From positions 1 through 47,009 of the forward strand of contig NZ_FNQE01000029.1 of NCBI RefSeq assembly GCF_900107485.1: a stretch of DNA of 47,009 bases, in the 5' to 3' direction. A program made the position numbers and the translations under genes. This stretch comes from Proteiniborus ethanoligenes (lineage in GTDB: Bacteria; Bacillota; Clostridia; Tissierellales; Proteiniboraceae). Shown piece after piece: positions 1 to 47,009 of the stretch (the stretch's first letter is position 1; every line of letters starts with the position of its first letter). Under the pieces are notes generated by a model, which saw only the letters and a program-made list of their open reading frames with translations, had not been told where the DNA came from and ran no database searches.

Positions 1-252
1 TTCAAGATCCTTTTCGCCTAATAGCTTCTTTAGTTGCTCATTCTCCTTATCTAAGGAGGAATTAGTGCTATAATCTATATTAAGAGGATTATTCGTTTTG
101 TTAGCTTCCTTTGATTCTCTAACCCATCTTGTAACCGTGCCTGGGACAATATCATGCTTTCTTGCTACTAAAGTTGCATTACCAACTTCCTCTACTTCTT
201 TAACAATTTGACGTTTAAATTCTTCTGGATATCTTGTATTTTTGCTTCTCAT
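1..252 (-). CDS. IS3-family transposase OrfA, HTH protein (partial, C-terminus off window)
   Basis: About 84 residues are visible, starting at an ATG at 252 preceded by an AGGAGG ribosome binding site. The N-terminus reads MRSKNTRYPEEFKRQIV, followed by a helix-turn-helix with ARKHDIVPGTVTRWVRESK and then a charged coiled-coil-like stretch with ENEQLKKLLGEKD. That is the usual design of the first frame of IS3-type elements (Tnp_1 HTH plus leucine zipper). It would bind the element's ends and act with a DDE-type OrfB encoded further left. The frame is open to the window edge, so its intactness is unknown. Confidence 0.8.
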   Translation of the reverse strand, partial: MRSKNTRYPEEFKRQIVKEVEEVGNATLVARKHDIVPGTVTRWVRESKEANKTNNPLNIDYSTNSSLDKENEQLKKLLGEKDLE

Positions 253-320
253 TCTGGCAACCTCCTGTTGATTATATTTTACTATAATCGTGTGTGATTG
301 TCCAAAACGGTTAGGGGGCT
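1..320 (-). mobile_element. End of an IS3-like insertion sequence (partial)
   Basis: This is the 5' end of a transposase gene on the minus strand plus about 70 bases of non-coding terminal DNA. The outer boundary is placed near 320 because a truncated foreign reading frame begins directly afterwards at 323. The terminal region around 300-320 contains TCCAAAACGGTTAGGGGGCT, which looks like an IS end. The other end lies outside the window, so the inverted repeat and target duplication cannot be confirmed. Confidence 0.6.
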
Positions 321-322
321 AA

Positions 323-493
323 ATAGATACGAAGGAAAAAGAAAATCTAAAACTTGAATTAGATAAAAAAAATAGAGAAGAATATGAGCTGCTAGTATTT
401 TATGCAAAGGACAAGGGAGATATTAAAATGATTAGAAAGAATCACAAGGACTATAAGAGCCTAATAAGTATTTATGGTGATCAATGCTTATAA
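323..493 (+). pseudogene. 3' remnant of an unrecognised gene cut by the IS
   Basis: An open frame of 56 codons ends at TAA 491-493, has no start codon with a ribosome binding site, and follows an in-frame TAA at 320-322. It is charged and helical, beginning IDTKEKENLKLELDKKNREE and ending SLISIYGDQCL. It starts exactly where the insertion-sequence end appears to stop, so it is best read as the C-terminus of a gene truncated by the insertion. I do not recognise the family. Confidence 0.45.
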
Positions 494-588
494 ATATAAC
501 TTCTTGAAATAATATATCCCTTTTGCTATTATTTATAATATGCATTCTATGTAACCTAAGACAATATGATAACGAGAGGAGAAAAATA

Positions 589-1545
589 ATGATCAAAATG
601 TTGAAGAAATTTATCACAATAATGATGATTACTGTAATGATGCTTACCTTAGCAACAGGTTGTGCTGTAAAAAAAGAAGAACCAAACAAGGAAAATGATT
701 TAGCTCCAATAGAGCAAAGTGAAAATACATATCCTATGGAGATTGTAGATGGCTTTGGAAATAAAATAACTTTAGAAAAACAACCTACTAAAATAGTATC
801 TCTTGCGCCAAGTCATACAGAAATTCTTTTTGAATTAGGACTAGATGAGGAAATAGTAGGAGTAACGCCTTATTGTGTTTTCCCAGAGAAGGCAACTACA
901 AAAGAAAAAGTCGGTGATGCATTTAATGTAAACATAGAAAAAATATTAGAGCTAAATCCAGACATAGTCATTCAATACGGGCCTGGTAAAGAGGACGTCA
1001 ATAGCAAGCTATCATCTTCTGGTATAGCTGTTCTCGGTTATGCCCCTGAATCTATTGACGAGGTAATTGACTTAATTGAAGAAATAGGCAGAATTACAAA
1101 TAAGACTGTAGAAGCTAATTCAGTAACTCAGGAGATGCTCTCAAAGAAAGATACTATACTGAACACTGTAAAAGAGGCTAACAAGCCTAAGGTATTTTTT
1201 GAGGTTTGGGATGAGCCCCTTCAAACAGCAGGTCCAGGTTCCTTTATAGACGAATTAATAAGTCTTGCTGGAGGAGACAATATTGCTAATGATGCCCAGG
1301 GAGCATATGCTCAATTTGATTTAGAGCAGCTCATAGAAAGAAATCCTGATGTTTATCTTACATCTAAAGACGTTGAAACAAAAACAATTGAATCAATAAA
1401 ATCAAGATCAGGCTTTAACGAAATAAATGCAATAAAGAATGACAGAGTCTATATATTAGATCCATTAATTTCTATACCTGGTCCTAGAATAGTTCAAGGT
1501 CTTGAAATTGTAGCAAAAAGCATACATCCTGAGCTTTTTGATTAA
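589..1545 (+). CDS. Cobalamin/iron-type ABC transporter substrate-binding lipoprotein (BtuF/FecB-like)
   Basis: The start at ATG 589 (318 aa) is preferred over an upstream in-frame ATG because GAGAGGAG lies just before it and the N-terminus then reads as a signal peptide: MIKMLKK, a hydrophobic core, and the lipobox LATGC with the acylated Cys near residue 23. The mature protein is a type III periplasmic-binding fold. It has the family's first-lobe motif KIVSLAPSHTEILFELGL and a central helix around residues 150-185. The motif and spacing resemble B12-binding BtuF as much as siderophore binders, so the ligand is not settled. It would sit on the outer face of the membrane and feed the permease encoded directly downstream. 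No ATPase gene follows. Confidence 0.85.
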   Translation: MIKMLKKFITIMMITVMMLTLATGCAVKKEEPNKENDLAPIEQSENTYPMEIVDGFGNKITLEKQPTKIVSLAPSHTEILFELGLDEEIVGVTPYCVFPEKATTKEKVGDAFNVNIEKILELNPDIVIQYGPGKEDVNSKLSSSGIAVLGYAPESIDEVIDLIEEIGRITNKTVEANSVTQEMLSKKDTILNTVKEANKPKVFFEVWDEPLQTAGPGSFIDELISLAGGDNIANDAQGAYAQFDLEQLIERNPDVYLTSKDVETKTIESIKSRSGFNEINAIKNDRVYILDPLISIPGPRIVQGLEIVAKSIHPELFD

Positions 1546-1564
1546 AAACAAAGTAGGGATTGGA

Positions 1565-2617
1565 ATGGAATTTAAAAAGATAAAAAGACAAAAACAAGGT
1601 TTGATTATTACAGTACTAATAGTGGCTCTTGCTATTAGTATTGTAATATTTTCAACTATAGGCTCAGCAAAGATCAATGCAACAGATACATTGATGATTG
1701 TATTATCTAAAGTACCTTTTATAGGAAAGAACATCGACATAAGCAATATTCCCAAGTCTTACCAAACAATAATCCTCAACATAAGAATACCTAGGGTTTT
1801 AATAGGGATAATTGTAGGAGCCGCATTATCTAGTGTAGGAGCAGTATTTCAAGGTATGTTTAAGAACCCAATGGCAGACCCTTATGTTATTGGTATATCT
1901 TCAGGAGCTGCATTGGGGGCAGGAATTACAATAATCTTCGGACTGAGCTGGATTGGCTTAGGGATTTCAGCCATATCTATAGGTGCATTTGTTGGAGCAG
2001 TGGCTACTACCTTTGTGGTGTATTGGATTTCTAGGGTTAAAAACAAGGTCCCTGTAACCATCTTACTCCTTTCTGGTATTGCTGTGAGCCAATTTCTTAC
2101 AGCTATATTATCTTTTTTAATGATAATGCATACAAAGGATATGACAAAAATCATTTATTGGACACTAGGTAGCTTTTCGGGGAAAGGATGGGATCATTTA
2201 GGAGCTGTATTTTTACCTATGATATTATCTATGGCATTATTAACCTCTTTTTCTAAAGATTTAAATATCATGCTTCTAGGTGAAGAATCAGCTCAAAATT
2301 TAGGCATAGATGTTGAAAAAGCAAAAATAATCATACTCATAATTTGTTCCTTTATTATTGCAACAGCAGTTTCAGTTAGTGGGATAATTGGATTTGTTGG
2401 ATTAATTATCCCTCATATTTTGAGATTAATAGTAGGACCAGATCACAGAATACTAATACCATCCTCAATGTTAGCGGGAGGGATATTCATGGTATTTGCA
2501 GACACCTTAGCCAGAACAATTATATCACCAACTGAAATACCAGTTGGTATAATTACAGCATTTTTTGGGGGACCGTTTTTTATTTATCTTTTAAGAAAAT
2601 CTAAGAAGAATATATAA
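1565..2617 (+). CDS. FecCD-family ABC transporter permease
   Basis: This 350-residue protein with about ten hydrophobic segments is of the BtuC/FecCD type. Typical family stretches are visible: LNIRIPRVLIGIIVGAALSS, GAVFQGMFKNPMADPYVIGI and ISGIIGFVGLIIPHILRLIV-like sequence near residues 280-300. The ATG at 1565 is preferred to a TTG at 1538 because AGTAGGGA stands a few bases upstream. The gene starts 19 bases after the lipoprotein stop, so the two are one transcript. Family members dimerise and pair with a BtuD/FecE ATPase, but a terminator follows immediately and no ATPase is encoded here. That subunit must come from elsewhere or has been lost. Confidence 0.88.
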   Translation: MEFKKIKRQKQGLIITVLIVALAISIVIFSTIGSAKINATDTLMIVLSKVPFIGKNIDISNIPKSYQTIILNIRIPRVLIGIIVGAALSSVGAVFQGMFKNPMADPYVIGISSGAALGAGITIIFGLSWIGLGISAISIGAFVGAVATTFVVYWISRVKNKVPVTILLLSGIAVSQFLTAILSFLMIMHTKDMTKIIYWTLGSFSGKGWDHLGAVFLPMILSMALLTSFSKDLNIMLLGEESAQNLGIDVEKAKIIILIICSFIIATAVSVSGIIGFVGLIIPHILRLIVGPDHRILIPSSMLAGGIFMVFADTLARTIISPTEIPVGIITAFFGGPFFIYLLRKSKKNI

Positions 2618-2644
2618 AACTGTATAAATAATAATATTATTAAT

Positions 2645-2684
2645 AAAAATAGATTCTAAGAAATATTTTTTAGAATCTATTTTT
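2645..2684. terminator. Bidirectional intrinsic terminator after the ABC permease
   Basis: A 14-base perfect stem (AAAAATAGATTCTA and its complement TAGAATCTATTTTT) surrounds a 12-base loop. A-rich and T-rich flanks on either side allow termination in both directions. Confidence 0.8.
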
Positions 2685-2713
2685 ATTTATGATATAATTT
2701 TGTTGGAGGGATA

Positions 2714-3190
2714 ATGATACGAGATACAGACATAGTAAAAACATTCAATAAAAATGCAATTGAAATATTTAAACAAGTTATCCACATAGACTTAAATGAT
2801 GGCAGGGTTTCTTTAGACTCTGAAATAATATTCTACGATGGTGTAATTGTAGTAGTAGCTTTATCAGGAGTTATTTCAGGTCAAATAATGATTAATATTT
2901 CTGAGGAGCTTGCTAAGCTTATTTGCTTAAAGCTAATGGGAGGTGTTCCTGTAGTTAATATAGATAGAGATGCTAAAAAAGATATTTTTAGCCTTTGTAA
3001 GCTCATTATCGGGAACTCATGTGCTAGCTTGTATGAAAATGGAGTTTCAATGAATGTAACAAGCTATGGAATAATTCAAGGAAGAGATTTTGATTACATG
3101 GTCTTAGATAGGAAAGCTACTATAATTACATATGAAGATTTATCGGAAAAAATGGGAATGATAATATTATTAAACACAAAAGAAAAATAA
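2714..3190 (+). CDS. CheX-like protein without canonical phosphatase residues
   Basis: This 158-residue protein looks like the CheX/CheC/FliY fold. It opens with FNKNAIEIFKQVI, has a beta-rich middle with GVIVVVALSGVISGQIMINI, and a helix ending KLIIGNSCASL at residues 96-106. In active CheX the equivalent helix carries an ExxN pair that attacks phospho-CheY. Here the aligned positions are Ser93 and Lys96 (SLCK), so dephosphorylation by the known mechanism is unlikely. GGAGGG precedes the start closely. No chemotaxis gene is nearby; the gene stands alone between a terminator and trmL. A regulatory role through protein binding is possible but is only inference. Confidence 0.65.
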   Translation: MIRDTDIVKTFNKNAIEIFKQVIHIDLNDGRVSLDSEIIFYDGVIVVVALSGVISGQIMINISEELAKLICLKLMGGVPVVNIDRDAKKDIFSLCKLIIGNSCASLYENGVSMNVTSYGIIQGRDFDYMVLDRKATIITYEDLSEKMGMIILLNTKEK

Positions 3191-3211
3191 AATTTTTGTT
3201 AACTTTATCAA

Positions 3212-3240
3212 TTGACTTTATTAAAAAACATTAGTAAAAT
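3212..3240 (+). promoter_or_regulatory. Sigma-A promoter for trmL
   Basis: TTGACT and TAAAAT are separated by 17 bases, about 60 bases before the trmL start. Confidence 0.6.
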
Positions 3241-3300
3241 CATAAAGGTTGATAAAAAATACTAAATATATTAACGAGTTGACAAAACGGGGGACCAATA

Positions 3301-3771
3301 ATGATGTTAAATGTAGTATTAGTAGAGCCGGAGATTCCACAAAACACAGGCAACATTGCTAGAACTTGTGCAGCAACAGGGACATCTCTTCATCTTGTAA
3401 AGCCATTGGGTTTTTCAATAGACGATAAGCATTTAAAAAGAGCAGGACTCGATTATTGGAACTTGCTAGATTTACATGTATATGAAAACCTAGATGAATT
3501 TTTTCAAAAAAACGAGGGGAGTAAATTTTACTTTGTAACTACAAAAGGAATTCAAAGCTATACGGATTTTAGCTTTGAAGAAGGAGCCTTTTTATTGTTT
3601 GGAAAAGAAACAGCAGGACTTCCAAAGGATATTCTTGCAAAACATAGAGAAATGACAATGAGAATACCCATGGTAGAGGATGAAAAGGCTAGATCTCTAA
3701 ATCTTTCTAATTCTGTTGCTATTGTGGTATATGAAGCTTTAAGGCAATTAAGATTTCCAGATTTAATATGA
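3301..3771 (+). CDS. trmL: tRNA (cytidine/uridine(34)-2'-O)-methyltransferase TrmL
   Basis: This 156-residue SPOUT methyltransferase is of normal TrmL length. The N-terminal motif VLVEPEIPQNTGNIARTCAA and the C-terminal knot motifs LFGKETAGLP, RIPM and RSLNLSNSVAIVVYEA are characteristic; the last builds the S-adenosylmethionine-binding trefoil knot. It methylates the wobble ribose of certain leucine tRNAs in the cytoplasm. Two ATGs in tandem (3301, 3304) follow a GGGGGA site; either could be used. It has its own promoter. Confidence 0.92.
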   Translation: MMLNVVLVEPEIPQNTGNIARTCAATGTSLHLVKPLGFSIDDKHLKRAGLDYWNLLDLHVYENLDEFFQKNEGSKFYFVTTKGIQSYTDFSFEEGAFLLFGKETAGLPKDILAKHREMTMRIPMVEDEKARSLNLSNSVAIVVYEALRQLRFPDLI

Positions 3772-3857
3772 GTAATATAAACTTTAAGGATGAAATTATT
3801 TAATACAAATTGCAAATTGCAGCTAGTATGCAAATAAATAAAAACAGGAGGTTTATC

Positions 3858-5459
3858 ATGGAAATAGCTTTTGGTGTTTTGGGGGGATTGGGACTATTTT
3901 TATATGGAATGAATCTTATGGGGACAGGCCTTCAAAAAGCAGCTGGTCAAAAGCTCAAAAGGCTTATCGAAATATTGACGAGTAACAGATTTATGGGTGT
4001 TATTGTAGGTATTATTGTGACGGCAGTTATTCAAAGCAGTAGTGCTACTACTGTAATGGTTATAGGCTTTGTAAACGCAAGTTTAATGACATTAAGCCAG
4101 GCTGTAGGAGTAATAATGGGAGCAAACATAGGTACCACAGTAACAGCACAGCTTATAGCATTTAAGCTAAGCGATTATGCGCCTGTGGTTGTTGCCATAG
4201 GTGTGGCTATTTGGCTTTTTTCATCTAAGAAAAAGAATAAAGAAATTGCTGAAATCATGATAGGATTTGGTATTTTATTTATTGGTATGGATTTTATGAG
4301 TAGTCATCTAAAACCATTGAGCAATTCCCAAGTTTTTAATGATATATTAACTAGCTTAAAAAACCCTGTACTTGGGATAATTGTAGGATTTGGGATAACT
4401 ACTATAGTACAAAGCAGTAGTGCTTCTATAGGATTATTATTAGCACTAGCTAGTCAAGGTCTTTTAAGTATAGATATTGCACTTCCTATACTTTTTGGAG
4501 ATAACATAGGTACTACAACAACTGCACTTATATCAAGTATAGGAGCTAATAAAACAGCTAAAAGAGCGGCACTTATGCATTTCTTATTCAATGTAGTAGG
4601 CACTATTATATTTATGGTTGTATTAAGAAAGCCTGTAGAATCATTAGTAATTTATTTTTCACCTAACAATATAGAAAGACAAATTGCAAATGCACATACA
4701 TTGTTTAATGTTATTAATGTAGTTATTCAATTCCCGTTTGCTGGTCTGTTAGTTGTTATTGCTGAGAAGCTCATTAAAGGAGACGAAGAAAAGGTACAAG
4801 GTTTAAAATACTTAGACACAAGAATTATTGAAACACCATCCATAGCAGTAGGTCAAGCAGCTAAAGAGGTCCTAAGAATGGGTAGAATAGTTAGAGAGAA
4901 TCTAAGAACAGCAATTGAATCCTTCTACGCAAAAGACGAGAGCCTAACTCAAAAAGTGTTTGAGGAAGAAAAGCTTATTAACGAAATTGAAAGAGAGATA
5001 ACTAAATATTTAATCCAGCTTTCTCATGCGCCTCTTACAGATGCACAGCATGCAACAGTAACTACCTTGTTTCATGCAATCAATGATATAGAGCGTGTAG
5101 GAGACCATGCTGAAAATATAGCAGAGCTATCACAGACTAGAATAGATGAAAAGCTTTGGTTTACAGATATGGCTCTTGATGAACTTCATGTTATGTTTGA
5201 TAAGGTAGAGAATACATTCAGTAAATCCTTATTGGCCTTTAAAACTGCAGACCCTGTAATAGCAAATGAAGTAATAGATTTAGAGGCAGAGGTTGATATT
5301 ATGGAAAAGGAATACAGGGCTAGACATATTGAAAGACTAAACACTCAGTCATGCTCACCAAGCTCAGGTATAATATTTCTTGATATGATAAGCAATCTTG
5401 AAAGAATATCAGACCATTCTTCAAACATTGCTCTGTATATGTTAGATGCTCTAAAATAA
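3858..5459 (+). CDS. Na+/phosphate cotransporter family protein with C-terminal PhoU-like domain
   Basis: This is a 533-residue membrane protein starting at ATG 3858, which follows AGGAGG by a good spacing. An upstream in-frame ATG at 3810 lacks a site. It contains the duplicated NaPi-II signature: TAVIQSSSATTVMVIGF near residue 55 and TTIVQSSSASIGLLLA near residue 180. About eight membrane segments fill residues 1-310. Residues 340-530 form a helical PhoU-like region with ERVGDHAENIAEL and ERISDHSSNIALY repeats, which bind metal in PhoU proteins. It probably imports phosphate with sodium, with the PhoU part regulating uptake. It is monocistronic and followed by a terminator. Confidence 0.88.
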   Translation: MEIAFGVLGGLGLFLYGMNLMGTGLQKAAGQKLKRLIEILTSNRFMGVIVGIIVTAVIQSSSATTVMVIGFVNASLMTLSQAVGVIMGANIGTTVTAQLIAFKLSDYAPVVVAIGVAIWLFSSKKKNKEIAEIMIGFGILFIGMDFMSSHLKPLSNSQVFNDILTSLKNPVLGIIVGFGITTIVQSSSASIGLLLALASQGLLSIDIALPILFGDNIGTTTTALISSIGANKTAKRAALMHFLFNVVGTIIFMVVLRKPVESLVIYFSPNNIERQIANAHTLFNVINVVIQFPFAGLLVVIAEKLIKGDEEKVQGLKYLDTRIIETPSIAVGQAAKEVLRMGRIVRENLRTAIESFYAKDESLTQKVFEEEKLINEIEREITKYLIQLSHAPLTDAQHATVTTLFHAINDIERVGDHAENIAELSQTRIDEKLWFTDMALDELHVMFDKVENTFSKSLLAFKTADPVIANEVIDLEAEVDIMEKEYRARHIERLNTQSCSPSSGIIFLDMISNLERISDHSSNIALYMLDALK

Positions 5460-5495
5460 GAGATAAACCAGATAAGTTTATAGAAAATAACCAAA

Positions 5496-5532
5496 AAAAT
5501 CATTAAATATTAAAGATATTTAATGATTTTTT
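5496..5532 (+). terminator. Intrinsic terminator after the Na/Pi cotransporter gene
   Basis: A 15-base stem (AAAATCATTAAATAT with ATATTTAATGATTTT), a short loop and a trailing T run lie just after the stop codon. Confidence 0.8.
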
Positions 5533-5554
5533 AATAAAAAAGTGATAAAAAGTG

Positions 5555-5583
5555 TTGTATATAAAAAAAATATATATTATAAT
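5555..5583 (+). promoter_or_regulatory. Sigma-A promoter of the glycine reductase locus
   Basis: TTGTAT and a consensus TATAAT lie 17 bases apart. This places the transcript start near 5590, just ahead of the glycine riboswitch. Confidence 0.7.
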
Positions 5584-5644
5584 GTTCTTGAACAACAAGA
5601 TTGATTTTTATTTAACAATTCTATAATTAAATAAATGCTGAATG

Positions 5645-5820
5645 AAAAATGCGGAAGAGACCAATTAAATTTGGCGCCGAAGGAGTAAGTCATAAGTTTG
5701 CCATTTATGGAGAAGCTCTCAGGCAAAAGGACCGTATTTGGACAGTTCTCTGGAAAGCCTATGGCACCGAAGGGGCAATTCTTTAAAAAGAAGAATCTCT
5801 CAGGTTTAGAACAGAGTAGA
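5645..5820 (+). promoter_or_regulatory. Tandem glycine riboswitch
   Basis: Two glycine aptamers lie head to tail. Aptamer 1 has GCGGAAGAGACC, GGCGCCGAAGGAG and CTCTCAGGCAAAAGGACCG. Aptamer 2 has CTCTGGAAAGCC, GGCACCGAAGGGGCAA and TCTCTCAGGT, with a very short linker between them. These are the conserved core motifs of the gcvT-type motif. The closing helix of aptamer 2 uses CAGAG at 5812-5816, which is also the 5' arm of the terminator below. Glycine binding should therefore block termination and switch on grdX and the downstream glycine reductase genes. Confidence 0.93.
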
Positions 5821-5858
5821 GGGGCACATAATAATGTAAACTTCTATTCTGTTTTTTT
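5811..5858 (+). terminator. Riboswitch-controlled intrinsic terminator (expression platform)
   Basis: ACAGAGTAGAGG (5811-5822) pairs with CTTCTATTCTGT (5841-5852) and is followed by seven Ts. Its 5' arm overlaps the closing helix of the second glycine aptamer, so the two structures exclude each other. Confidence 0.8.
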
Positions 5859-5899
5859 GTCTCTAAATAATTGTATGTACATTATAAGGAGTGAAACCT

Positions 5900-6286
5900 A
5901 TGAGCTGTATTATATTTACGAATAACCCACTAATAAAAGATGTATTTTCTTCTACATATGAAATTCAGTTCTGCGAAAAGGACTATATAGGTGTTTTGGA
6001 AACTGTAAGAGACAAAATACATTTGGGTCATATACTTTTATCACATCCCCTAGCAGGCAGCATTAAGCCTAATGAAACTCCATATAGAACAATTCTTATT
6101 TCAAAAAATAAAAAAAACTTAGATTATAATTCGTTATCAATTATAGAGAGTGCCATAACCACTGCCAGAAAATTTATGGAGAACAAGATGACTCCAAATT
6201 GGACTGATATAGCACTTTTAGATTTCCAGACAGTAGATTTTTCACTAATAGAAGGTATTTTAAATAACATGACTAATTTTGAATAA
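5900..6286 (+). CDS. grdX: GrdX, conserved protein of glycine reductase loci
   Basis: This 128-residue cytoplasmic protein starts at ATG 5900 after an AAGGAG site. It shows the conserved GrdX stretches IIFTNNPLIKDVF, RDKIHLGHILLSHPLAGSIK and PNETPYRTILIS, and an acidic helical C-terminus with SLSIIESAITTARKF. The family is found beside glycine, sarcosine and betaine reductase genes, and its biochemical role is not established. Here it is the first gene after the glycine riboswitch and terminator, so it is the most directly glycine-controlled gene of the locus. Confidence 0.9.
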   Translation: MSCIIFTNNPLIKDVFSSTYEIQFCEKDYIGVLETVRDKIHLGHILLSHPLAGSIKPNETPYRTILISKNKKNLDYNSLSIIESAITTARKFMENKMTPNWTDIALLDFQTVDFSLIEGILNNMTNFE

Positions 6287-6319
6287 AACAGGGTAATTTT
6301 GGGTAAATTTTAGTTGCTG

Positions 6320-6341
6320 AACAGTATTATTTGCTACTGTT
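6320..6341 (+). other. Small hairpin before trxB
   Basis: AACAGTA pairs perfectly with TACTGTT across an 8-base loop in the grdX-trxB gap. A TATAAT at 6364-6369 follows, so a separate weak promoter for trxB is possible; no good -35 box is seen. Confidence 0.35.
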
Positions 6342-6395
6342 AACCACAATAGTAAATTGGGTATATAATAGTATAAAATTAAAGGAGTGACGCTA

Positions 6396-7340
6396 ATGGC
6401 AAATCTATACGATACTATAATAATCGGAGCAGGTCCAGCAGGTTTAGCAGCAGGATTATATGCGGCAAGAGCAAAAATGAAAACGCTTATTTTAGAAAGA
6501 GAAAAGGCTGGTGGTCAAATAGTTACTACTGAAGAAGTAGCCAACTACCCAGGCTCAGAAAAGGACGCTTCAGGCCCATCACTAGTTGCTAGAATGGTAG
6601 AACAAGCAGAAGAGTTTGGGGCAGAAAGGGTACTAGATGAAGTTAAAGAGGTTCAGTTAGAAGACAAAATTAAGATTGTTAAAGGAGCAAAAGGCGAATA
6701 TCACGCAAAATCAATAATAATTGCTACAGGAGCAAAGCCTAAGCTTATGGGATGTCCAGGAGAAAAAGAGCTTACTGGTAAGGGAGTTTCCTATTGCGCA
6801 ACTTGTGACGCAGATTTCTTTACTGATTTAGAAGTTTTTGTAATAGGTGGAGGAGATTCAGCTGTTGAAGAAGCAATGTATTTAACTAAATTTGCTAGAA
6901 AAGTGACTATTATTCATAGAAGAGATGAACTTAGAGCTGCTAAATCAATTCAAGAGAAGGCTTTTAAAAATGAAAAAATTGATTTTATATGGAATTCGGT
7001 AGTTAAGGAAGTTAAAGGCGATGGCATAGTAGAATCAATGATACTTACAAATAGAGTAACTGGAGAAGAAACAGAAATTTTTGCTAATGAAGATGATGGC
7101 ACTTTTGGTATATTTGTATTTGTAGGCTATGACCCAGTAACTTCATTGTTTGACGGCATGATAAACATGGAAAATGGTTATATTATTACAGATGATAATA
7201 TGAAAACTAATATACCGGGAGTATTTGCAGCTGGTGATTGCAGGGTTAAATCACTAAGACAAGTGGTTACAGCAACAGCAGATGGTGCTATAGCTGCTAC
7301 ACAAGCTGAAAAGTACATAGAAAGCGTTTTTGAGGAATAA
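6396..7340 (+). CDS. trxB: Thioredoxin-disulfide reductase (glycine reductase electron supply)
   Basis: This 314-residue flavoprotein is the standard low-molecular-weight TrxB length. It has the FAD-binding motif [19 protein letters not shown] at the N-terminus, the redox pair CATC at residues 134-137, the NADPH-binding motif [12 protein letters not shown], and the C-terminal FAD motif GVFAAGDCR. The start at ATG 6396 follows AAAGGAGTGA. It passes electrons from NADPH to the thioredoxin encoded 46 bases downstream. Its place between grdX and grdE indicates a dedicated supply of electrons to the glycine reductase selenoproteins. Confidence 0.95.
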
Positions 7341-7386
7341 AAATAGAAATTTTTTAAATAAAACAAATATATTAGGAGGGATATGA

Positions 7387-7704
7387 ATGTTAGCTGTTGA
7401 CAAAGATACTTTTGAAGTTGAAGTACTTCAAGCAGAGGGACATGTTTTAGTTGATTTCTGGAGTGAAGGGTGTGAACCTTGTAAAGCCTTAATGCCACAT
7501 ATCATGGAGCTTTCAGAAAAATATGGTGATAAAGTTAAATTTACTAAACTTGACACAGGTAAAGCAAGAAGACTTGCTATTTCACAAAGAATATTAGGAT
7601 TGCCAGTTATAGCAATATACAAAGACGGTGAAAAAATTGACGAGTTAGTAAAGGACGATGCAACACCAGCCAATGTAGAGGCTATGATTCAAAAATATCT
7701 TTAA
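7387..7704 (+). CDS. trxA: Glycine-reductase-type thioredoxin with GCEPC active site
   Basis: This 105-residue thioredoxin fold starts after AGGAGGGATATGA. The family motif WCGPC is replaced by G-C-E-P-C, with redox cysteines at residues 29 and 32 ([13 protein letters not shown]). The cis-proline region [13 protein letters not shown] is present. Variant motifs of this kind are known from thioredoxins of glycine-reducing clostridia and are expected to change redox potential and partner choice. It would accept electrons from TrxB and reduce the selenoproteins GrdB and GrdA. Confidence 0.92.
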
Positions 7705-7716
7705 TGAATGATTTTG

Positions 7717-7765
7717 GTAACTGACCTAAGTAGTGAAGGTTATAAAATTTACTGCTTAGGGTTAC
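7717..7765 (+). other. Strong hairpin between trxA and grdE
   Basis: CCTAAGTAGTGAA (7725-7737) pairs with TTTACTGCTTAGG (7748-7760), extended by GTAAC and GTTAC outside. No T run follows. It could be an RNA-processing or stabilising structure, or a weak terminator separating the thioredoxin genes from the highly expressed reductase genes. Confidence 0.6.
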
Positions 7766-7811
7766 AATAAAACATGTCACATTAGTGAAATATCAAGAGG
7801 AGGTGAACTCT

Positions 7812-9098
7812 ATGCGCCTAGAAATAGGTAATATTATCATTAAGGATGTTCAATTTGGCGACAAAACAAAGGTAGAAAATGGTATTTTGTTTGTCAACAA
7901 GGAGGAGCTTATTGCAAGAATAAGCGATGATGACAACATTAAAAGTGTGGATGTAGAGTTGGCAAGACCAGGTGAAAGCGTAAGAATTACTCCTGTTAAG
8001 GACGTTATTGAACCGAGAGTTAAGGCTGAAGGTCCTGGTGGAATTTTCCCAGGAGTACTTTCTAAGGTTCAAACAGTTGGAACAGGTAGAACCCATGTGC
8101 TAAAAGGTGCAGCAGTTGTTACGACAGGAAAGGTGGTTGCATTCCAAGAAGGTATTATAGACATGACTGGACCTGGAGCAGATTACACACCATTCTCTCA
8201 AACTAATAATGTTGTTTTAGTTATTCAACCAAGAGATGGTTTAAAACAGCATGAGCATGAAAAAGCTATTAGATTTGCGGGATTAAAAGCTGCTGCTTAT
8301 CTTGGAGAAGCAGGTAAAGAAGTAACACCAAATGAAGTAAAGGTATATGAAACGCTACCATTACTTCAAGGAATTCAAAAATATCCTGAACTCCCAAAGG
8401 TAGCATATGTACTGATGCTTCAAAGCCAAGGCTTGATGCATGATACTTATGTTTATGGTGTTGACGCTAAACAAACCTTATCTACACTGATTTACCCAAC
8501 AGAGCTTTTAGATGGTGCTATCATAAGTGGTAACTGTGTTTCTGCTTGTGACAAGAATACTACTTATCACCACTTAAACAACCCAGTTGTTCACGACTTA
8601 TTTGAAAGACATGGAAAAGAACTAAACTTTGTTGGAGTAATTATAACAAATGAAAATGTTTACTTAGCGGATAAGGAAAGATCATCAGATTGGTCTGCAA
8701 AATTAGCAGAATATCTTGGTGTTGATGGTGTCATCATATCACAGGAAGGATTTGGAAATCCAGATACTGACTTAATCATGAACTGCAAAAAAATAGAACA
8801 AAAAGGCATAAAGACTGTAATCGTAACTGACGAATATGCAGGTAGAGATGGAGCATCTCAATCATTAGCTGATGCTGATCCGCTAGCAAATGCAGTTGTT
8901 ACAGGTGGAAATGCTAACGAAGTAATAGAACTACCAGCACTAGAAAAGGTTATTGGATATCTTGATCCAGTAAATACAATTGCTGGTGGATTTGATGGAA
9001 GTTTAAGAGAAGATGGTTCTATAGTAGTAGAGCTTCAAGCTATTACAGGTGCTACAAATGAGCTTGGCTTCAATAAACTAACAGCAAGAGGATTCTAA
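7812..9098 (+). CDS. grdE: Glycine reductase component B, alpha/beta precursor GrdE
   Basis: This 428-residue proprotein starts at ATG 7812 after AAGAGGAGGTGA. GrdE is known to cleave itself before a cysteine, producing two subunits and a catalytic pyruvoyl group that binds the amino group of glycine. The cleavage context is visible as IISGNCVSACDKN, with the candidate Cys at residue 242 after Asn241. The C-terminal part carries VIVTDEYAGRDGASQSLAD and GGNANEVIELP. Together with GrdB it forms component B. The length is normal for the family and nothing looks disrupted. Confidence 0.95.
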   Translation: MRLEIGNIIIKDVQFGDKTKVENGILFVNKEELIARISDDDNIKSVDVELARPGESVRITPVKDVIEPRVKAEGPGGIFPGVLSKVQTVGTGRTHVLKGAAVVTTGKVVAFQEGIIDMTGPGADYTPFSQTNNVVLVIQPRDGLKQHEHEKAIRFAGLKAAAYLGEAGKEVTPNEVKVYETLPLLQGIQKYPELPKVAYVLMLQSQGLMHDTYVYGVDAKQTLSTLIYPTELLDGAIISGNCVSACDKNTTYHHLNNPVVHDLFERHGKELNFVGVIITNENVYLADKERSSDWSAKLAEYLGVDGVIISQEGFGNPDTDLIMNCKKIEQKGIKTVIVTDEYAGRDGASQSLADADPLANAVVTGGNANEVIELPALEKVIGYLDPVNTIAGGFDGSLREDGSIVVELQAITGATNELGFNKLTARGF

Positions 9099-9143
9099 AC
9101 AAACATAAATATATTTAAACAAAAACTGAAAGGAAGTGTGAAG

Positions 9144-9620
9144 ATGGGACTATTTGATGGCAAAAAAGTTATCGTAATAGGCGATAGAGATGGTATACCA
9201 GCTCCAGCTGTCGAAGAATGTTTAAAGACGACTAACGCAGAAGTAGTTTTCGCATCTACAGAGTGTTTTGTCTGAACGGCTGCAGGAGCAATGGACCTAG
9301 AGAATCAACAAAGAGTTAAGGATTTAACAGAAAAGCACGGTGCAGAGAATATTATCGTTCTTTTAGGTGCTGCTGAAGGTGAAGCTGCAGGTTTAGCAGC
9401 TGAAACAGTTACAGCAGGAGATCCAACTTTTGCAGGTCCATTGGCAGGAGTCCAGTTAGGACTCAGAGTTTACCACGTTGTAGAACCAGAAGTTAAGGAT
9501 GAATTTGATGCAGACGTTTATGATGAGCAAATAGGCATGATGGAAATGGTTCTAGATGTTGATGAAATAATTGAAGAAGTAAGTTCAATAAGAAATGAAT
9601 ATGGAAAATTTAATGATTAA
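9144..9620 (+). CDS. grdA: Glycine reductase selenoprotein A (UGA = selenocysteine at residue 44)
   Basis: Reading the in-frame TGA at 9273-9275 as selenocysteine gives a 158-residue protein of exactly family type. It starts [17 protein letters not shown], has the redox centre ECFVU with Cys41 and Sec44, then [12 protein letters not shown]. The start at ATG 9144 follows AAAGGAAGTG. GrdA attacks the pyruvoyl-bound glycine imine product from component B, forming a carboxymethyl-selenoether that component C converts to acetyl phosphate. It lies 45 bases after grdE and 36 before grdB. A gene caller treating TGA as stop would miss the first 43 residues. Confidence 0.96.
9273..9275 (+). other. UGA selenocysteine codon of grdA
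   Basis: TGA stands in frame between GTC and ACG in the motif C-F-V-U-T. The flanking protein is conserved on both sides, so this is recoding and not a stop. I see no hairpin downstream as clear as the one in grdB. Confidence 0.93.
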
Positions 9621-9656
9621 ATAAAACTACCCAAAAATACGAGAGGGGGGATACTA

Positions 9657-10967
9657 ATGAGTAAAATAAAAGTTGTTCATTATATCAACCAATTCTTTGC
9701 TGGAATAGGTGGAGAAGAAAAGGCTGATTATAAACCAGAAGTAAGAGAAACAGTAGTTGGACCAGGAATGGCATTTAATCAAAGTTTTGGTGATGAAGCT
9801 GAAATAGTTGCAACAATTATTTGCGGTGACTCTTACTTTAACGAAAACCTAGAAGAAGCAAAAGCAGAAGTAATTAGCATGATTAAGAAATATAATCCAG
9901 ACTTATTCATTGCTGGACCAGCCTTTAATGCAGGTAGATATGGTGTTGCGTGTGGAACAATCACTGATGCTGTAAAAAATGAACTAGGAATCCCTGTTTT
10001 AACTGGTATGTACATTGAAAATCCTGGCGCTGATATGTTTAAGAAAAGTGTTTATATTGTAGAAACAAAAAATAATGCGGCAGGAATGAGATCAGCAGTA
10101 AAAGATATGGCAAAGTTAGCTCTTAAATTGGCTAAAGGTGAAGAAATAGGTTCACCAGCAGATGAAGGGTATATACCTAGAGGTATTAGAAGAAATGTTT
10201 TTGTTGATAAGAGAGGTTCTGAAAGAGCTGTTGACATGCTTATTAACAAGCTTAAAGGAGAAGAATTCGTTACAGAGTTCCCAATGCCTGATTTCGATAG
10301 AGTAGATCCAAATCCAGCAGTTAAAGATATTACTAAAGCTAAAATCGCCCTAGTAACTTCCGGCGGTATAGTTCCAAAAGGAAATCCTGATCATATTGAA
10401 TCTTCAAGTGCTTCTAAGTACGGAAAATATGATATTGCTGGAGTAGAAGATTTAACAGAAGAAACTTATGAAACAGCTCATGGTGGTTATGACCCTGTAT
10501 ATGCAAATATTGATGCTGACAGAGTTTTACCTGTAGATGTTCTTAGGGATCTAGAGAAGGAAGGAAAAATTGGAGAACTTCATAGATACTTCTACACTAC
10601 TGTAGGAAATGGTACAGCAGTTGCAAGCTCAAAAGCTTTTGCAGCAGAGTTTGCTAAAGAACTGAAAGCTGATGGCGTGGATGCAGTTATATTAACCTCC
10701 ACCTGAGGCACTTGTACACGTTGCGGTGCAACGATGGTTAAAGAAGTTGAGAGAGCAGGTATTCCAGTTGTTCATATGTGTACTGTAGTGCCAATCTCAT
10801 TGACTGTAGGTGCTAACAGAATAGTTCCAACTATAGCTATACCACATCCACTTGGGAATCCAAGCTTAGAGAAAGCAGAAGAAAAGAAATTAAGAAGAAA
10901 ATTAGTTGAAAAAGCACTAGAAGCTTTAACAACTGAAGTGGAAGGTCAAACAGTTTTTGATAAATAA
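9657..10967 (+). CDS. grdB: Glycine reductase component B gamma subunit, selenoprotein GrdB (Sec350)
   Basis: The full reading frame through TGA 10704-10706 gives 436 residues, normal for GrdB. It starts MSKIKVVHYINQFFAGIGGE after a GAGAGGGGGG site. The redox motif is TSTUGTCTRCGATMV with Sec350 and Cys353. GrdB carries the selenocysteine of the substrate-specific component B and, with pyruvoyl-containing GrdE, activates glycine for transfer to GrdA. ANIDADRVLPVDVLRDLEKE and the C-terminal VPISLTVGANRIVP are further family features. Ignoring recoding would split it into two false genes. Confidence 0.96.
10704..10706 (+). other. UGA selenocysteine codon of grdB
   Basis: In-frame TGA inside the conserved U-G-T-C redox motif, followed at the right distance by a SECIS-like hairpin (10719-10733). 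Confidence 0.95.
10719..10733 (+). other. Bacterial SECIS-like hairpin of grdB
   Basis: CGTTGC pairs perfectly with GCAACG around the loop GGT. The loop begins 18 bases after the UGA, the same distance as in the Escherichia coli fdhF element as I recall it, and carries the GGU that SelB recognises there. Confidence 0.7.
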
Positions 10968-10971
10968 TTGT

Positions 10972-11097
10972 GCTGGCTGCGATTCGCAGCTAGCAGTTGC
11001 AAAAGCAAATAAAAGGGTGGTGTTTATTCATCACCCTTTTATAAGCCATAGCTTAGTAGCTAAAGACTATTTATAGTATGTAGCTGCCAGCTGCGAG
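10972..11097. repeat. Small MITE/REP-like inverted-repeat element between grdB and grdC
   Basis: TTCGCAGCTAGCAGTTGC (10983-11000) and the complement of 11080-11097 (CTCGCAGCTGGCAGCTAC) match at 14 of 18 positions and face each other. The left end also forms its own palindrome GCTGCGATTCGCAGC (10976-10990). A terminator hairpin lies between the two arms. Confidence 0.4.
11011..11040 (+). terminator. Terminator-like hairpin after grdB
   Basis: AAAAGGGTGGTG pairs with CATCACCCTTTT through a 6-base loop. The 3' arm ends in Ts. It may lower expression of grdC and grdD relative to grdA and grdB. Confidence 0.65.
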
Positions 11098-11147
11098 TCA
11101 ATAACAATAAATAATAATAATTTTTAATTATTTTGGAGGTGAAGTGT

Positions 11148-12686
11148 ATGTCATTCCCAGTAGTAAAAGGTGCTGGTTACATACTAGCACACACACCAGA
11201 TATGGTATTACACAATGGTACAACACAAACTTCAGAAAGAGTTATCAATCCTAACTCAGATTATTTAAAAGAGCTCCCAAAGCATTTGCGTAGCTTTGAA
11301 GAAGTAGTAAGCTATCCACCTAACCAAACCTATATTGGGTCATTAAATCCACAAGAATTGGCAAAATATGAAATGCCATGGTATGACAAAAAAGTTGAGG
11401 GTGCTGAAAGATTTGGTGAGCTAGGAGAAATAATGCCTCAAGATGAATTCATAGGTCTAATGCAAATGAGCGATGCTTTCGACCTAGTTAAACTAGAAAA
11501 ATCTTTTGCAGAAAGTGTGAAAGCTAAGCTTGCTAAGCATCCATTAATAAGAGAAGAATTATTAGCTAAGCTTAAAGAAGGAGACTCAATAGAAGATATT
11601 AAAAAGCAAATAGATGAGTATCATGCAGAGGCTATTTACCATGACAATGAAATAGTTGGATGTGTAAAGAGAGCTCATGAAATAGATATTAATCTAAATG
11701 CTCATACAATATTTGAAAACTTAGTAGTTAAAGCATCTGGTGCTCTTGCACTAATGAATCTATTAGACAAAAATGGAATAGATGCAAATGATATAGAATA
11801 TGTAATTGAATGCTCTGAAGAAGCATGTGGAGATATGAATCAAAGAGGCGGAGGCAACTTTGCAAAGGCTATAGCAGAAATGGTAGGCTGTAACAATGCT
11901 ACTGGCTCAGATACTAGAGGATTTTGTGCAGCACCAACACACTCATTAATCGAAGCTGCTGCGCTAGTACAAGCGGGAGTATACCAAAATGTAGTTATTG
12001 TAGCAGGTGGAGCAACAGCTAAGCTAGGCATGAATGGTAAAGACCACGTTAAGAAAGGTTTACCTATACTAGAAGATGCAGTTGCAGGATTTGCAGTTTT
12101 AGTAAGCAAAAACGATGGAATAAATCCAATTTTAAGAACTGACTTAGTAGGTCGACATACTGTGGGTACAGGTTCTTCACCACAGGCTGTTATAACTTCA
12201 CTAATAACGACTCCATTAGATAAAGGAAACCTAAAGATAACTGATATAGATAAATACTCTGTTGAAATGCAAAACCCAGATATAACTAAACCAGCAGGAG
12301 CAGGAGATGTACCTGCTGCAAACTACAAAATGATAGCTGCACTTGGAGTAAAAAGAGGCGAGCTCGAAAGAGCAGATGTAGCAACCTTTGGAGATAAACA
12401 TGGTTTGCCAGGATGGGCTCCAACTCAAGGACACATTCCATCAGGAGTTCCGTATGTTGGATTTGGTAGAGAGGCTATGCTTAATGGAGAAATAGATAAA
12501 GCTATGATAGTTGGAAAAGGTAGCTTGTTCTTAGGACGTATGACAAATTTATTTGATGGCGTATCTATAGTTATGGAAAAGAACAGTGGAAAAGTTGAGG
12601 ATGCTAAAGGCGTTTCAGAAGAAGAGGTTAAAAAATTAGTAGCAGAGGCTATGAGAGAATTTGCGTCACATCTATTAGGAAATTAG
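11148..12686 (+). CDS. grdC: Glycine reductase component C beta subunit GrdC
   Basis: This 512-residue protein starts at ATG 11148 after TTGGAGGTGA. It has a thiolase/FabH-like core: SEEACGDMNQRGGG, GSDTRGFCAAPTHSLIEAAA with Cys260, and VVIVAGGATAKLGMNG. Component C accepts the carboxymethyl group carried on the GrdA selenocysteine and releases acetyl phosphate. GrdC pairs with GrdD, which begins 11 bases downstream. The beginning MSFPVVKGAGYILAHTPDMV is typical of the family and supports the chosen start. Confidence 0.94.
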   Translation: MSFPVVKGAGYILAHTPDMVLHNGTTQTSERVINPNSDYLKELPKHLRSFEEVVSYPPNQTYIGSLNPQELAKYEMPWYDKKVEGAERFGELGEIMPQDEFIGLMQMSDAFDLVKLEKSFAESVKAKLAKHPLIREELLAKLKEGDSIEDIKKQIDEYHAEAIYHDNEIVGCVKRAHEIDINLNAHTIFENLVVKASGALALMNLLDKNGIDANDIEYVIECSEEACGDMNQRGGGNFAKAIAEMVGCNNATGSDTRGFCAAPTHSLIEAAALVQAGVYQNVVIVAGGATAKLGMNGKDHVKKGLPILEDAVAGFAVLVSKNDGINPILRTDLVGRHTVGTGSSPQAVITSLITTPLDKGNLKITDIDKYSVEMQNPDITKPAGAGDVPAANYKMIAALGVKRGELERADVATFGDKHGLPGWAPTQGHIPSGVPYVGFGREAMLNGEIDKAMIVGKGSLFLGRMTNLFDGVSIVMEKNSGKVEDAKGVSEEEVKKLVAEAMREFASHLLGN

Positions 12687-12697
12687 AGGTGATATAA

Positions 12698-13882
12698 ATG
12701 TCAGAAAATATCAAAAATATAATAGGAAAAGTATTTAATGATATAGCAGATGCTGTAGAAACTGGACAATTTGGTCAAAGAGTAAAGGTGGGCATCACTG
12801 TATTGGGCAGCGAGCATGGTGTAGAAAACATCATAAAGGGAGCCGAGCTAGCTCAAAAAAGAAATTCTACAATTGAAGTGGTTCTAATTGGACCAAAGGT
12901 AGAAACAGAGCTTAAAATATATGAAGCTAATACAGAAGAAGAACAGCATAAGAGAATGGAAGAGCTTTTAGATAGTGGTGAAATTAAAAGTGCTGTTACA
13001 ATGCACTACACATTCCCATTAGGAGTATCTACTGTAGGTAGAGTAATTACACCGGGTAAAGGGAGAGAAATGTACCTAGCTACTACTACAGGGACTTCAT
13101 CTGCACATAGAGTAGAAGGCATGATAAAAAATGCTTTATATGGAATAATCACTGCAAAAGCAATGGGAATTAAAAACCCGACAGTAGGTCTTTTAAATGT
13201 AGATGGAGTAAGACAAGTTGAGAGAGCCTTAAATGAGCTAAAAGCCAATGGCTATGATTTTAGCTATGCTGAAACCATGAGATCAGATGGTGGTGCAGTT
13301 ATGAGAGGAAACGACTTATTAACAGGCACACCAGATGTAATGGTAACTGACTCATTAACTGGAAATCTACTTATGAAAATATTTTCATCATACTCTACAG
13401 GTGGAGATTATGAAGCTTTAGGCTTTGGATATGGACCTGGTATTGGGGAGGATTATGAGAGAACTATCCTTATATTATCAAGGGCATCAGGAGTTCCAGT
13501 TGTAGCCAATGCAATAGAGTTCGCTGGTGAGCTTGCAAAAGGCAAGGTTGATAAAATATCAAAAGAAGAGTTTGCTAAAGCAAACAGTGCAAAGCTTCAA
13601 GACATTCTGAAAGGCTTAAAAAAGGATAACAAAAAAGAAAGCTCCGATGAGCAAATGGAAGTAGTGGCTCCTGATAAAGAAATAGTAACAGGTTCAATCT
13701 CAGGAGTAGACATCATGGAGCTAGAAGACGCAGTTATTGAGTTATGGAAAAAAGGCATATATGCTGAAAGTGGAATGGGCTGTACTGGTCCAATAGTAAT
13801 GGTTAATGAGGCTAAGGTGGATCTTGCAGTTGAAGTTCTTACAAAGGCAGGATATATTGCAGAAGGCTCAAACCCATGTTAA
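12698..13882 (+). CDS. grdD: Glycine reductase component C alpha subunit GrdD
   Basis: This 394-residue protein has a PlsX/phosphotransacetylase-like fold and starts after AGAGGTGA. VGITVLGSEHGVENIIKGAE at the start and GFGYGPGIGEDYERTILILS in the middle are family features. The C-terminal ESGMGCTGPIVMVNEAKV contains Cys362, the likely site of the acetyl thioester before phosphorolysis. With GrdC it makes acetyl phosphate, which acetate kinase then uses to form ATP. It is the last gene of the cluster; a long palindrome follows. Confidence 0.94.
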   Translation: MSENIKNIIGKVFNDIADAVETGQFGQRVKVGITVLGSEHGVENIIKGAELAQKRNSTIEVVLIGPKVETELKIYEANTEEEQHKRMEELLDSGEIKSAVTMHYTFPLGVSTVGRVITPGKGREMYLATTTGTSSAHRVEGMIKNALYGIITAKAMGIKNPTVGLLNVDGVRQVERALNELKANGYDFSYAETMRSDGGAVMRGNDLLTGTPDVMVTDSLTGNLLMKIFSSYSTGGDYEALGFGYGPGIGEDYERTILILSRASGVPVVANAIEFAGELAKGKVDKISKEEFAKANSAKLQDILKGLKKDNKKESSDEQMEVVAPDKEIVTGSISGVDIMELEDAVIELWKKGIYAESGMGCTGPIVMVNEAKVDLAVEVLTKAGYIAEGSNPC

Positions 13883-13896
13883 CAAACTAAATAGAA

Positions 13897-13932
13897 CTAT
13901 AGAACCGAGAATAATTATTCTCGGTTCTATAG
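13897..13932. terminator. Perfect 36-bp palindrome closing the grd cluster
   Basis: CTATAGAACCGAGAATAA is followed immediately by its exact complement. The RNA would form a very stable hairpin able to end transcription or protect the 3' end, although no T run follows. Confidence 0.7.
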
Positions 13933-14011
13933 CCTCTATATAATGAGTAAAATGCAAATTTGGAGCATATAGTAATTATTAAGATGAATTAATTTTTAAA
14001 ATAAAAAAGGG

Positions 14012-14040
14012 TTTTCACGATTTGTGTAGAATATTATAAT
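14012..14040 (+). promoter_or_regulatory. Promoter of the BMP transporter operon
   Basis: TTTTCA and a consensus TATAAT are 17 bases apart, about 70 bases before the lipoprotein start. Confidence 0.5.
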
Positions 14041-14111
14041 TGTTGTTGGTAAAACAAAAACAACACAGATAATACATAAAAATATTATAATAATTACAAG
14101 GGGGATTTAAG

Positions 14112-15194
14112 ATGACAAAAAAATTACTAGCATTAACATTAGTAACTGTTTTAGTGTTATCCTTAGCAATCGGATGTACTCCAAAAACAGAACAACCAGC
14201 ACAACCAGATCAATCAAATGAACAACCTGGAGATAATCAAGCTCAACCAGAAGCTCCTAAAGATGATAAGAAATTTGTAGTAGGTATGATAACAGATACG
14301 GGTGGATTAGGTGACCAATCATTTAACGATTCAGCTTGGGCTGGACTTAAAAAAGCAGAATCAGAATTAGGCGTAGAAGCAAAGGTTTTAGAGTCACAAT
14401 CAGCTGATGACTATGGCCCAAACCTAACTAGCTTCTCAGAATCAGGTGCAGACCTAGTAATAGGAGTAGGATTCCTATTTGAGGAAAGCATGAAGGCTGC
14501 AGCAGAACAGTTCCCACAGCAAAAATTTGCAGTGGTTGACACTGTTATAGATGCTCCAAACGTAGCATCACTTACATTTGCTAACCACGAAGGTTCATAC
14601 CTAGTAGGTGTAGCAGCAGGATTAACTACAAAATCCAATAAAATAGGCTTTATTGGTGGTATGAAATTCCCTCTAATCGAAGAATTTGAGTATGGATTTA
14701 GAGCTGGAGTAAAAGCAGTTAATCCAAATGCAGAAGTATTTGTTCAATATGCAGATTCATTTGATGACTCAGCAAAAGGTAAAGAAATAGCACTTGCTCA
14801 ACATCAAATGGGTGCAGACGTTATATATCATGCTGCAGGTGGAGTTGGCGTTGGATTAATGCAAGCAGCTGAAGAAAAAGGCTTCTGGGCAATAGGAGTT
14901 GACCAAGACCAATCAGCATTAGCTCCAGAGCATGTTCTATGTTCAGCAATTAAGAGAGTTGATACATCTACATTTGAAATAACTAAAACTGCTAAAGAAG
15001 GAACATTTGAAGGCGGTAAAGTGTACACATTTGATGTTAGCAACGATGGTATGGGATATAGTGACAATGCAGGCAACTTACCAGAAGATGTTAAGGCTAT
15101 AATGGAAACACATAAACAAGCTATAATCGATGGCAAAATAGTTGTTCCTAAGATAGAAGCAGAATTTACAGCTTTTGAAGCGCCACAATTATAA
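14112..15194 (+). CDS. BMP-family nucleoside-binding lipoprotein
   Basis: This 360-residue lipoprotein has a signal peptide ending in the lipobox LAIGC (Cys near residue 22). A linker rich in Gln, Pro and Asp follows to about residue 55, then a type I periplasmic-binding domain starting KFVVGMITDTGGLGDQSFND. That opening is typical of basic-membrane-protein binders such as NupN, PnrA and BmpA, which bind purine nucleosides. GGVGVGLMQAAEEKGFWAIG and IGVDQDQSALAPEHV are further family features. It would deliver nucleosides to the ATPase and permeases encoded downstream. A hairpin between it and the ATPase gene suggests that it is made in excess. Confidence 0.9.
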   Translation: MTKKLLALTLVTVLVLSLAIGCTPKTEQPAQPDQSNEQPGDNQAQPEAPKDDKKFVVGMITDTGGLGDQSFNDSAWAGLKKAESELGVEAKVLESQSADDYGPNLTSFSESGADLVIGVGFLFEESMKAAAEQFPQQKFAVVDTVIDAPNVASLTFANHEGSYLVGVAAGLTTKSNKIGFIGGMKFPLIEEFEYGFRAGVKAVNPNAEVFVQYADSFDDSAKGKEIALAQHQMGADVIYHAAGGVGVGLMQAAEEKGFWAIGVDQDQSALAPEHVLCSAIKRVDTSTFEITKTAKEGTFEGGKVYTFDVSNDGMGYSDNAGNLPEDVKAIMETHKQAIIDGKIVVPKIEAEFTAFEAPQL

Positions 15195-15247
15195 TATCCA
15201 TATTATATAATATTGAAAATAGGATATAAAAAAAGTATAATCATACT

Positions 15248-15280
15248 AGGTCAGGTGTTAAACCATCTGACCTTTATTTT
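15248..15280 (+). terminator. Attenuating terminator between binding protein and ATPase genes
   Basis: AGGTCAGGTG (15248-15257) pairs with CATCTGACCT (with one G-T pair), and TTTATTTT follows. Partial termination here would give more lipoprotein than ATPase. Confidence 0.75.
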
Positions 15281-15295
15281 CTATAAAAGGAGGGA

Positions 15296-16822
15296 ATGAG
15301 CTTGGACTATGTAGTAGAGATGAAGAATATTACCAAAATATTTCCTGGAGTAGTAGCTAATGACAATGTGGATTTCACATTAAAAAAAGGGGAAACACAT
15401 GTATTATTAGGAGAAAACGGCGCAGGTAAAACTACTCTAATGAATATATTGTACGGTCTATATTTACCTACATCGGGAGAAATCTATATTCATGGTGAAA
15501 AAGTCAGCATCGATAACCCTAATATAGCAATTGAAAAAGGTATAGGGATGGTACATCAACATTTCATGCTTGTTCAACCATTTACTATTGCCGAAAACAT
15601 AATACTCGGTACAGAGCCTTCGAAGTTTTTTGGTCTTAATCTAGATATGAAAAAGGCTATTGAAGATGTAATAGAAATATCCGACAAATATGGACTAGCA
15701 GTGGATCCAAATGCAAAGATTCAAGATATTAGTGTAGGCATGCAGCAAAGAGTTGAGATATTAAAAGCTCTTTATAGAGGAGCGGACATTTTAATATTAG
15801 ACGAACCAACTGCTGTTCTTACTCCTCAAGAAATTGATGAACTAGGAGTAATATTAGACAATTTGAAGAATCAAGGCAAATCAATTATTTTGATTACCCA
15901 CAAGCTTAAAGAAGTAATGACTATGAGTGACAGAGTTACAGTTATTAGGAGAGGCAAGGTAATAGGTACACTTAATACCCAAGACACAAATACCGATGAA
16001 TTAGCAGAATTCATGGTAGGTAGAAAAGTAAATCTAGTGGTAGAAAAAGAAGATAAAGAACCTGGAGATGTAATACTTGAGGTTAAAAACCTAGAAGCTT
16101 TAGATAATAGACATTTACCAGCTTTAAAGGGATTAAGCTTTAATGTAAGGGCAGGAGAAATACTTGCTATAGCTGGAGTAGATGGTAATGGACAAACAGA
16201 GCTTGTAGAAGTTCTTACGCACCTTAGAAAAGCAAAGTCAGGAATCATAGAACTGAATGGAAAAGATATTGCTAAATGTAGTACAAAGGAAATTATAGAT
16301 ATTGGCGTAGGTCATATACCAGAGGATAGACACAAAAGAGGATTAGTCTTAAACCACTCTCTTGCAGAAAATATGATATTAGGAAATCACAGAGAAGAAC
16401 CTTATAGCAAAAATGGTATTATGGATTATAAAAAGATTCATGAGCATGCACTAGAGTTGATTAAAGAATTTGACGTAAGAACACCTAATGAAGAAGTTGC
16501 GGCAAAATCTCTATCAGGTGGTAATCAGCAAAAGGTAATTATAGCGAGAGAAATCAACAGAGATCCAATGTTATTAATTGCTTCCCAGCCTACTAGGGGA
16601 CTTGATGTTGGAGCTATTGAATTTGTTCATAGAAGAATTGTTGAACAAAGAAATAGAGGAAAGGCTGTTTTACTAGTTTCCCTAGAGCTAGATGAGGTTA
16701 TGGCACTAGCAGATAGAATAGCAGTTATTTATGATGGAAACATAGTAGGAATTGTAGATTCTAAGGATGCTACGGAAAGAAAGCTAGGTATAATGATGGC
16801 TGGAGGTAAAGCTGATGACTAG
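15296..16822 (+). CDS. Nucleoside ABC transporter ATP-binding protein (double ATPase)
   Basis: This 508-residue protein has two fused ABC domains. The first has Walker A GENGAGKTT, Q-loop MVHQHFM, and Walker B ILILDEPTAVLTPQE. The second has a divergent Walker A GVDGNGQTE, signature LSGGNQQK, and a Walker-B position reading LLIASQPTRGLDVGA, with Ser-Gln in place of Asp-Glu as is usual for this subfamily. It resembles NupO of the B. subtilis NupNOPQ nucleoside importer. It starts after AAAAGGAGGGA and would power the two permeases that follow. Confidence 0.92.
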   Translation: MSLDYVVEMKNITKIFPGVVANDNVDFTLKKGETHVLLGENGAGKTTLMNILYGLYLPTSGEIYIHGEKVSIDNPNIAIEKGIGMVHQHFMLVQPFTIAENIILGTEPSKFFGLNLDMKKAIEDVIEISDKYGLAVDPNAKIQDISVGMQQRVEILKALYRGADILILDEPTAVLTPQEIDELGVILDNLKNQGKSIILITHKLKEVMTMSDRVTVIRRGKVIGTLNTQDTNTDELAEFMVGRKVNLVVEKEDKEPGDVILEVKNLEALDNRHLPALKGLSFNVRAGEILAIAGVDGNGQTELVEVLTHLRKAKSGIIELNGKDIAKCSTKEIIDIGVGHIPEDRHKRGLVLNHSLAENMILGNHREEPYSKNGIMDYKKIHEHALELIKEFDVRTPNEEVAAKSLSGGNQQKVIIAREINRDPMLLIASQPTRGLDVGAIEFVHRRIVEQRNRGKAVLLVSLELDEVMALADRIAVIYDGNIVGIVDSKDATERKLGIMMAGGKADD

Positions 16823-16843
16823 TGAGAATAGAGAGGTGAGAAA

Positions 16844-17950
16844 ATGAATAGTAAAGACAGTAAACTTAAGATTTTTTTTGATAATGTAAAGTTTCCTGCA
16901 TTTGCTGTACTTATATCATTCGTAATTGGAGCTATATTTATAGTGATTTCAGGTAACAGTCCATTAGTAGCATATGGAGCGCTTTTTAGCGGTAGCTTTG
17001 GTAGCATACCTGTTTTTGGAGAAACATTGTTGAAAACTACTCCCCTTATATTTACTGGACTTGCAATAGCTTTTGCATTTAGATGTGGTTTATTTAATAT
17101 TGGTGCCGAAGGCCAGTATATTGCTGGAGCTATATCAACTGTAGCTGTAGCTTTTGTATTCCAAAACTTACCACATTTCCTTCTTGTTCCACTGATTTTT
17201 TTAGCTGGAGCACTTGGAGGGGCATTGTGGGCTTCTATAGTAGGATTTTTAAAATCTAAACTTGGAATACATGAGGTTATTACTAGTATAATGCTAAACT
17301 ATACAGCTATGTTTGTGGGGAACTATTTTATTAGAACTATTTTGAACCCTTCTACACTAGAAGGCAGTGCACAAAAAGCGCACACTGTATTATTACCGCA
17401 AGCAGCAAGGCTTACAAAGTTTAAGGATTTATTTCCTTCAATATTTGGACACTCAAGTGTAAATACAAGCTTAATAGTAGCCATACTATGTGCTTTTGTT
17501 GCATATTTTATTTTATTTAAAACTACATTAGGTTACGAAATACGTTCTGTTGGGCAGAGTCCATTTGCAGCAGAATATGGCGGTATAAGCATAACTAAAA
17601 ACCTGATTATATCAATGCTTATATCTGGTGCTTTTGCTGGGTTAGCAGGAACAGCACAGGTTGCAGGCTTGACTTATAAAGTAGATATGGCACCAGCTCT
17701 ACCAGGATATGGGTTTACAGGTATAGCAGTAGCTTTAGTAGGAAAGAATCATCCAATTGGTGTATTAGTAAGTGCTCTCCTTTTTGGAATACTTAGTAAT
17801 GGAGAAAGAAGAATGCAAATTGCTGGTATTCCAAAGGAAATCGTAGGAATAATTCAAGGAGTTATTATAATTTTCATCGCAGGCGAACAAATTGTAAAAA
17901 TTATATCTAAGCACAGAGAAAAAAAGAATAAAACTGAGGAGGTGGCATAA
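16844..17950 (+). CDS. Nucleoside ABC transporter permease (NupP-like)
   Basis: This 368-residue membrane protein of the BPD_transp_2 family has roughly eight to ten hydrophobic segments. FAFRCGLFNIGAEGQYIAGA near residue 75 and LGYEIRSVGQSPFAAEYGGI near residue 225 are typical; the latter is the cytoplasmic loop that contacts the ATPase. It begins 21 bases after the ATPase stop and overlaps the next gene by one base, so it is translationally coupled to its partner permease. Confidence 0.9.
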   Translation: MNSKDSKLKIFFDNVKFPAFAVLISFVIGAIFIVISGNSPLVAYGALFSGSFGSIPVFGETLLKTTPLIFTGLAIAFAFRCGLFNIGAEGQYIAGAISTVAVAFVFQNLPHFLLVPLIFLAGALGGALWASIVGFLKSKLGIHEVITSIMLNYTAMFVGNYFIRTILNPSTLEGSAQKAHTVLLPQAARLTKFKDLFPSIFGHSSVNTSLIVAILCAFVAYFILFKTTLGYEIRSVGQSPFAAEYGGISITKNLIISMLISGAFAGLAGTAQVAGLTYKVDMAPALPGYGFTGIAVALVGKNHPIGVLVSALLFGILSNGERRMQIAGIPKEIVGIIQGVIIIFIAGEQIVKIISKHREKKNKTEEVA

Positions 17951-18882
17951 TGCTTTTTATAATACTAGCTATACTTGCTTCAGCATTAAGACTAGCAACA
18001 CCTCTAATCTTTGCATCCTTAGGAGGAGTATTCTCCGAGAGATCAGGAGTTTTCAACATAGCCTTAGAAGGTATTATGATAATGGGGGCATTTTTTGCAG
18101 TTTTAACCACTCATTTTACCAACTCACCTTGGCTTGGTGTGCTAACTGCAATAATTGTAGGCATTATTACCTCTTTACTACTTGCTGTATTAGCAATACA
18201 TTTAAAAGCAGACCAAACTATTACAGGGGTAGCTATTAACCTTTTGGCTACAAGTTTGACAGCATATTTGCTAGAAATTATATGGCATAGATCAGGACAA
18301 ACTGACCCATTACAAAATAAAATGTTATCTAAAAACTTATTCCTAGGGCTTGAAAAAATACCTGTATTAGGAAGCTTTTTTGCACAATTACCTGTGTTTG
18401 TATATATGGCATTTATAATGGTTGCTGTGTCATACTATGTATTGTGGAAAACACCTTTTGGATTAAGGGTTAGATCAGTAGGAGAACATCCAAGAGCAGC
18501 AGATACAGTTGGTATAAATGTATATAAGACAAGATATATTTGTGTAATGATAAGTGGAGCTTTAGCAGGGCTTGCAGGAGCTTCTCTATCATTAGGCGCT
18601 GTAAACCTTTTTAGAGAAGGAATGACTGCTGGAAAAGGTTTTATAGCTATAGCAGCTATGATATTTGGTAAGTGGCATCCAGTAGGAGCTATGCTAGCAA
18701 GCATTTTCTTTGGGCTTACAGAAGCTATACAGATACAAGCATCTATGCTAGGCTTAAAGGTGCCATCAGAATTTTTACAGGCATTGCCATATATAGCAAC
18801 TATCCTTGCTCTCGTAGGAGTAGTTGGTAGAGCTGTAGGACCAGCAGCAGGCGGTAAGCCTTATGATAAAGGTGAAAAGTAA
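17950..18882 (+). CDS. Nucleoside ABC transporter permease (NupQ-like)
   Basis: This 310-residue BPD_transp_2 permease begins in the overlap TAATG with the previous gene. Family features are GVFSERSGVFNIALEGIMIM near residue 25 and FGLRVRSVGEHPRAADTVGI near residue 175. It forms the second half of the membrane channel. The last residues GPAAGGKPYDKGEK are hydrophilic and cytoplasmic. It closes the four-gene importer. Confidence 0.9.
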   Translation: MLFIILAILASALRLATPLIFASLGGVFSERSGVFNIALEGIMIMGAFFAVLTTHFTNSPWLGVLTAIIVGIITSLLLAVLAIHLKADQTITGVAINLLATSLTAYLLEIIWHRSGQTDPLQNKMLSKNLFLGLEKIPVLGSFFAQLPVFVYMAFIMVAVSYYVLWKTPFGLRVRSVGEHPRAADTVGINVYKTRYICVMISGALAGLAGASLSLGAVNLFREGMTAGKGFIAIAAMIFGKWHPVGAMLASIFFGLTEAIQIQASMLGLKVPSEFLQALPYIATILALVGVVGRAVGPAAGGKPYDKGEK

Positions 18883-18938
18883 GAGAATATTTGTTTAAGT
18901 GTAAAACATAAATTAATAAAATATATATATACTTACAG

Positions 18939-19032
18939 AGATCCTTCGATGACACTTAGGATAAAACAGCTATAGCTCCTCTTATTCTTTTAGGACTATG
19001 CCTTTTCATCAATTAAGTGTAATGAAGGATCT
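18939..19032. repeat. Inverted-repeat element of about 94 bases
   Basis: The left arm AGATCCTTCGATGACACTTA (18939-18958) pairs with the right arm TAAGTGTAATGAAGGATCT with one mismatch and a one-base bulge. The interior also pairs partly. It resembles a small mobile or REP-like element, or a long hairpin that ends the transporter transcript. Confidence 0.55.
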
Positions 19033-19072
19033 ATTTTATTTACGAAATGTGAGAAGTATATATTATTAATTT

Positions 19073-19101
19073 TTGAGTAAAGTATTATTATCTGGTATAA
19101 T
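19073..19101 (+). promoter_or_regulatory. Extended -10 promoter of rpoN
   Basis: TTGAGT and TATAAT are separated by 17 bases, with TG one base upstream of the -10 box. Confidence 0.75.
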
Positions 19102-19126
19102 AGTACTATAAAGATTAACATAGTAA

Positions 19127-19157
19127 GTGATACCAAAGTAATATTACTTTGTGATAC
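19127..19157 (+). promoter_or_regulatory. Possible operator in the rpoN leader
   Basis: The perfect 16-base palindrome AAAGTAATATTACTTT (19135-19150) is flanked by two direct copies of GTGATAC (19127-19133 and 19151-19157). It lies about 20 bases downstream of the expected transcript start, where a bound repressor would block elongation. The binding protein is unknown. Confidence 0.45.
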
Positions 19158-19195
19158 TTTAATTTGAATCCATTATTATGTAGGGAGTGAGCCAT

Positions 19196-20575
19196 ATGCG
19201 TCTAGGATTTGATTTAACATTGGAACAAGCACAAAAATTAATAATGACTCCAGAGTTAAGACAAGCTATTCAGATACTTCAGTTTACTAGTCAAGAGCTA
19301 TGGCAATATGTAGAAAGCCAGATGGAGGCTAATCCGTTATTAGAGATGGAGAATAAGCGAGAGCCTGAAGAGAATATAGAAGAAATAAAAAATAAAAATG
19401 AGGAAATAGATTGGAAAGAGTATATTAATGAGTATGACGATATAAGCTATGCTAGCTCTTATAACAAGGACGAAAAAGAAACTACATTTGAGAGCTATGT
19501 TTCTTCACCCACTTCTCTAAAAGAGCATTTGCTTTTTCAACTAAACCTTTCAATACTAGATAAGAAGCAAAGAGAAATAGGAGAATTTATTATTGAAAAC
19601 ATAGATAAAAATGGATATCTAATTAATAATATAGAGGAAATTTCAGAACAGTTAGGTGTAGAGCCCAAGCATGTAGAAAACGTTGTCAAATTTGTTCAAA
19701 CCTTTGAGCCTATAGGTGTATGCGCAAGAGACTTAAAAGAATGCTTACTACTTCAATTAGAGCTAAAAGGCATAGAAAACTCTGATGTGAAAGCAGTTAT
19801 AAAAAATCATTTAGAGGATGTAGCACAAAATAGAATAGCTAAAATTTCAAAGGAATTGAATATTACTGTTCAGAATGTCCAATGGATATGTGATTTAATT
19901 AAATCCTTAGAGCCTAAGCCAGGAAGAGGGTTTGCACATGATAGTGACGACATTAAATATATAACTCCTGATGTGTACTTATATTATGTAGATGGAGAAT
20001 ATATTATTAGTGTAAATGAATCTTCTACTCCTAGACTAATTATTAACAACTACTATAGACAGCTCTTGACTAGGACAAGTGATGAAAGTACGGCAAACTT
20101 TCTTACAGATAGGTTAAATTCAGCTACATGGTTAATAAGAAGCATAGAGCAGAGAAGAATGACAATATATAAAGTAGTAGAGTCTATACTAAAATTTCAA
20201 ATAGAGTTTTTTGAAAAGGGCAAGCAGTCATTAAAACCACTTACATTAAAAGATATAGCAGATGATATTGGTGTCCATGAATCAACTGTTAGTAGAGCTA
20301 CTAATGGAAAGTATATACAGACACCTAGAGGATTATTTGAGCTAAAATACTTCTTTTCTAGTGGTGTTTCTACAGGAGATGGTGGCATATCTTCAACAAG
20401 TATTAAATCTATTATAAAAGAAATAATAGATGAGGAAAATCCTAAAAAACCACTAAGCGACCAGCAAATAGTAAAAATTCTTAAATCAAAAAATATTGAT
20501 ATCTCCAGAAGAACAGTAGCTAAATATCGTGATGAACTAGGTATCCCATCTTCATCAGGCAGAAGGAGATTTTAA
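19196..20575 (+). CDS. rpoN: RNA polymerase sigma-54 factor
   Basis: This 459-residue protein starts at ATG 19196 after GGGAG. Region I is Gln/Leu-rich: MTPELRQAIQILQFTSQEL with NPLLE, the stretch that contacts enhancer-binding proteins. An acidic linker follows to about residue 100, then the core-binding domain. The HTH reads TLKDIADDIGVHESTVSRAT, and the RpoN box ISRRTVAKYRDELGIPSS sits near the C-terminus and binds the -24 element. The gene precedes cggR, a common order in Firmicutes. Its activators and target promoters are not in the window. Confidence 0.95.
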   Translation: MRLGFDLTLEQAQKLIMTPELRQAIQILQFTSQELWQYVESQMEANPLLEMENKREPEENIEEIKNKNEEIDWKEYINEYDDISYASSYNKDEKETTFESYVSSPTSLKEHLLFQLNLSILDKKQREIGEFIIENIDKNGYLINNIEEISEQLGVEPKHVENVVKFVQTFEPIGVCARDLKECLLLQLELKGIENSDVKAVIKNHLEDVAQNRIAKISKELNITVQNVQWICDLIKSLEPKPGRGFAHDSDDIKYITPDVYLYYVDGEYIISVNESSTPRLIINNYYRQLLTRTSDESTANFLTDRLNSATWLIRSIEQRRMTIYKVVESILKFQIEFFEKGKQSLKPLTLKDIADDIGVHESTVSRATNGKYIQTPRGLFELKYFFSSGVSTGDGGISSTSIKSIIKEIIDEENPKKPLSDQQIVKILKSKNIDISRRTVAKYRDELGIPSSSGRRRF

Positions 20576-20585
20576 GCATACTATA

Positions 20586-20619
20586 CAAACAGGAAAGGAA
20601 TCAGAATCCTTCCTGTTTG
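20586..20619 (+). terminator. Terminator-like hairpin after rpoN
   Basis: CAAACAGGAAAGGA pairs with TCCTTCCTGTTTG with a single bulged A and a short loop. A T run (about 20632-20638) lies slightly further down. Confidence 0.7.
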
Positions 20620-20659
20620 GTACAAAATATGTTTTTTTATTAACAAACTCAACAAGGTA

Positions 20660-20688
20660 TTGATTTTTAGAAAGACTATATATATAAT
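20660..20688 (+). promoter_or_regulatory. Promoter of the cggR-glycolysis operon
   Basis: TTGATT and TATAAT are separated by 17 bases, giving a start near 20695, upstream of the CggR operator. Confidence 0.65.
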
Positions 20689-20717
20689 GAAGATGTACCA
20701 TTTTTTTATGAAAATCT

Positions 20718-20753
20718 TGGGACAATATCATCATATACGGGACAATATCCGAC
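20718..20753 (+). promoter_or_regulatory. CggR operator
   Basis: Two tandem sites with a 20-base period read TGGGAC-N6-ATCA and, after four bases, CGGGAC-N6-CGAC. The arrangement matches the B. subtilis CggR operator, two tandem CGGGAC-N6-TGTC sites four bases apart. It lies downstream of the promoter and before cggR, the expected position. Binding should block transcription until glycolytic intermediates such as fructose-1,6-bisphosphate release the repressor. Confidence 0.75.
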
Positions 20754-20854
20754 CAATATGCATGATATACAACAAAGATTAAAATACTATTTATAGTAAA
20801 AATCTAATAAGATAGTAATTAACATTTTATGATGGAACTTTAGGTTGTACGCTT

Positions 20855-20877
20855 TGTCGATGGGTCATTTTTCGACA
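20855..20877 (+). promoter_or_regulatory. Inverted repeat in the cggR leader
   Basis: TGTCGA (20855-20860) and TCGACA (20872-20877) are separated by 11 bases, close to the ribosome binding site. It may be a small leader hairpin or a secondary operator. Confidence 0.3.
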
Positions 20878-20911
20878 CATTGGCCCACTATCGTCCAAGA
20901 GGGGTGGTTTT

Positions 20912-21955
20912 ATGAAGGATTTACTAGAGCTTCAAAGAAAAATTGTACCAGAAATAATCGATATTCTAGAAAAACGATACATAATACTTAGAAATATATA
21001 TTATAATCAACCCATAGGAAGAAGAGCTCTAGCAAACAGCTTAAACGTAGGAGAAAGAGTTATAAGAACGGAAGTAAGTGTTTTAAAAGAGCAAGGACTT
21101 CTATGCATTGAAACTAACGGTATGAATGTAACAGAAGAGGGAAGATTAATAATTGAAAGATTAAAAGACTATATTCATGGACTTAAGGGTCTCAATAATC
21201 TAGAGAAAAAGATTCAGGATATGCTAAATATAAATAGGGTATATATTGTACCAGGGGATTCAAGTGAAGATATAATAACCTTTAAGGATATGGGTAAAAC
21301 TGCATCTCTCCTCATAAAGCAATTAATTAAAGATGGCGACATTATAGGAATTACTGGTGGAACAACTATGGCACAGGTAGCAGAAGAAATGACTGCTGAC
21401 AAAAATAAAAAAGATGTGCTTGTGATACCAGCCAGGGGAGGATTAGGTAAAGATCTTGAAACACAGTCCAATAACATTGCTGCAAGCTTAGCAAAGAAAA
21501 TAGGTGGCAGCTATAGACTGCTTCAAGTTCCTGATAATGTAGGAGGAGAAGCCTTAAAGGCCTTAATGACAGTTCATGAAATCAAAGAGGTCTTAGATAT
21601 GATTAAAAATATGAATGTACTCATATTTGGCATTGGAAGAGCAGATGTAATGGCTCAAAGAAGAGAATTGGAGCCAGACAAGATAGAAAAAATAAAAAAA
21701 GAAGGTGCTGTAGCAGAAGCCTTTGGGCATTATTTTAATACAGATGGTAATATTGTATTAGAAACCAGCACAATAGGCTTATCCTTGGACGATTTTAAGG
21801 GCATAGATACTGTAATTGGCGTTGCTAGTGGAAAAGAAAAAGCAGAAGCTATTATTGCTATAAGTAAATTGCATAGTAATATGACCCTTGTAATTGATGA
21901 AGGAGCTGCAAGAAAAATATTAACAATGTCTAAAAATGCTACTATAAGCAAGTAG
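20912..21955 (+). CDS. cggR: Central glycolytic genes regulator CggR (SorC/DeoR family)
   Basis: This 347-residue repressor has an N-terminal winged helix with [20 protein letters not shown] (residues 33-52) and a C-terminal sugar-phosphate-binding domain starting near residue 95. Family motifs include [36 protein letters not shown], and [10 protein letters not shown]. It stands first in the operon with gap, pgk, tpiA, gpmI and eno, the classic CggR arrangement, and the operator at 20718-20753 supports autoregulation. The ribosome binding site is GAGGGGTGG. Confidence 0.93.
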
Positions 21956-21981
21956 CTAATAATATAAAAGGAGGAATTTTA

Positions 21982-22992
21982 ATGTCAATTAAAGTTGCTA
22001 TTAATGGATTTGGTAGAATAGGAAGGAATGTAATGAGAATTGCTTTTGAGGACAATGTAAAAGAGCTAGAAATAGTTGCAGTAAACAGTTCTCAAAAACC
22101 AGCTGATTTAGCACATTTATTCAAGTACGATACTTGTTTTGGTAAGTTTGAGGGTACAATTGACTCAACAGAAGATAGCTTAATCGTAAATGGTAAAAGT
22201 GTAAAAGTAGTAAACAGTAGAGATCCAGAAGGCTTACCTTGGGCAGAGCTTGGAGTAGACCTAGTTATTGAGTCATCAGGTAAGTTTAGAGATAAGGAAG
22301 GAAATATGAAGCATATAAAAGCAGGTGCGAAGAAAGTATTAATTACAGCACCAGCTAAAAATGAAGACGTAACAATAGTTATGGGTGTTAACGAAAAGGA
22401 TTATGATCATGAGAAACATCAAATAGTTTCAAATGCATCATGTACAACAAACTGTTTAGCACCATTTGCTAAAGTAATAGTAGAAAAGTTTGGAGTTGTA
22501 AAAGGATTAATGACAACAGTACATGCCTATACAAATGATCAAAGAATCCTTGATGGTTCCCATAAGGATTTAAGAAGAGCAAGAGCTGCTGCTGAGTCTA
22601 TAATACCTACAACAACAGGTGCTGCTAAGGCAGTAGCATTAGTTATTCCTGAATTAAAAGGAAAGCTAAATGGTATGGCAATGAGAGTTCCAACACCTAC
22701 AGTGTCAGTAGTAGACGTAGTATTTGAGGTAGAAAAGTCTACAACTGCTGAAGAGGTAAATAATGTATTAAGAGAAGCTGCAGAAGGTGAATTAAAAGGC
22801 ATATTAGGCTATTCAGATGAGCCATTAGTTTCAATAGATTATAAGAAAGATTCACGTTCATCAATTATAGATGGATTATCAACAATGGTAATAGACAATA
22901 TGGTTAAAATAGTATCTTGGTATGACAACGAATGGGGATATTCAGCAAGAGTTGTAGATACTGCAGTTTTAATGGCAAATAAGTGGAAGTAA
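21982..22992 (+). CDS. gap: Glyceraldehyde-3-phosphate dehydrogenase
   Basis: This 336-residue type I GAPDH has the NAD-binding start [18 protein letters not shown] and the active-site signature [12 protein letters not shown] with the catalytic Cys. The His partner lies in [11 protein letters not shown], and the C-terminus has [14 protein letters not shown]. It oxidises glyceraldehyde 3-phosphate to 1,3-bisphosphoglycerate. It starts after AAAGGAGGA, 26 bases past cggR, and is followed by a strong hairpin, so it may be expressed above the later glycolytic genes. Confidence 0.97.
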
Positions 22993-23001
22993 TAAATGGG
23001 A

Positions 23002-23030
23002 CCGGTTTAATAGCTTAGCTATTAAACCGG
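23002..23030 (+). terminator. Hairpin between gap and pgk
   Basis: CCGGTTTAATAGCT and AGCTATTAAACCGG form a perfect 14-base stem around one base, followed by CTTTT. It probably reduces read-through into pgk or stabilises the cggR-gap message. Confidence 0.75.
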
Positions 23031-23135
23031 CTTTTAAGCACTTTAGAAGTATAATCCATAACCATACACATGAACAGGGTAAATTCCCTTGATAGAAGTC
23101 TATATTATCTTTAGCACCATTAAGGAGGATATATT

Positions 23136-24329
23136 ATGTTAAATAAAAAAAGTATAGAAGATTTAAATGTATCTGGAAAAAGAGTATTGGTAAGATGCGA
23201 CTTTAATGTTCCCATGAATGACAAGGGTGAAATAACCGATGATAGAAGAATAAGAAGTGCACTTCCAACTATTGAGTACATAATGAAAAATGGTGGAAAG
23301 GCTATTGTAATGTCTCATTTCGGAAGACCAAAAGGAGAACCTAATCCTAAATACACATTAGAGCCTATAGCAAAAAGATTAAGCGAACTACTAAATAAAG
23401 AAGTTATATTCGCTAAAGATGACGTGGTAGTAAGTGATAAGACTAAAGAAATAGTAGACAACATGAAGGAATCAGATGTTGTATTGTTGGAAAATACAAG
23501 ATTTAGAAAAGAAGAAGAAAAAAATGGAGAAGAATTTGCTAAGCAATTAGCATCTCTAGGAGAACTATTTGTAAATGATGCCTTTGGCACTGCACATAGA
23601 GCTCATGCATCTAATGTAGGACTAAGCAGTCAGCTACCATCAGCATCAGGATATTTGGTTAAAAAGGAAATAGAAGTTATGGGTAAGGCAATGTCCAATC
23701 CAGAGAGACCGTTTGTGGCTATTCTTGGTGGAGCAAAGGTATCTGATAAAATTGGTGTAATAGAGAACTTCCTTGATAAAGTAGATAGTTTGCTTATCGG
23801 TGGTGGAATGGCTTATACATTCTTAAAAGCTCAAGGCTTAGAAATAGGAAAATCACTAGTTGAAGACGATAAGCTAGATTTAGCTAAAGAGCTAATACAA
23901 AAGGCAAAAGAAAAAAATGTAAACCTTATACTACCTGTAGATATAGTAGTAGCTAGTGAATTTAATAATGAAGCCCAGTTTAAAACTGTTAGTATAGATA
24001 ATATACCTGAAGATATGATGGGACTAGATATTGGTGAAAAGACGATAGAAGGCTTTTCAAAGGTAATAAAAGAAGCTAAGACTATTCTGTGGAATGGACC
24101 TATGGGAGTATTTGAAATGCCTAACTTTGCTAAGGGAACTAATGCTATAGCAAAGGCAATGTCAGAGGCTGAAGGAATAACTATTGTCGGTGGAGGAGAT
24201 AGTGCGGCTGCAGTAGAGCAAACAGGACTAGATAGCAAAATGACACATATATCTACAGGAGGAGGAGCATCCCTAGAGTTTTTTGAGGGAAAAATCCTTC
24301 CTGGTATTGCTGCAATAGACAATAAGTAA
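23136..24329 (+). CDS. pgk: Phosphoglycerate kinase
   Basis: This 397-residue protein is of normal bacterial length. The substrate-binding [12 protein letters not shown] and the conserved HFGRPKG lie in the N-domain. The hinge and nucleotide-binding features include [20 protein letters not shown] and the C-terminal [14 protein letters not shown] with [14 protein letters not shown]. It makes ATP from 1,3-bisphosphoglycerate. It starts after TAAGGAGG and ends 13 bases before tpiA's first ATG. Confidence 0.97.
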
Positions 24330-24345
24330 AAAGGGAGGTAGCATG

Positions 24346-25089
24346 ATGAGAACGCCTATTATAGCTGGTAATTGGAAGATGAACAAGACTATAGAGGAAG
24401 CTATAGATTTAGTTAAAGAGATAAAGAGCGGATTAAAAAAAGATGTAGAAACAGTTGTATGTGTTCCATTTACCACATTAAGTCAGGTGAAAAAAGAAAT
24501 AGAAGGTACAGAGCTAAAAATCGGAGCACAAAATATGCATTGGGAAGAAAGTGGAGCTTTTACAGGAGAAATATCTCCTTTAATGCTTAAAGAAATTGGA
24601 GTAGATTATGTGATAATAGGTCACTCTGAAAGAAGACAATATTTTGGAGAAACGGACGAGATAGTAAACAAAAAAACAAAGGCTGCTTTAAAGCATAATA
24701 TAAATCCTATAGTATGTGTAGGTGAAACCTTAGCACAAAGAGAAAAGAATATTCATAAAGAACTAGTAGAATCTCAAATACTAAAAGCTTTAGACCATAT
24801 AGATGATGAGGAAGTTATTAAGATAGTTATTGCATATGAGCCAATATGGGCAATAGGCACAGGTAAAACAGCTACAAGTGAAGAAGCTAATGATATGATA
24901 TCATTCATAAGAAATATACTGCGAGATAAATATAGTCAAGACATATCAGAAAAAGTTAGAATACAGTATGGCGGTAGTGTTAAATCCAGCAATATCGCTG
25001 AAATAATGAGTCAATCAGATATTGATGGGGCACTTGTAGGAGGAGCCAGCTTAAAGTCAGACGAATTTATTAAGCTAATTAGGTTCTAG
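24346..25089 (+). CDS. tpiA: Triosephosphate isomerase
   Basis: This 247-residue TIM barrel starts MRTPIIAGNWKMNKT. The second of two tandem ATGs (24346) is chosen because it sits 7 bases after GGGAGG and gives the usual family start; 24343 is the alternative. Catalytic Lys is in NWKMN, catalytic His in VIIGHSERRQYF, and Glu in AYEPIWAIGTGKTA, with the phosphate-binding loop GGSVKSSN and GALVGGASL. It interconverts dihydroxyacetone phosphate and glyceraldehyde 3-phosphate. Confidence 0.97.
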   Translation: MRTPIIAGNWKMNKTIEEAIDLVKEIKSGLKKDVETVVCVPFTTLSQVKKEIEGTELKIGAQNMHWEESGAFTGEISPLMLKEIGVDYVIIGHSERRQYFGETDEIVNKKTKAALKHNINPIVCVGETLAQREKNIHKELVESQILKALDHIDDEEVIKIVIAYEPIWAIGTGKTATSEEANDMISFIRNILRDKYSQDISEKVRIQYGGSVKSSNIAEIMSQSDIDGALVGGASLKSDEFIKLIRF

Positions 25090-25104
25090 TAAGGAGATGC
25101 AAAT

Positions 25105-26637
25105 ATGACGAAAAACTTAGTGGCTATTATTATATTAGACGGTTGGGGATTAGGGAAGAAATACGAAGGGAATGCAATATTAAAGGCCTACACTCCTAAC
25201 TATAGAATGTTAACAGAAAATTATCCAAGTACTACATTAGAAGCTAGTGGATTATCCGTAGGTCTTCCTGCTGGGCAAATGGGTAATTCTGAAGTAGGGC
25301 ATTTAAATATAGGTGCTGGTAGAATTGTATATCAAGAGTTAACTAGGATAACTAAATCAATAGAAAATGAAGAGTTTTTTAGTAAAGAAGAATTTTTAAA
25401 AGCTATAGAAAATTGTAAAGAGAATACTTCAAAACTACACTTGTTTGGACTTTTATCAGATGGAGGAGTTCATAGTCACAACACTCATTTATATGCTCTG
25501 CTAGAGCTTGCTAAAAAACATGGCTTAAAAGAAGTATATGTACACTGCTTCTTGGATGGTAGAGATGTGCCACCTCAAAGTGGAAAAAGGTATCTAGAGG
25601 AGTTGGAGAGTAAACTAGATGAAATAGGAGTTGGAAGGATTGCTACTGTTTCGGGAAGATATTATGCAATGGATAGAGATAAAAGATGGGATAGAGTTCA
25701 GCTTGCTTATGATGCTTTAATACTTGGAAAGGGTATAACAGCAGGCTCAGCATTAGAGATTATTAATAAATCCTATGCAGATAATATAACAGATGAATTC
25801 GTAGTACCATCTGTTATATTCAACAATAATAAGCCTATAGCAACAGTAGAGGATAAGGACTCTGTAATATTCTTTAATTTCAGACCAGATAGAGCAAGAG
25901 AGCTTACTAGAGCTTTTGTAGACACAGAATTTGAAGGTTTTGAGCGTAGCAAGAAAGTCAATACTTACTATGTATGTATGACGCAATACGACAAAACCAT
26001 AGAAAATGTCCAAGTAGCTTATAAACCCCAATCCCATACAAACACATTAGGAGAGTATATAAGCTCATTAGGCATGAAGCAGCTTAGAATTGCAGAAACA
26101 GAAAAATATGCCCACGTTACATTCTTTTTTAATGGTGGGGTCGAAAAACCTAACGAAGGAGAGGAAAGAGTGCTTATACCTTCTCCTAAAGTAGCTACAT
26201 ATGATTTAAAACCAGAAATGAGTGCAATAGAAGTAAAAGAGGAAGTAATAAGAAGAATTAAGAGTAAGGAATATAATTTTATTGTGCTGAACTTTGCTAA
26301 TCCAGATATGGTAGGCCATACTGGAGATGTTAGTGCAGCAATAAAGGCTGTAGAAACTGTTGATTCATGTCTAGGTGAGATAGTGAAAGAAATACAGAAT
26401 CATAATGGAAAGGTACTTATTACAGCGGACCATGGGAATGCTGAAGAAATGATAGAGGAAGAAACAGGCGGCACACTTACTGCACATACAGTAAACAGAG
26501 TTCCATGTATCATTGTAGGAGAAGGAAATGTAAAGCTTAGAGAGGGTATTTTAGCAGATATAGCACCTACTCTTTTAGATATGATGGAGGTAAACATTCC
26601 CCGGGAAATGACTGGGAAATCATTAATTATTAAGTAA
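25105..26637 (+). CDS. gpmI: 2,3-bisphosphoglycerate-independent phosphoglycerate mutase
   Basis: This 510-residue alkaline-phosphatase-fold enzyme binds two Mn ions. The first metal site IILDGWGLG is at the N-terminus, and the nucleophile Ser is in GQMGNSEVGHLNIGAGRI. Substrate residues appear in HCFLDGRDVPP and FNFRPDRARELTR. C-terminal metal ligands lie in NFANPDMVGHTGD and LITADHGNAEEM. It converts 3- to 2-phosphoglycerate and starts 15 bases after tpiA with AAGGAGA. Confidence 0.97.
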   Translation: MTKNLVAIIILDGWGLGKKYEGNAILKAYTPNYRMLTENYPSTTLEASGLSVGLPAGQMGNSEVGHLNIGAGRIVYQELTRITKSIENEEFFSKEEFLKAIENCKENTSKLHLFGLLSDGGVHSHNTHLYALLELAKKHGLKEVYVHCFLDGRDVPPQSGKRYLEELESKLDEIGVGRIATVSGRYYAMDRDKRWDRVQLAYDALILGKGITAGSALEIINKSYADNITDEFVVPSVIFNNNKPIATVEDKDSVIFFNFRPDRARELTRAFVDTEFEGFERSKKVNTYYVCMTQYDKTIENVQVAYKPQSHTNTLGEYISSLGMKQLRIAETEKYAHVTFFFNGGVEKPNEGEERVLIPSPKVATYDLKPEMSAIEVKEEVIRRIKSKEYNFIVLNFANPDMVGHTGDVSAAIKAVETVDSCLGEIVKEIQNHNGKVLITADHGNAEEMIEEETGGTLTAHTVNRVPCIIVGEGNVKLREGILADIAPTLLDMMEVNIPREMTGKSLIIK

Positions 26638-26638
26638 G

Positions 26639-28052
<1,414 letters not shown>

Positions 28053-28083
28053 TATTATTAAATGTGAATTATTAACTTAAAAA

Positions 28084-28125
28084 AGCCGAATAATATTAAT
28101 GAAATTTTGTTAATATTATTCGGCT
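28084..28125. terminator. Terminator hairpin ending the glycolytic operon
   Basis: AGCCGAATAATATTAA pairs perfectly with TTAATATTATTCGGCT across 10 bases. No clean T run follows, but AAAA precedes it. Confidence 0.75.
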
Positions 28126-28151
28126 AATTGGCTTAAAAAAACAAATACATG

Positions 28152-28180
28152 TTGATTTTATAGGCTTACTGTGTTAAAAT
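28152..28180 (+). promoter_or_regulatory. Extended -10 promoter of secG
   Basis: TTGATT and TAAAAT are 17 bases apart with TG one base before the -10 box. Confidence 0.6.
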
Positions 28181-28215
28181 TATTGTGTTTATGACAGGAC
28201 AGGAGGTGGGGAGAG

Positions 28216-28446
28216 ATGACTATATTATTTTATATTTTAATAGTGATAGCAAGTTTAGCTCTTATTGCTAGTATATTATTGCAATCAGGAAAAAGCGCAG
28301 GACTATCTGGAAGTATAGGTGGTGGTGCAGAGAGTATTTGGGGTAAAAGCAAAGGAAGAAGTTATGAAGGGATACTTAGCAAAGTAACTACTGTTTCTGC
28401 AATAGTATTCGTGATATCAGCTTTAGTTTTAACTGCGTTGCAGTAA
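28216..28446 (+). CDS. secG: Preprotein translocase subunit SecG
   Basis: This 76-residue protein has two membrane segments (residues 2-20 and 53-73) around a Gly/Ser-rich loop with LLQSGKSAGLSGSIGGGAES, the SecG signature. It assists SecYE-mediated protein export. It starts after AGGAGGTGGGGAG. The eno-secG-...-rnr-smpB-ssrA order of Firmicutes is kept here, but with hppA, a hydrolase/ligase cassette and an HD-domain gene between secG and rnr. Confidence 0.93.
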   Translation: MTILFYILIVIASLALIASILLQSGKSAGLSGSIGGGAESIWGKSKGRSYEGILSKVTTVSAIVFVISALVLTALQ

Positions 28447-28476
28447 TTATATAATCAGCAAGGAGGAAAAATACAA

Positions 28477-30480
28477 ATGGATAGTATGTTATATGTAGTG
28501 CCAGTCGTTGGAGTAATTGCTTTATTATTTGCTTTTTATAAGGCTACTACAATTAATAAAGTTGACGCTGGTACTGATAGAATGAAAGAAATAGCATCCT
28601 ATATAGAAGAAGGAGCAATGGCTTTTCTTTCAAGAGAGTACAAGACATTAGCAATATTTGTTGTAGTGTTGTTTATTATTTTAGCAATAGGAATAGACCC
28701 ATTAACTGCTGTAAGCTTTTTAATAGGAGCAGTTTTTTCAGCTTTAGCAGGATTTTTTGGTATGAAGGTGGCTACAAAAGCCAATGTTAGAACTGCTAAT
28801 GCAGCTAAAGAAGGTGGAATGAACAAAGCTTTAAACGTAGCATTTTCTGGTGGAACAGTTATGGGAATGTCAGTTGTAGGCTTAGGACTTTTAGGTATAG
28901 GAATTCTTTATATTACAATAGGTAACCCTGCAATTATTACCGGTTTTGGATTAGGATCTTCATCAATAGCACTTTTTGGACGTGTTGGCGGTGGTATATA
29001 CACAAAAGCCGCTGACGTAGGAGCAGACCTTGTAGGTAAAGTTGAAGCTGGGATACCAGAAGATGATCCAAGAAATCCAGCAGTTATAGCAGACAACGTA
29101 GGAGACAATGTTGGTGACGTTGCAGGTATGGGAGCAGACTTATTTGAATCATATGTAGGCTCAATAATATCAGCTATTACTTTAGGAATAGTTGTATTTG
29201 AGACTAAGGGAGCACTATACCCATTGTTATTATCAGCAGTTGGAGTTATAGCTTCTATAATAGGAACATTTTTTGTTAGAGCAAAAGAAGGCTCAGATCC
29301 TCAAAAATCACTTAATATGGGAACACTTGCAAGTGCGGTGTTAACAGTTATGGTTGCGTTTTTCTTAAGCAAGTCATTATTTAATTCATATCAACCTTTT
29401 ATTGCAATAGTGTCAGGACTTGTAGTAGGTTTAGTTGTAGCTAAAATTACAGAATACTACACTTCTGGAGATTATAAACCTGTTCAAAGTATAGCAGATG
29501 AATCTGAGACAGGACCTTCAACTAATATTATTGGTGGATTGTCTGTAGGTATGATGTCAACAGCTTGGCCTATTATCGTTATTGCAGTAGGCATACTAGT
29601 TGCATTCTACGCTTCAGGTGGAACAACAAACGCTGCTCAAGGACTTTATGGTATAGCACTTGCAGCAGTAGGTATGTTATCAACAGCAGGTATGACAATA
29701 GCTGTAGACGCATATGGTCCAATAGCAGATAATGCTGGTGGTATTGCAGAAATGAGTGAGCTACCAAAAGAAGTACGTATTGTAACAGACAAGCTAGATG
29801 CTGTTGGAAATACAACAGCAGCGGTTGGAAAAGGATTTGCTATAGGCTCAGCTGCGCTTACAGCATTAGCATTATTTGCTTCATATACACAGGCAGTAGG
29901 ACTTGAAAGCATAGATTTAACTAAACCAACAGTAATCGCTGGATTGCTAATTGGTGGTATGCTACCATTCCTATTCTCAGCTATTACTATGAAGGCTGTT
30001 GGTAAAGCAGCATTTAGTATGATTGAGGAAGTTAGAAGACAATTTAGAGAAATTCCTGGTTTAATGGAAGGGAAAGCTAAACCAGAATATAAAAAATGTG
30101 TTGATATAAGTACAACAGCTGCTCTAAGAGAAATGATAATTCCAGGTATATTAGCAGTTATTGCTCCAATAGCTACAGGAGTAATACTAGGAACAGAAGC
30201 TCTTGGTGGTTTATTAGCTGGTTCATTAGTAACAGGTGTTCTAATGGCAATATTTATGGCTAATGCAGGCGGAGCATGGGATAATGCTAAGAAATATATT
30301 GAAGAAGGTAACCATGGTGGAAAAGGTAGTGAGGCCCATAAAGCAGCAGTTGTTGGTGATACTGTTGGGGACCCATTTAAGGATACATCAGGACCTTCAA
30401 TTAACATATTAATTAAGCTTATGACAATAGTAGCATTAGTATTTGCACCACTTTTCTTAAAATTTACTGGATTATTCTAA
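28477..30480 (+). CDS. hppA: Membrane ion-translocating pyrophosphatase, K+-dependent type
   Basis: This 667-residue integral protein has about 16 membrane segments. The pyrophosphate site is seen in [20 protein letters not shown], with [20 protein letters not shown] and [17 protein letters not shown], and again near the C-terminus as [17 protein letters not shown]. The segment [18 protein letters not shown] has Ala448 where K+-independent enzymes have Lys, so potassium dependence is expected. Hydrolysis of pyrophosphate would pump H+ or Na+; which ion cannot be decided by eye. It starts 30 bases after secG with AAGGAGG. Confidence 0.94.
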
Positions 30481-30496
30481 TTAAATAGTAACTTAG

Positions 30497-30527
30497 AAGA
30501 AGGTAGTCTAAAGATTACCTTCTTTTT
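30497..30527 (+). terminator. Intrinsic terminator after hppA
   Basis: AAGAAGGTA pairs with TACCTTCTT around a 10-base loop, followed by a T run. Confidence 0.85.
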
Positions 30528-30712
30528 GATGTGCAAAATTGAATAAAACTATAATTATATTAATTATTTTTTTAAAATATCCATCCCATCCCTATCAAAA
30601 GCTGTCATAATCCTAAATAATACGACAATATATTTAAGAAAAAAGACTAAATTGGCAAAAAAAGCTAAAAGCCACGAGAATATAGGCTATGGAATATTCT
30701 TTGAAGTTTTGA

Positions 30713-30718
30713 TATAAT
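30713..30718 (+). promoter_or_regulatory. Extended -10 box before the hydrolase gene
   Basis: TGATATAAT gives an extended -10 about 50 bases before the start codon. The -35 region is weak. Confidence 0.45.
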
Positions 30719-30765
30719 CATATAGTACTTCAACATAAAAATTATAAAAGCTAGAGGTATATATT

Positions 30766-31539
30766 ATGAAAATAAATATTGAAAACATGGAGATAAACTA
30801 TATAAGCGAAGGACAAGGTAAAAATATCTTAATACTTCATGGATGGGGAGCCAGCATTGAGACTATAATGCCTATATTTAATCATCTTAAAAACCACTTT
30901 AAGGTTTATGCTATAGATTTTCCAGGCTGTGGCATGAGTCAGAAGCCTAATGAAGTTTTAGGTGCTTACGACTATGGAAGAATTACTAAAGCCTTCATTG
31001 ATGCTATGAAAATGGAGGAAGTAATATTAATAGGACATTCACATGGTGGAAGAGTATCTCTAGTATTGGCAAATAAATACCCAGAGCTAGTAAAAAAGAT
31101 GGTGCTTATAGATAGTGCAGGCTTGATTCCAAAGAGGAAGTTAAATTATTATATAAAGGTTTACACCTTTAAAGCTTTGAAAAAAACATATGGTACAATA
31201 TTCTTTTGGATGGATAAAGAGAAAAAAATGGAGAAATTTTATAAAAGATTTGGCTCTACTGACTATAAAGATGCTGATGGTATAATGAGAAAAATACTAG
31301 TGAGGTTAGTAAATGAAGACTTAAGACCTCTATTAAAGGGAATAAATGCATCAACCCTTTTGATATGGGGAAGAGATGACGATGCTACTCCTGTATACAT
31401 GGGAGAAATAATGGAAGAGGAAATTAAAGATAGCGGGTTAGTTATTCTTGAAAATGCAGGGCATTATTCATATCTTGACCAATTTAGCAGATTTAAGGCA
31501 ATAATTGATAGCTTTTTAGAAAAGGATAAAATAAGCTAA
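30766..31539 (+). CDS. Alpha/beta-fold hydrolase
   Basis: This 257-residue single-domain hydrolase starts after AGAGGT. The oxyanion segment LHGWGAS is at residues 25-31, the nucleophile elbow GHSHGG has Ser92, the Asp is probably in WGRDDDATP, and the His in ENAGHYSYLDQ. The substrate cannot be deduced. It is followed by a Mur-ligase-like membrane protein and a D-Ala-D-Ala ligase, which hints at an envelope-related esterase or amidase, but this is guilt by association only. Confidence 0.8.
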   Translation: MKINIENMEINYISEGQGKNILILHGWGASIETIMPIFNHLKNHFKVYAIDFPGCGMSQKPNEVLGAYDYGRITKAFIDAMKMEEVILIGHSHGGRVSLVLANKYPELVKKMVLIDSAGLIPKRKLNYYIKVYTFKALKKTYGTIFFWMDKEKKMEKFYKRFGSTDYKDADGIMRKILVRLVNEDLRPLLKGINASTLLIWGRDDDATPVYMGEIMEEEIKDSGLVILENAGHYSYLDQFSRFKAIIDSFLEKDKIS

Positions 31540-31583
31540 TATTCAACGATGAAATTTGTATTTTTTTTAGGAGAGTGGATTTG

Positions 31584-33227
31584 ATGTTAGGAAACAATGG
31601 GCCTTTGATAGTACTTGGAGTTATAAGCATTATCGTATGGGGTATAGGGTTCTTTTACAGAAGTAGATTTATGTTACATATGATGCAGCTTGAAGGCTAT
31701 AGTAATGGAAATTACTTAAAATGGATAAAAGACTTTAAGTATAAAGTATTTTCAACTAAAGTTAATATATTTATTATTTTAACTTTGATTTTTGCAGTAG
31801 TATTGCTTAATTTAGAACAACAATTATATAATATGATTTATATAGTTTTTTGGTGTGCTTTAATTATTGTATCAACAAACTTTAAAAAAGAAAATGTAAA
31901 AAAAGATTTGGTTTATACAAAGCGTACACAAAGACTTTTTGCTGCTATGTATATTGTAAATATTTTTATCTTAGCGGTTCTAACAGTAGTATATGGATTA
32001 TTTACATCAGATTTTTTCAAATATCTAATAATTCTACATATGGCTGGGGGAATACTATATTACTTAGTCCCATATACTATGTATTTGTCAAATATATTAG
32101 TTAACCCTATAGAAAATGCTATAAATAAGTATTATTTTGACATGGCACATGATAAGGTTAGAAGCTTCGAAAATCTTAAAATAGTTGGGATAACAGGAAG
32201 CTATGGCAAAACCAGTACAAAGTTTATAACAGCAAAGATATTAGAGGAAAAATATAATGTGTTAAAAACACCAGAAAGCTATAATACTCCAATGGGAGTA
32301 AGTAAAGTAATAAATAATACATTGAGCTCTGAATATAACGCCTTTGTAGTTGAAATGGGAGCTAGAAATATAGGTGAAATAAAGGAAATGGCAGAGCTAG
32401 CCAATCCTAAAATTGGTGTTATTACATCAATAGGTCCTACACATCTCGAAACATTTATAAATATAGATAATATAATGAAAACAAAGTATGAGCTTATAGA
32501 AGCACTACCACCTGAAGGTATTGCCATATTTAATTATGATAATCAGTACGTAAAAAAGCTTGCAGATAAAACTTTTAAAGAGAAAATACTCTATGGTACA
32601 GAAAACATAGAATTATTAGATATATATGCTACAAATATTGAGGTTTCAGAAATAGGCTCCACATTTATTTTAAACGACAAAAATGGAAATACAATAAAAT
32701 GTGAAACAAAGCTATTAGGAGAGCATAATATTGGGAATATCCTTGCAGGTGCTGCTGTAGGAGTAGCCCTTGGATTAACCTTTGAAGAAATAGCTAGAGG
32801 AATAAAAGAAGTAGAGCCTGTTCCACATAGATTACAATTAATAAATCCCGGTACAGGAGTAATAATAATAGATGATGCATTTAACTCAAATCCTGTTAGT
32901 TCTAAGGCTGCCTTAGATGTTATTAGTCAATTTAAAGAAGGAAGAAAGATTATAGTTACTCCTGGAATGATAGAGCTAGGTCAAGAAGAAGAAGAAGCCA
33001 ACAGACAATTTGGAAGATATATAGCAGAAGCATGTGACTATGCTATACTTATAGGTAAAAACAGAACTAAACCTATATATGAGGGAATTTGTGAAAAAGG
33101 CTTTAAGGAAGAAGATGTATTTGTTGTAAATACCTTAAATGAAGCTACTGCAGTATTGCAGCATCTTGTAAGACCAAAGGATGTAGTGCTATTTGAAAAT
33201 GATTTGCCAGATAACTATAATGAATAA
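31584..33227 (+). CDS. Membrane-anchored MurF-like Mur ligase
   Basis: This 547-residue protein has about four membrane segments in residues 1-170, followed by a Mur-ligase catalytic core. The ATP loop reads KIVGITGSYGKTSTKFITA, then VEMGARNIGEIKEMAELANP, GPTHLETF, the linker motif LLGEHNIGNILAG and the C-terminal domain with PHRLQLINPGTGV and DDAFNSNPVSS. It looks most like MurF, which adds D-Ala-D-Ala to the wall precursor. The usual MurF N-terminal UDP-sugar-binding domain is absent and replaced by the membrane part, so the substrate may be lipid-linked or different. Start choice: ATG 31584 after AGGAG; GTG 31575 and TTG 31581 are alternatives. Confidence 0.75.
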   Translation: MLGNNGPLIVLGVISIIVWGIGFFYRSRFMLHMMQLEGYSNGNYLKWIKDFKYKVFSTKVNIFIILTLIFAVVLLNLEQQLYNMIYIVFWCALIIVSTNFKKENVKKDLVYTKRTQRLFAAMYIVNIFILAVLTVVYGLFTSDFFKYLIILHMAGGILYYLVPYTMYLSNILVNPIENAINKYYFDMAHDKVRSFENLKIVGITGSYGKTSTKFITAKILEEKYNVLKTPESYNTPMGVSKVINNTLSSEYNAFVVEMGARNIGEIKEMAELANPKIGVITSIGPTHLETFINIDNIMKTKYELIEALPPEGIAIFNYDNQYVKKLADKTFKEKILYGTENIELLDIYATNIEVSEIGSTFILNDKNGNTIKCETKLLGEHNIGNILAGAAVGVALGLTFEEIARGIKEVEPVPHRLQLINPGTGVIIIDDAFNSNPVSSKAALDVISQFKEGRKIIVTPGMIELGQEEEEANRQFGRYIAEACDYAILIGKNRTKPIYEGICEKGFKEEDVFVVNTLNEATAVLQHLVRPKDVVLFENDLPDNYNE

Positions 33228-33274
33228 AATGTACTCGGGTTTAATCAGCACATATAAGAAATGGGGGAATATTC

Positions 33275-34444
33275 ATGAAAAAAAGAGTAGGTGTATTATT
33301 TGGAGGAAGAAGCGTAGAGCATGAGGTTTCTGTAATTACAGGAATGCAAGTGATAGAGAATATTGACAAAACAAAATATGATGTAGTGCCAATATATATA
33401 AGTAAAGAAGGCAAGTGGCTTACTGGTAGTAGTTTAATGAATTTTAAAAATTTTAAAGAGGATAATTTAAAGGATGCAAAAGAAATAATAATGACACCTG
33501 TATTTAGGGATAATAAATACTATACTCATCCAGAGGCAATAGGCTTTTTAGGTAAAAAACTAATGGAAACTGTAGATGTTATATTTATTGCTTTACATGG
33601 TACTAACGGTGAGGATGGAACCATTCAAGGCTTATTTGAGCTTATAGATATTCCATACACTGGCGGCGGAGTATTAGCTTCATCAGTTGGTATGGATAAG
33701 GTTACCATGAAGGATGTATTTAAAGCGCACGGATTACCTATAGTTGACCATATTTGGTTCTTTAGAAAAAAATGGTTCGAAAATAAGGAAGAAATAATTA
33801 AAGAAGTAGAGGAAAAGCTTGGTTATCCTGTTTTTGTAAAACCTGCAAATCTTGGTTCAAGTGTAGGTATTACAAAGGCAAAGAATAGAGAAACCCTTAT
33901 GGATTCTATAGAAATAGCCATAAGATATGATAGAAAGATTATAATTGAAAAAAGCGTAGAAAATCCAAGAGAAGTTAATTGTGCTGTTATGGGCTATGAT
34001 GACAACATAAGAGCATCATTATGTGAAGAGCCTGTAGGCTGGAAGGAACTCCTTACTTACGAGGATAAGTATATAAATAGCAACACTAAAGGCTCTAAGG
34101 GAAGCAGCAGAAATATACCTGCAGATATTCCAGAAGAAACAACAAAGCTAATACAGGATACAGCTCAAAAAGCTTTTATGGCTATCGACTGTAGAGGAAA
34201 TGCAAGGATAGATTTTCTTCTAGATAAAGAAGGAAAGGTTTTCGTAAATGAAATAAACACTCTTCCAGGCTCCGTAGCCTACTATCTATGGGAGCCAATG
34301 GGAATAAGCTTCAAGGATTTAATAAGTGAGCTTATAGACATTTCATTAGCTGCACATAAGGAAAAAAATGAAAATATGTATTCATATGATGTGGATTTAT
34401 TTAAGAGAATAGAGTTTGGCGGTAGCAAGGCAAAGAAAATATAG
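33275..34444 (+). CDS. ddl: D-alanine--D-alanine ligase family protein
   Basis: This 389-residue ATP-grasp protein starts after GGGGGA. It has the N-terminal GGRSVEHEVSVITG, the Gly-rich segment KPANLGSSVGITKAKN, and the Mg-binding NARIDFLLDKEGKVFVNEIN with NTLPGS. The omega-loop stretch LLTYEDKYINS has the Tyr-Lys pattern of D-Ala-D-Ala enzymes, not that of D-Ala-D-lactate ligases. It would make the dipeptide used by a MurF enzyme, here perhaps the Mur ligase encoded 47 bases upstream. Confidence 0.88.
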   Translation: MKKRVGVLFGGRSVEHEVSVITGMQVIENIDKTKYDVVPIYISKEGKWLTGSSLMNFKNFKEDNLKDAKEIIMTPVFRDNKYYTHPEAIGFLGKKLMETVDVIFIALHGTNGEDGTIQGLFELIDIPYTGGGVLASSVGMDKVTMKDVFKAHGLPIVDHIWFFRKKWFENKEEIIKEVEEKLGYPVFVKPANLGSSVGITKAKNRETLMDSIEIAIRYDRKIIIEKSVENPREVNCAVMGYDDNIRASLCEEPVGWKELLTYEDKYINSNTKGSKGSSRNIPADIPEETTKLIQDTAQKAFMAIDCRGNARIDFLLDKEGKVFVNEINTLPGSVAYYLWEPMGISFKDLISELIDISLAAHKEKNENMYSYDVDLFKRIEFGGSKAKKI

Positions 34445-34487
34445 ATATATAAAAAATATGAATATAAGCTTGTATTTTTGTAAAGAG

Positions 34488-34550
34488 ACCCTTCACCTAT
34501 GCTCAGAAAGATATTTTTTCTCTGAGAAGAATGAAGGGTATTTTTGTTTT
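34488..34550 (+). terminator. Intrinsic terminator after ddl
   Basis: ACCCTTCA and TGAAGGGT form the outer stem, with CTCAGA/TCTGAG paired inside, followed by two T runs. The sequence resembles the dispersed ATTCTGAGC...GAAGAATCT element family. Confidence 0.75.
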
Positions 34551-34670
34551 TTTGAAAAATATTTTCAACTATAATTCTTAAACTATGCTATAATATGGAA
34601 TAAGAAACTTTGACAAAAATATACAAAGTCGTTTTTGAAAAGCAATTAACATACAAAGGAGAGAACTAAA

Positions 34671-35222
34671 ATGAATAGAGAAGAAGCACTAAAGCATGTA
34701 AAGGAAAATATAAAAAATAAAAACCTATTAAAGCATATGTATGCAACGGAAGCAGTAATGATGGGACTAGCGAAGAGATTTGGAGAGGATATAAATCAAT
34801 GGGGGATTGCAGGATTAGTTCATGATATTGATTATGATACAACTGCAGATGATCCAGAAAGACATAGTCTAGTTGGCGGGGATATGCTTAAGAATCTAGG
34901 CTATGATGAAGAAATTGTTCATGCAGTGAAGGCACATAATGAAGTTCATGGGCTAGAAAGAAAATCCCTAATGGATAAGGCACTATTTTGTACAGACCCA
35001 CTAACAGGACTTATTGTAGCTTCTGCCCTGATATCACCAGAGAAGAAGCTATATGCCATAGACACACAGTTCATAATAAATAGATTCCATGAAAAAACTT
35101 TTGCAAAAGGAGCAAATAGGGAACAAATTAAAGCTTGCAGTCATATAGGCTTAACTTTAGAAGAATTTATTGGTATAGGACTTGAAGCAATGAGGCAAAT
35201 TAATGTTGTATTGGGACTTTAA
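34671..35222 (+). CDS. HD-domain hydrolase (HDIG type)
   Basis: This 183-residue protein starts after AAAGGAGAG. The HD metal site is visible as KHMYATEAVM, GIAGLVHDIDYDTT (His-Asp pair), EIVHAVKAHNE and the later Asp in ALFCTDPLTGLI. HD proteins hydrolyse phosphoesters, often nucleotides or cyclic dinucleotides; the substrate here is unknown. It lies 17 bases before rnr, so it is cotranscribed with RNase R. Confidence 0.82.
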   Translation: MNREEALKHVKENIKNKNLLKHMYATEAVMMGLAKRFGEDINQWGIAGLVHDIDYDTTADDPERHSLVGGDMLKNLGYDEEIVHAVKAHNEVHGLERKSLMDKALFCTDPLTGLIVASALISPEKKLYAIDTQFIINRFHEKTFAKGANREQIKACSHIGLTLEEFIGIGLEAMRQINVVLGL

Positions 35223-35239
35223 TAAAATGGAGGAATCTT

Positions 35240-37357
35240 ATGAATACAAAGAGTAAGGTAGTAGAATTCATGGAAAAGCAAGCATATAAGCCTATGCTTA
35301 GAGAAGAGCTTGCAAGAGCCTTTGAAATTGATTCTGTAGATTATAGAGATTTTTATAAACTATTAGATGAAATGGAAAAGGAAGGGTTAATTATAAAGAC
35401 TCATAAAGATAGATATGGTATTCCAGAAAAAATGAATCTAGTAGTAGGAAAACTCCAGTGTAATCAGAGGGGATTTGGTTTTGTAATACCGGATAATAAA
35501 GAGCTTAAGGATGTATTTATTTCATCGGATGATATGAATGGAGCACTACATGGAGACAAGGTAGTAGCAAGACTTATAAGCAAAAACGGAGAAGGTAGAA
35601 GCCAAGAGGGAGAAATAATAAGAATTTTAGAAAGAGTTAATAAAACTGTTGTAGGAACATTTGAAAATAGTAAAAATTTTGGCTTTGTAATACCTAGTGA
35701 TACAAGAATAAACATGGATATATTCATTCCAAAGTCAGATATAAACAATGCCAAAACTAATCAAATAGTAATAGTCGAAATTACAAAATGGCCTGAGAAA
35801 AGGAGAAATCCTGAAGGAAGGATAGTTGAGATACTAGGGCATAAAAATGATACAGGTACTGATATACTAGCCATAATAAAAAAATATGGTTTACCAGAAA
35901 ATTTCCCGGAGGAAGTCATTGCAGAAGCAGAAAGGATACCAGAGGAAATACATGAGGCTGAAATAAAGAGAAGATTAGATTTAAGAGATAAGACTATAAT
36001 TACAATAGACGGGGCAGATGCAAAGGATTTAGACGATGCCATTTCTATAGAAAAGCTTAATAATGGTAACTACAAACTGGGAGTACATATAGCAGACGTA
36101 ACATATTATGTAAGAGAAAATTCGCCCTTGGATAAGGAAGCTCTTAAAAGAGGAACTAGCGTATATCTTGTAGATAGAGTAATACCAATGCTACCAAAGA
36201 AGCTTTCAAATGGAGTATGTAGCTTACATCCAGGAGAACCAAGGCTTACATTAAGTGTTTTTATGGAAATAAACAAAAGTGGAAAAGTTGTAGATCATCA
36301 AATAGTTGAGACGGTTATAGAAAGTAAAGAAAGACTAGTATATGATAACATATCTGACTTGTTGGAACATAATGATCAAGAGCAATTGGGAAGATATGCC
36401 CATATTTTAGATGATTTAAAATTAATGGAAGAGCTATGTCATATATTAACTAAGAAAAGAGAAGAAAGAGGAAGCATAGATTTTGATTTTCCAGAGGCTA
36501 AAATAATATTAGATAAAAAAGGTCATCCTATAGAGGTTAAAAAGTTTGATAGAAGAATAGCTAACCGAATGATAGAAGAATTTATGCTCATAAGCAATGA
36601 GACAGTGGCCGAATACATGTATTGGGCAGATATTCCATTTTTATACAGAATACACGAAGACCCAGACATGGAAAAAATAAATGAATTTAATAAATTTATC
36701 CACAATTTTGGCTACCATCTAAAGGGAACTCAAGAAATACATCCAAAGGAGCTACAAGAATTAATTAAGAAAATAGAGAATACGAGAGAAGAAAATATTA
36801 TAAATACTCTTATGCTAAGATCCTTAAGAAAAGCAAAATATAGCTCAGAGCCAGAAGGTCATTTTGGATTAGCGGCAAAATACTATTCCCACTTTACAGC
36901 ACCTATAAGAAGATATCCAGATCTGCAGATTCACAGAATAATTAAAGAATTTATAAACAACAAGATTAATGAAAAAAGGATAGGTAAATTAAATTCAATA
37001 CTTCCTAAGGTAGCAGAACAGTCCTCTACTACAGAAAGAATAGCAGATGAAGCCTCTAGAGAAACAGATGATTTGAAGAAGGTAGAGTATATGTCAAGTC
37101 GAATTGGAGAAGAATACGAGGGTATTATATCCGGAGTAATGCCTTTTGGCATATTTGTAGAGCTTGACAACACAATAGAGGGGCTAGTGCATATAAGTAG
37201 TTTAATAGATGATTACTATGAATACGACCAACCAAACTATAGATTTATTGGAAGAAGAACAAATAAAATATATAGAATCGGTGACAAAGTTAATATTAAA
37301 GTAGTAGGAACAAATATTGCTAACAGACAAATTGATTTCAATATAATTCAAGACTAG
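35240..37357 (+). CDS. rnr: Ribonuclease R
   Basis: This 705-residue 3'-to-5' exoribonuclease has an N-terminal winged-helix, cold-shock-like OB domains with CNQRGFGFVIPD and KNFGFVIPSD, the RNB catalytic domain, and a C-terminal S1 domain with EYEGIISGVMPFGIFVELDN. The RNB metal-binding site is in TIDGADAKDLDDAISIEKL and the conserved AKYSSEPEGHFGLAAKYYSH with FTAPIRRYPDLQIHR follows. It degrades structured RNA and, with SmpB and tmRNA encoded just downstream, clears non-stop messages. A terminator overlaps its stop codon. Confidence 0.95.
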   Translation: MNTKSKVVEFMEKQAYKPMLREELARAFEIDSVDYRDFYKLLDEMEKEGLIIKTHKDRYGIPEKMNLVVGKLQCNQRGFGFVIPDNKELKDVFISSDDMNGALHGDKVVARLISKNGEGRSQEGEIIRILERVNKTVVGTFENSKNFGFVIPSDTRINMDIFIPKSDINNAKTNQIVIVEITKWPEKRRNPEGRIVEILGHKNDTGTDILAIIKKYGLPENFPEEVIAEAERIPEEIHEAEIKRRLDLRDKTIITIDGADAKDLDDAISIEKLNNGNYKLGVHIADVTYYVRENSPLDKEALKRGTSVYLVDRVIPMLPKKLSNGVCSLHPGEPRLTLSVFMEINKSGKVVDHQIVETVIESKERLVYDNISDLLEHNDQEQLGRYAHILDDLKLMEELCHILTKKREERGSIDFDFPEAKIILDKKGHPIEVKKFDRRIANRMIEEFMLISNETVAEYMYWADIPFLYRIHEDPDMEKINEFNKFIHNFGYHLKGTQEIHPKELQELIKKIENTREENIINTLMLRSLRKAKYSSEPEGHFGLAAKYYSHFTAPIRRYPDLQIHRIIKEFINNKINEKRIGKLNSILPKVAEQSSTTERIADEASRETDDLKKVEYMSSRIGEEYEGIISGVMPFGIFVELDNTIEGLVHISSLIDDYYEYDQPNYRFIGRRTNKIYRIGDKVNIKVVGTNIANRQIDFNIIQD

Positions 37358-37386
37358 CTATTTTATTTATATAGCTAGTTTTTTCT
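37353..37386 (+). terminator. Intrinsic terminator overlapping the rnr stop codon
   Basis: ACTAGCTA (containing the TAG stop) pairs with TAGCTAGT around 11 bases and is followed by TTTTT. Confidence 0.85.
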
Positions 37387-37428
37387 ATATTGAAATTTTC
37401 AAATGGAAAATTATTTCAACAACTATAG

Positions 37429-37457
37429 TTGACATAATAATATGTTTTTGCTATAAT
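37429..37457 (+). promoter_or_regulatory. Consensus sigma-A promoter of smpB
   Basis: A perfect TTGACA and a perfect TATAAT are separated by exactly 17 bases, about 37 bases before smpB. Confidence 0.9.
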
Positions 37458-37494
37458 TTAATTTGCACTTAAATTAGGTAATGGTGGGATTTTT

Positions 37495-37962
37495 ATGAGT
37501 ACAAAAGGACAGAATAGAACATTAGCTACCAATAGGAAAGCTAGGCATGATTACTTCATAGAGGATACTATAGAAGCTGGCATTGCTCTCACTGGCACTG
37601 AGGTTAAATCCTTTAGACAAGGTAAGGTCAATTTAAAGGAAAGCTATGCTATAGTTGAAAGCAATGAGGTATTTATTCATGGCATGCATGTAAGCCCCTA
37701 TGAACAAGGTAATATATACAATGTAGACCCTTTAAGAAAGAGAAAGCTACTTTTACACAAAAGCGAAATAAGAAAGCTAATTGGCTATATTACTCAAAAA
37801 GGATATTCCCTAGTACCACTAAGTGCATACCTAAAAAACGGCAAGGTAAAGATAGAATTAGCCATTGCTAAGGGTAAAAAGCTATACGATAAAAGAGAAG
37901 ACATAGCAAAAAAAGACGCAGAAAGAAGAATTCAAAAACACATGAGTGAAAAATACAGCTAG
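37495..37962 (+). CDS. smpB: tmRNA-binding protein SmpB
   Basis: This 155-residue protein has the family motifs [60 protein letters not shown], and the C-terminal tail [20 protein letters not shown] that enters the empty mRNA channel. It delivers tmRNA to stalled ribosomes. It starts after GGTGGGA. No terminator is visible before ssrA, so part of the tmRNA may come from the strong smpB promoter. Confidence 0.96.
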
Positions 37963-38040
37963 AAATATAATTGTAATTCTTTATCTTTTATAATTGATTT
38001 TCAATTTAGATTTTAATTAAGATGTATGATGAGTATTAAG

Positions 38041-38096
38041 ATTCTTAATTCTTAATTCTTAATTCTTAATTCTTAATTCTTAATTCTTAATTCTTA
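38041..38096 (+). repeat. Eight tandem copies of the heptamer ATTCTTA
   Basis: Eight exact 7-base units run from 38041 to 38096, with related bases on both sides, ending 15 bases before the tmRNA 5' end. The copy number is likely to vary by slippage. Confidence 0.95.
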
Positions 38097-38111
38097 ATTA
38101 ATATACATCCT

Positions 38112-38462
38112 GGGGGCGAAAATGGTTTCGACGGGGGTGTGGAGTAAAGAGTAGCGAGTCGTTGTCGCCAAGCAACGTTAAAAGTGGCAAACTTAAATTA
38201 AACGCAAACGATAATTACGCACTAGCTGCCTAAGAGCAGCTACGTCTACTCTAACGGTCCTGCCCGTTAGAAGCTAGGCGCCAAGTAAGCAGGGAACTAT
38301 TATAGGGGTTCTTCGACCTATAGTGGATAAATTGGAGATAGTGTAGTAGGAAGCCTGTTGCTAGGCGGCCTATGAGGCGATAACTTAAACTAGCAACTGC
38401 ACTCGGAGAAGCTCTTTATAAAGTGCTTTCGGACGTGGGTTCGATTCCCACCGCCTCCACCA
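38112..38462 (+). ncRNA. ssrA: Transfer-messenger RNA
   Basis: The 351-base gene starts GGGGGCGAAAATGGTTTCGA and ends with the T-arm GGTTCGATTCCCACC and CGCCTCCACCA. The 5' GGGGGCG pairs with 3' CGCCTCC to form the acceptor stem, and CCA is encoded. The tag frame starts at GCA 38204 and reads A-N-D-N-Y-A-L-A-A, stopping at TAA 38231-38233, and pseudoknot stems follow. It rescues ribosomes stalled on broken messages and marks their products for proteolysis. Confidence 0.98.
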
Positions 38463-38500
38463 TAAAAGAACTTAAATATTGATACAATAGATACAATAGA

Positions 38501-38525
38501 AACTCCTTGATTTCAAGGGGTTTTC
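38501..38525 (+). terminator. Terminator of ssrA
   Basis: AACTCCTTGA pairs with TCAAGGGGTT and is followed by TTTTCG. Confidence 0.7.
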
Positions 38526-38587
38526 GTTGTTTTTGGGGATAAAATTAAGATGAATTTTCTATATTTGCACACAGTAATGCTAAATTA

Positions 38588-38610
38588 TGCACACGGGTGT
38601 GCAGTTTTTT
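38588..38610 (+). terminator. Palindrome TGCACACGGGTGTGCA followed by seven Ts
   Basis: A 16-base inverted repeat is followed by GTTTTTTT, giving a terminator-like hairpin. Two further TGCAC words lie within 40 bases on either side, so it could instead be a protein-binding or recombination site. Confidence 0.5.
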
Positions 38611-38702
38611 TGGGTGGGTGCACTTTTTAACGATAAGGATTGGGGGAGTTAACAATTAAGAAAGGCTTCCTATTTCTATATATTAATATTATTTCTTTAT
38701 AT

Positions 38703-38740
38703 GGGCTATCAAGGGTATAGAAGCAAAATAGCCCTTTTTT
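38703..38740 (+). terminator. Plus-strand terminator before the toxin-antitoxin genes
   Basis: GGGCTAT pairs with ATAGCCC across 18 bases and is followed by six Ts. No plus-strand gene lies just upstream other than ssrA, so it may be a leftover of a lost gene. Confidence 0.6.
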
Positions 38741-38745
38741 GAGAG

Positions 38746-39036
38746 CTATTTAATATATCGCTTTAGTTGTTCATAAAAGTTTTCACGAGTTCCAGCAAGA
38801 AGTACAATAATTTTTTTACCATCAACCTCACTTATGGTATAGGCAATTTCATAATTGATACCTTTATATTTTACATCGAAACCATAAACACCAGATAAAT
38901 CACCACGTTTTGGTTGACCGATATAAGGGTTTTCACTTAATTTTAGTAAAGCTGTTTTATATGCATTTTTTAGAGGTTTTTCCTTTAATTTTTTAAAAAA
39001 GCGTTCAGCTTGAGGACTGAATAGTATTTCGTACAT
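38746..39036 (-). CDS. RelE/ParE-family toxin
   Basis: This 96-residue basic protein has the RelE/ParE fold pattern: MYEILFSPQAERFFKKLKEK, a helical pair, then LSGVYGFDVKYKGINYEIAY and KKIIVLLAGTRENFYEQLKR. Such toxins cleave mRNA on the ribosome or poison gyrase; the motifs here do not decide which. It is encoded 2 bases after the antitoxin gene on the minus strand, so the pair is one operon. Confidence 0.85.
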   Translation of the reverse strand: MYEILFSPQAERFFKKLKEKPLKNAYKTALLKLSENPYIGQPKRGDLSGVYGFDVKYKGINYEIAYTISEVDGKKIIVLLAGTRENFYEQLKRYIK

Positions 39037-39038
39037 AA

Positions 39039-39407
39039 TCAGTCCTCTGAACCAAAGATGTCATCAAAGTTTGCTGAGGATTTTTCACCAGCTGCAATGA
39101 CATCTGCTTCTTCAAGCATATTGGTAACAGCTTTTTTGATATTTTTACTTTGTATTTTAAACTGCTTTACTAGTTCATCACCTGAATATCCTTGAGAAAC
39201 TAGGTCCTCGAGGATTTCAACGGAAAATTCACTAGGTTCTCTATGAAGAGGCTGAATGACAATTTTACCATCTTCAAGTGAGCATTCAACTTCGCTTCCA
39301 AGTTCAAGATGTTTATAGAATTGTAAAGGTATCGTAATTTGACGCTTCTTTGAAACGCTGATTATTTTACGATCCATAATATCACGCTCCATATTAATCG
39401 TAGACAT
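39039..39407 (-). CDS. AbrB/MazE-like antitoxin
   Basis: This 122-residue protein starts at ATG 39407, chosen for the AAAGGAGG in front; an earlier in-frame ATG at 39443 lacks a site. The swapped-hairpin AbrB DNA-binding domain is visible at residues 15-55 with KIISVSKKRQITIPLQFYKH and ECSLEDGKIVIQPL. The acidic, helical C-terminus probably wraps the toxin. It would repress its own promoter through the inverted repeat at 39461-39498. Confidence 0.83.
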   Translation of the reverse strand: MSTINMERDIMDRKIISVSKKRQITIPLQFYKHLELGSEVECSLEDGKIVIQPLHREPSEFSVEILEDLVSQGYSGDELVKQFKIQSKNIKKAVTNMLEEADVIAAGEKSSANFDDIFGSED

Positions 39408-39460
39408 ATTTATAGCCTCCTTTATAGTATATGCTAAATTCATAAATATAATACCTATAT

Positions 39461-39507
39461 CTTTGTATCCTTATAACCATTATAACAAGGATACAAAGAA
39501 AATTCAA
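39461..39507 (-). promoter_or_regulatory. Promoter and operator of the toxin-antitoxin operon
   Basis: On the minus strand TTGAAT (39507-39502) and TATAAT (39484-39479) are 17 bases apart. A perfect 12-base inverted repeat, CTTTGTATCCTT and AAGGATACAAAG (39461-39472 and 39487-39498), brackets the -10 box. Antitoxin binding there would block RNA polymerase. Confidence 0.75.
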
Positions 39508-39531
39508 TAAAAAATAAGGAGGAAGTTGTAG

Positions 39532-39642
39532 AAAAACTTTGATGAAGTTTTATGGACATCAACCATAGATAAGGTAGTTATTGAAAATGATATTACATTT
39601 TACTTCAGGGATGGAACTAAAATTAAACAGGAATTATTATAA
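39532..39642 (+). pseudogene. 3' fragment of a serine recombinase gene
   Basis: About 36 codons ending at TAA 39640-39642 read NFDEVLWTSTIDKVVIENDI then TFYFRDGTKIKQELL. This matches the usual end of large serine recombinases, F-D-x-x-L-W-x-x-x-V-D-x-V...F-x-F-x-D-G-T. There is no start and an in-frame TAG stands just upstream, so it is a relic of a degraded recombinase. Confidence 0.65.
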
Positions 39643-39650
39643 AAAGTCAG

Positions 39651-39699
39651 AACCCGCTGGTTTGGAGGTTACAGAGCCTTAGACTAGTGGGTTGTTTTT
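39651..39699 (+). terminator. Intrinsic terminator after the recombinase relic
   Basis: AACCCGCTGGT pairs with ACTAGTGGGTT (G-T pairs included) with a small inner stem, followed by seven Ts. Confidence 0.8.
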
Positions 39700-39826
39700 T
39701 TATTTCAAATATAATCTGGTAGAAATTAGTTAATACATATGATAGAATAAAGACAATTCAGAATATAAAATTAAAATAATTGATGTATATATGTATATTT
39801 ATACGCAATAGAAAGGAGAAGATTAT

Positions 39827-40066
39827 ATGAACGATAAAGAAAAAGAAATAGAAGAATACAACGATAGATTTATGAAGAAGGTACTAAAATCAGCATTATA
39901 TACTTTTCTTATATTCTTGTTTACAATGTTTGGAGTAGCATTTATTATTGATTTAGTATTTCATGGTGGAGACGCTTCCCTTATAATTAGTTTTTGCATA
40001 AGTACCATTTTTACAATATTTTATTGTACAATGACTATTATTGAGGAAATTAAAAAGATTAAGTAA
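39827..40066 (+). CDS. Small membrane protein of unknown function
   Basis: This 79-residue protein starts after AAAGGAGAA. A charged N-terminus (DKEKEIEEYNDRFMKKVLKS) is followed by two membrane segments at about residues 23-45 and 53-72 and a basic end. I do not recognise a family. It lies 46 bases before the aminoglycoside phosphotransferase gene and may share its transcript. Confidence 0.65.
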   Translation: MNDKEKEIEEYNDRFMKKVLKSALYTFLIFLFTMFGVAFIIDLVFHGGDASLIISFCISTIFTIFYCTMTIIEEIKKIK

Positions 40067-40112
40067 GGACACAATATTTTATGTGTATTATATAGATTTA
40101 AGGAGGATAGCA

Positions 40113-40898
40113 TTGAACCTACCAAATAAGATAAAAGAGATAATTGGGGGCATACCTTATTCAATAGATACAATCGGAATGTCAAACGCAAAAGTGATTT
40201 GCTTTGAAGATATGGTATTAAAGATTGAAAAGCAACAGGAGGAATCAGATAATGAGCACATAATGATGTTATGGATATCTGATAAACTTCCTGTCCCAAG
40301 AGTCTTATGTTTTGAAAAGCATAATGGGATAAACTATCTACTAATGAGCAGAATTAAAGGCAAGATGTCATGTTCATCAGAACTACTTGAAAATCCAATG
40401 CATTTAGTAAAATTGTTAGCGGATGGCTTGAAAATGCTATGGAGTGTTGACATATCTAAATGTCCATTTAATAATTCAATTGACAATAAATTAAGACAGG
40501 CTGAGTTTCGTGTTCGAAATAACCTTTGTGATATGGAAGATGCAGAGCCCACAACTTATGGGGCTGAAGGGTTTGAAAGTCCAGAAAAATTATTACAATG
40601 GTTAAAGGAAAACAAACCAGATGAAGAGCTTGTATTTTCTCATGGAGACTATTGTCTGCCCAATATTATTATTAAAGATGATAAAATTAATGGTTTTATA
40701 GATTTAGGGAGAAGCGGTATTGCCGATAAATACCAGGATATTGCTCTTTTTTATAGAAGCTTACAGCATAACTATGATGGAAAGTATGGAGGAAAGGTGT
40801 ATGAAGGGTTTGATGCCTCAATACTTTTTGAGGAGTTAAATATAGTACCAGATTGGAATAAAATCAAATATTTTATTCTACTGGATGAATTGTTTTAA
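40113..40898 (+). CDS. APH(3')-type aminoglycoside O-phosphotransferase
   Basis: This 261-residue protein starts at TTG 40113, directly after AAGGAGGATAG. An upstream frame extension lacks a site. Active-site residues follow APH(3')-IIIa spacing: Lys37 in MVLKIEK, catalytic Asp179 in FSHGDYCLPN, Asn184, and Mg-binding Asp197 in GFIDLGRSGIADKYQDIA. It ends KIKYFILLDELF, nearly identical to the end of APH(3')-IIIa as I recall it. It should phosphorylate kanamycin- or neomycin-type drugs. The sequence is clearly divergent from known enzymes, so substrate range is uncertain. It lies in the accessory region. Confidence 0.87.
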   Translation: MNLPNKIKEIIGGIPYSIDTIGMSNAKVICFEDMVLKIEKQQEESDNEHIMMLWISDKLPVPRVLCFEKHNGINYLLMSRIKGKMSCSSELLENPMHLVKLLADGLKMLWSVDISKCPFNNSIDNKLRQAEFRVRNNLCDMEDAEPTTYGAEGFESPEKLLQWLKENKPDEELVFSHGDYCLPNIIIKDDKINGFIDLGRSGIADKYQDIALFYRSLQHNYDGKYGGKVYEGFDASILFEELNIVPDWNKIKYFILLDELF

Positions 40899-40955
40899 TT
40901 ATGTGTTATCTATAAACTAGAATATATATTAAAAAGTCTTTATAGGTAGGTGCAA

Positions 40956-41007
40956 ACAATTTAGCGTTAATATACCTTTTAGCGATAATAGAGTATTGCT
41001 AAATTGT
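40956..41007. repeat. Inverted repeat downstream of the phosphotransferase gene
   Basis: ACAATTTAGC (40956-40965) and GCTAAATTGT (40998-41007) are perfect complements. Between them TTTAGCGTTAATA is partly repeated as TTTAGCGATAATA. It may be a leftover end of a mobile element. Confidence 0.45.
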
Positions 41008-41077
41008 ATTAAGATTGGAGTTATTAGACAAACTCATAAGAATTTTTACGTTTTGAATAAAATGTAGAGAAAAAAAT

Positions 41078-41118
41078 AAATTGCTATACTCGTAGTGGTT
41101 ACGGGTATAGCAATTTTT
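41078..41118. terminator. Bidirectional terminator between the phosphotransferase and recombinase genes
   Basis: AAATTGCTATACTCGTA pairs with TACGGGTATAGCAATTT around 5 bases, with A and T runs on the two sides. Confidence 0.85.
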
Positions 41119-41184
41119 CTATGCTTTTTATCTATGTCTATATGATAAGACTAAAATCTCATAACGATGTTGCGGATGGCTCTA

Positions 41185-42798
41185 TTATCTAAGATATTCA
41201 CCATATAAAACCTTTTCTAATAATATTAATGATTCAGTACTTTTGATACTTGGGCTTAGTATTTTGATATATATCGATATTACGTTATTTATACTATTTA
41301 CTGTGATTTTATCGATATATTTATGCAAAATGATATTCTGCTCAGTTGGGGGTTTTGAGTTAAATGTTGTTAATATATTTTTCAAGTCTCCAATTATTAT
41401 TTCAATATCATTATCATAGTTATTAGTAGACTTAAGAGAATTTCCAATACTAGAAAGTTGCTTTTTATTATTTTCAATTTGTACCTTCAAATCATCAATA
41501 TACCTTTTTAGCGTCTCGTTGTTTGGAGCAAGATTAAGATCTTGTTGTAACATTTTCATTCTATCCTTTGATAGCTGAATATCTCTTTGTAGAGTTTCGC
41601 ATTGATATCTAAGTTCTCTATTTTTTTCACTATTATATTTTTCTATTTCATTAAGCAAAGAGTTCGGCAGGCACATCATAGTAAACTCTTTTAGAATAAC
41701 TTCTTTAACACTAGCTTCAATTTTTTCTTTGTTATAGCTAATATAATCACAAGCTTGTTTACCTTTTCTCAGGTATGTACCACAAACATAGTATTTTCTA
41801 GAGATTCCAGCTTTAGTTTTACCTCCACTTTGACTACTTACCATATTAGCATTACATTTAGGACATTTTAATAATCCTCTCAAAATAAAAGGCGACCTAC
41901 CTGGTACAAAAGGTTTTTCGTGCGGGCTTCTCTCTTTGCTTTTTACTTTAACTAGCCTAAATGTTTCTCTACTTATTATTGCCGGATGTGCATCTTTGTG
42001 CACTATCCATTCAGACTCAGGTTTCATTTTCTTTCCATTGTTATAGTCAAATTTATTCCATATCATATCACCCATGTAAACTTCATTATGAAGTATTGTG
42101 TGAATAGAGGTATATGGCCATTTACCACCTGTAGCAGATGGAATACTTTCTTCATTTAATATACTAGCTATTTTTTTTGCACCATGTCCCTCGTATACAT
42201 ACATATGAAATATTCTTTTAACTATATTAACTTCTTCTTCAGGTCCCAAAACTAATATTGTTTTTACACCTCCATCAGTAGTTGAAACTTTAGAAAGCCT
42301 ATACCCATAAGGGGCAACTCCACCATTTCGATATCCCATTTTAGTGTTTTCAGTCATACCCTTAAATACTTCTTTTCTGAGGTTAAGATTATAAAATTCA
42401 GAAATAACCTCTAATATACCCTCTATTAAAAAACCGTGAGGTGTCTCTGGATCTGTTTGTTCTGTTACTGAATAGACATGAACCCCTATTTTTTTTAGAA
42501 GAGACTTGTAAATGACGTGGTCTTCACGATTTCTACTGAATCTGTCGAATTTATGGACTACTATAGCATCAAAACCTCTATTAGATTTTTTGGCTAAGGC
42601 TATCATATGTTGGAATTCTGGTCTTTCATCAGTTTTGGCGCTTCTGCCAGCATCAATAAATTCATTTACTAAAATCCAACCCTTTTGTTTACAAAAATTC
42701 CTTATAGCTTCAAGTTGAGCTGGGATAGAAGTAGCATTTTCAGCCTGTTCTCTAGTTGATACTCTTGCGTAAGCTACAGCTTTTATTTGATTTGTCAT
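41185..42798 (-). CDS. Large serine recombinase (site-specific integrase type)
   Basis: This 537-residue protein starts after AGGAGGTTTTTGTT. The resolvase domain begins KAVAYARVSTREQAENATSI with nucleophile Ser14, followed by the family residues in DAIVVHKFDRFSRNREDHVI. The recombinase domain has GYRNGGVAPYGYRLSKVS, and the zinc ribbon LKCPKCNANMVSSQ with a second Cys pair in YYVCGT...KQACDY. A long coiled coil covers about residues 390-470. Such enzymes integrate or excise phages, ICEs or cassettes. It is intact and reads away from the divergent gene at 42896. Its attachment sites were not found. Confidence 0.93.
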   Translation of the reverse strand: MTNQIKAVAYARVSTREQAENATSIPAQLEAIRNFCKQKGWILVNEFIDAGRSAKTDERPEFQHMIALAKKSNRGFDAIVVHKFDRFSRNREDHVIYKSLLKKIGVHVYSVTEQTDPETPHGFLIEGILEVISEFYNLNLRKEVFKGMTENTKMGYRNGGVAPYGYRLSKVSTTDGGVKTILVLGPEEEVNIVKRIFHMYVYEGHGAKKIASILNEESIPSATGGKWPYTSIHTILHNEVYMGDMIWNKFDYNNGKKMKPESEWIVHKDAHPAIISRETFRLVKVKSKERSPHEKPFVPGRSPFILRGLLKCPKCNANMVSSQSGGKTKAGISRKYYVCGTYLRKGKQACDYISYNKEKIEASVKEVILKEFTMMCLPNSLLNEIEKYNSEKNRELRYQCETLQRDIQLSKDRMKMLQQDLNLAPNNETLKRYIDDLKVQIENNKKQLSSIGNSLKSTNNYDNDIEIIIGDLKNILTTFNSKPPTEQNIILHKYIDKITVNSINNVISIYIKILSPSIKSTESLILLEKVLYGEYLR

Positions 42799-42848
42799 AA
42801 CAAAAACCTCCTGAAAATTATTAAAAATTTAATGTCATACAAAATAAA

Positions 42849-42872
42849 ATATCATTTATAGAATGATATAAT
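42849..42872 (+). promoter_or_regulatory. Extended -10 promoter overlapped by an inverted repeat
   Basis: TGATATAAT (42864-42872) is an extended -10 box. The perfect inverted repeat ATATCATT-N5-AATGATAT (42849-42869) covers it. It sits between divergent recombinase and DNA-binding-like genes, so a repressor could control one or both. Confidence 0.55.
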
Positions 42873-42895
42873 AAAAATGAAAAGGAGTGATTTAG

Positions 42896-43396
42896 GTGGA
42901 TAAAGATGAAAGAGTTATTGCAAGAATTTCTAATGAAGATAATAAGAGACTTCTTGAGTTGGTAGATGAATTTGATAGTGATAAAAGTAAAATTATTAGG
43001 GCTGCAATAAATATAGCCTATAATAACAAGTCTCTTATTGATATTAAGGCATTAGACATTAATAAACTTGAAGATAATGAATTTAATCCAGATAAAGATT
43101 ACTTTGCCAGTATGAAATTTATTGATACCATTATTAAAGATAGAATTTTGAAAGTAGACCTGTTAATTTCATGGGATTGGGGATATATATCTTTTAATTC
43201 TGGAATAGAGGTAGATATTGAGGATAATATGATTGTGAGATTTCATCCGTCATCGAAAAGCGAGTTTTATCTTGATGTTACAAGAATATGCAATGTACAA
43301 ATTGTAGATTTAGACAATGACTCAATAGATAATTATTATTATGAAGATTATAGAAGTTATCCTAAAAACAGTTTCCACTTGATTGAAATCATGTGA
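42896..43396 (+). CDS. Unrecognised protein with ribbon-helix-helix-like N-terminus
   Basis: This 166-residue acidic protein begins at GTG 42896 after AAAAGGAGTGA. Residues 1-45 (RVIARISNEDNKRLLELVDE then DKSKIIRAAINIAY) look like a ribbon-helix-helix DNA-binding domain. The remaining 120 residues are beta-rich and unrecognised, with WDWGYISFNSGIEVDIED. Its promoter is covered by an inverted repeat, which fits self-repression. It diverges from the serine recombinase, so it could be a regulator of the mobile element. Confidence 0.6.
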   Translation: MDKDERVIARISNEDNKRLLELVDEFDSDKSKIIRAAINIAYNNKSLIDIKALDINKLEDNEFNPDKDYFASMKFIDTIIKDRILKVDLLISWDWGYISFNSGIEVDIEDNMIVRFHPSSKSEFYLDVTRICNVQIVDLDNDSIDNYYYEDYRSYPKNSFHLIEIM

Positions 43397-43626
43397 TATA
43401 AAATTTCTATATATGGTAACAAATTTAAGAGCGTGAGATCAAGTAAGAAAAACATTTCAATATCTTTCCTAATCGTAAATATGTTGGCACATTAAGTCTT
43501 TAGAAGGTTCTTGATGTAGTAGTGTAGAGATATAGTTGAAGTATTTCTAGTTGCTAGTATTATGTTGAGGTTAAAAGAAAAAGTAATAAATTTATTGACT
43601 GTAGCTGAAGAAGGAGGGTGTTTAAT

Positions 43627-43929
43627 TTGACAAAACGATACTCTTCAAAATATCATGAAGCCAATAAATGCTATTGGTTTGGTATTTCACCTGGGTCGTT
43701 AGAAAATATTAAATCGTCTAAAGATCAATACATAGAATTTGAAATGAAACATGAATGTATAATTGAAGTCCCAGTAGAAATAATTCTTGAGTACACCAAG
43801 ATTGCTAATACTCGAAAAGACAAGTCAGGAAACATTAAACATTACCAAATATATATAAGAAAAGAGCCAAGGATTCAATTATTTAAGAATGATAAGACTT
43901 GGGAATTAGAAAAGTATTTGATCGGTTGA
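43627..43929 (+). CDS. Unrecognised small protein
   Basis: This is a protein of about 100 residues. TTG 43627 is preferred as the start because AAGGAGGG ends 8 bases before it; GTG 43618 overlaps that site. It contains KRYSSKYHEANKCYWFGISP and a stretch of mixed strands with EVPVEIILEYTKIANTRKDK. No membrane segment or known motif is seen. It follows 230 bases of apparently non-coding DNA after the RHH-like gene. Confidence 0.5.
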   Translation: MTKRYSSKYHEANKCYWFGISPGSLENIKSSKDQYIEFEMKHECIIEVPVEIILEYTKIANTRKDKSGNIKHYQIYIRKEPRIQLFKNDKTWELEKYLIG

Positions 43930-43969
43930 GATTTAAAATAGGGGGTTGTTATTAACACTCCCAAGAATA

Positions 43970-44479
43970 TTAAGTAGCCTTCTTCTGCTGGTATTCTCGT
44001 TTGGCTTTACTAAATTCTTCAATCATCTCCGATGCACTTTTCTTGTCTAGTTCATTAAAGTCAATTCTAAGATTAAGCTCTTTTGATAACTTCTTTAATA
44101 AATTTAATTGAGGAATAGTAGGTGGTTCTGATACTTCTACGTCATTAGGATTAAGTTCCTCAATAGCTGTCATACCAATATTAGTGAAATCTCTTAATGC
44201 TCTTGCTTTAGCTCTAGTACTAGCCATCCTGATAATATGTGGGACTATTTTGGAATTAACTGATTGAGGACTTGCATCTCCATAATCAACGTACACACCG
44301 CTAGCATCGTTCTCAACGTTAGCTCTGCATATGGCAGTCATATTATTAGAATCGTTAGGAAGTTGGATTATTTCAACCCTGATAGACTTTAAGCCCATTT
44401 CATGCGCTGCATTCAGTAGACCTTCATATTTTACAAACTCTTTACCGTTCAATCTAACAATAAATCTAGTATCAACCAT
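43970..44479 (-). CDS. Mobile-element conserved protein, possible annealing-protein relative
   Basis: This 169-residue protein starts at ATG 44479, after AAGGAG. It has a beta-rich N-terminus with FIVRLNGKEFVKYEGLLNAA, a middle with YVDYGDASPQSVNSKIVPH and the helix IIRMASTRAKARALRDFTNI. The M-A-x-T-R-A-x-A-R-A-L-R pattern is seen in phage and ICE single-strand annealing proteins of the Rad52/ERF kind and in conserved clostridial element proteins. A DNA-pairing role is therefore possible but unproved. It is downstream of, and probably cotranscribed with, the 87-residue gene at 44756. Confidence 0.5.
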   Translation of the reverse strand: MVDTRFIVRLNGKEFVKYEGLLNAAHEMGLKSIRVEIIQLPNDSNNMTAICRANVENDASGVYVDYGDASPQSVNSKIVPHIIRMASTRAKARALRDFTNIGMTAIEELNPNDVEVSEPPTIPQLNLLKKLSKELNLRIDFNELDKKSASEMIEEFSKAKREYQQKKAT

Positions 44480-44492
44480 AAAAAACACTCCT

Positions 44493-44756
44493 TTAATATT
44501 CACTCGGTAATAAGAAAGTGACATAAGATCCATCGTCTATTACCCAGAATTTATTATCCTGACACATTGCGACCTGGAGATAATCAGCTTCTTCTTTACT
44601 ATTTACTCTTTCCTTGATAATTTTTTGCAATGTAGTTAATGCTATCAAAGAAGAAAAGGGTTCAAATAATTCATTGAACCCTTTAGTCATAACAACTTGA
44701 TTATTAAATCTTGCTCCACATGGTTGTTCTTGTGGCTCTAGCTTTATATTAAACAT
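44493..44756 (-). CDS. Unrecognised small protein
   Basis: This 87-residue protein starts at ATG 44756 (TTG 44759 is in frame) after GGGAG. It reads MFNIKLEPQEQPCGARFNNQ and ends WVIDDGSYVTFLLPSEY. No family is recognised. It is separated by 13 bases from the annealing-protein-like gene, so the two form a short operon on the minus strand. Confidence 0.55.
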   Translation of the reverse strand: MFNIKLEPQEQPCGARFNNQVVMTKGFNELFEPFSSLIALTTLQKIIKERVNSKEEADYLQVAMCQDNKFWVIDDGSYVTFLLPSEY

Positions 44757-44800
44757 CAAAATTCATCTCCCAATTTTATATTTTTTTTCAAACCAAAATA

Positions 44801-44834
44801 AAAAACGAAGTTATATTTATATAACCTCGTTTTT
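44801..44834 (-). terminator. Intrinsic terminator downstream of the DUF4177-like gene
   Basis: AAAAACGAAGTTATAT and ATATAACCTCGTTTTT form a long stem with one mismatch. On the minus strand it ends in a T-rich tract. Confidence 0.8.
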
Positions 44835-44840
44835 ATATCC

Positions 44841-45308
44841 TTAATTTGAATTTTGTGAAGTAATTGGACGTTTATAAATCAACACTAACCTTTGTGGCCT
44901 CACATTTTCTCTAATTCCTGTAACATAATCTTCGTTTCCAAAGTTAGGATAGGCAGTTTCCATTTCAAGATATGAAGTTACTAGCTCCCATCCTTCAGAA
45001 CCCAATTCATTGAGTTCAAATGGTGATGGAGATATTGAATTATATTCACCAGAGCCTGCACCAGTTCTATTATTTGATTGATTAGGGAAAACATCTATGA
45101 TTTTGTATTCCCATTGCTGTGGTGCAACTTGCACTTCCTGACCTGTGTAAATTAAGAAAGTCATAAAGAGAATCAATATTAAGCAAGTTGTTATCAGTAT
45201 TTGTGACCAGTTTTTTGTTTTCTTCTTTTTTGCCTTAATTTCATCTTGAGTAATAGATTCTTGAGTAGTTATTTGTTCTTCTTCTGAAGCTATTGAATTA
45301 TCAGACAT
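44841..45308 (-). CDS. Single-span membrane protein with DUF4177-like domain
   Basis: This 155-residue protein starts after AAGGGAGGA. A charged cytoplasmic N-terminus rich in Glu, Gln and Lys (residues 1-33) is followed by one membrane segment (about 36-56). The outer domain starts QQWEYKIIDVFP, continues FELNELGSEGWELVTSYLEM and ends RLVLIYKRPI. The W-E-Y-K and L-x-x-L-G-x-E-G-W-E-L-V words are the DUF4177 signature. Function is unknown. Its topology suggests a small surface-exposed module carried on the element. Confidence 0.7.
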   Translation of the reverse strand: MSDNSIASEEEQITTQESITQDEIKAKKKKTKNWSQILITTCLILILFMTFLIYTGQEVQVAPQQWEYKIIDVFPNQSNNRTGAGSGEYNSISPSPFELNELGSEGWELVTSYLEMETAYPNFGNEDYVTGIRENVRPQRLVLIYKRPITSQNSN

Positions 45309-45482
45309 TATTATACATCCTCCCTTATAAAAAAGTATTATTAATACTCAGTTCTACATAAAACTGCATTTTCCTCTAATAATTAACAGGTAATATTGTA
45401 AGAAACAAATGAGCCATGTTAATATTGCTTGCATGGTTCCAAAAGAGCTAACTGATTTCCCTTTTATTACTTATACTAGACT

Positions 45483-46052
45483 TTATATTATGTCATATTC
45501 CTTTAAGCTAACATATTTATTATCCCCTACAATAATATGATCAAGGAGCTTAATTCCTAATACGTTACCAGAGTCTTTTAATCGCTTTGTAATCTCAATA
45601 TCTTCTTTTGAGGGGGTGAGATCTCCACTTGGATGGTTATGTGCAGCGATTATACTATGAGCCCTAAGTCTTACTGCTGGAGCAAAGAACTCTCTAGGAT
45701 GAATTATTGAAGAATTTAAACTTCCAACAGATATTGTTGTATGACTGATAACCTTGTTTTTAGTATTAAGAAGAATTGCAATTACTCTTTCTTCTTCGAA
45801 AAGACTTACTGATTTAACATAATCATAGATATCTTTAGGCGATTTTATATAGCAAGATGAATCTTTAGGCAGTAATAATTGTTTACTTATTTCAAAGATT
45901 GCTTTTAGTTGTTTAGCACTTTTTTCACCAACTCCAGGAATTTGTAATAACTCTTTTTTTGTAGAATTGGCTAAGGTTTTGAGATTTGGATAGTTATTTT
46001 CTATATATTGAACACTTTCTTCTTTTAAAATACTTCGTAGCAATTCCTTCAT
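45483..46052 (-). CDS. radC: RadC-family JAB-domain protein
   Basis: This 189-residue protein starts at ATG 46052 after AGAGGTGA. The N-terminal helix-hairpin-helix is visible as LLQIPGVGEKSAKQLKAIFE (residues 36-55). The metalloprotease-like motif is AAHNHPSGDLTPSKED followed by LLDHIIVGDNKYVSL. This is the JAB/MPN+ arrangement with two His, a Ser and an Asp. RadC proteins are frequent on phages and ICEs and their activity is unresolved. Being shorter than chromosomal RadC (about 220-230 residues) and set among element genes, this is probably the mobile-element version. Confidence 0.88.
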   Translation of the reverse strand: MKELLRSILKEESVQYIENNYPNLKTLANSTKKELLQIPGVGEKSAKQLKAIFEISKQLLLPKDSSCYIKSPKDIYDYVKSVSLFEEERVIAILLNTKNKVISHTTISVGSLNSSIIHPREFFAPAVRLRAHSIIAAHNHPSGDLTPSKEDIEITKRLKDSGNVLGIKLLDHIIVGDNKYVSLKEYDII

Positions 46053-46068
46053 TGTAGTCACCTCTTTG

Positions 46069-46407
46069 TTATATATTCATGTTCTGATAGTCTCGCTTAT
46101 AACCTTCTTGCATAAGAAAATAGATTCCTGACTTTAATAAGAAAGTTAAAAGCATAAAAATAAACTCGCTTGATTTATCATTATCTTTAATCGTCGACGA
46201 GGACTTAGCTTTATTACGAATTTCATCAATTATATCTTTAACTTCATTAATTAAATCTAAAGTAGGATTACTAACGTAAGATTTATTGTGTTTATACGAT
46301 TTAAAGTTTCCATAACCAAACCTTTCTTCGATAAAATCTTCTAATTCATTCTGATCTGGAAGATATCCAAATTCACTATAAAATAAATCAATAGCTTCTT
46401 GTTCCAT
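46069..46407 (-). CDS. Unrecognised protein
   Basis: This 112-residue protein starts after GAAAGGAGGAATAG. The N-terminal half is acidic (EAIDLFYSEFGYLPDQNELE), the middle has a helix NPTLDLINEVKDIIDEIRNK, and residues 80-98 (FIFMLLTFLLKSGIYFLM) are hydrophobic and could be membrane-bound. It precedes radC by 16 bases in the same transcript. No family is recognised. Confidence 0.6.
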   Translation of the reverse strand: MEQEAIDLFYSEFGYLPDQNELEDFIEERFGYGNFKSYKHNKSYVSNPTLDLINEVKDIIDEIRNKAKSSSTIKDNDKSSEFIFMLLTFLLKSGIYFLMQEGYKRDYQNMNI

Positions 46408-46438
46408 TTACTATTCCTCCTTTCAATAAGTAAAAAAA

Positions 46439-46459
46439 GAACTCATATAAAATGAGTTC
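46439..46459 (-). terminator. Terminator after the small gene at 46468
   Basis: GAACTCAT pairs with ATGAGTTC around 5 bases. On the minus strand it is followed by TTTTTTT. Confidence 0.75.
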
Positions 46460-46467
46460 CTTCACTG

Positions 46468-46653
46468 TTAATTTGCATTAATAGCTTTTCTGTCTTTTAT
46501 TTCTGACCTTACTTTTCTAATATCTCTTACTAGTGTTTCGATAGTATTTCTAGATATTTGATTAAGCATATCCCTACTAGTATTGTAAATAACTAGTGTT
46601 AAACCAGCCTTTAAAAAGTTTTTACCGTTATTCAAAAGTATATTATTGTTCAT
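46468..46653 (-). CDS. Unrecognised small basic protein
   Basis: This 61-residue protein starts at ATG 46653 after AAGGAGGTGA. It has NNILLNNGKNFLKAGLTLVI at the start and a basic helix ETLVRDIRKVRSEIKDRKAI at the end. It has its own strong ribosome binding site and terminator, so expression is likely. No family is recognised. Confidence 0.55.
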   Translation of the reverse strand: MNNNILLNNGKNFLKAGLTLVIYNTSRDMLNQISRNTIETLVRDIRKVRSEIKDRKAINAN

Positions 46654-46709
46654 AATTATCACCTCCTTATCTTTTATTACTAGCGTTTGTCATAACTTGC
46701 AACGCTTGA

Positions 46710-46738
46710 AATCACTGTGTTCTATACAGTGATTTTTT
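46710..46738 (+). terminator. Terminator-like hairpin upstream of the transposase gene
   Basis: AATCACTGT pairs with ACAGTGATT around 7 bases and is followed by TTTTTT. It would stop plus-strand transcription before it enters the insertion sequence. Confidence 0.65.
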
Positions 46739-46769
46739 CTTATCACTCAAAAATATTTCTATTTTCAAA

Positions 46770-46840
46770 AAGGGTTTTCGCCTCTTTATGTCAAATAATA
46801 TAAGTACCACCAAATATTATATTAAGGAGGCGAAGCCCTT
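46770..46840 (+). promoter_or_regulatory. Hairpin covering the transposase ribosome binding site
   Basis: AAGGGTTTTCGCCTC (46770-46784) is complementary, with one extra base, to GAGGCGAAGCCCTT (46827-46840). The 3' arm contains the end of the AAGGAGG site and the start codon, so a transcript entering from outside would hide them. This protection from outside reading is known for several insertion sequences. Confidence 0.55.
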
Positions 46841-47009
46841 GTTTGAACGTCAATTAATCTTTAATAACATTGATTTATTTACATCTAATAGCAAAACAAA
46901 ATTTTATGAAAAAATCTTCGATATCATTGATTTGTCTAGTTTCCCAAAATATCATTCGTCTAAAGTTGGACCTACTGGTTATTGTCTTCATGCTCTTTTA
47001 AGATCCTTT
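46839..47009 (+). CDS. Transposase N-terminus (partial, runs off the window)
   Basis: Fifty-seven codons are open from TTG 46839, which follows AAGGAGG by 8 bases, to the window end. The protein reads FERQLIFNNIDLFTSNSKTK, then KIFDIIDLSSFPKYHSSKVG and GYCLHALLRSF. The F-P-K-x...G-x-x-x-H-A-L-L-R pattern resembles the start of DDE transposases of the IS1182/DUF772-like kind common in Clostridia. The catalytic part lies outside the window, so the family is provisional. Confidence 0.6.
   Translation, partial: MFERQLIFNNIDLFTSNSKTKFYEKIFDIIDLSSFPKYHSSKVGPTGYCLHALLRSF

What the first reader, a model, noticed from the sequence alone, without database searches (positions are those of the whole stretch)
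5555..6286. Glycine riboswitch ahead of the whole glycine reductase cluster, with overlapping terminator
The closing helix of the second aptamer and the terminator use the same bases (5812-5816). This predicts an ON switch in which glycine turns on its own reductive fermentation, whereas in many bacteria the riboswitch controls glycine cleavage.
Basis: partly seen in the sequence, partly recalled or inferred. Interest (0 to 1): 0.6.

Follow-up and report, generated by a model that had tools for sequence, protein, structure and literature searches.

The report
Glycine ON-switch before glycine reductase
An RNA element that senses glycine sits at the head of the genes for fermenting glycine and, by its anatomy, should stop their transcription unless glycine is present; the same arrangement is already known in another clostridial bacterium, so this is a well-supported but ordinary find.

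Summary
Rfam finds two glycine aptamers in tandem (RF00504, 5642-5744 and 5746-5818). A 15-bp hairpin (5808-5822/5841-5855) is followed by a T-run to 5858. Aptamer 2's closing strand CAGAG (5812-5816) can pair either with CUCUG 5748-5752 or inside that hairpin. Downstream on the same strand lie grdX, trxB, trxA, grdE, grdA, grdB, grdC and grdD; GrdB passes the glycine-specific model.

Comparison supports function. Of 131 grdX loci examined, 61 have a glycine aptamer upstream; in all 61 a terminator stem shares closing-strand bases, in 59 beyond shuffles. In an overlapping set of 80 named-genome loci, 39 have an aptamer and 37 of those share beyond shuffles. Terminator arms covary.

A transcriptional glycine ON switch is the best reading; nothing was measured. 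It is not new: a glycine riboswitch ahead of grd, inferred ON, is published for Clostridioides difficile. The one C. difficile locus read here has a single aptamer; the window's is tandem. The same genome carries another tandem before gcvT.

The parts
5495..5531 (.). hairpin (arms 5495-5510 / 5516-5531) flanked by A/T runs; likely terminator of the upstream Na/Pi-symporter gene, separating it from the riboswitch
   Evidence: read by eye in the sequence, not scored; upstream gene identified
5555..5583 (+). promoter: TTGTAT 5555-5560, 17-nt spacer, TATAAT 5578-5583
   Evidence: TTGT and TATTATAAT retained in both same-genus genomes; not in the list of the consensus scan, whose -35 rule it misses
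5638..5645 (+). leader half of the leader-linker kink-turn: CUG 5638-5640, 3-nt bulge, GA 5644-5645; partner in the linker is GGACAG 5740-5745
   Evidence: helix also in the fold; of 61 grdX loci 50 could be scored and 46 of these keep all 3 pairs, in several compensatory forms
5642..5744 (+). glycine aptamer 1 (P1 AAAUGCGG 5647-5654 / CCGUAUUU 5732-5739)
   Evidence: RF00504 69.1 bits
5746..5818 (+). glycine aptamer 2; closing helix P1 CUCUG 5748-5752 / CAGAG 5812-5816
   Evidence: RF00504 39.5 bits, 49 bits as 5740-5824; fold
5808..5858 (+). intrinsic terminator: stem 5808-5822 / 5841-5855, T-run 5852-5858; its 5' arm contains CAGAG 5812-5816 of aptamer 2 P1
   Evidence: -20.7 kcal/mol; 0 of 60 shuffles; covariation in relatives
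5887..5891 (+). Shine-Dalgarno AGGAG before the grdX ATG at 5900
   Evidence: sequence
5900..6286 (+). grdX
   Evidence: NF038093 135.4 bits against cut-off 40
6387..7340 (+). trxB, thioredoxin reductase
   Evidence: TIGR01292 383.3 bits against cut-off 343.45
7387..7704 (+). trxA, clostridial thioredoxin
   Evidence: NF047697 167.7 bits against cut-off 140
7785..9098 (+). grdE (component B alpha subunit; best model is the sarcosine paralogue GrdG, below its cut-off)
   Evidence: NF040793 684.9 bits, cut-off 780 not reached; the name grdE rests on position between trxA and grdA and on recall
9144..9620 (+). grdA, selenoprotein A, in-frame TGA at codon 44
   Evidence: NF040748 279.5 bits against cut-off 130
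9657..10967 (+). grdB, selenoprotein B, TGA at codon 350 followed by SECIS_4 10707-10744
   Evidence: TIGR01917 788.5 bits against cut-off 602.2; SECIS_4 64.9 bits
11133..12686 (+). grdC (component C beta; ORF as listed from a TTG, probable ATG at 11148)
   Evidence: NF040746 835.9 bits against cut-off 450; ATG
12698..13882 (+). grdD (component C alpha)
   Evidence: NF040747 599.9 bits against cut-off 350

Best explanation
A tandem glycine riboswitch of the transcription-terminating, glycine-ON type controls the glycine reductase operon. Transcription starts about 5590. RNA polymerase makes leader, aptamer 1, linker and aptamer 2; leader and linker form a short kink-turn helix. With glycine bound, the closing helix of aptamer 2 (5748-5752 with 5812-5816) is held, the 5' arm of the terminator is not free, and polymerase reads through into grdX-trxB-trxA-grdE-grdA-grdB-grdC-grdD. 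Without glycine, 5812-5816 are taken by the more stable terminator hairpin and transcription stops near 5858. Shown here: the aptamers, the exclusive pairings, the gene order and their conservation. Inferred: glycine as ligand, the sign of the response, the start site, and that one transcript spans the cluster.
For: RF00504 matches over the gathering score for both aptamers. The RNA up to 5824 folds on its own into both aptamers, a leader-linker helix and aptamer 2 P1; extended to 5860 the terminator state is -67.4 kcal/mol against -58.9 with P1 enforced, so P1 should need ligand to win. A stem ending at a T-run shares bases with the closing strand in 61 of 61 aptamer-bearing grdX loci (4 or 5 bases in 59, 2 in 2), and in 59 of 61 at most 3 of 60 shuffles reach the real score; this script accepted only stems sharing at least 2 bases, but an earlier one without that demand gave the same sharing in all 57 loci it could anchor, of 61. 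In the named set 38 of 39 share, 37 at that shuffle level. In 45 distinct arm pairs the five positions just past CAGRG are paired in 206 of 225 cells, against mean 154 and maximum 172 in 500 swaps of 3' arms between loci. Leader-linker helix intact in 46 of 50 loci scored, of 61. Three diagnostic core stretches read as RF00504, not as the variant RF03166. Component B specific for glycine by GrdB. Published glycine-ON behaviour of the B. subtilis gcvT switch through a terminator (passages) and of grd in C. difficile (review passages).
Against: No binding, termination or expression datum exists here for this organism. Fold energies ignore ligand, kinetics and tertiary contacts. Aptamer 2 is the weaker one: its J3/1 stretch departs from the CAAAAGGAC that 22 of 29 parsed loci keep in aptamer 1, so it may bind glycine poorly. 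Aptamer 1 has one A where the RF00504 consensus has a conserved G (alignment). Two named loci break the pattern: L241 (22 of 60 shuffles reach its stem) and L220 (no CAGRG-anchored stem). Two of the 61 are also weak, L147 and L156 (5 of 60 shuffles each). 70 of 131 grdX loci showed no aptamer upstream, so the arrangement is not essential to grd. A possible trxB promoter and a hairpin between grdB and grdC could uncouple parts of the cluster.
Confidence: 0.9

Rival explanations
1. OFF switch: glycine binding promotes the terminator, as glycine riboswitches ahead of AGCS transporters are reported to act.
For: Glycine riboswitches with the opposite sign exist ahead of transporters (review passages).
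Against: The terminator arm contains the closing-helix strand itself, and the fold shows no separate antiterminator; grd transcription rises with glycine in C. difficile (review passages). Aptamer 1 is the better kept one in the 29 of 61 grdX loci parsed, the pattern Crum et al. 2019 report for glycine-cleavage switches rather than transporter switches (passages); but this is a soft argument, since in the gcvT switch of this very genome aptamer 2 scores higher (58.4 against 49.6 bits).
Confidence: 0.03
2. The aptamers sense another ligand (a variant class such as RF03166, glycine-GGAnGA, or a related amino acid).
For: RF03166 outscores single RF00504 matches in a permissive scan, 88 bits, and is the match listed in 20 of 20 other grdX loci scanned.
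Against: 88 is below its gathering score of 110, and the 20 loci score 60 to 97.7; the model spans both aptamers, and the gcvT switch of the same genome scores 99.5 on it. In three stretches where the RF03166 consensus clearly departs from RF00504 (one in aptamer 1, two in aptamer 2; compared by eye) the window has the RF00504 letters. Of 29 grdX tandems parsed, 0 have the variant aptamer-1 signature, 1 has ACG in the aptamer-2 core and 0 the other aptamer-2 signature. The operon degrades glycine.
Confidence: 0.04
3. The riboswitch governs only grdX (or only part of the cluster), the catalytic genes having their own promoter before trxB.
For: TTAACC, 18 nt, TATAAT at 6340-6369 scores 10 of 12. 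Both same-genus genomes keep a like pair at that place: TTAGCC-16-TATAAT and TTAACC-15-TATAAT.
Against: The spacing shrinks to 15 and 16 nt in the congeners; promoter-like sites in 4800-7000 are no more frequent than in shuffles, 10 against 8.6 with sd 2.0; in C. difficile trxA3B3 are reported as part of the grd operon (passages).
Confidence: 0.15
4. The overlap of closing helix and terminator is a coincidence of an A/T-rich leader.
For: CAGAG is short.
Against: Shuffle tests in 61 and 39 loci, and covariation.
Confidence: 0.01

Closest known systems
Glycine riboswitch of the Clostridioides difficile grd operon (CD2357-48)
   Same: Glycine aptamer ahead of grdX, with a terminator arm sharing the CAGRG strand (one locus, L239); described as upstream of the grd operon, trxA3B3 included, and inferred to be an ON switch (PMC11477304, passages; PMC10880999, passages).
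   Different: In the one C. difficile locus read here only one aptamer reaches the Rfam cut-off, followed by a short CUCUG...CAGGG hairpin where aptamer 2 would be; the window has two full aptamers.
Bacillus subtilis gcvT tandem glycine riboswitch
   Same: Two aptamers, leader-linker kink-turn, terminator that forms without glycine, ON switch (PMC5666159, passages).
   Different: Controls the oxidative glycine cleavage system, not the reductive selenoenzyme.
Tandem riboswitch before gcvT in the same genome (G000 C8:70457-70650)
   Same: Two aptamers over the cut-off, and a terminator that pairs AGAG of the CAGAG strand (4 of 5 bases).
   Different: Different operon (gcvT); aptamer scores are reversed, the second being the stronger (58.4 against 49.6 bits).
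Type-1 singlet glycine riboswitch with ghost aptamer
   Same: The same kind of expression platform is present in 4 of the 61 grdX loci, which have a short hairpin in place of aptamer 2 (L146, L147, L150, L152); the type is described in PMC6944388 (passages).
   Different: The window has a full second aptamer.

Membership tests
Glycine riboswitch (RF00504), tandem type | Two aptamers each over the family gathering score, close together on one strand | tested here: met
   69.1 and 39.5 bits against 32; 69.1 and 49 bits
Glycine riboswitch (RF00504), tandem type | Leader-linker kink-turn helix | tested here: met
   CUG/CAG plus GA steps; 46 of 50 scored grdX loci keep 3 pairs
Glycine riboswitch (RF00504), tandem type | Binds glycine | not testable with these tools
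   sequence core only
Glycine-ON transcription-terminating expression platform (B. subtilis gcvT type) | Closing helix of aptamer 2 and terminator 5' arm mutually exclusive | tested here: met
   5812-5816
Glycine-ON transcription-terminating expression platform (B. subtilis gcvT type) | Read-through rises with glycine | not testable with these tools
   needs a transcription assay
glycine-GGAnGA variant (RF03166) | Score at or above gathering score 110 | tested here: not met
   88 bits
Glycine reductase operon | GrdA and GrdB selenoproteins with in-frame TGA, and GrdC, GrdD over curated cut-offs | tested here: met
Glycine reductase operon | Component B specific for glycine, not sarcosine or betaine | tested here: met
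   GrdB over the TIGR01917 cut-off and under those of GrdF and GrdH; the component B alpha subunit is under the GrdG cut-off; substrate not assayed
Glycine reductase operon | Genes cotranscribed from the riboswitch promoter | not testable with these tools
   possible promoter before trxB and hairpin between grdB and grdC

The most novel reading that the evidence does not exclude
One conserved glycine-ON module, with the strand CAGRG shared by closing helix and terminator, was kept ahead of grd while the sensor around it changed: tandem in 57 of the 61 loci seen in this order, reduced to one aptamer plus a ghost hairpin in the other 4 and in the C. difficile locus, and doubled to two complete tandem units in series in two genomes. 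Together with the gcvT switch of the same genome it would let the cell set the split of glycine between oxidation and reduction by two glycine thresholds.
Probability: 0.3. Interest if true: 0.4.

Novelty: new member of a known kind. Interest (0 to 1): 0.25.

Why it matters
It gives comparative support, across many clostridial genomes, to a regulatory link that in the papers found here is described for C. difficile: glycine itself licenses its own reductive fermentation. It also supplies a natural series (single, tandem, double tandem) on one operon for asking what the second glycine aptamer adds.

Tried and rejected
The mechanical terminator scan found nothing because of its loop limit; the stem was shown by folding. 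My first overlap script left 4 of 61 loci without an anchor, because the pattern demanded a purine before ACAG and a T-run of four; the corrected script anchored all 61. The corrected script, and that, accepted only stems that share at least 2 bases with CAGRG, so the sharing count by itself is partly built in and the shuffles carry the test; one search had no such demand. In one search the best of several possible anchors was taken per locus, which favours a match. The script for the leader-linker helix took the best of overlapping candidates and could not score 11 of 61 loci. The R1 model was built from aptamers that include the window's and some grdX-linked ones, so those match by construction; it reports mostly one aptamer per tandem because its flanks overlap, and second aptamers were read by motif. 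The script comparing the two aptamers parsed 29 of 61 loci, and its two tally patterns for J3/1 were not equally strict, so only exact motif counts from it are used. A permissive Rfam scan of 20 grdX loci, meant to compare aptamer scores, gave only RF03166 matches below its cut-off; this led to the variant test. The weak lncRNA match (18 bits, cut-off 70) is taken as chance. A search for copies of the grdB-grdC spacer found only itself. The original C. difficile glycine study (Rizvi 2023) is not held, so it is cited through the review. The 2013 C. difficile regulatory-RNA paper mentions glycine once, in a table.

Limits: the 131 grdX loci are the window, 30 loci returned and 100 further rows chosen mostly in score order; later listed rows (second copies and low-scoring genomes) and unlisted ones were not fetched. 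Upstream reach was about 800 nt for most and less where contigs end. The named set of 80 (best 80 of 494) overlaps this set. Loci are related, so counts are not independent. Why 70 of 131 grdX loci lack an aptamer upstream was not pursued.

Full report
What is there. The leader between the Na/Pi-symporter gene (ends 5459) and grdX (ATG 5900) holds a promoter (TTGTAT 5555-5560, 17 nt, TATAAT 5578-5583), two glycine aptamers, and an intrinsic terminator with its T-run ending at 5858.

Fold. RNA from 5590 to 5824, that is before the 3' arm of the terminator is made, folds without any constraint into aptamer 1, a leader-linker helix and aptamer 2 with its closing helix; the RNA to 5860 prefers the terminator (-67.4 kcal/mol) over the state with the closing helix enforced (-58.9). 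This is the expected balance for a switch in which the ligand must hold the closing helix during transcription. These are secondary-structure energies only.

Genes. On the same strand follow grdX, trxB, trxA, grdE, the selenoprotein genes grdA and grdB, grdC and grdD. GrdB read through its TGA scores 788.5 bits on the glycine-specific equivalog model (cut-off 602.2) and stays under the sarcosine and betaine cut-offs. A SECIS_4 element follows the grdB TGA. The name grdE rests on position and recall; its best model is the sarcosine paralogue, below cut-off.

Relatives. In 199 genomes of the order, GrdX occurs in 127 and RF00504 in 127 (not the same 127: for example G014 has only RF00504 and G030 only GrdX). 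I examined the upstream side of 131 grdX loci (window, 30, 100) with a covariance model built from 27 aptamers. 61 of 131 have an aptamer there at E up to 0.05. In all 61 a stem ending at a T-run shares bases with the CAGRG strand: 4 or 5 bases in 59, 2 bases in 2; in 59 of 61 at most 3 of 60 shuffles reach the real score, the exceptions being L147 and L156 with 5 of 60. That script demanded at least 2 shared bases; the earlier one, without the demand, found the same in 57 of the 57 loci that it could anchor. 57 of 61 have a full second aptamer core, 4 have a short hairpin in its place. In named genomes 39 of the 80 best grdX loci have an aptamer; 38 of 39 have a sharing stem and 37 pass the shuffle level; L220 has none by this test and L241 is no better than chance. 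This set overlaps the first.

Covariation. Among 45 distinct pairs of terminator arms, offsets 5-9 from the start of CAGRG are paired in 206 of 225 cells, while swapping 3' arms between loci gives mean 154 and at most 172 in 500 swaps. The stems were chosen for pairing, which inflates the real figure somewhat against the swaps; several standard pair types occur at one position (C-G, U-A, G-C, A-U at offset 5). The leader-linker triplet is fully paired in 46 of the 50 loci that my pattern could score, as CUG/CAG (21), UUG/CAA (21), CCA/UGG (2), AUG/CAU (1) and a G-U form (1).

Ligand. A variant class with a similar tandem layout, RF03166, scores 88 bits, below its cut-off of 110; the gcvT riboswitch of the same genome scores 99.5 on it. 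In three stretches where the two consensus sequences clearly differ, compared by eye, the window carries the RF00504 letters; elsewhere aptamer 1 has one A where RF00504 has a conserved G. In the 29 of 61 loci parsed, aptamer 1 keeps CAAAAGGAC in J3/1 in 22, while in aptamer 2 the commonest form is UUUAGAACA in 6. Crum et al. 2019 report that aptamer 1 is the better conserved one in riboswitches of glycine cleavage genes and aptamer 2 in those of transporters (PMC6944388, passages); the grd switches follow the catabolic pattern. Against a simple reading of this, in the gcvT switch of the same genome aptamer 2 scores higher than aptamer 1.

Same genome, other operon. RF00504 has four matches in the genome: these two and a tandem on contig 8, which precedes gcvT (NF001567 487.2 bits, cut-off 300; TIGR00528 438.8, cut-off 235.85). 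Its terminator pairs four of the five CAGAG bases (sequence). So oxidation and reduction of glycine both appear to be glycine-induced.

What is known. A 2024 review lists glycine riboswitches in C. difficile before gcv, a symporter and the grd operon, and infers an ON switch at grd because glycine raises its transcription (PMC11477304, passages). A 2024 paper on thioredoxin systems states the same and places trxA3B3 in the grd operon (PMC10880999, passages). The B. subtilis gcvT switch is the experimental model of a glycine-ON terminator (PMC5666159, passages). Searches for 'glycine riboswitch' with 'glycine reductase', 'Stickland' plus 'difficile', 'grdA' or 'selenoprotein' plus 'reductase', and for 'riboswitch' with 'grdX' and 'glycine', list eight different papers: these two, and six whose riboswitch passages name none ahead of grd. 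Subscription papers are mostly not in that library. The finding is therefore a new member of a known kind.

Caveats on 'whole cluster'. Before trxB a promoter-like TTAACC-18-TATAAT is present, and both congeners keep a like pair at spacings 16 and 15. Between grdB and grdC a 14-nt inverted repeat with 6 nt between the arms, 11009-11042, resembles a terminator. Either could modify control of downstream genes.

Noticed in passing
L143 (G005) 179-717 and L137 (G065, - strand) 420-876: Two complete tandem glycine riboswitches in series, four aptamers and two terminators, ahead of grdX. By eye, each unit in L143 has its own promoter-like pair, in L137 only the first. Quadruplet glycine aptamers are described in general in PMC9481103 section 22 (read whole), which does not name grd.
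   Followed up: partly
G000 contig 8, 70457-70650 (L003 1501-1700): Second tandem glycine riboswitch of this genome, ahead of gcvT, with a terminator sharing four of five CAGAG bases.
   Followed up: partly
L239 1789-1960 (Clostridioides difficile): The grd riboswitch there shows a single aptamer plus a short ghost-like hairpin, not a tandem.
   Followed up: partly
L232 (record titled Calditrichales bacterium): Two glycine aptamers and an overlapping terminator ahead of grdX in a record labelled as a different phylum; transfer or an assembly or labelling error.
   Followed up: no
10967-11132: Spacer between grdB and grdC with a terminator-like hairpin 11009-11042 enclosed by a 21-nt inverted repeat, 81% complementary; no other copy of the 138-nt stretch in the genome.
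   Followed up: partly
6340-6369: Promoter-like site before trxB; similar pairs at shorter spacing in both congeners.
   Followed up: partly
14112-18882: BMP-type ABC transporter (binding protein, ATPase, two permeases) after grdD; binding protein and ATPase best match a putative B6 transporter, below cut-off.
   Followed up: no
131 grdX loci: 70 of 131 grdX loci have no aptamer found upstream; how those are regulated is open.
   Followed up: no
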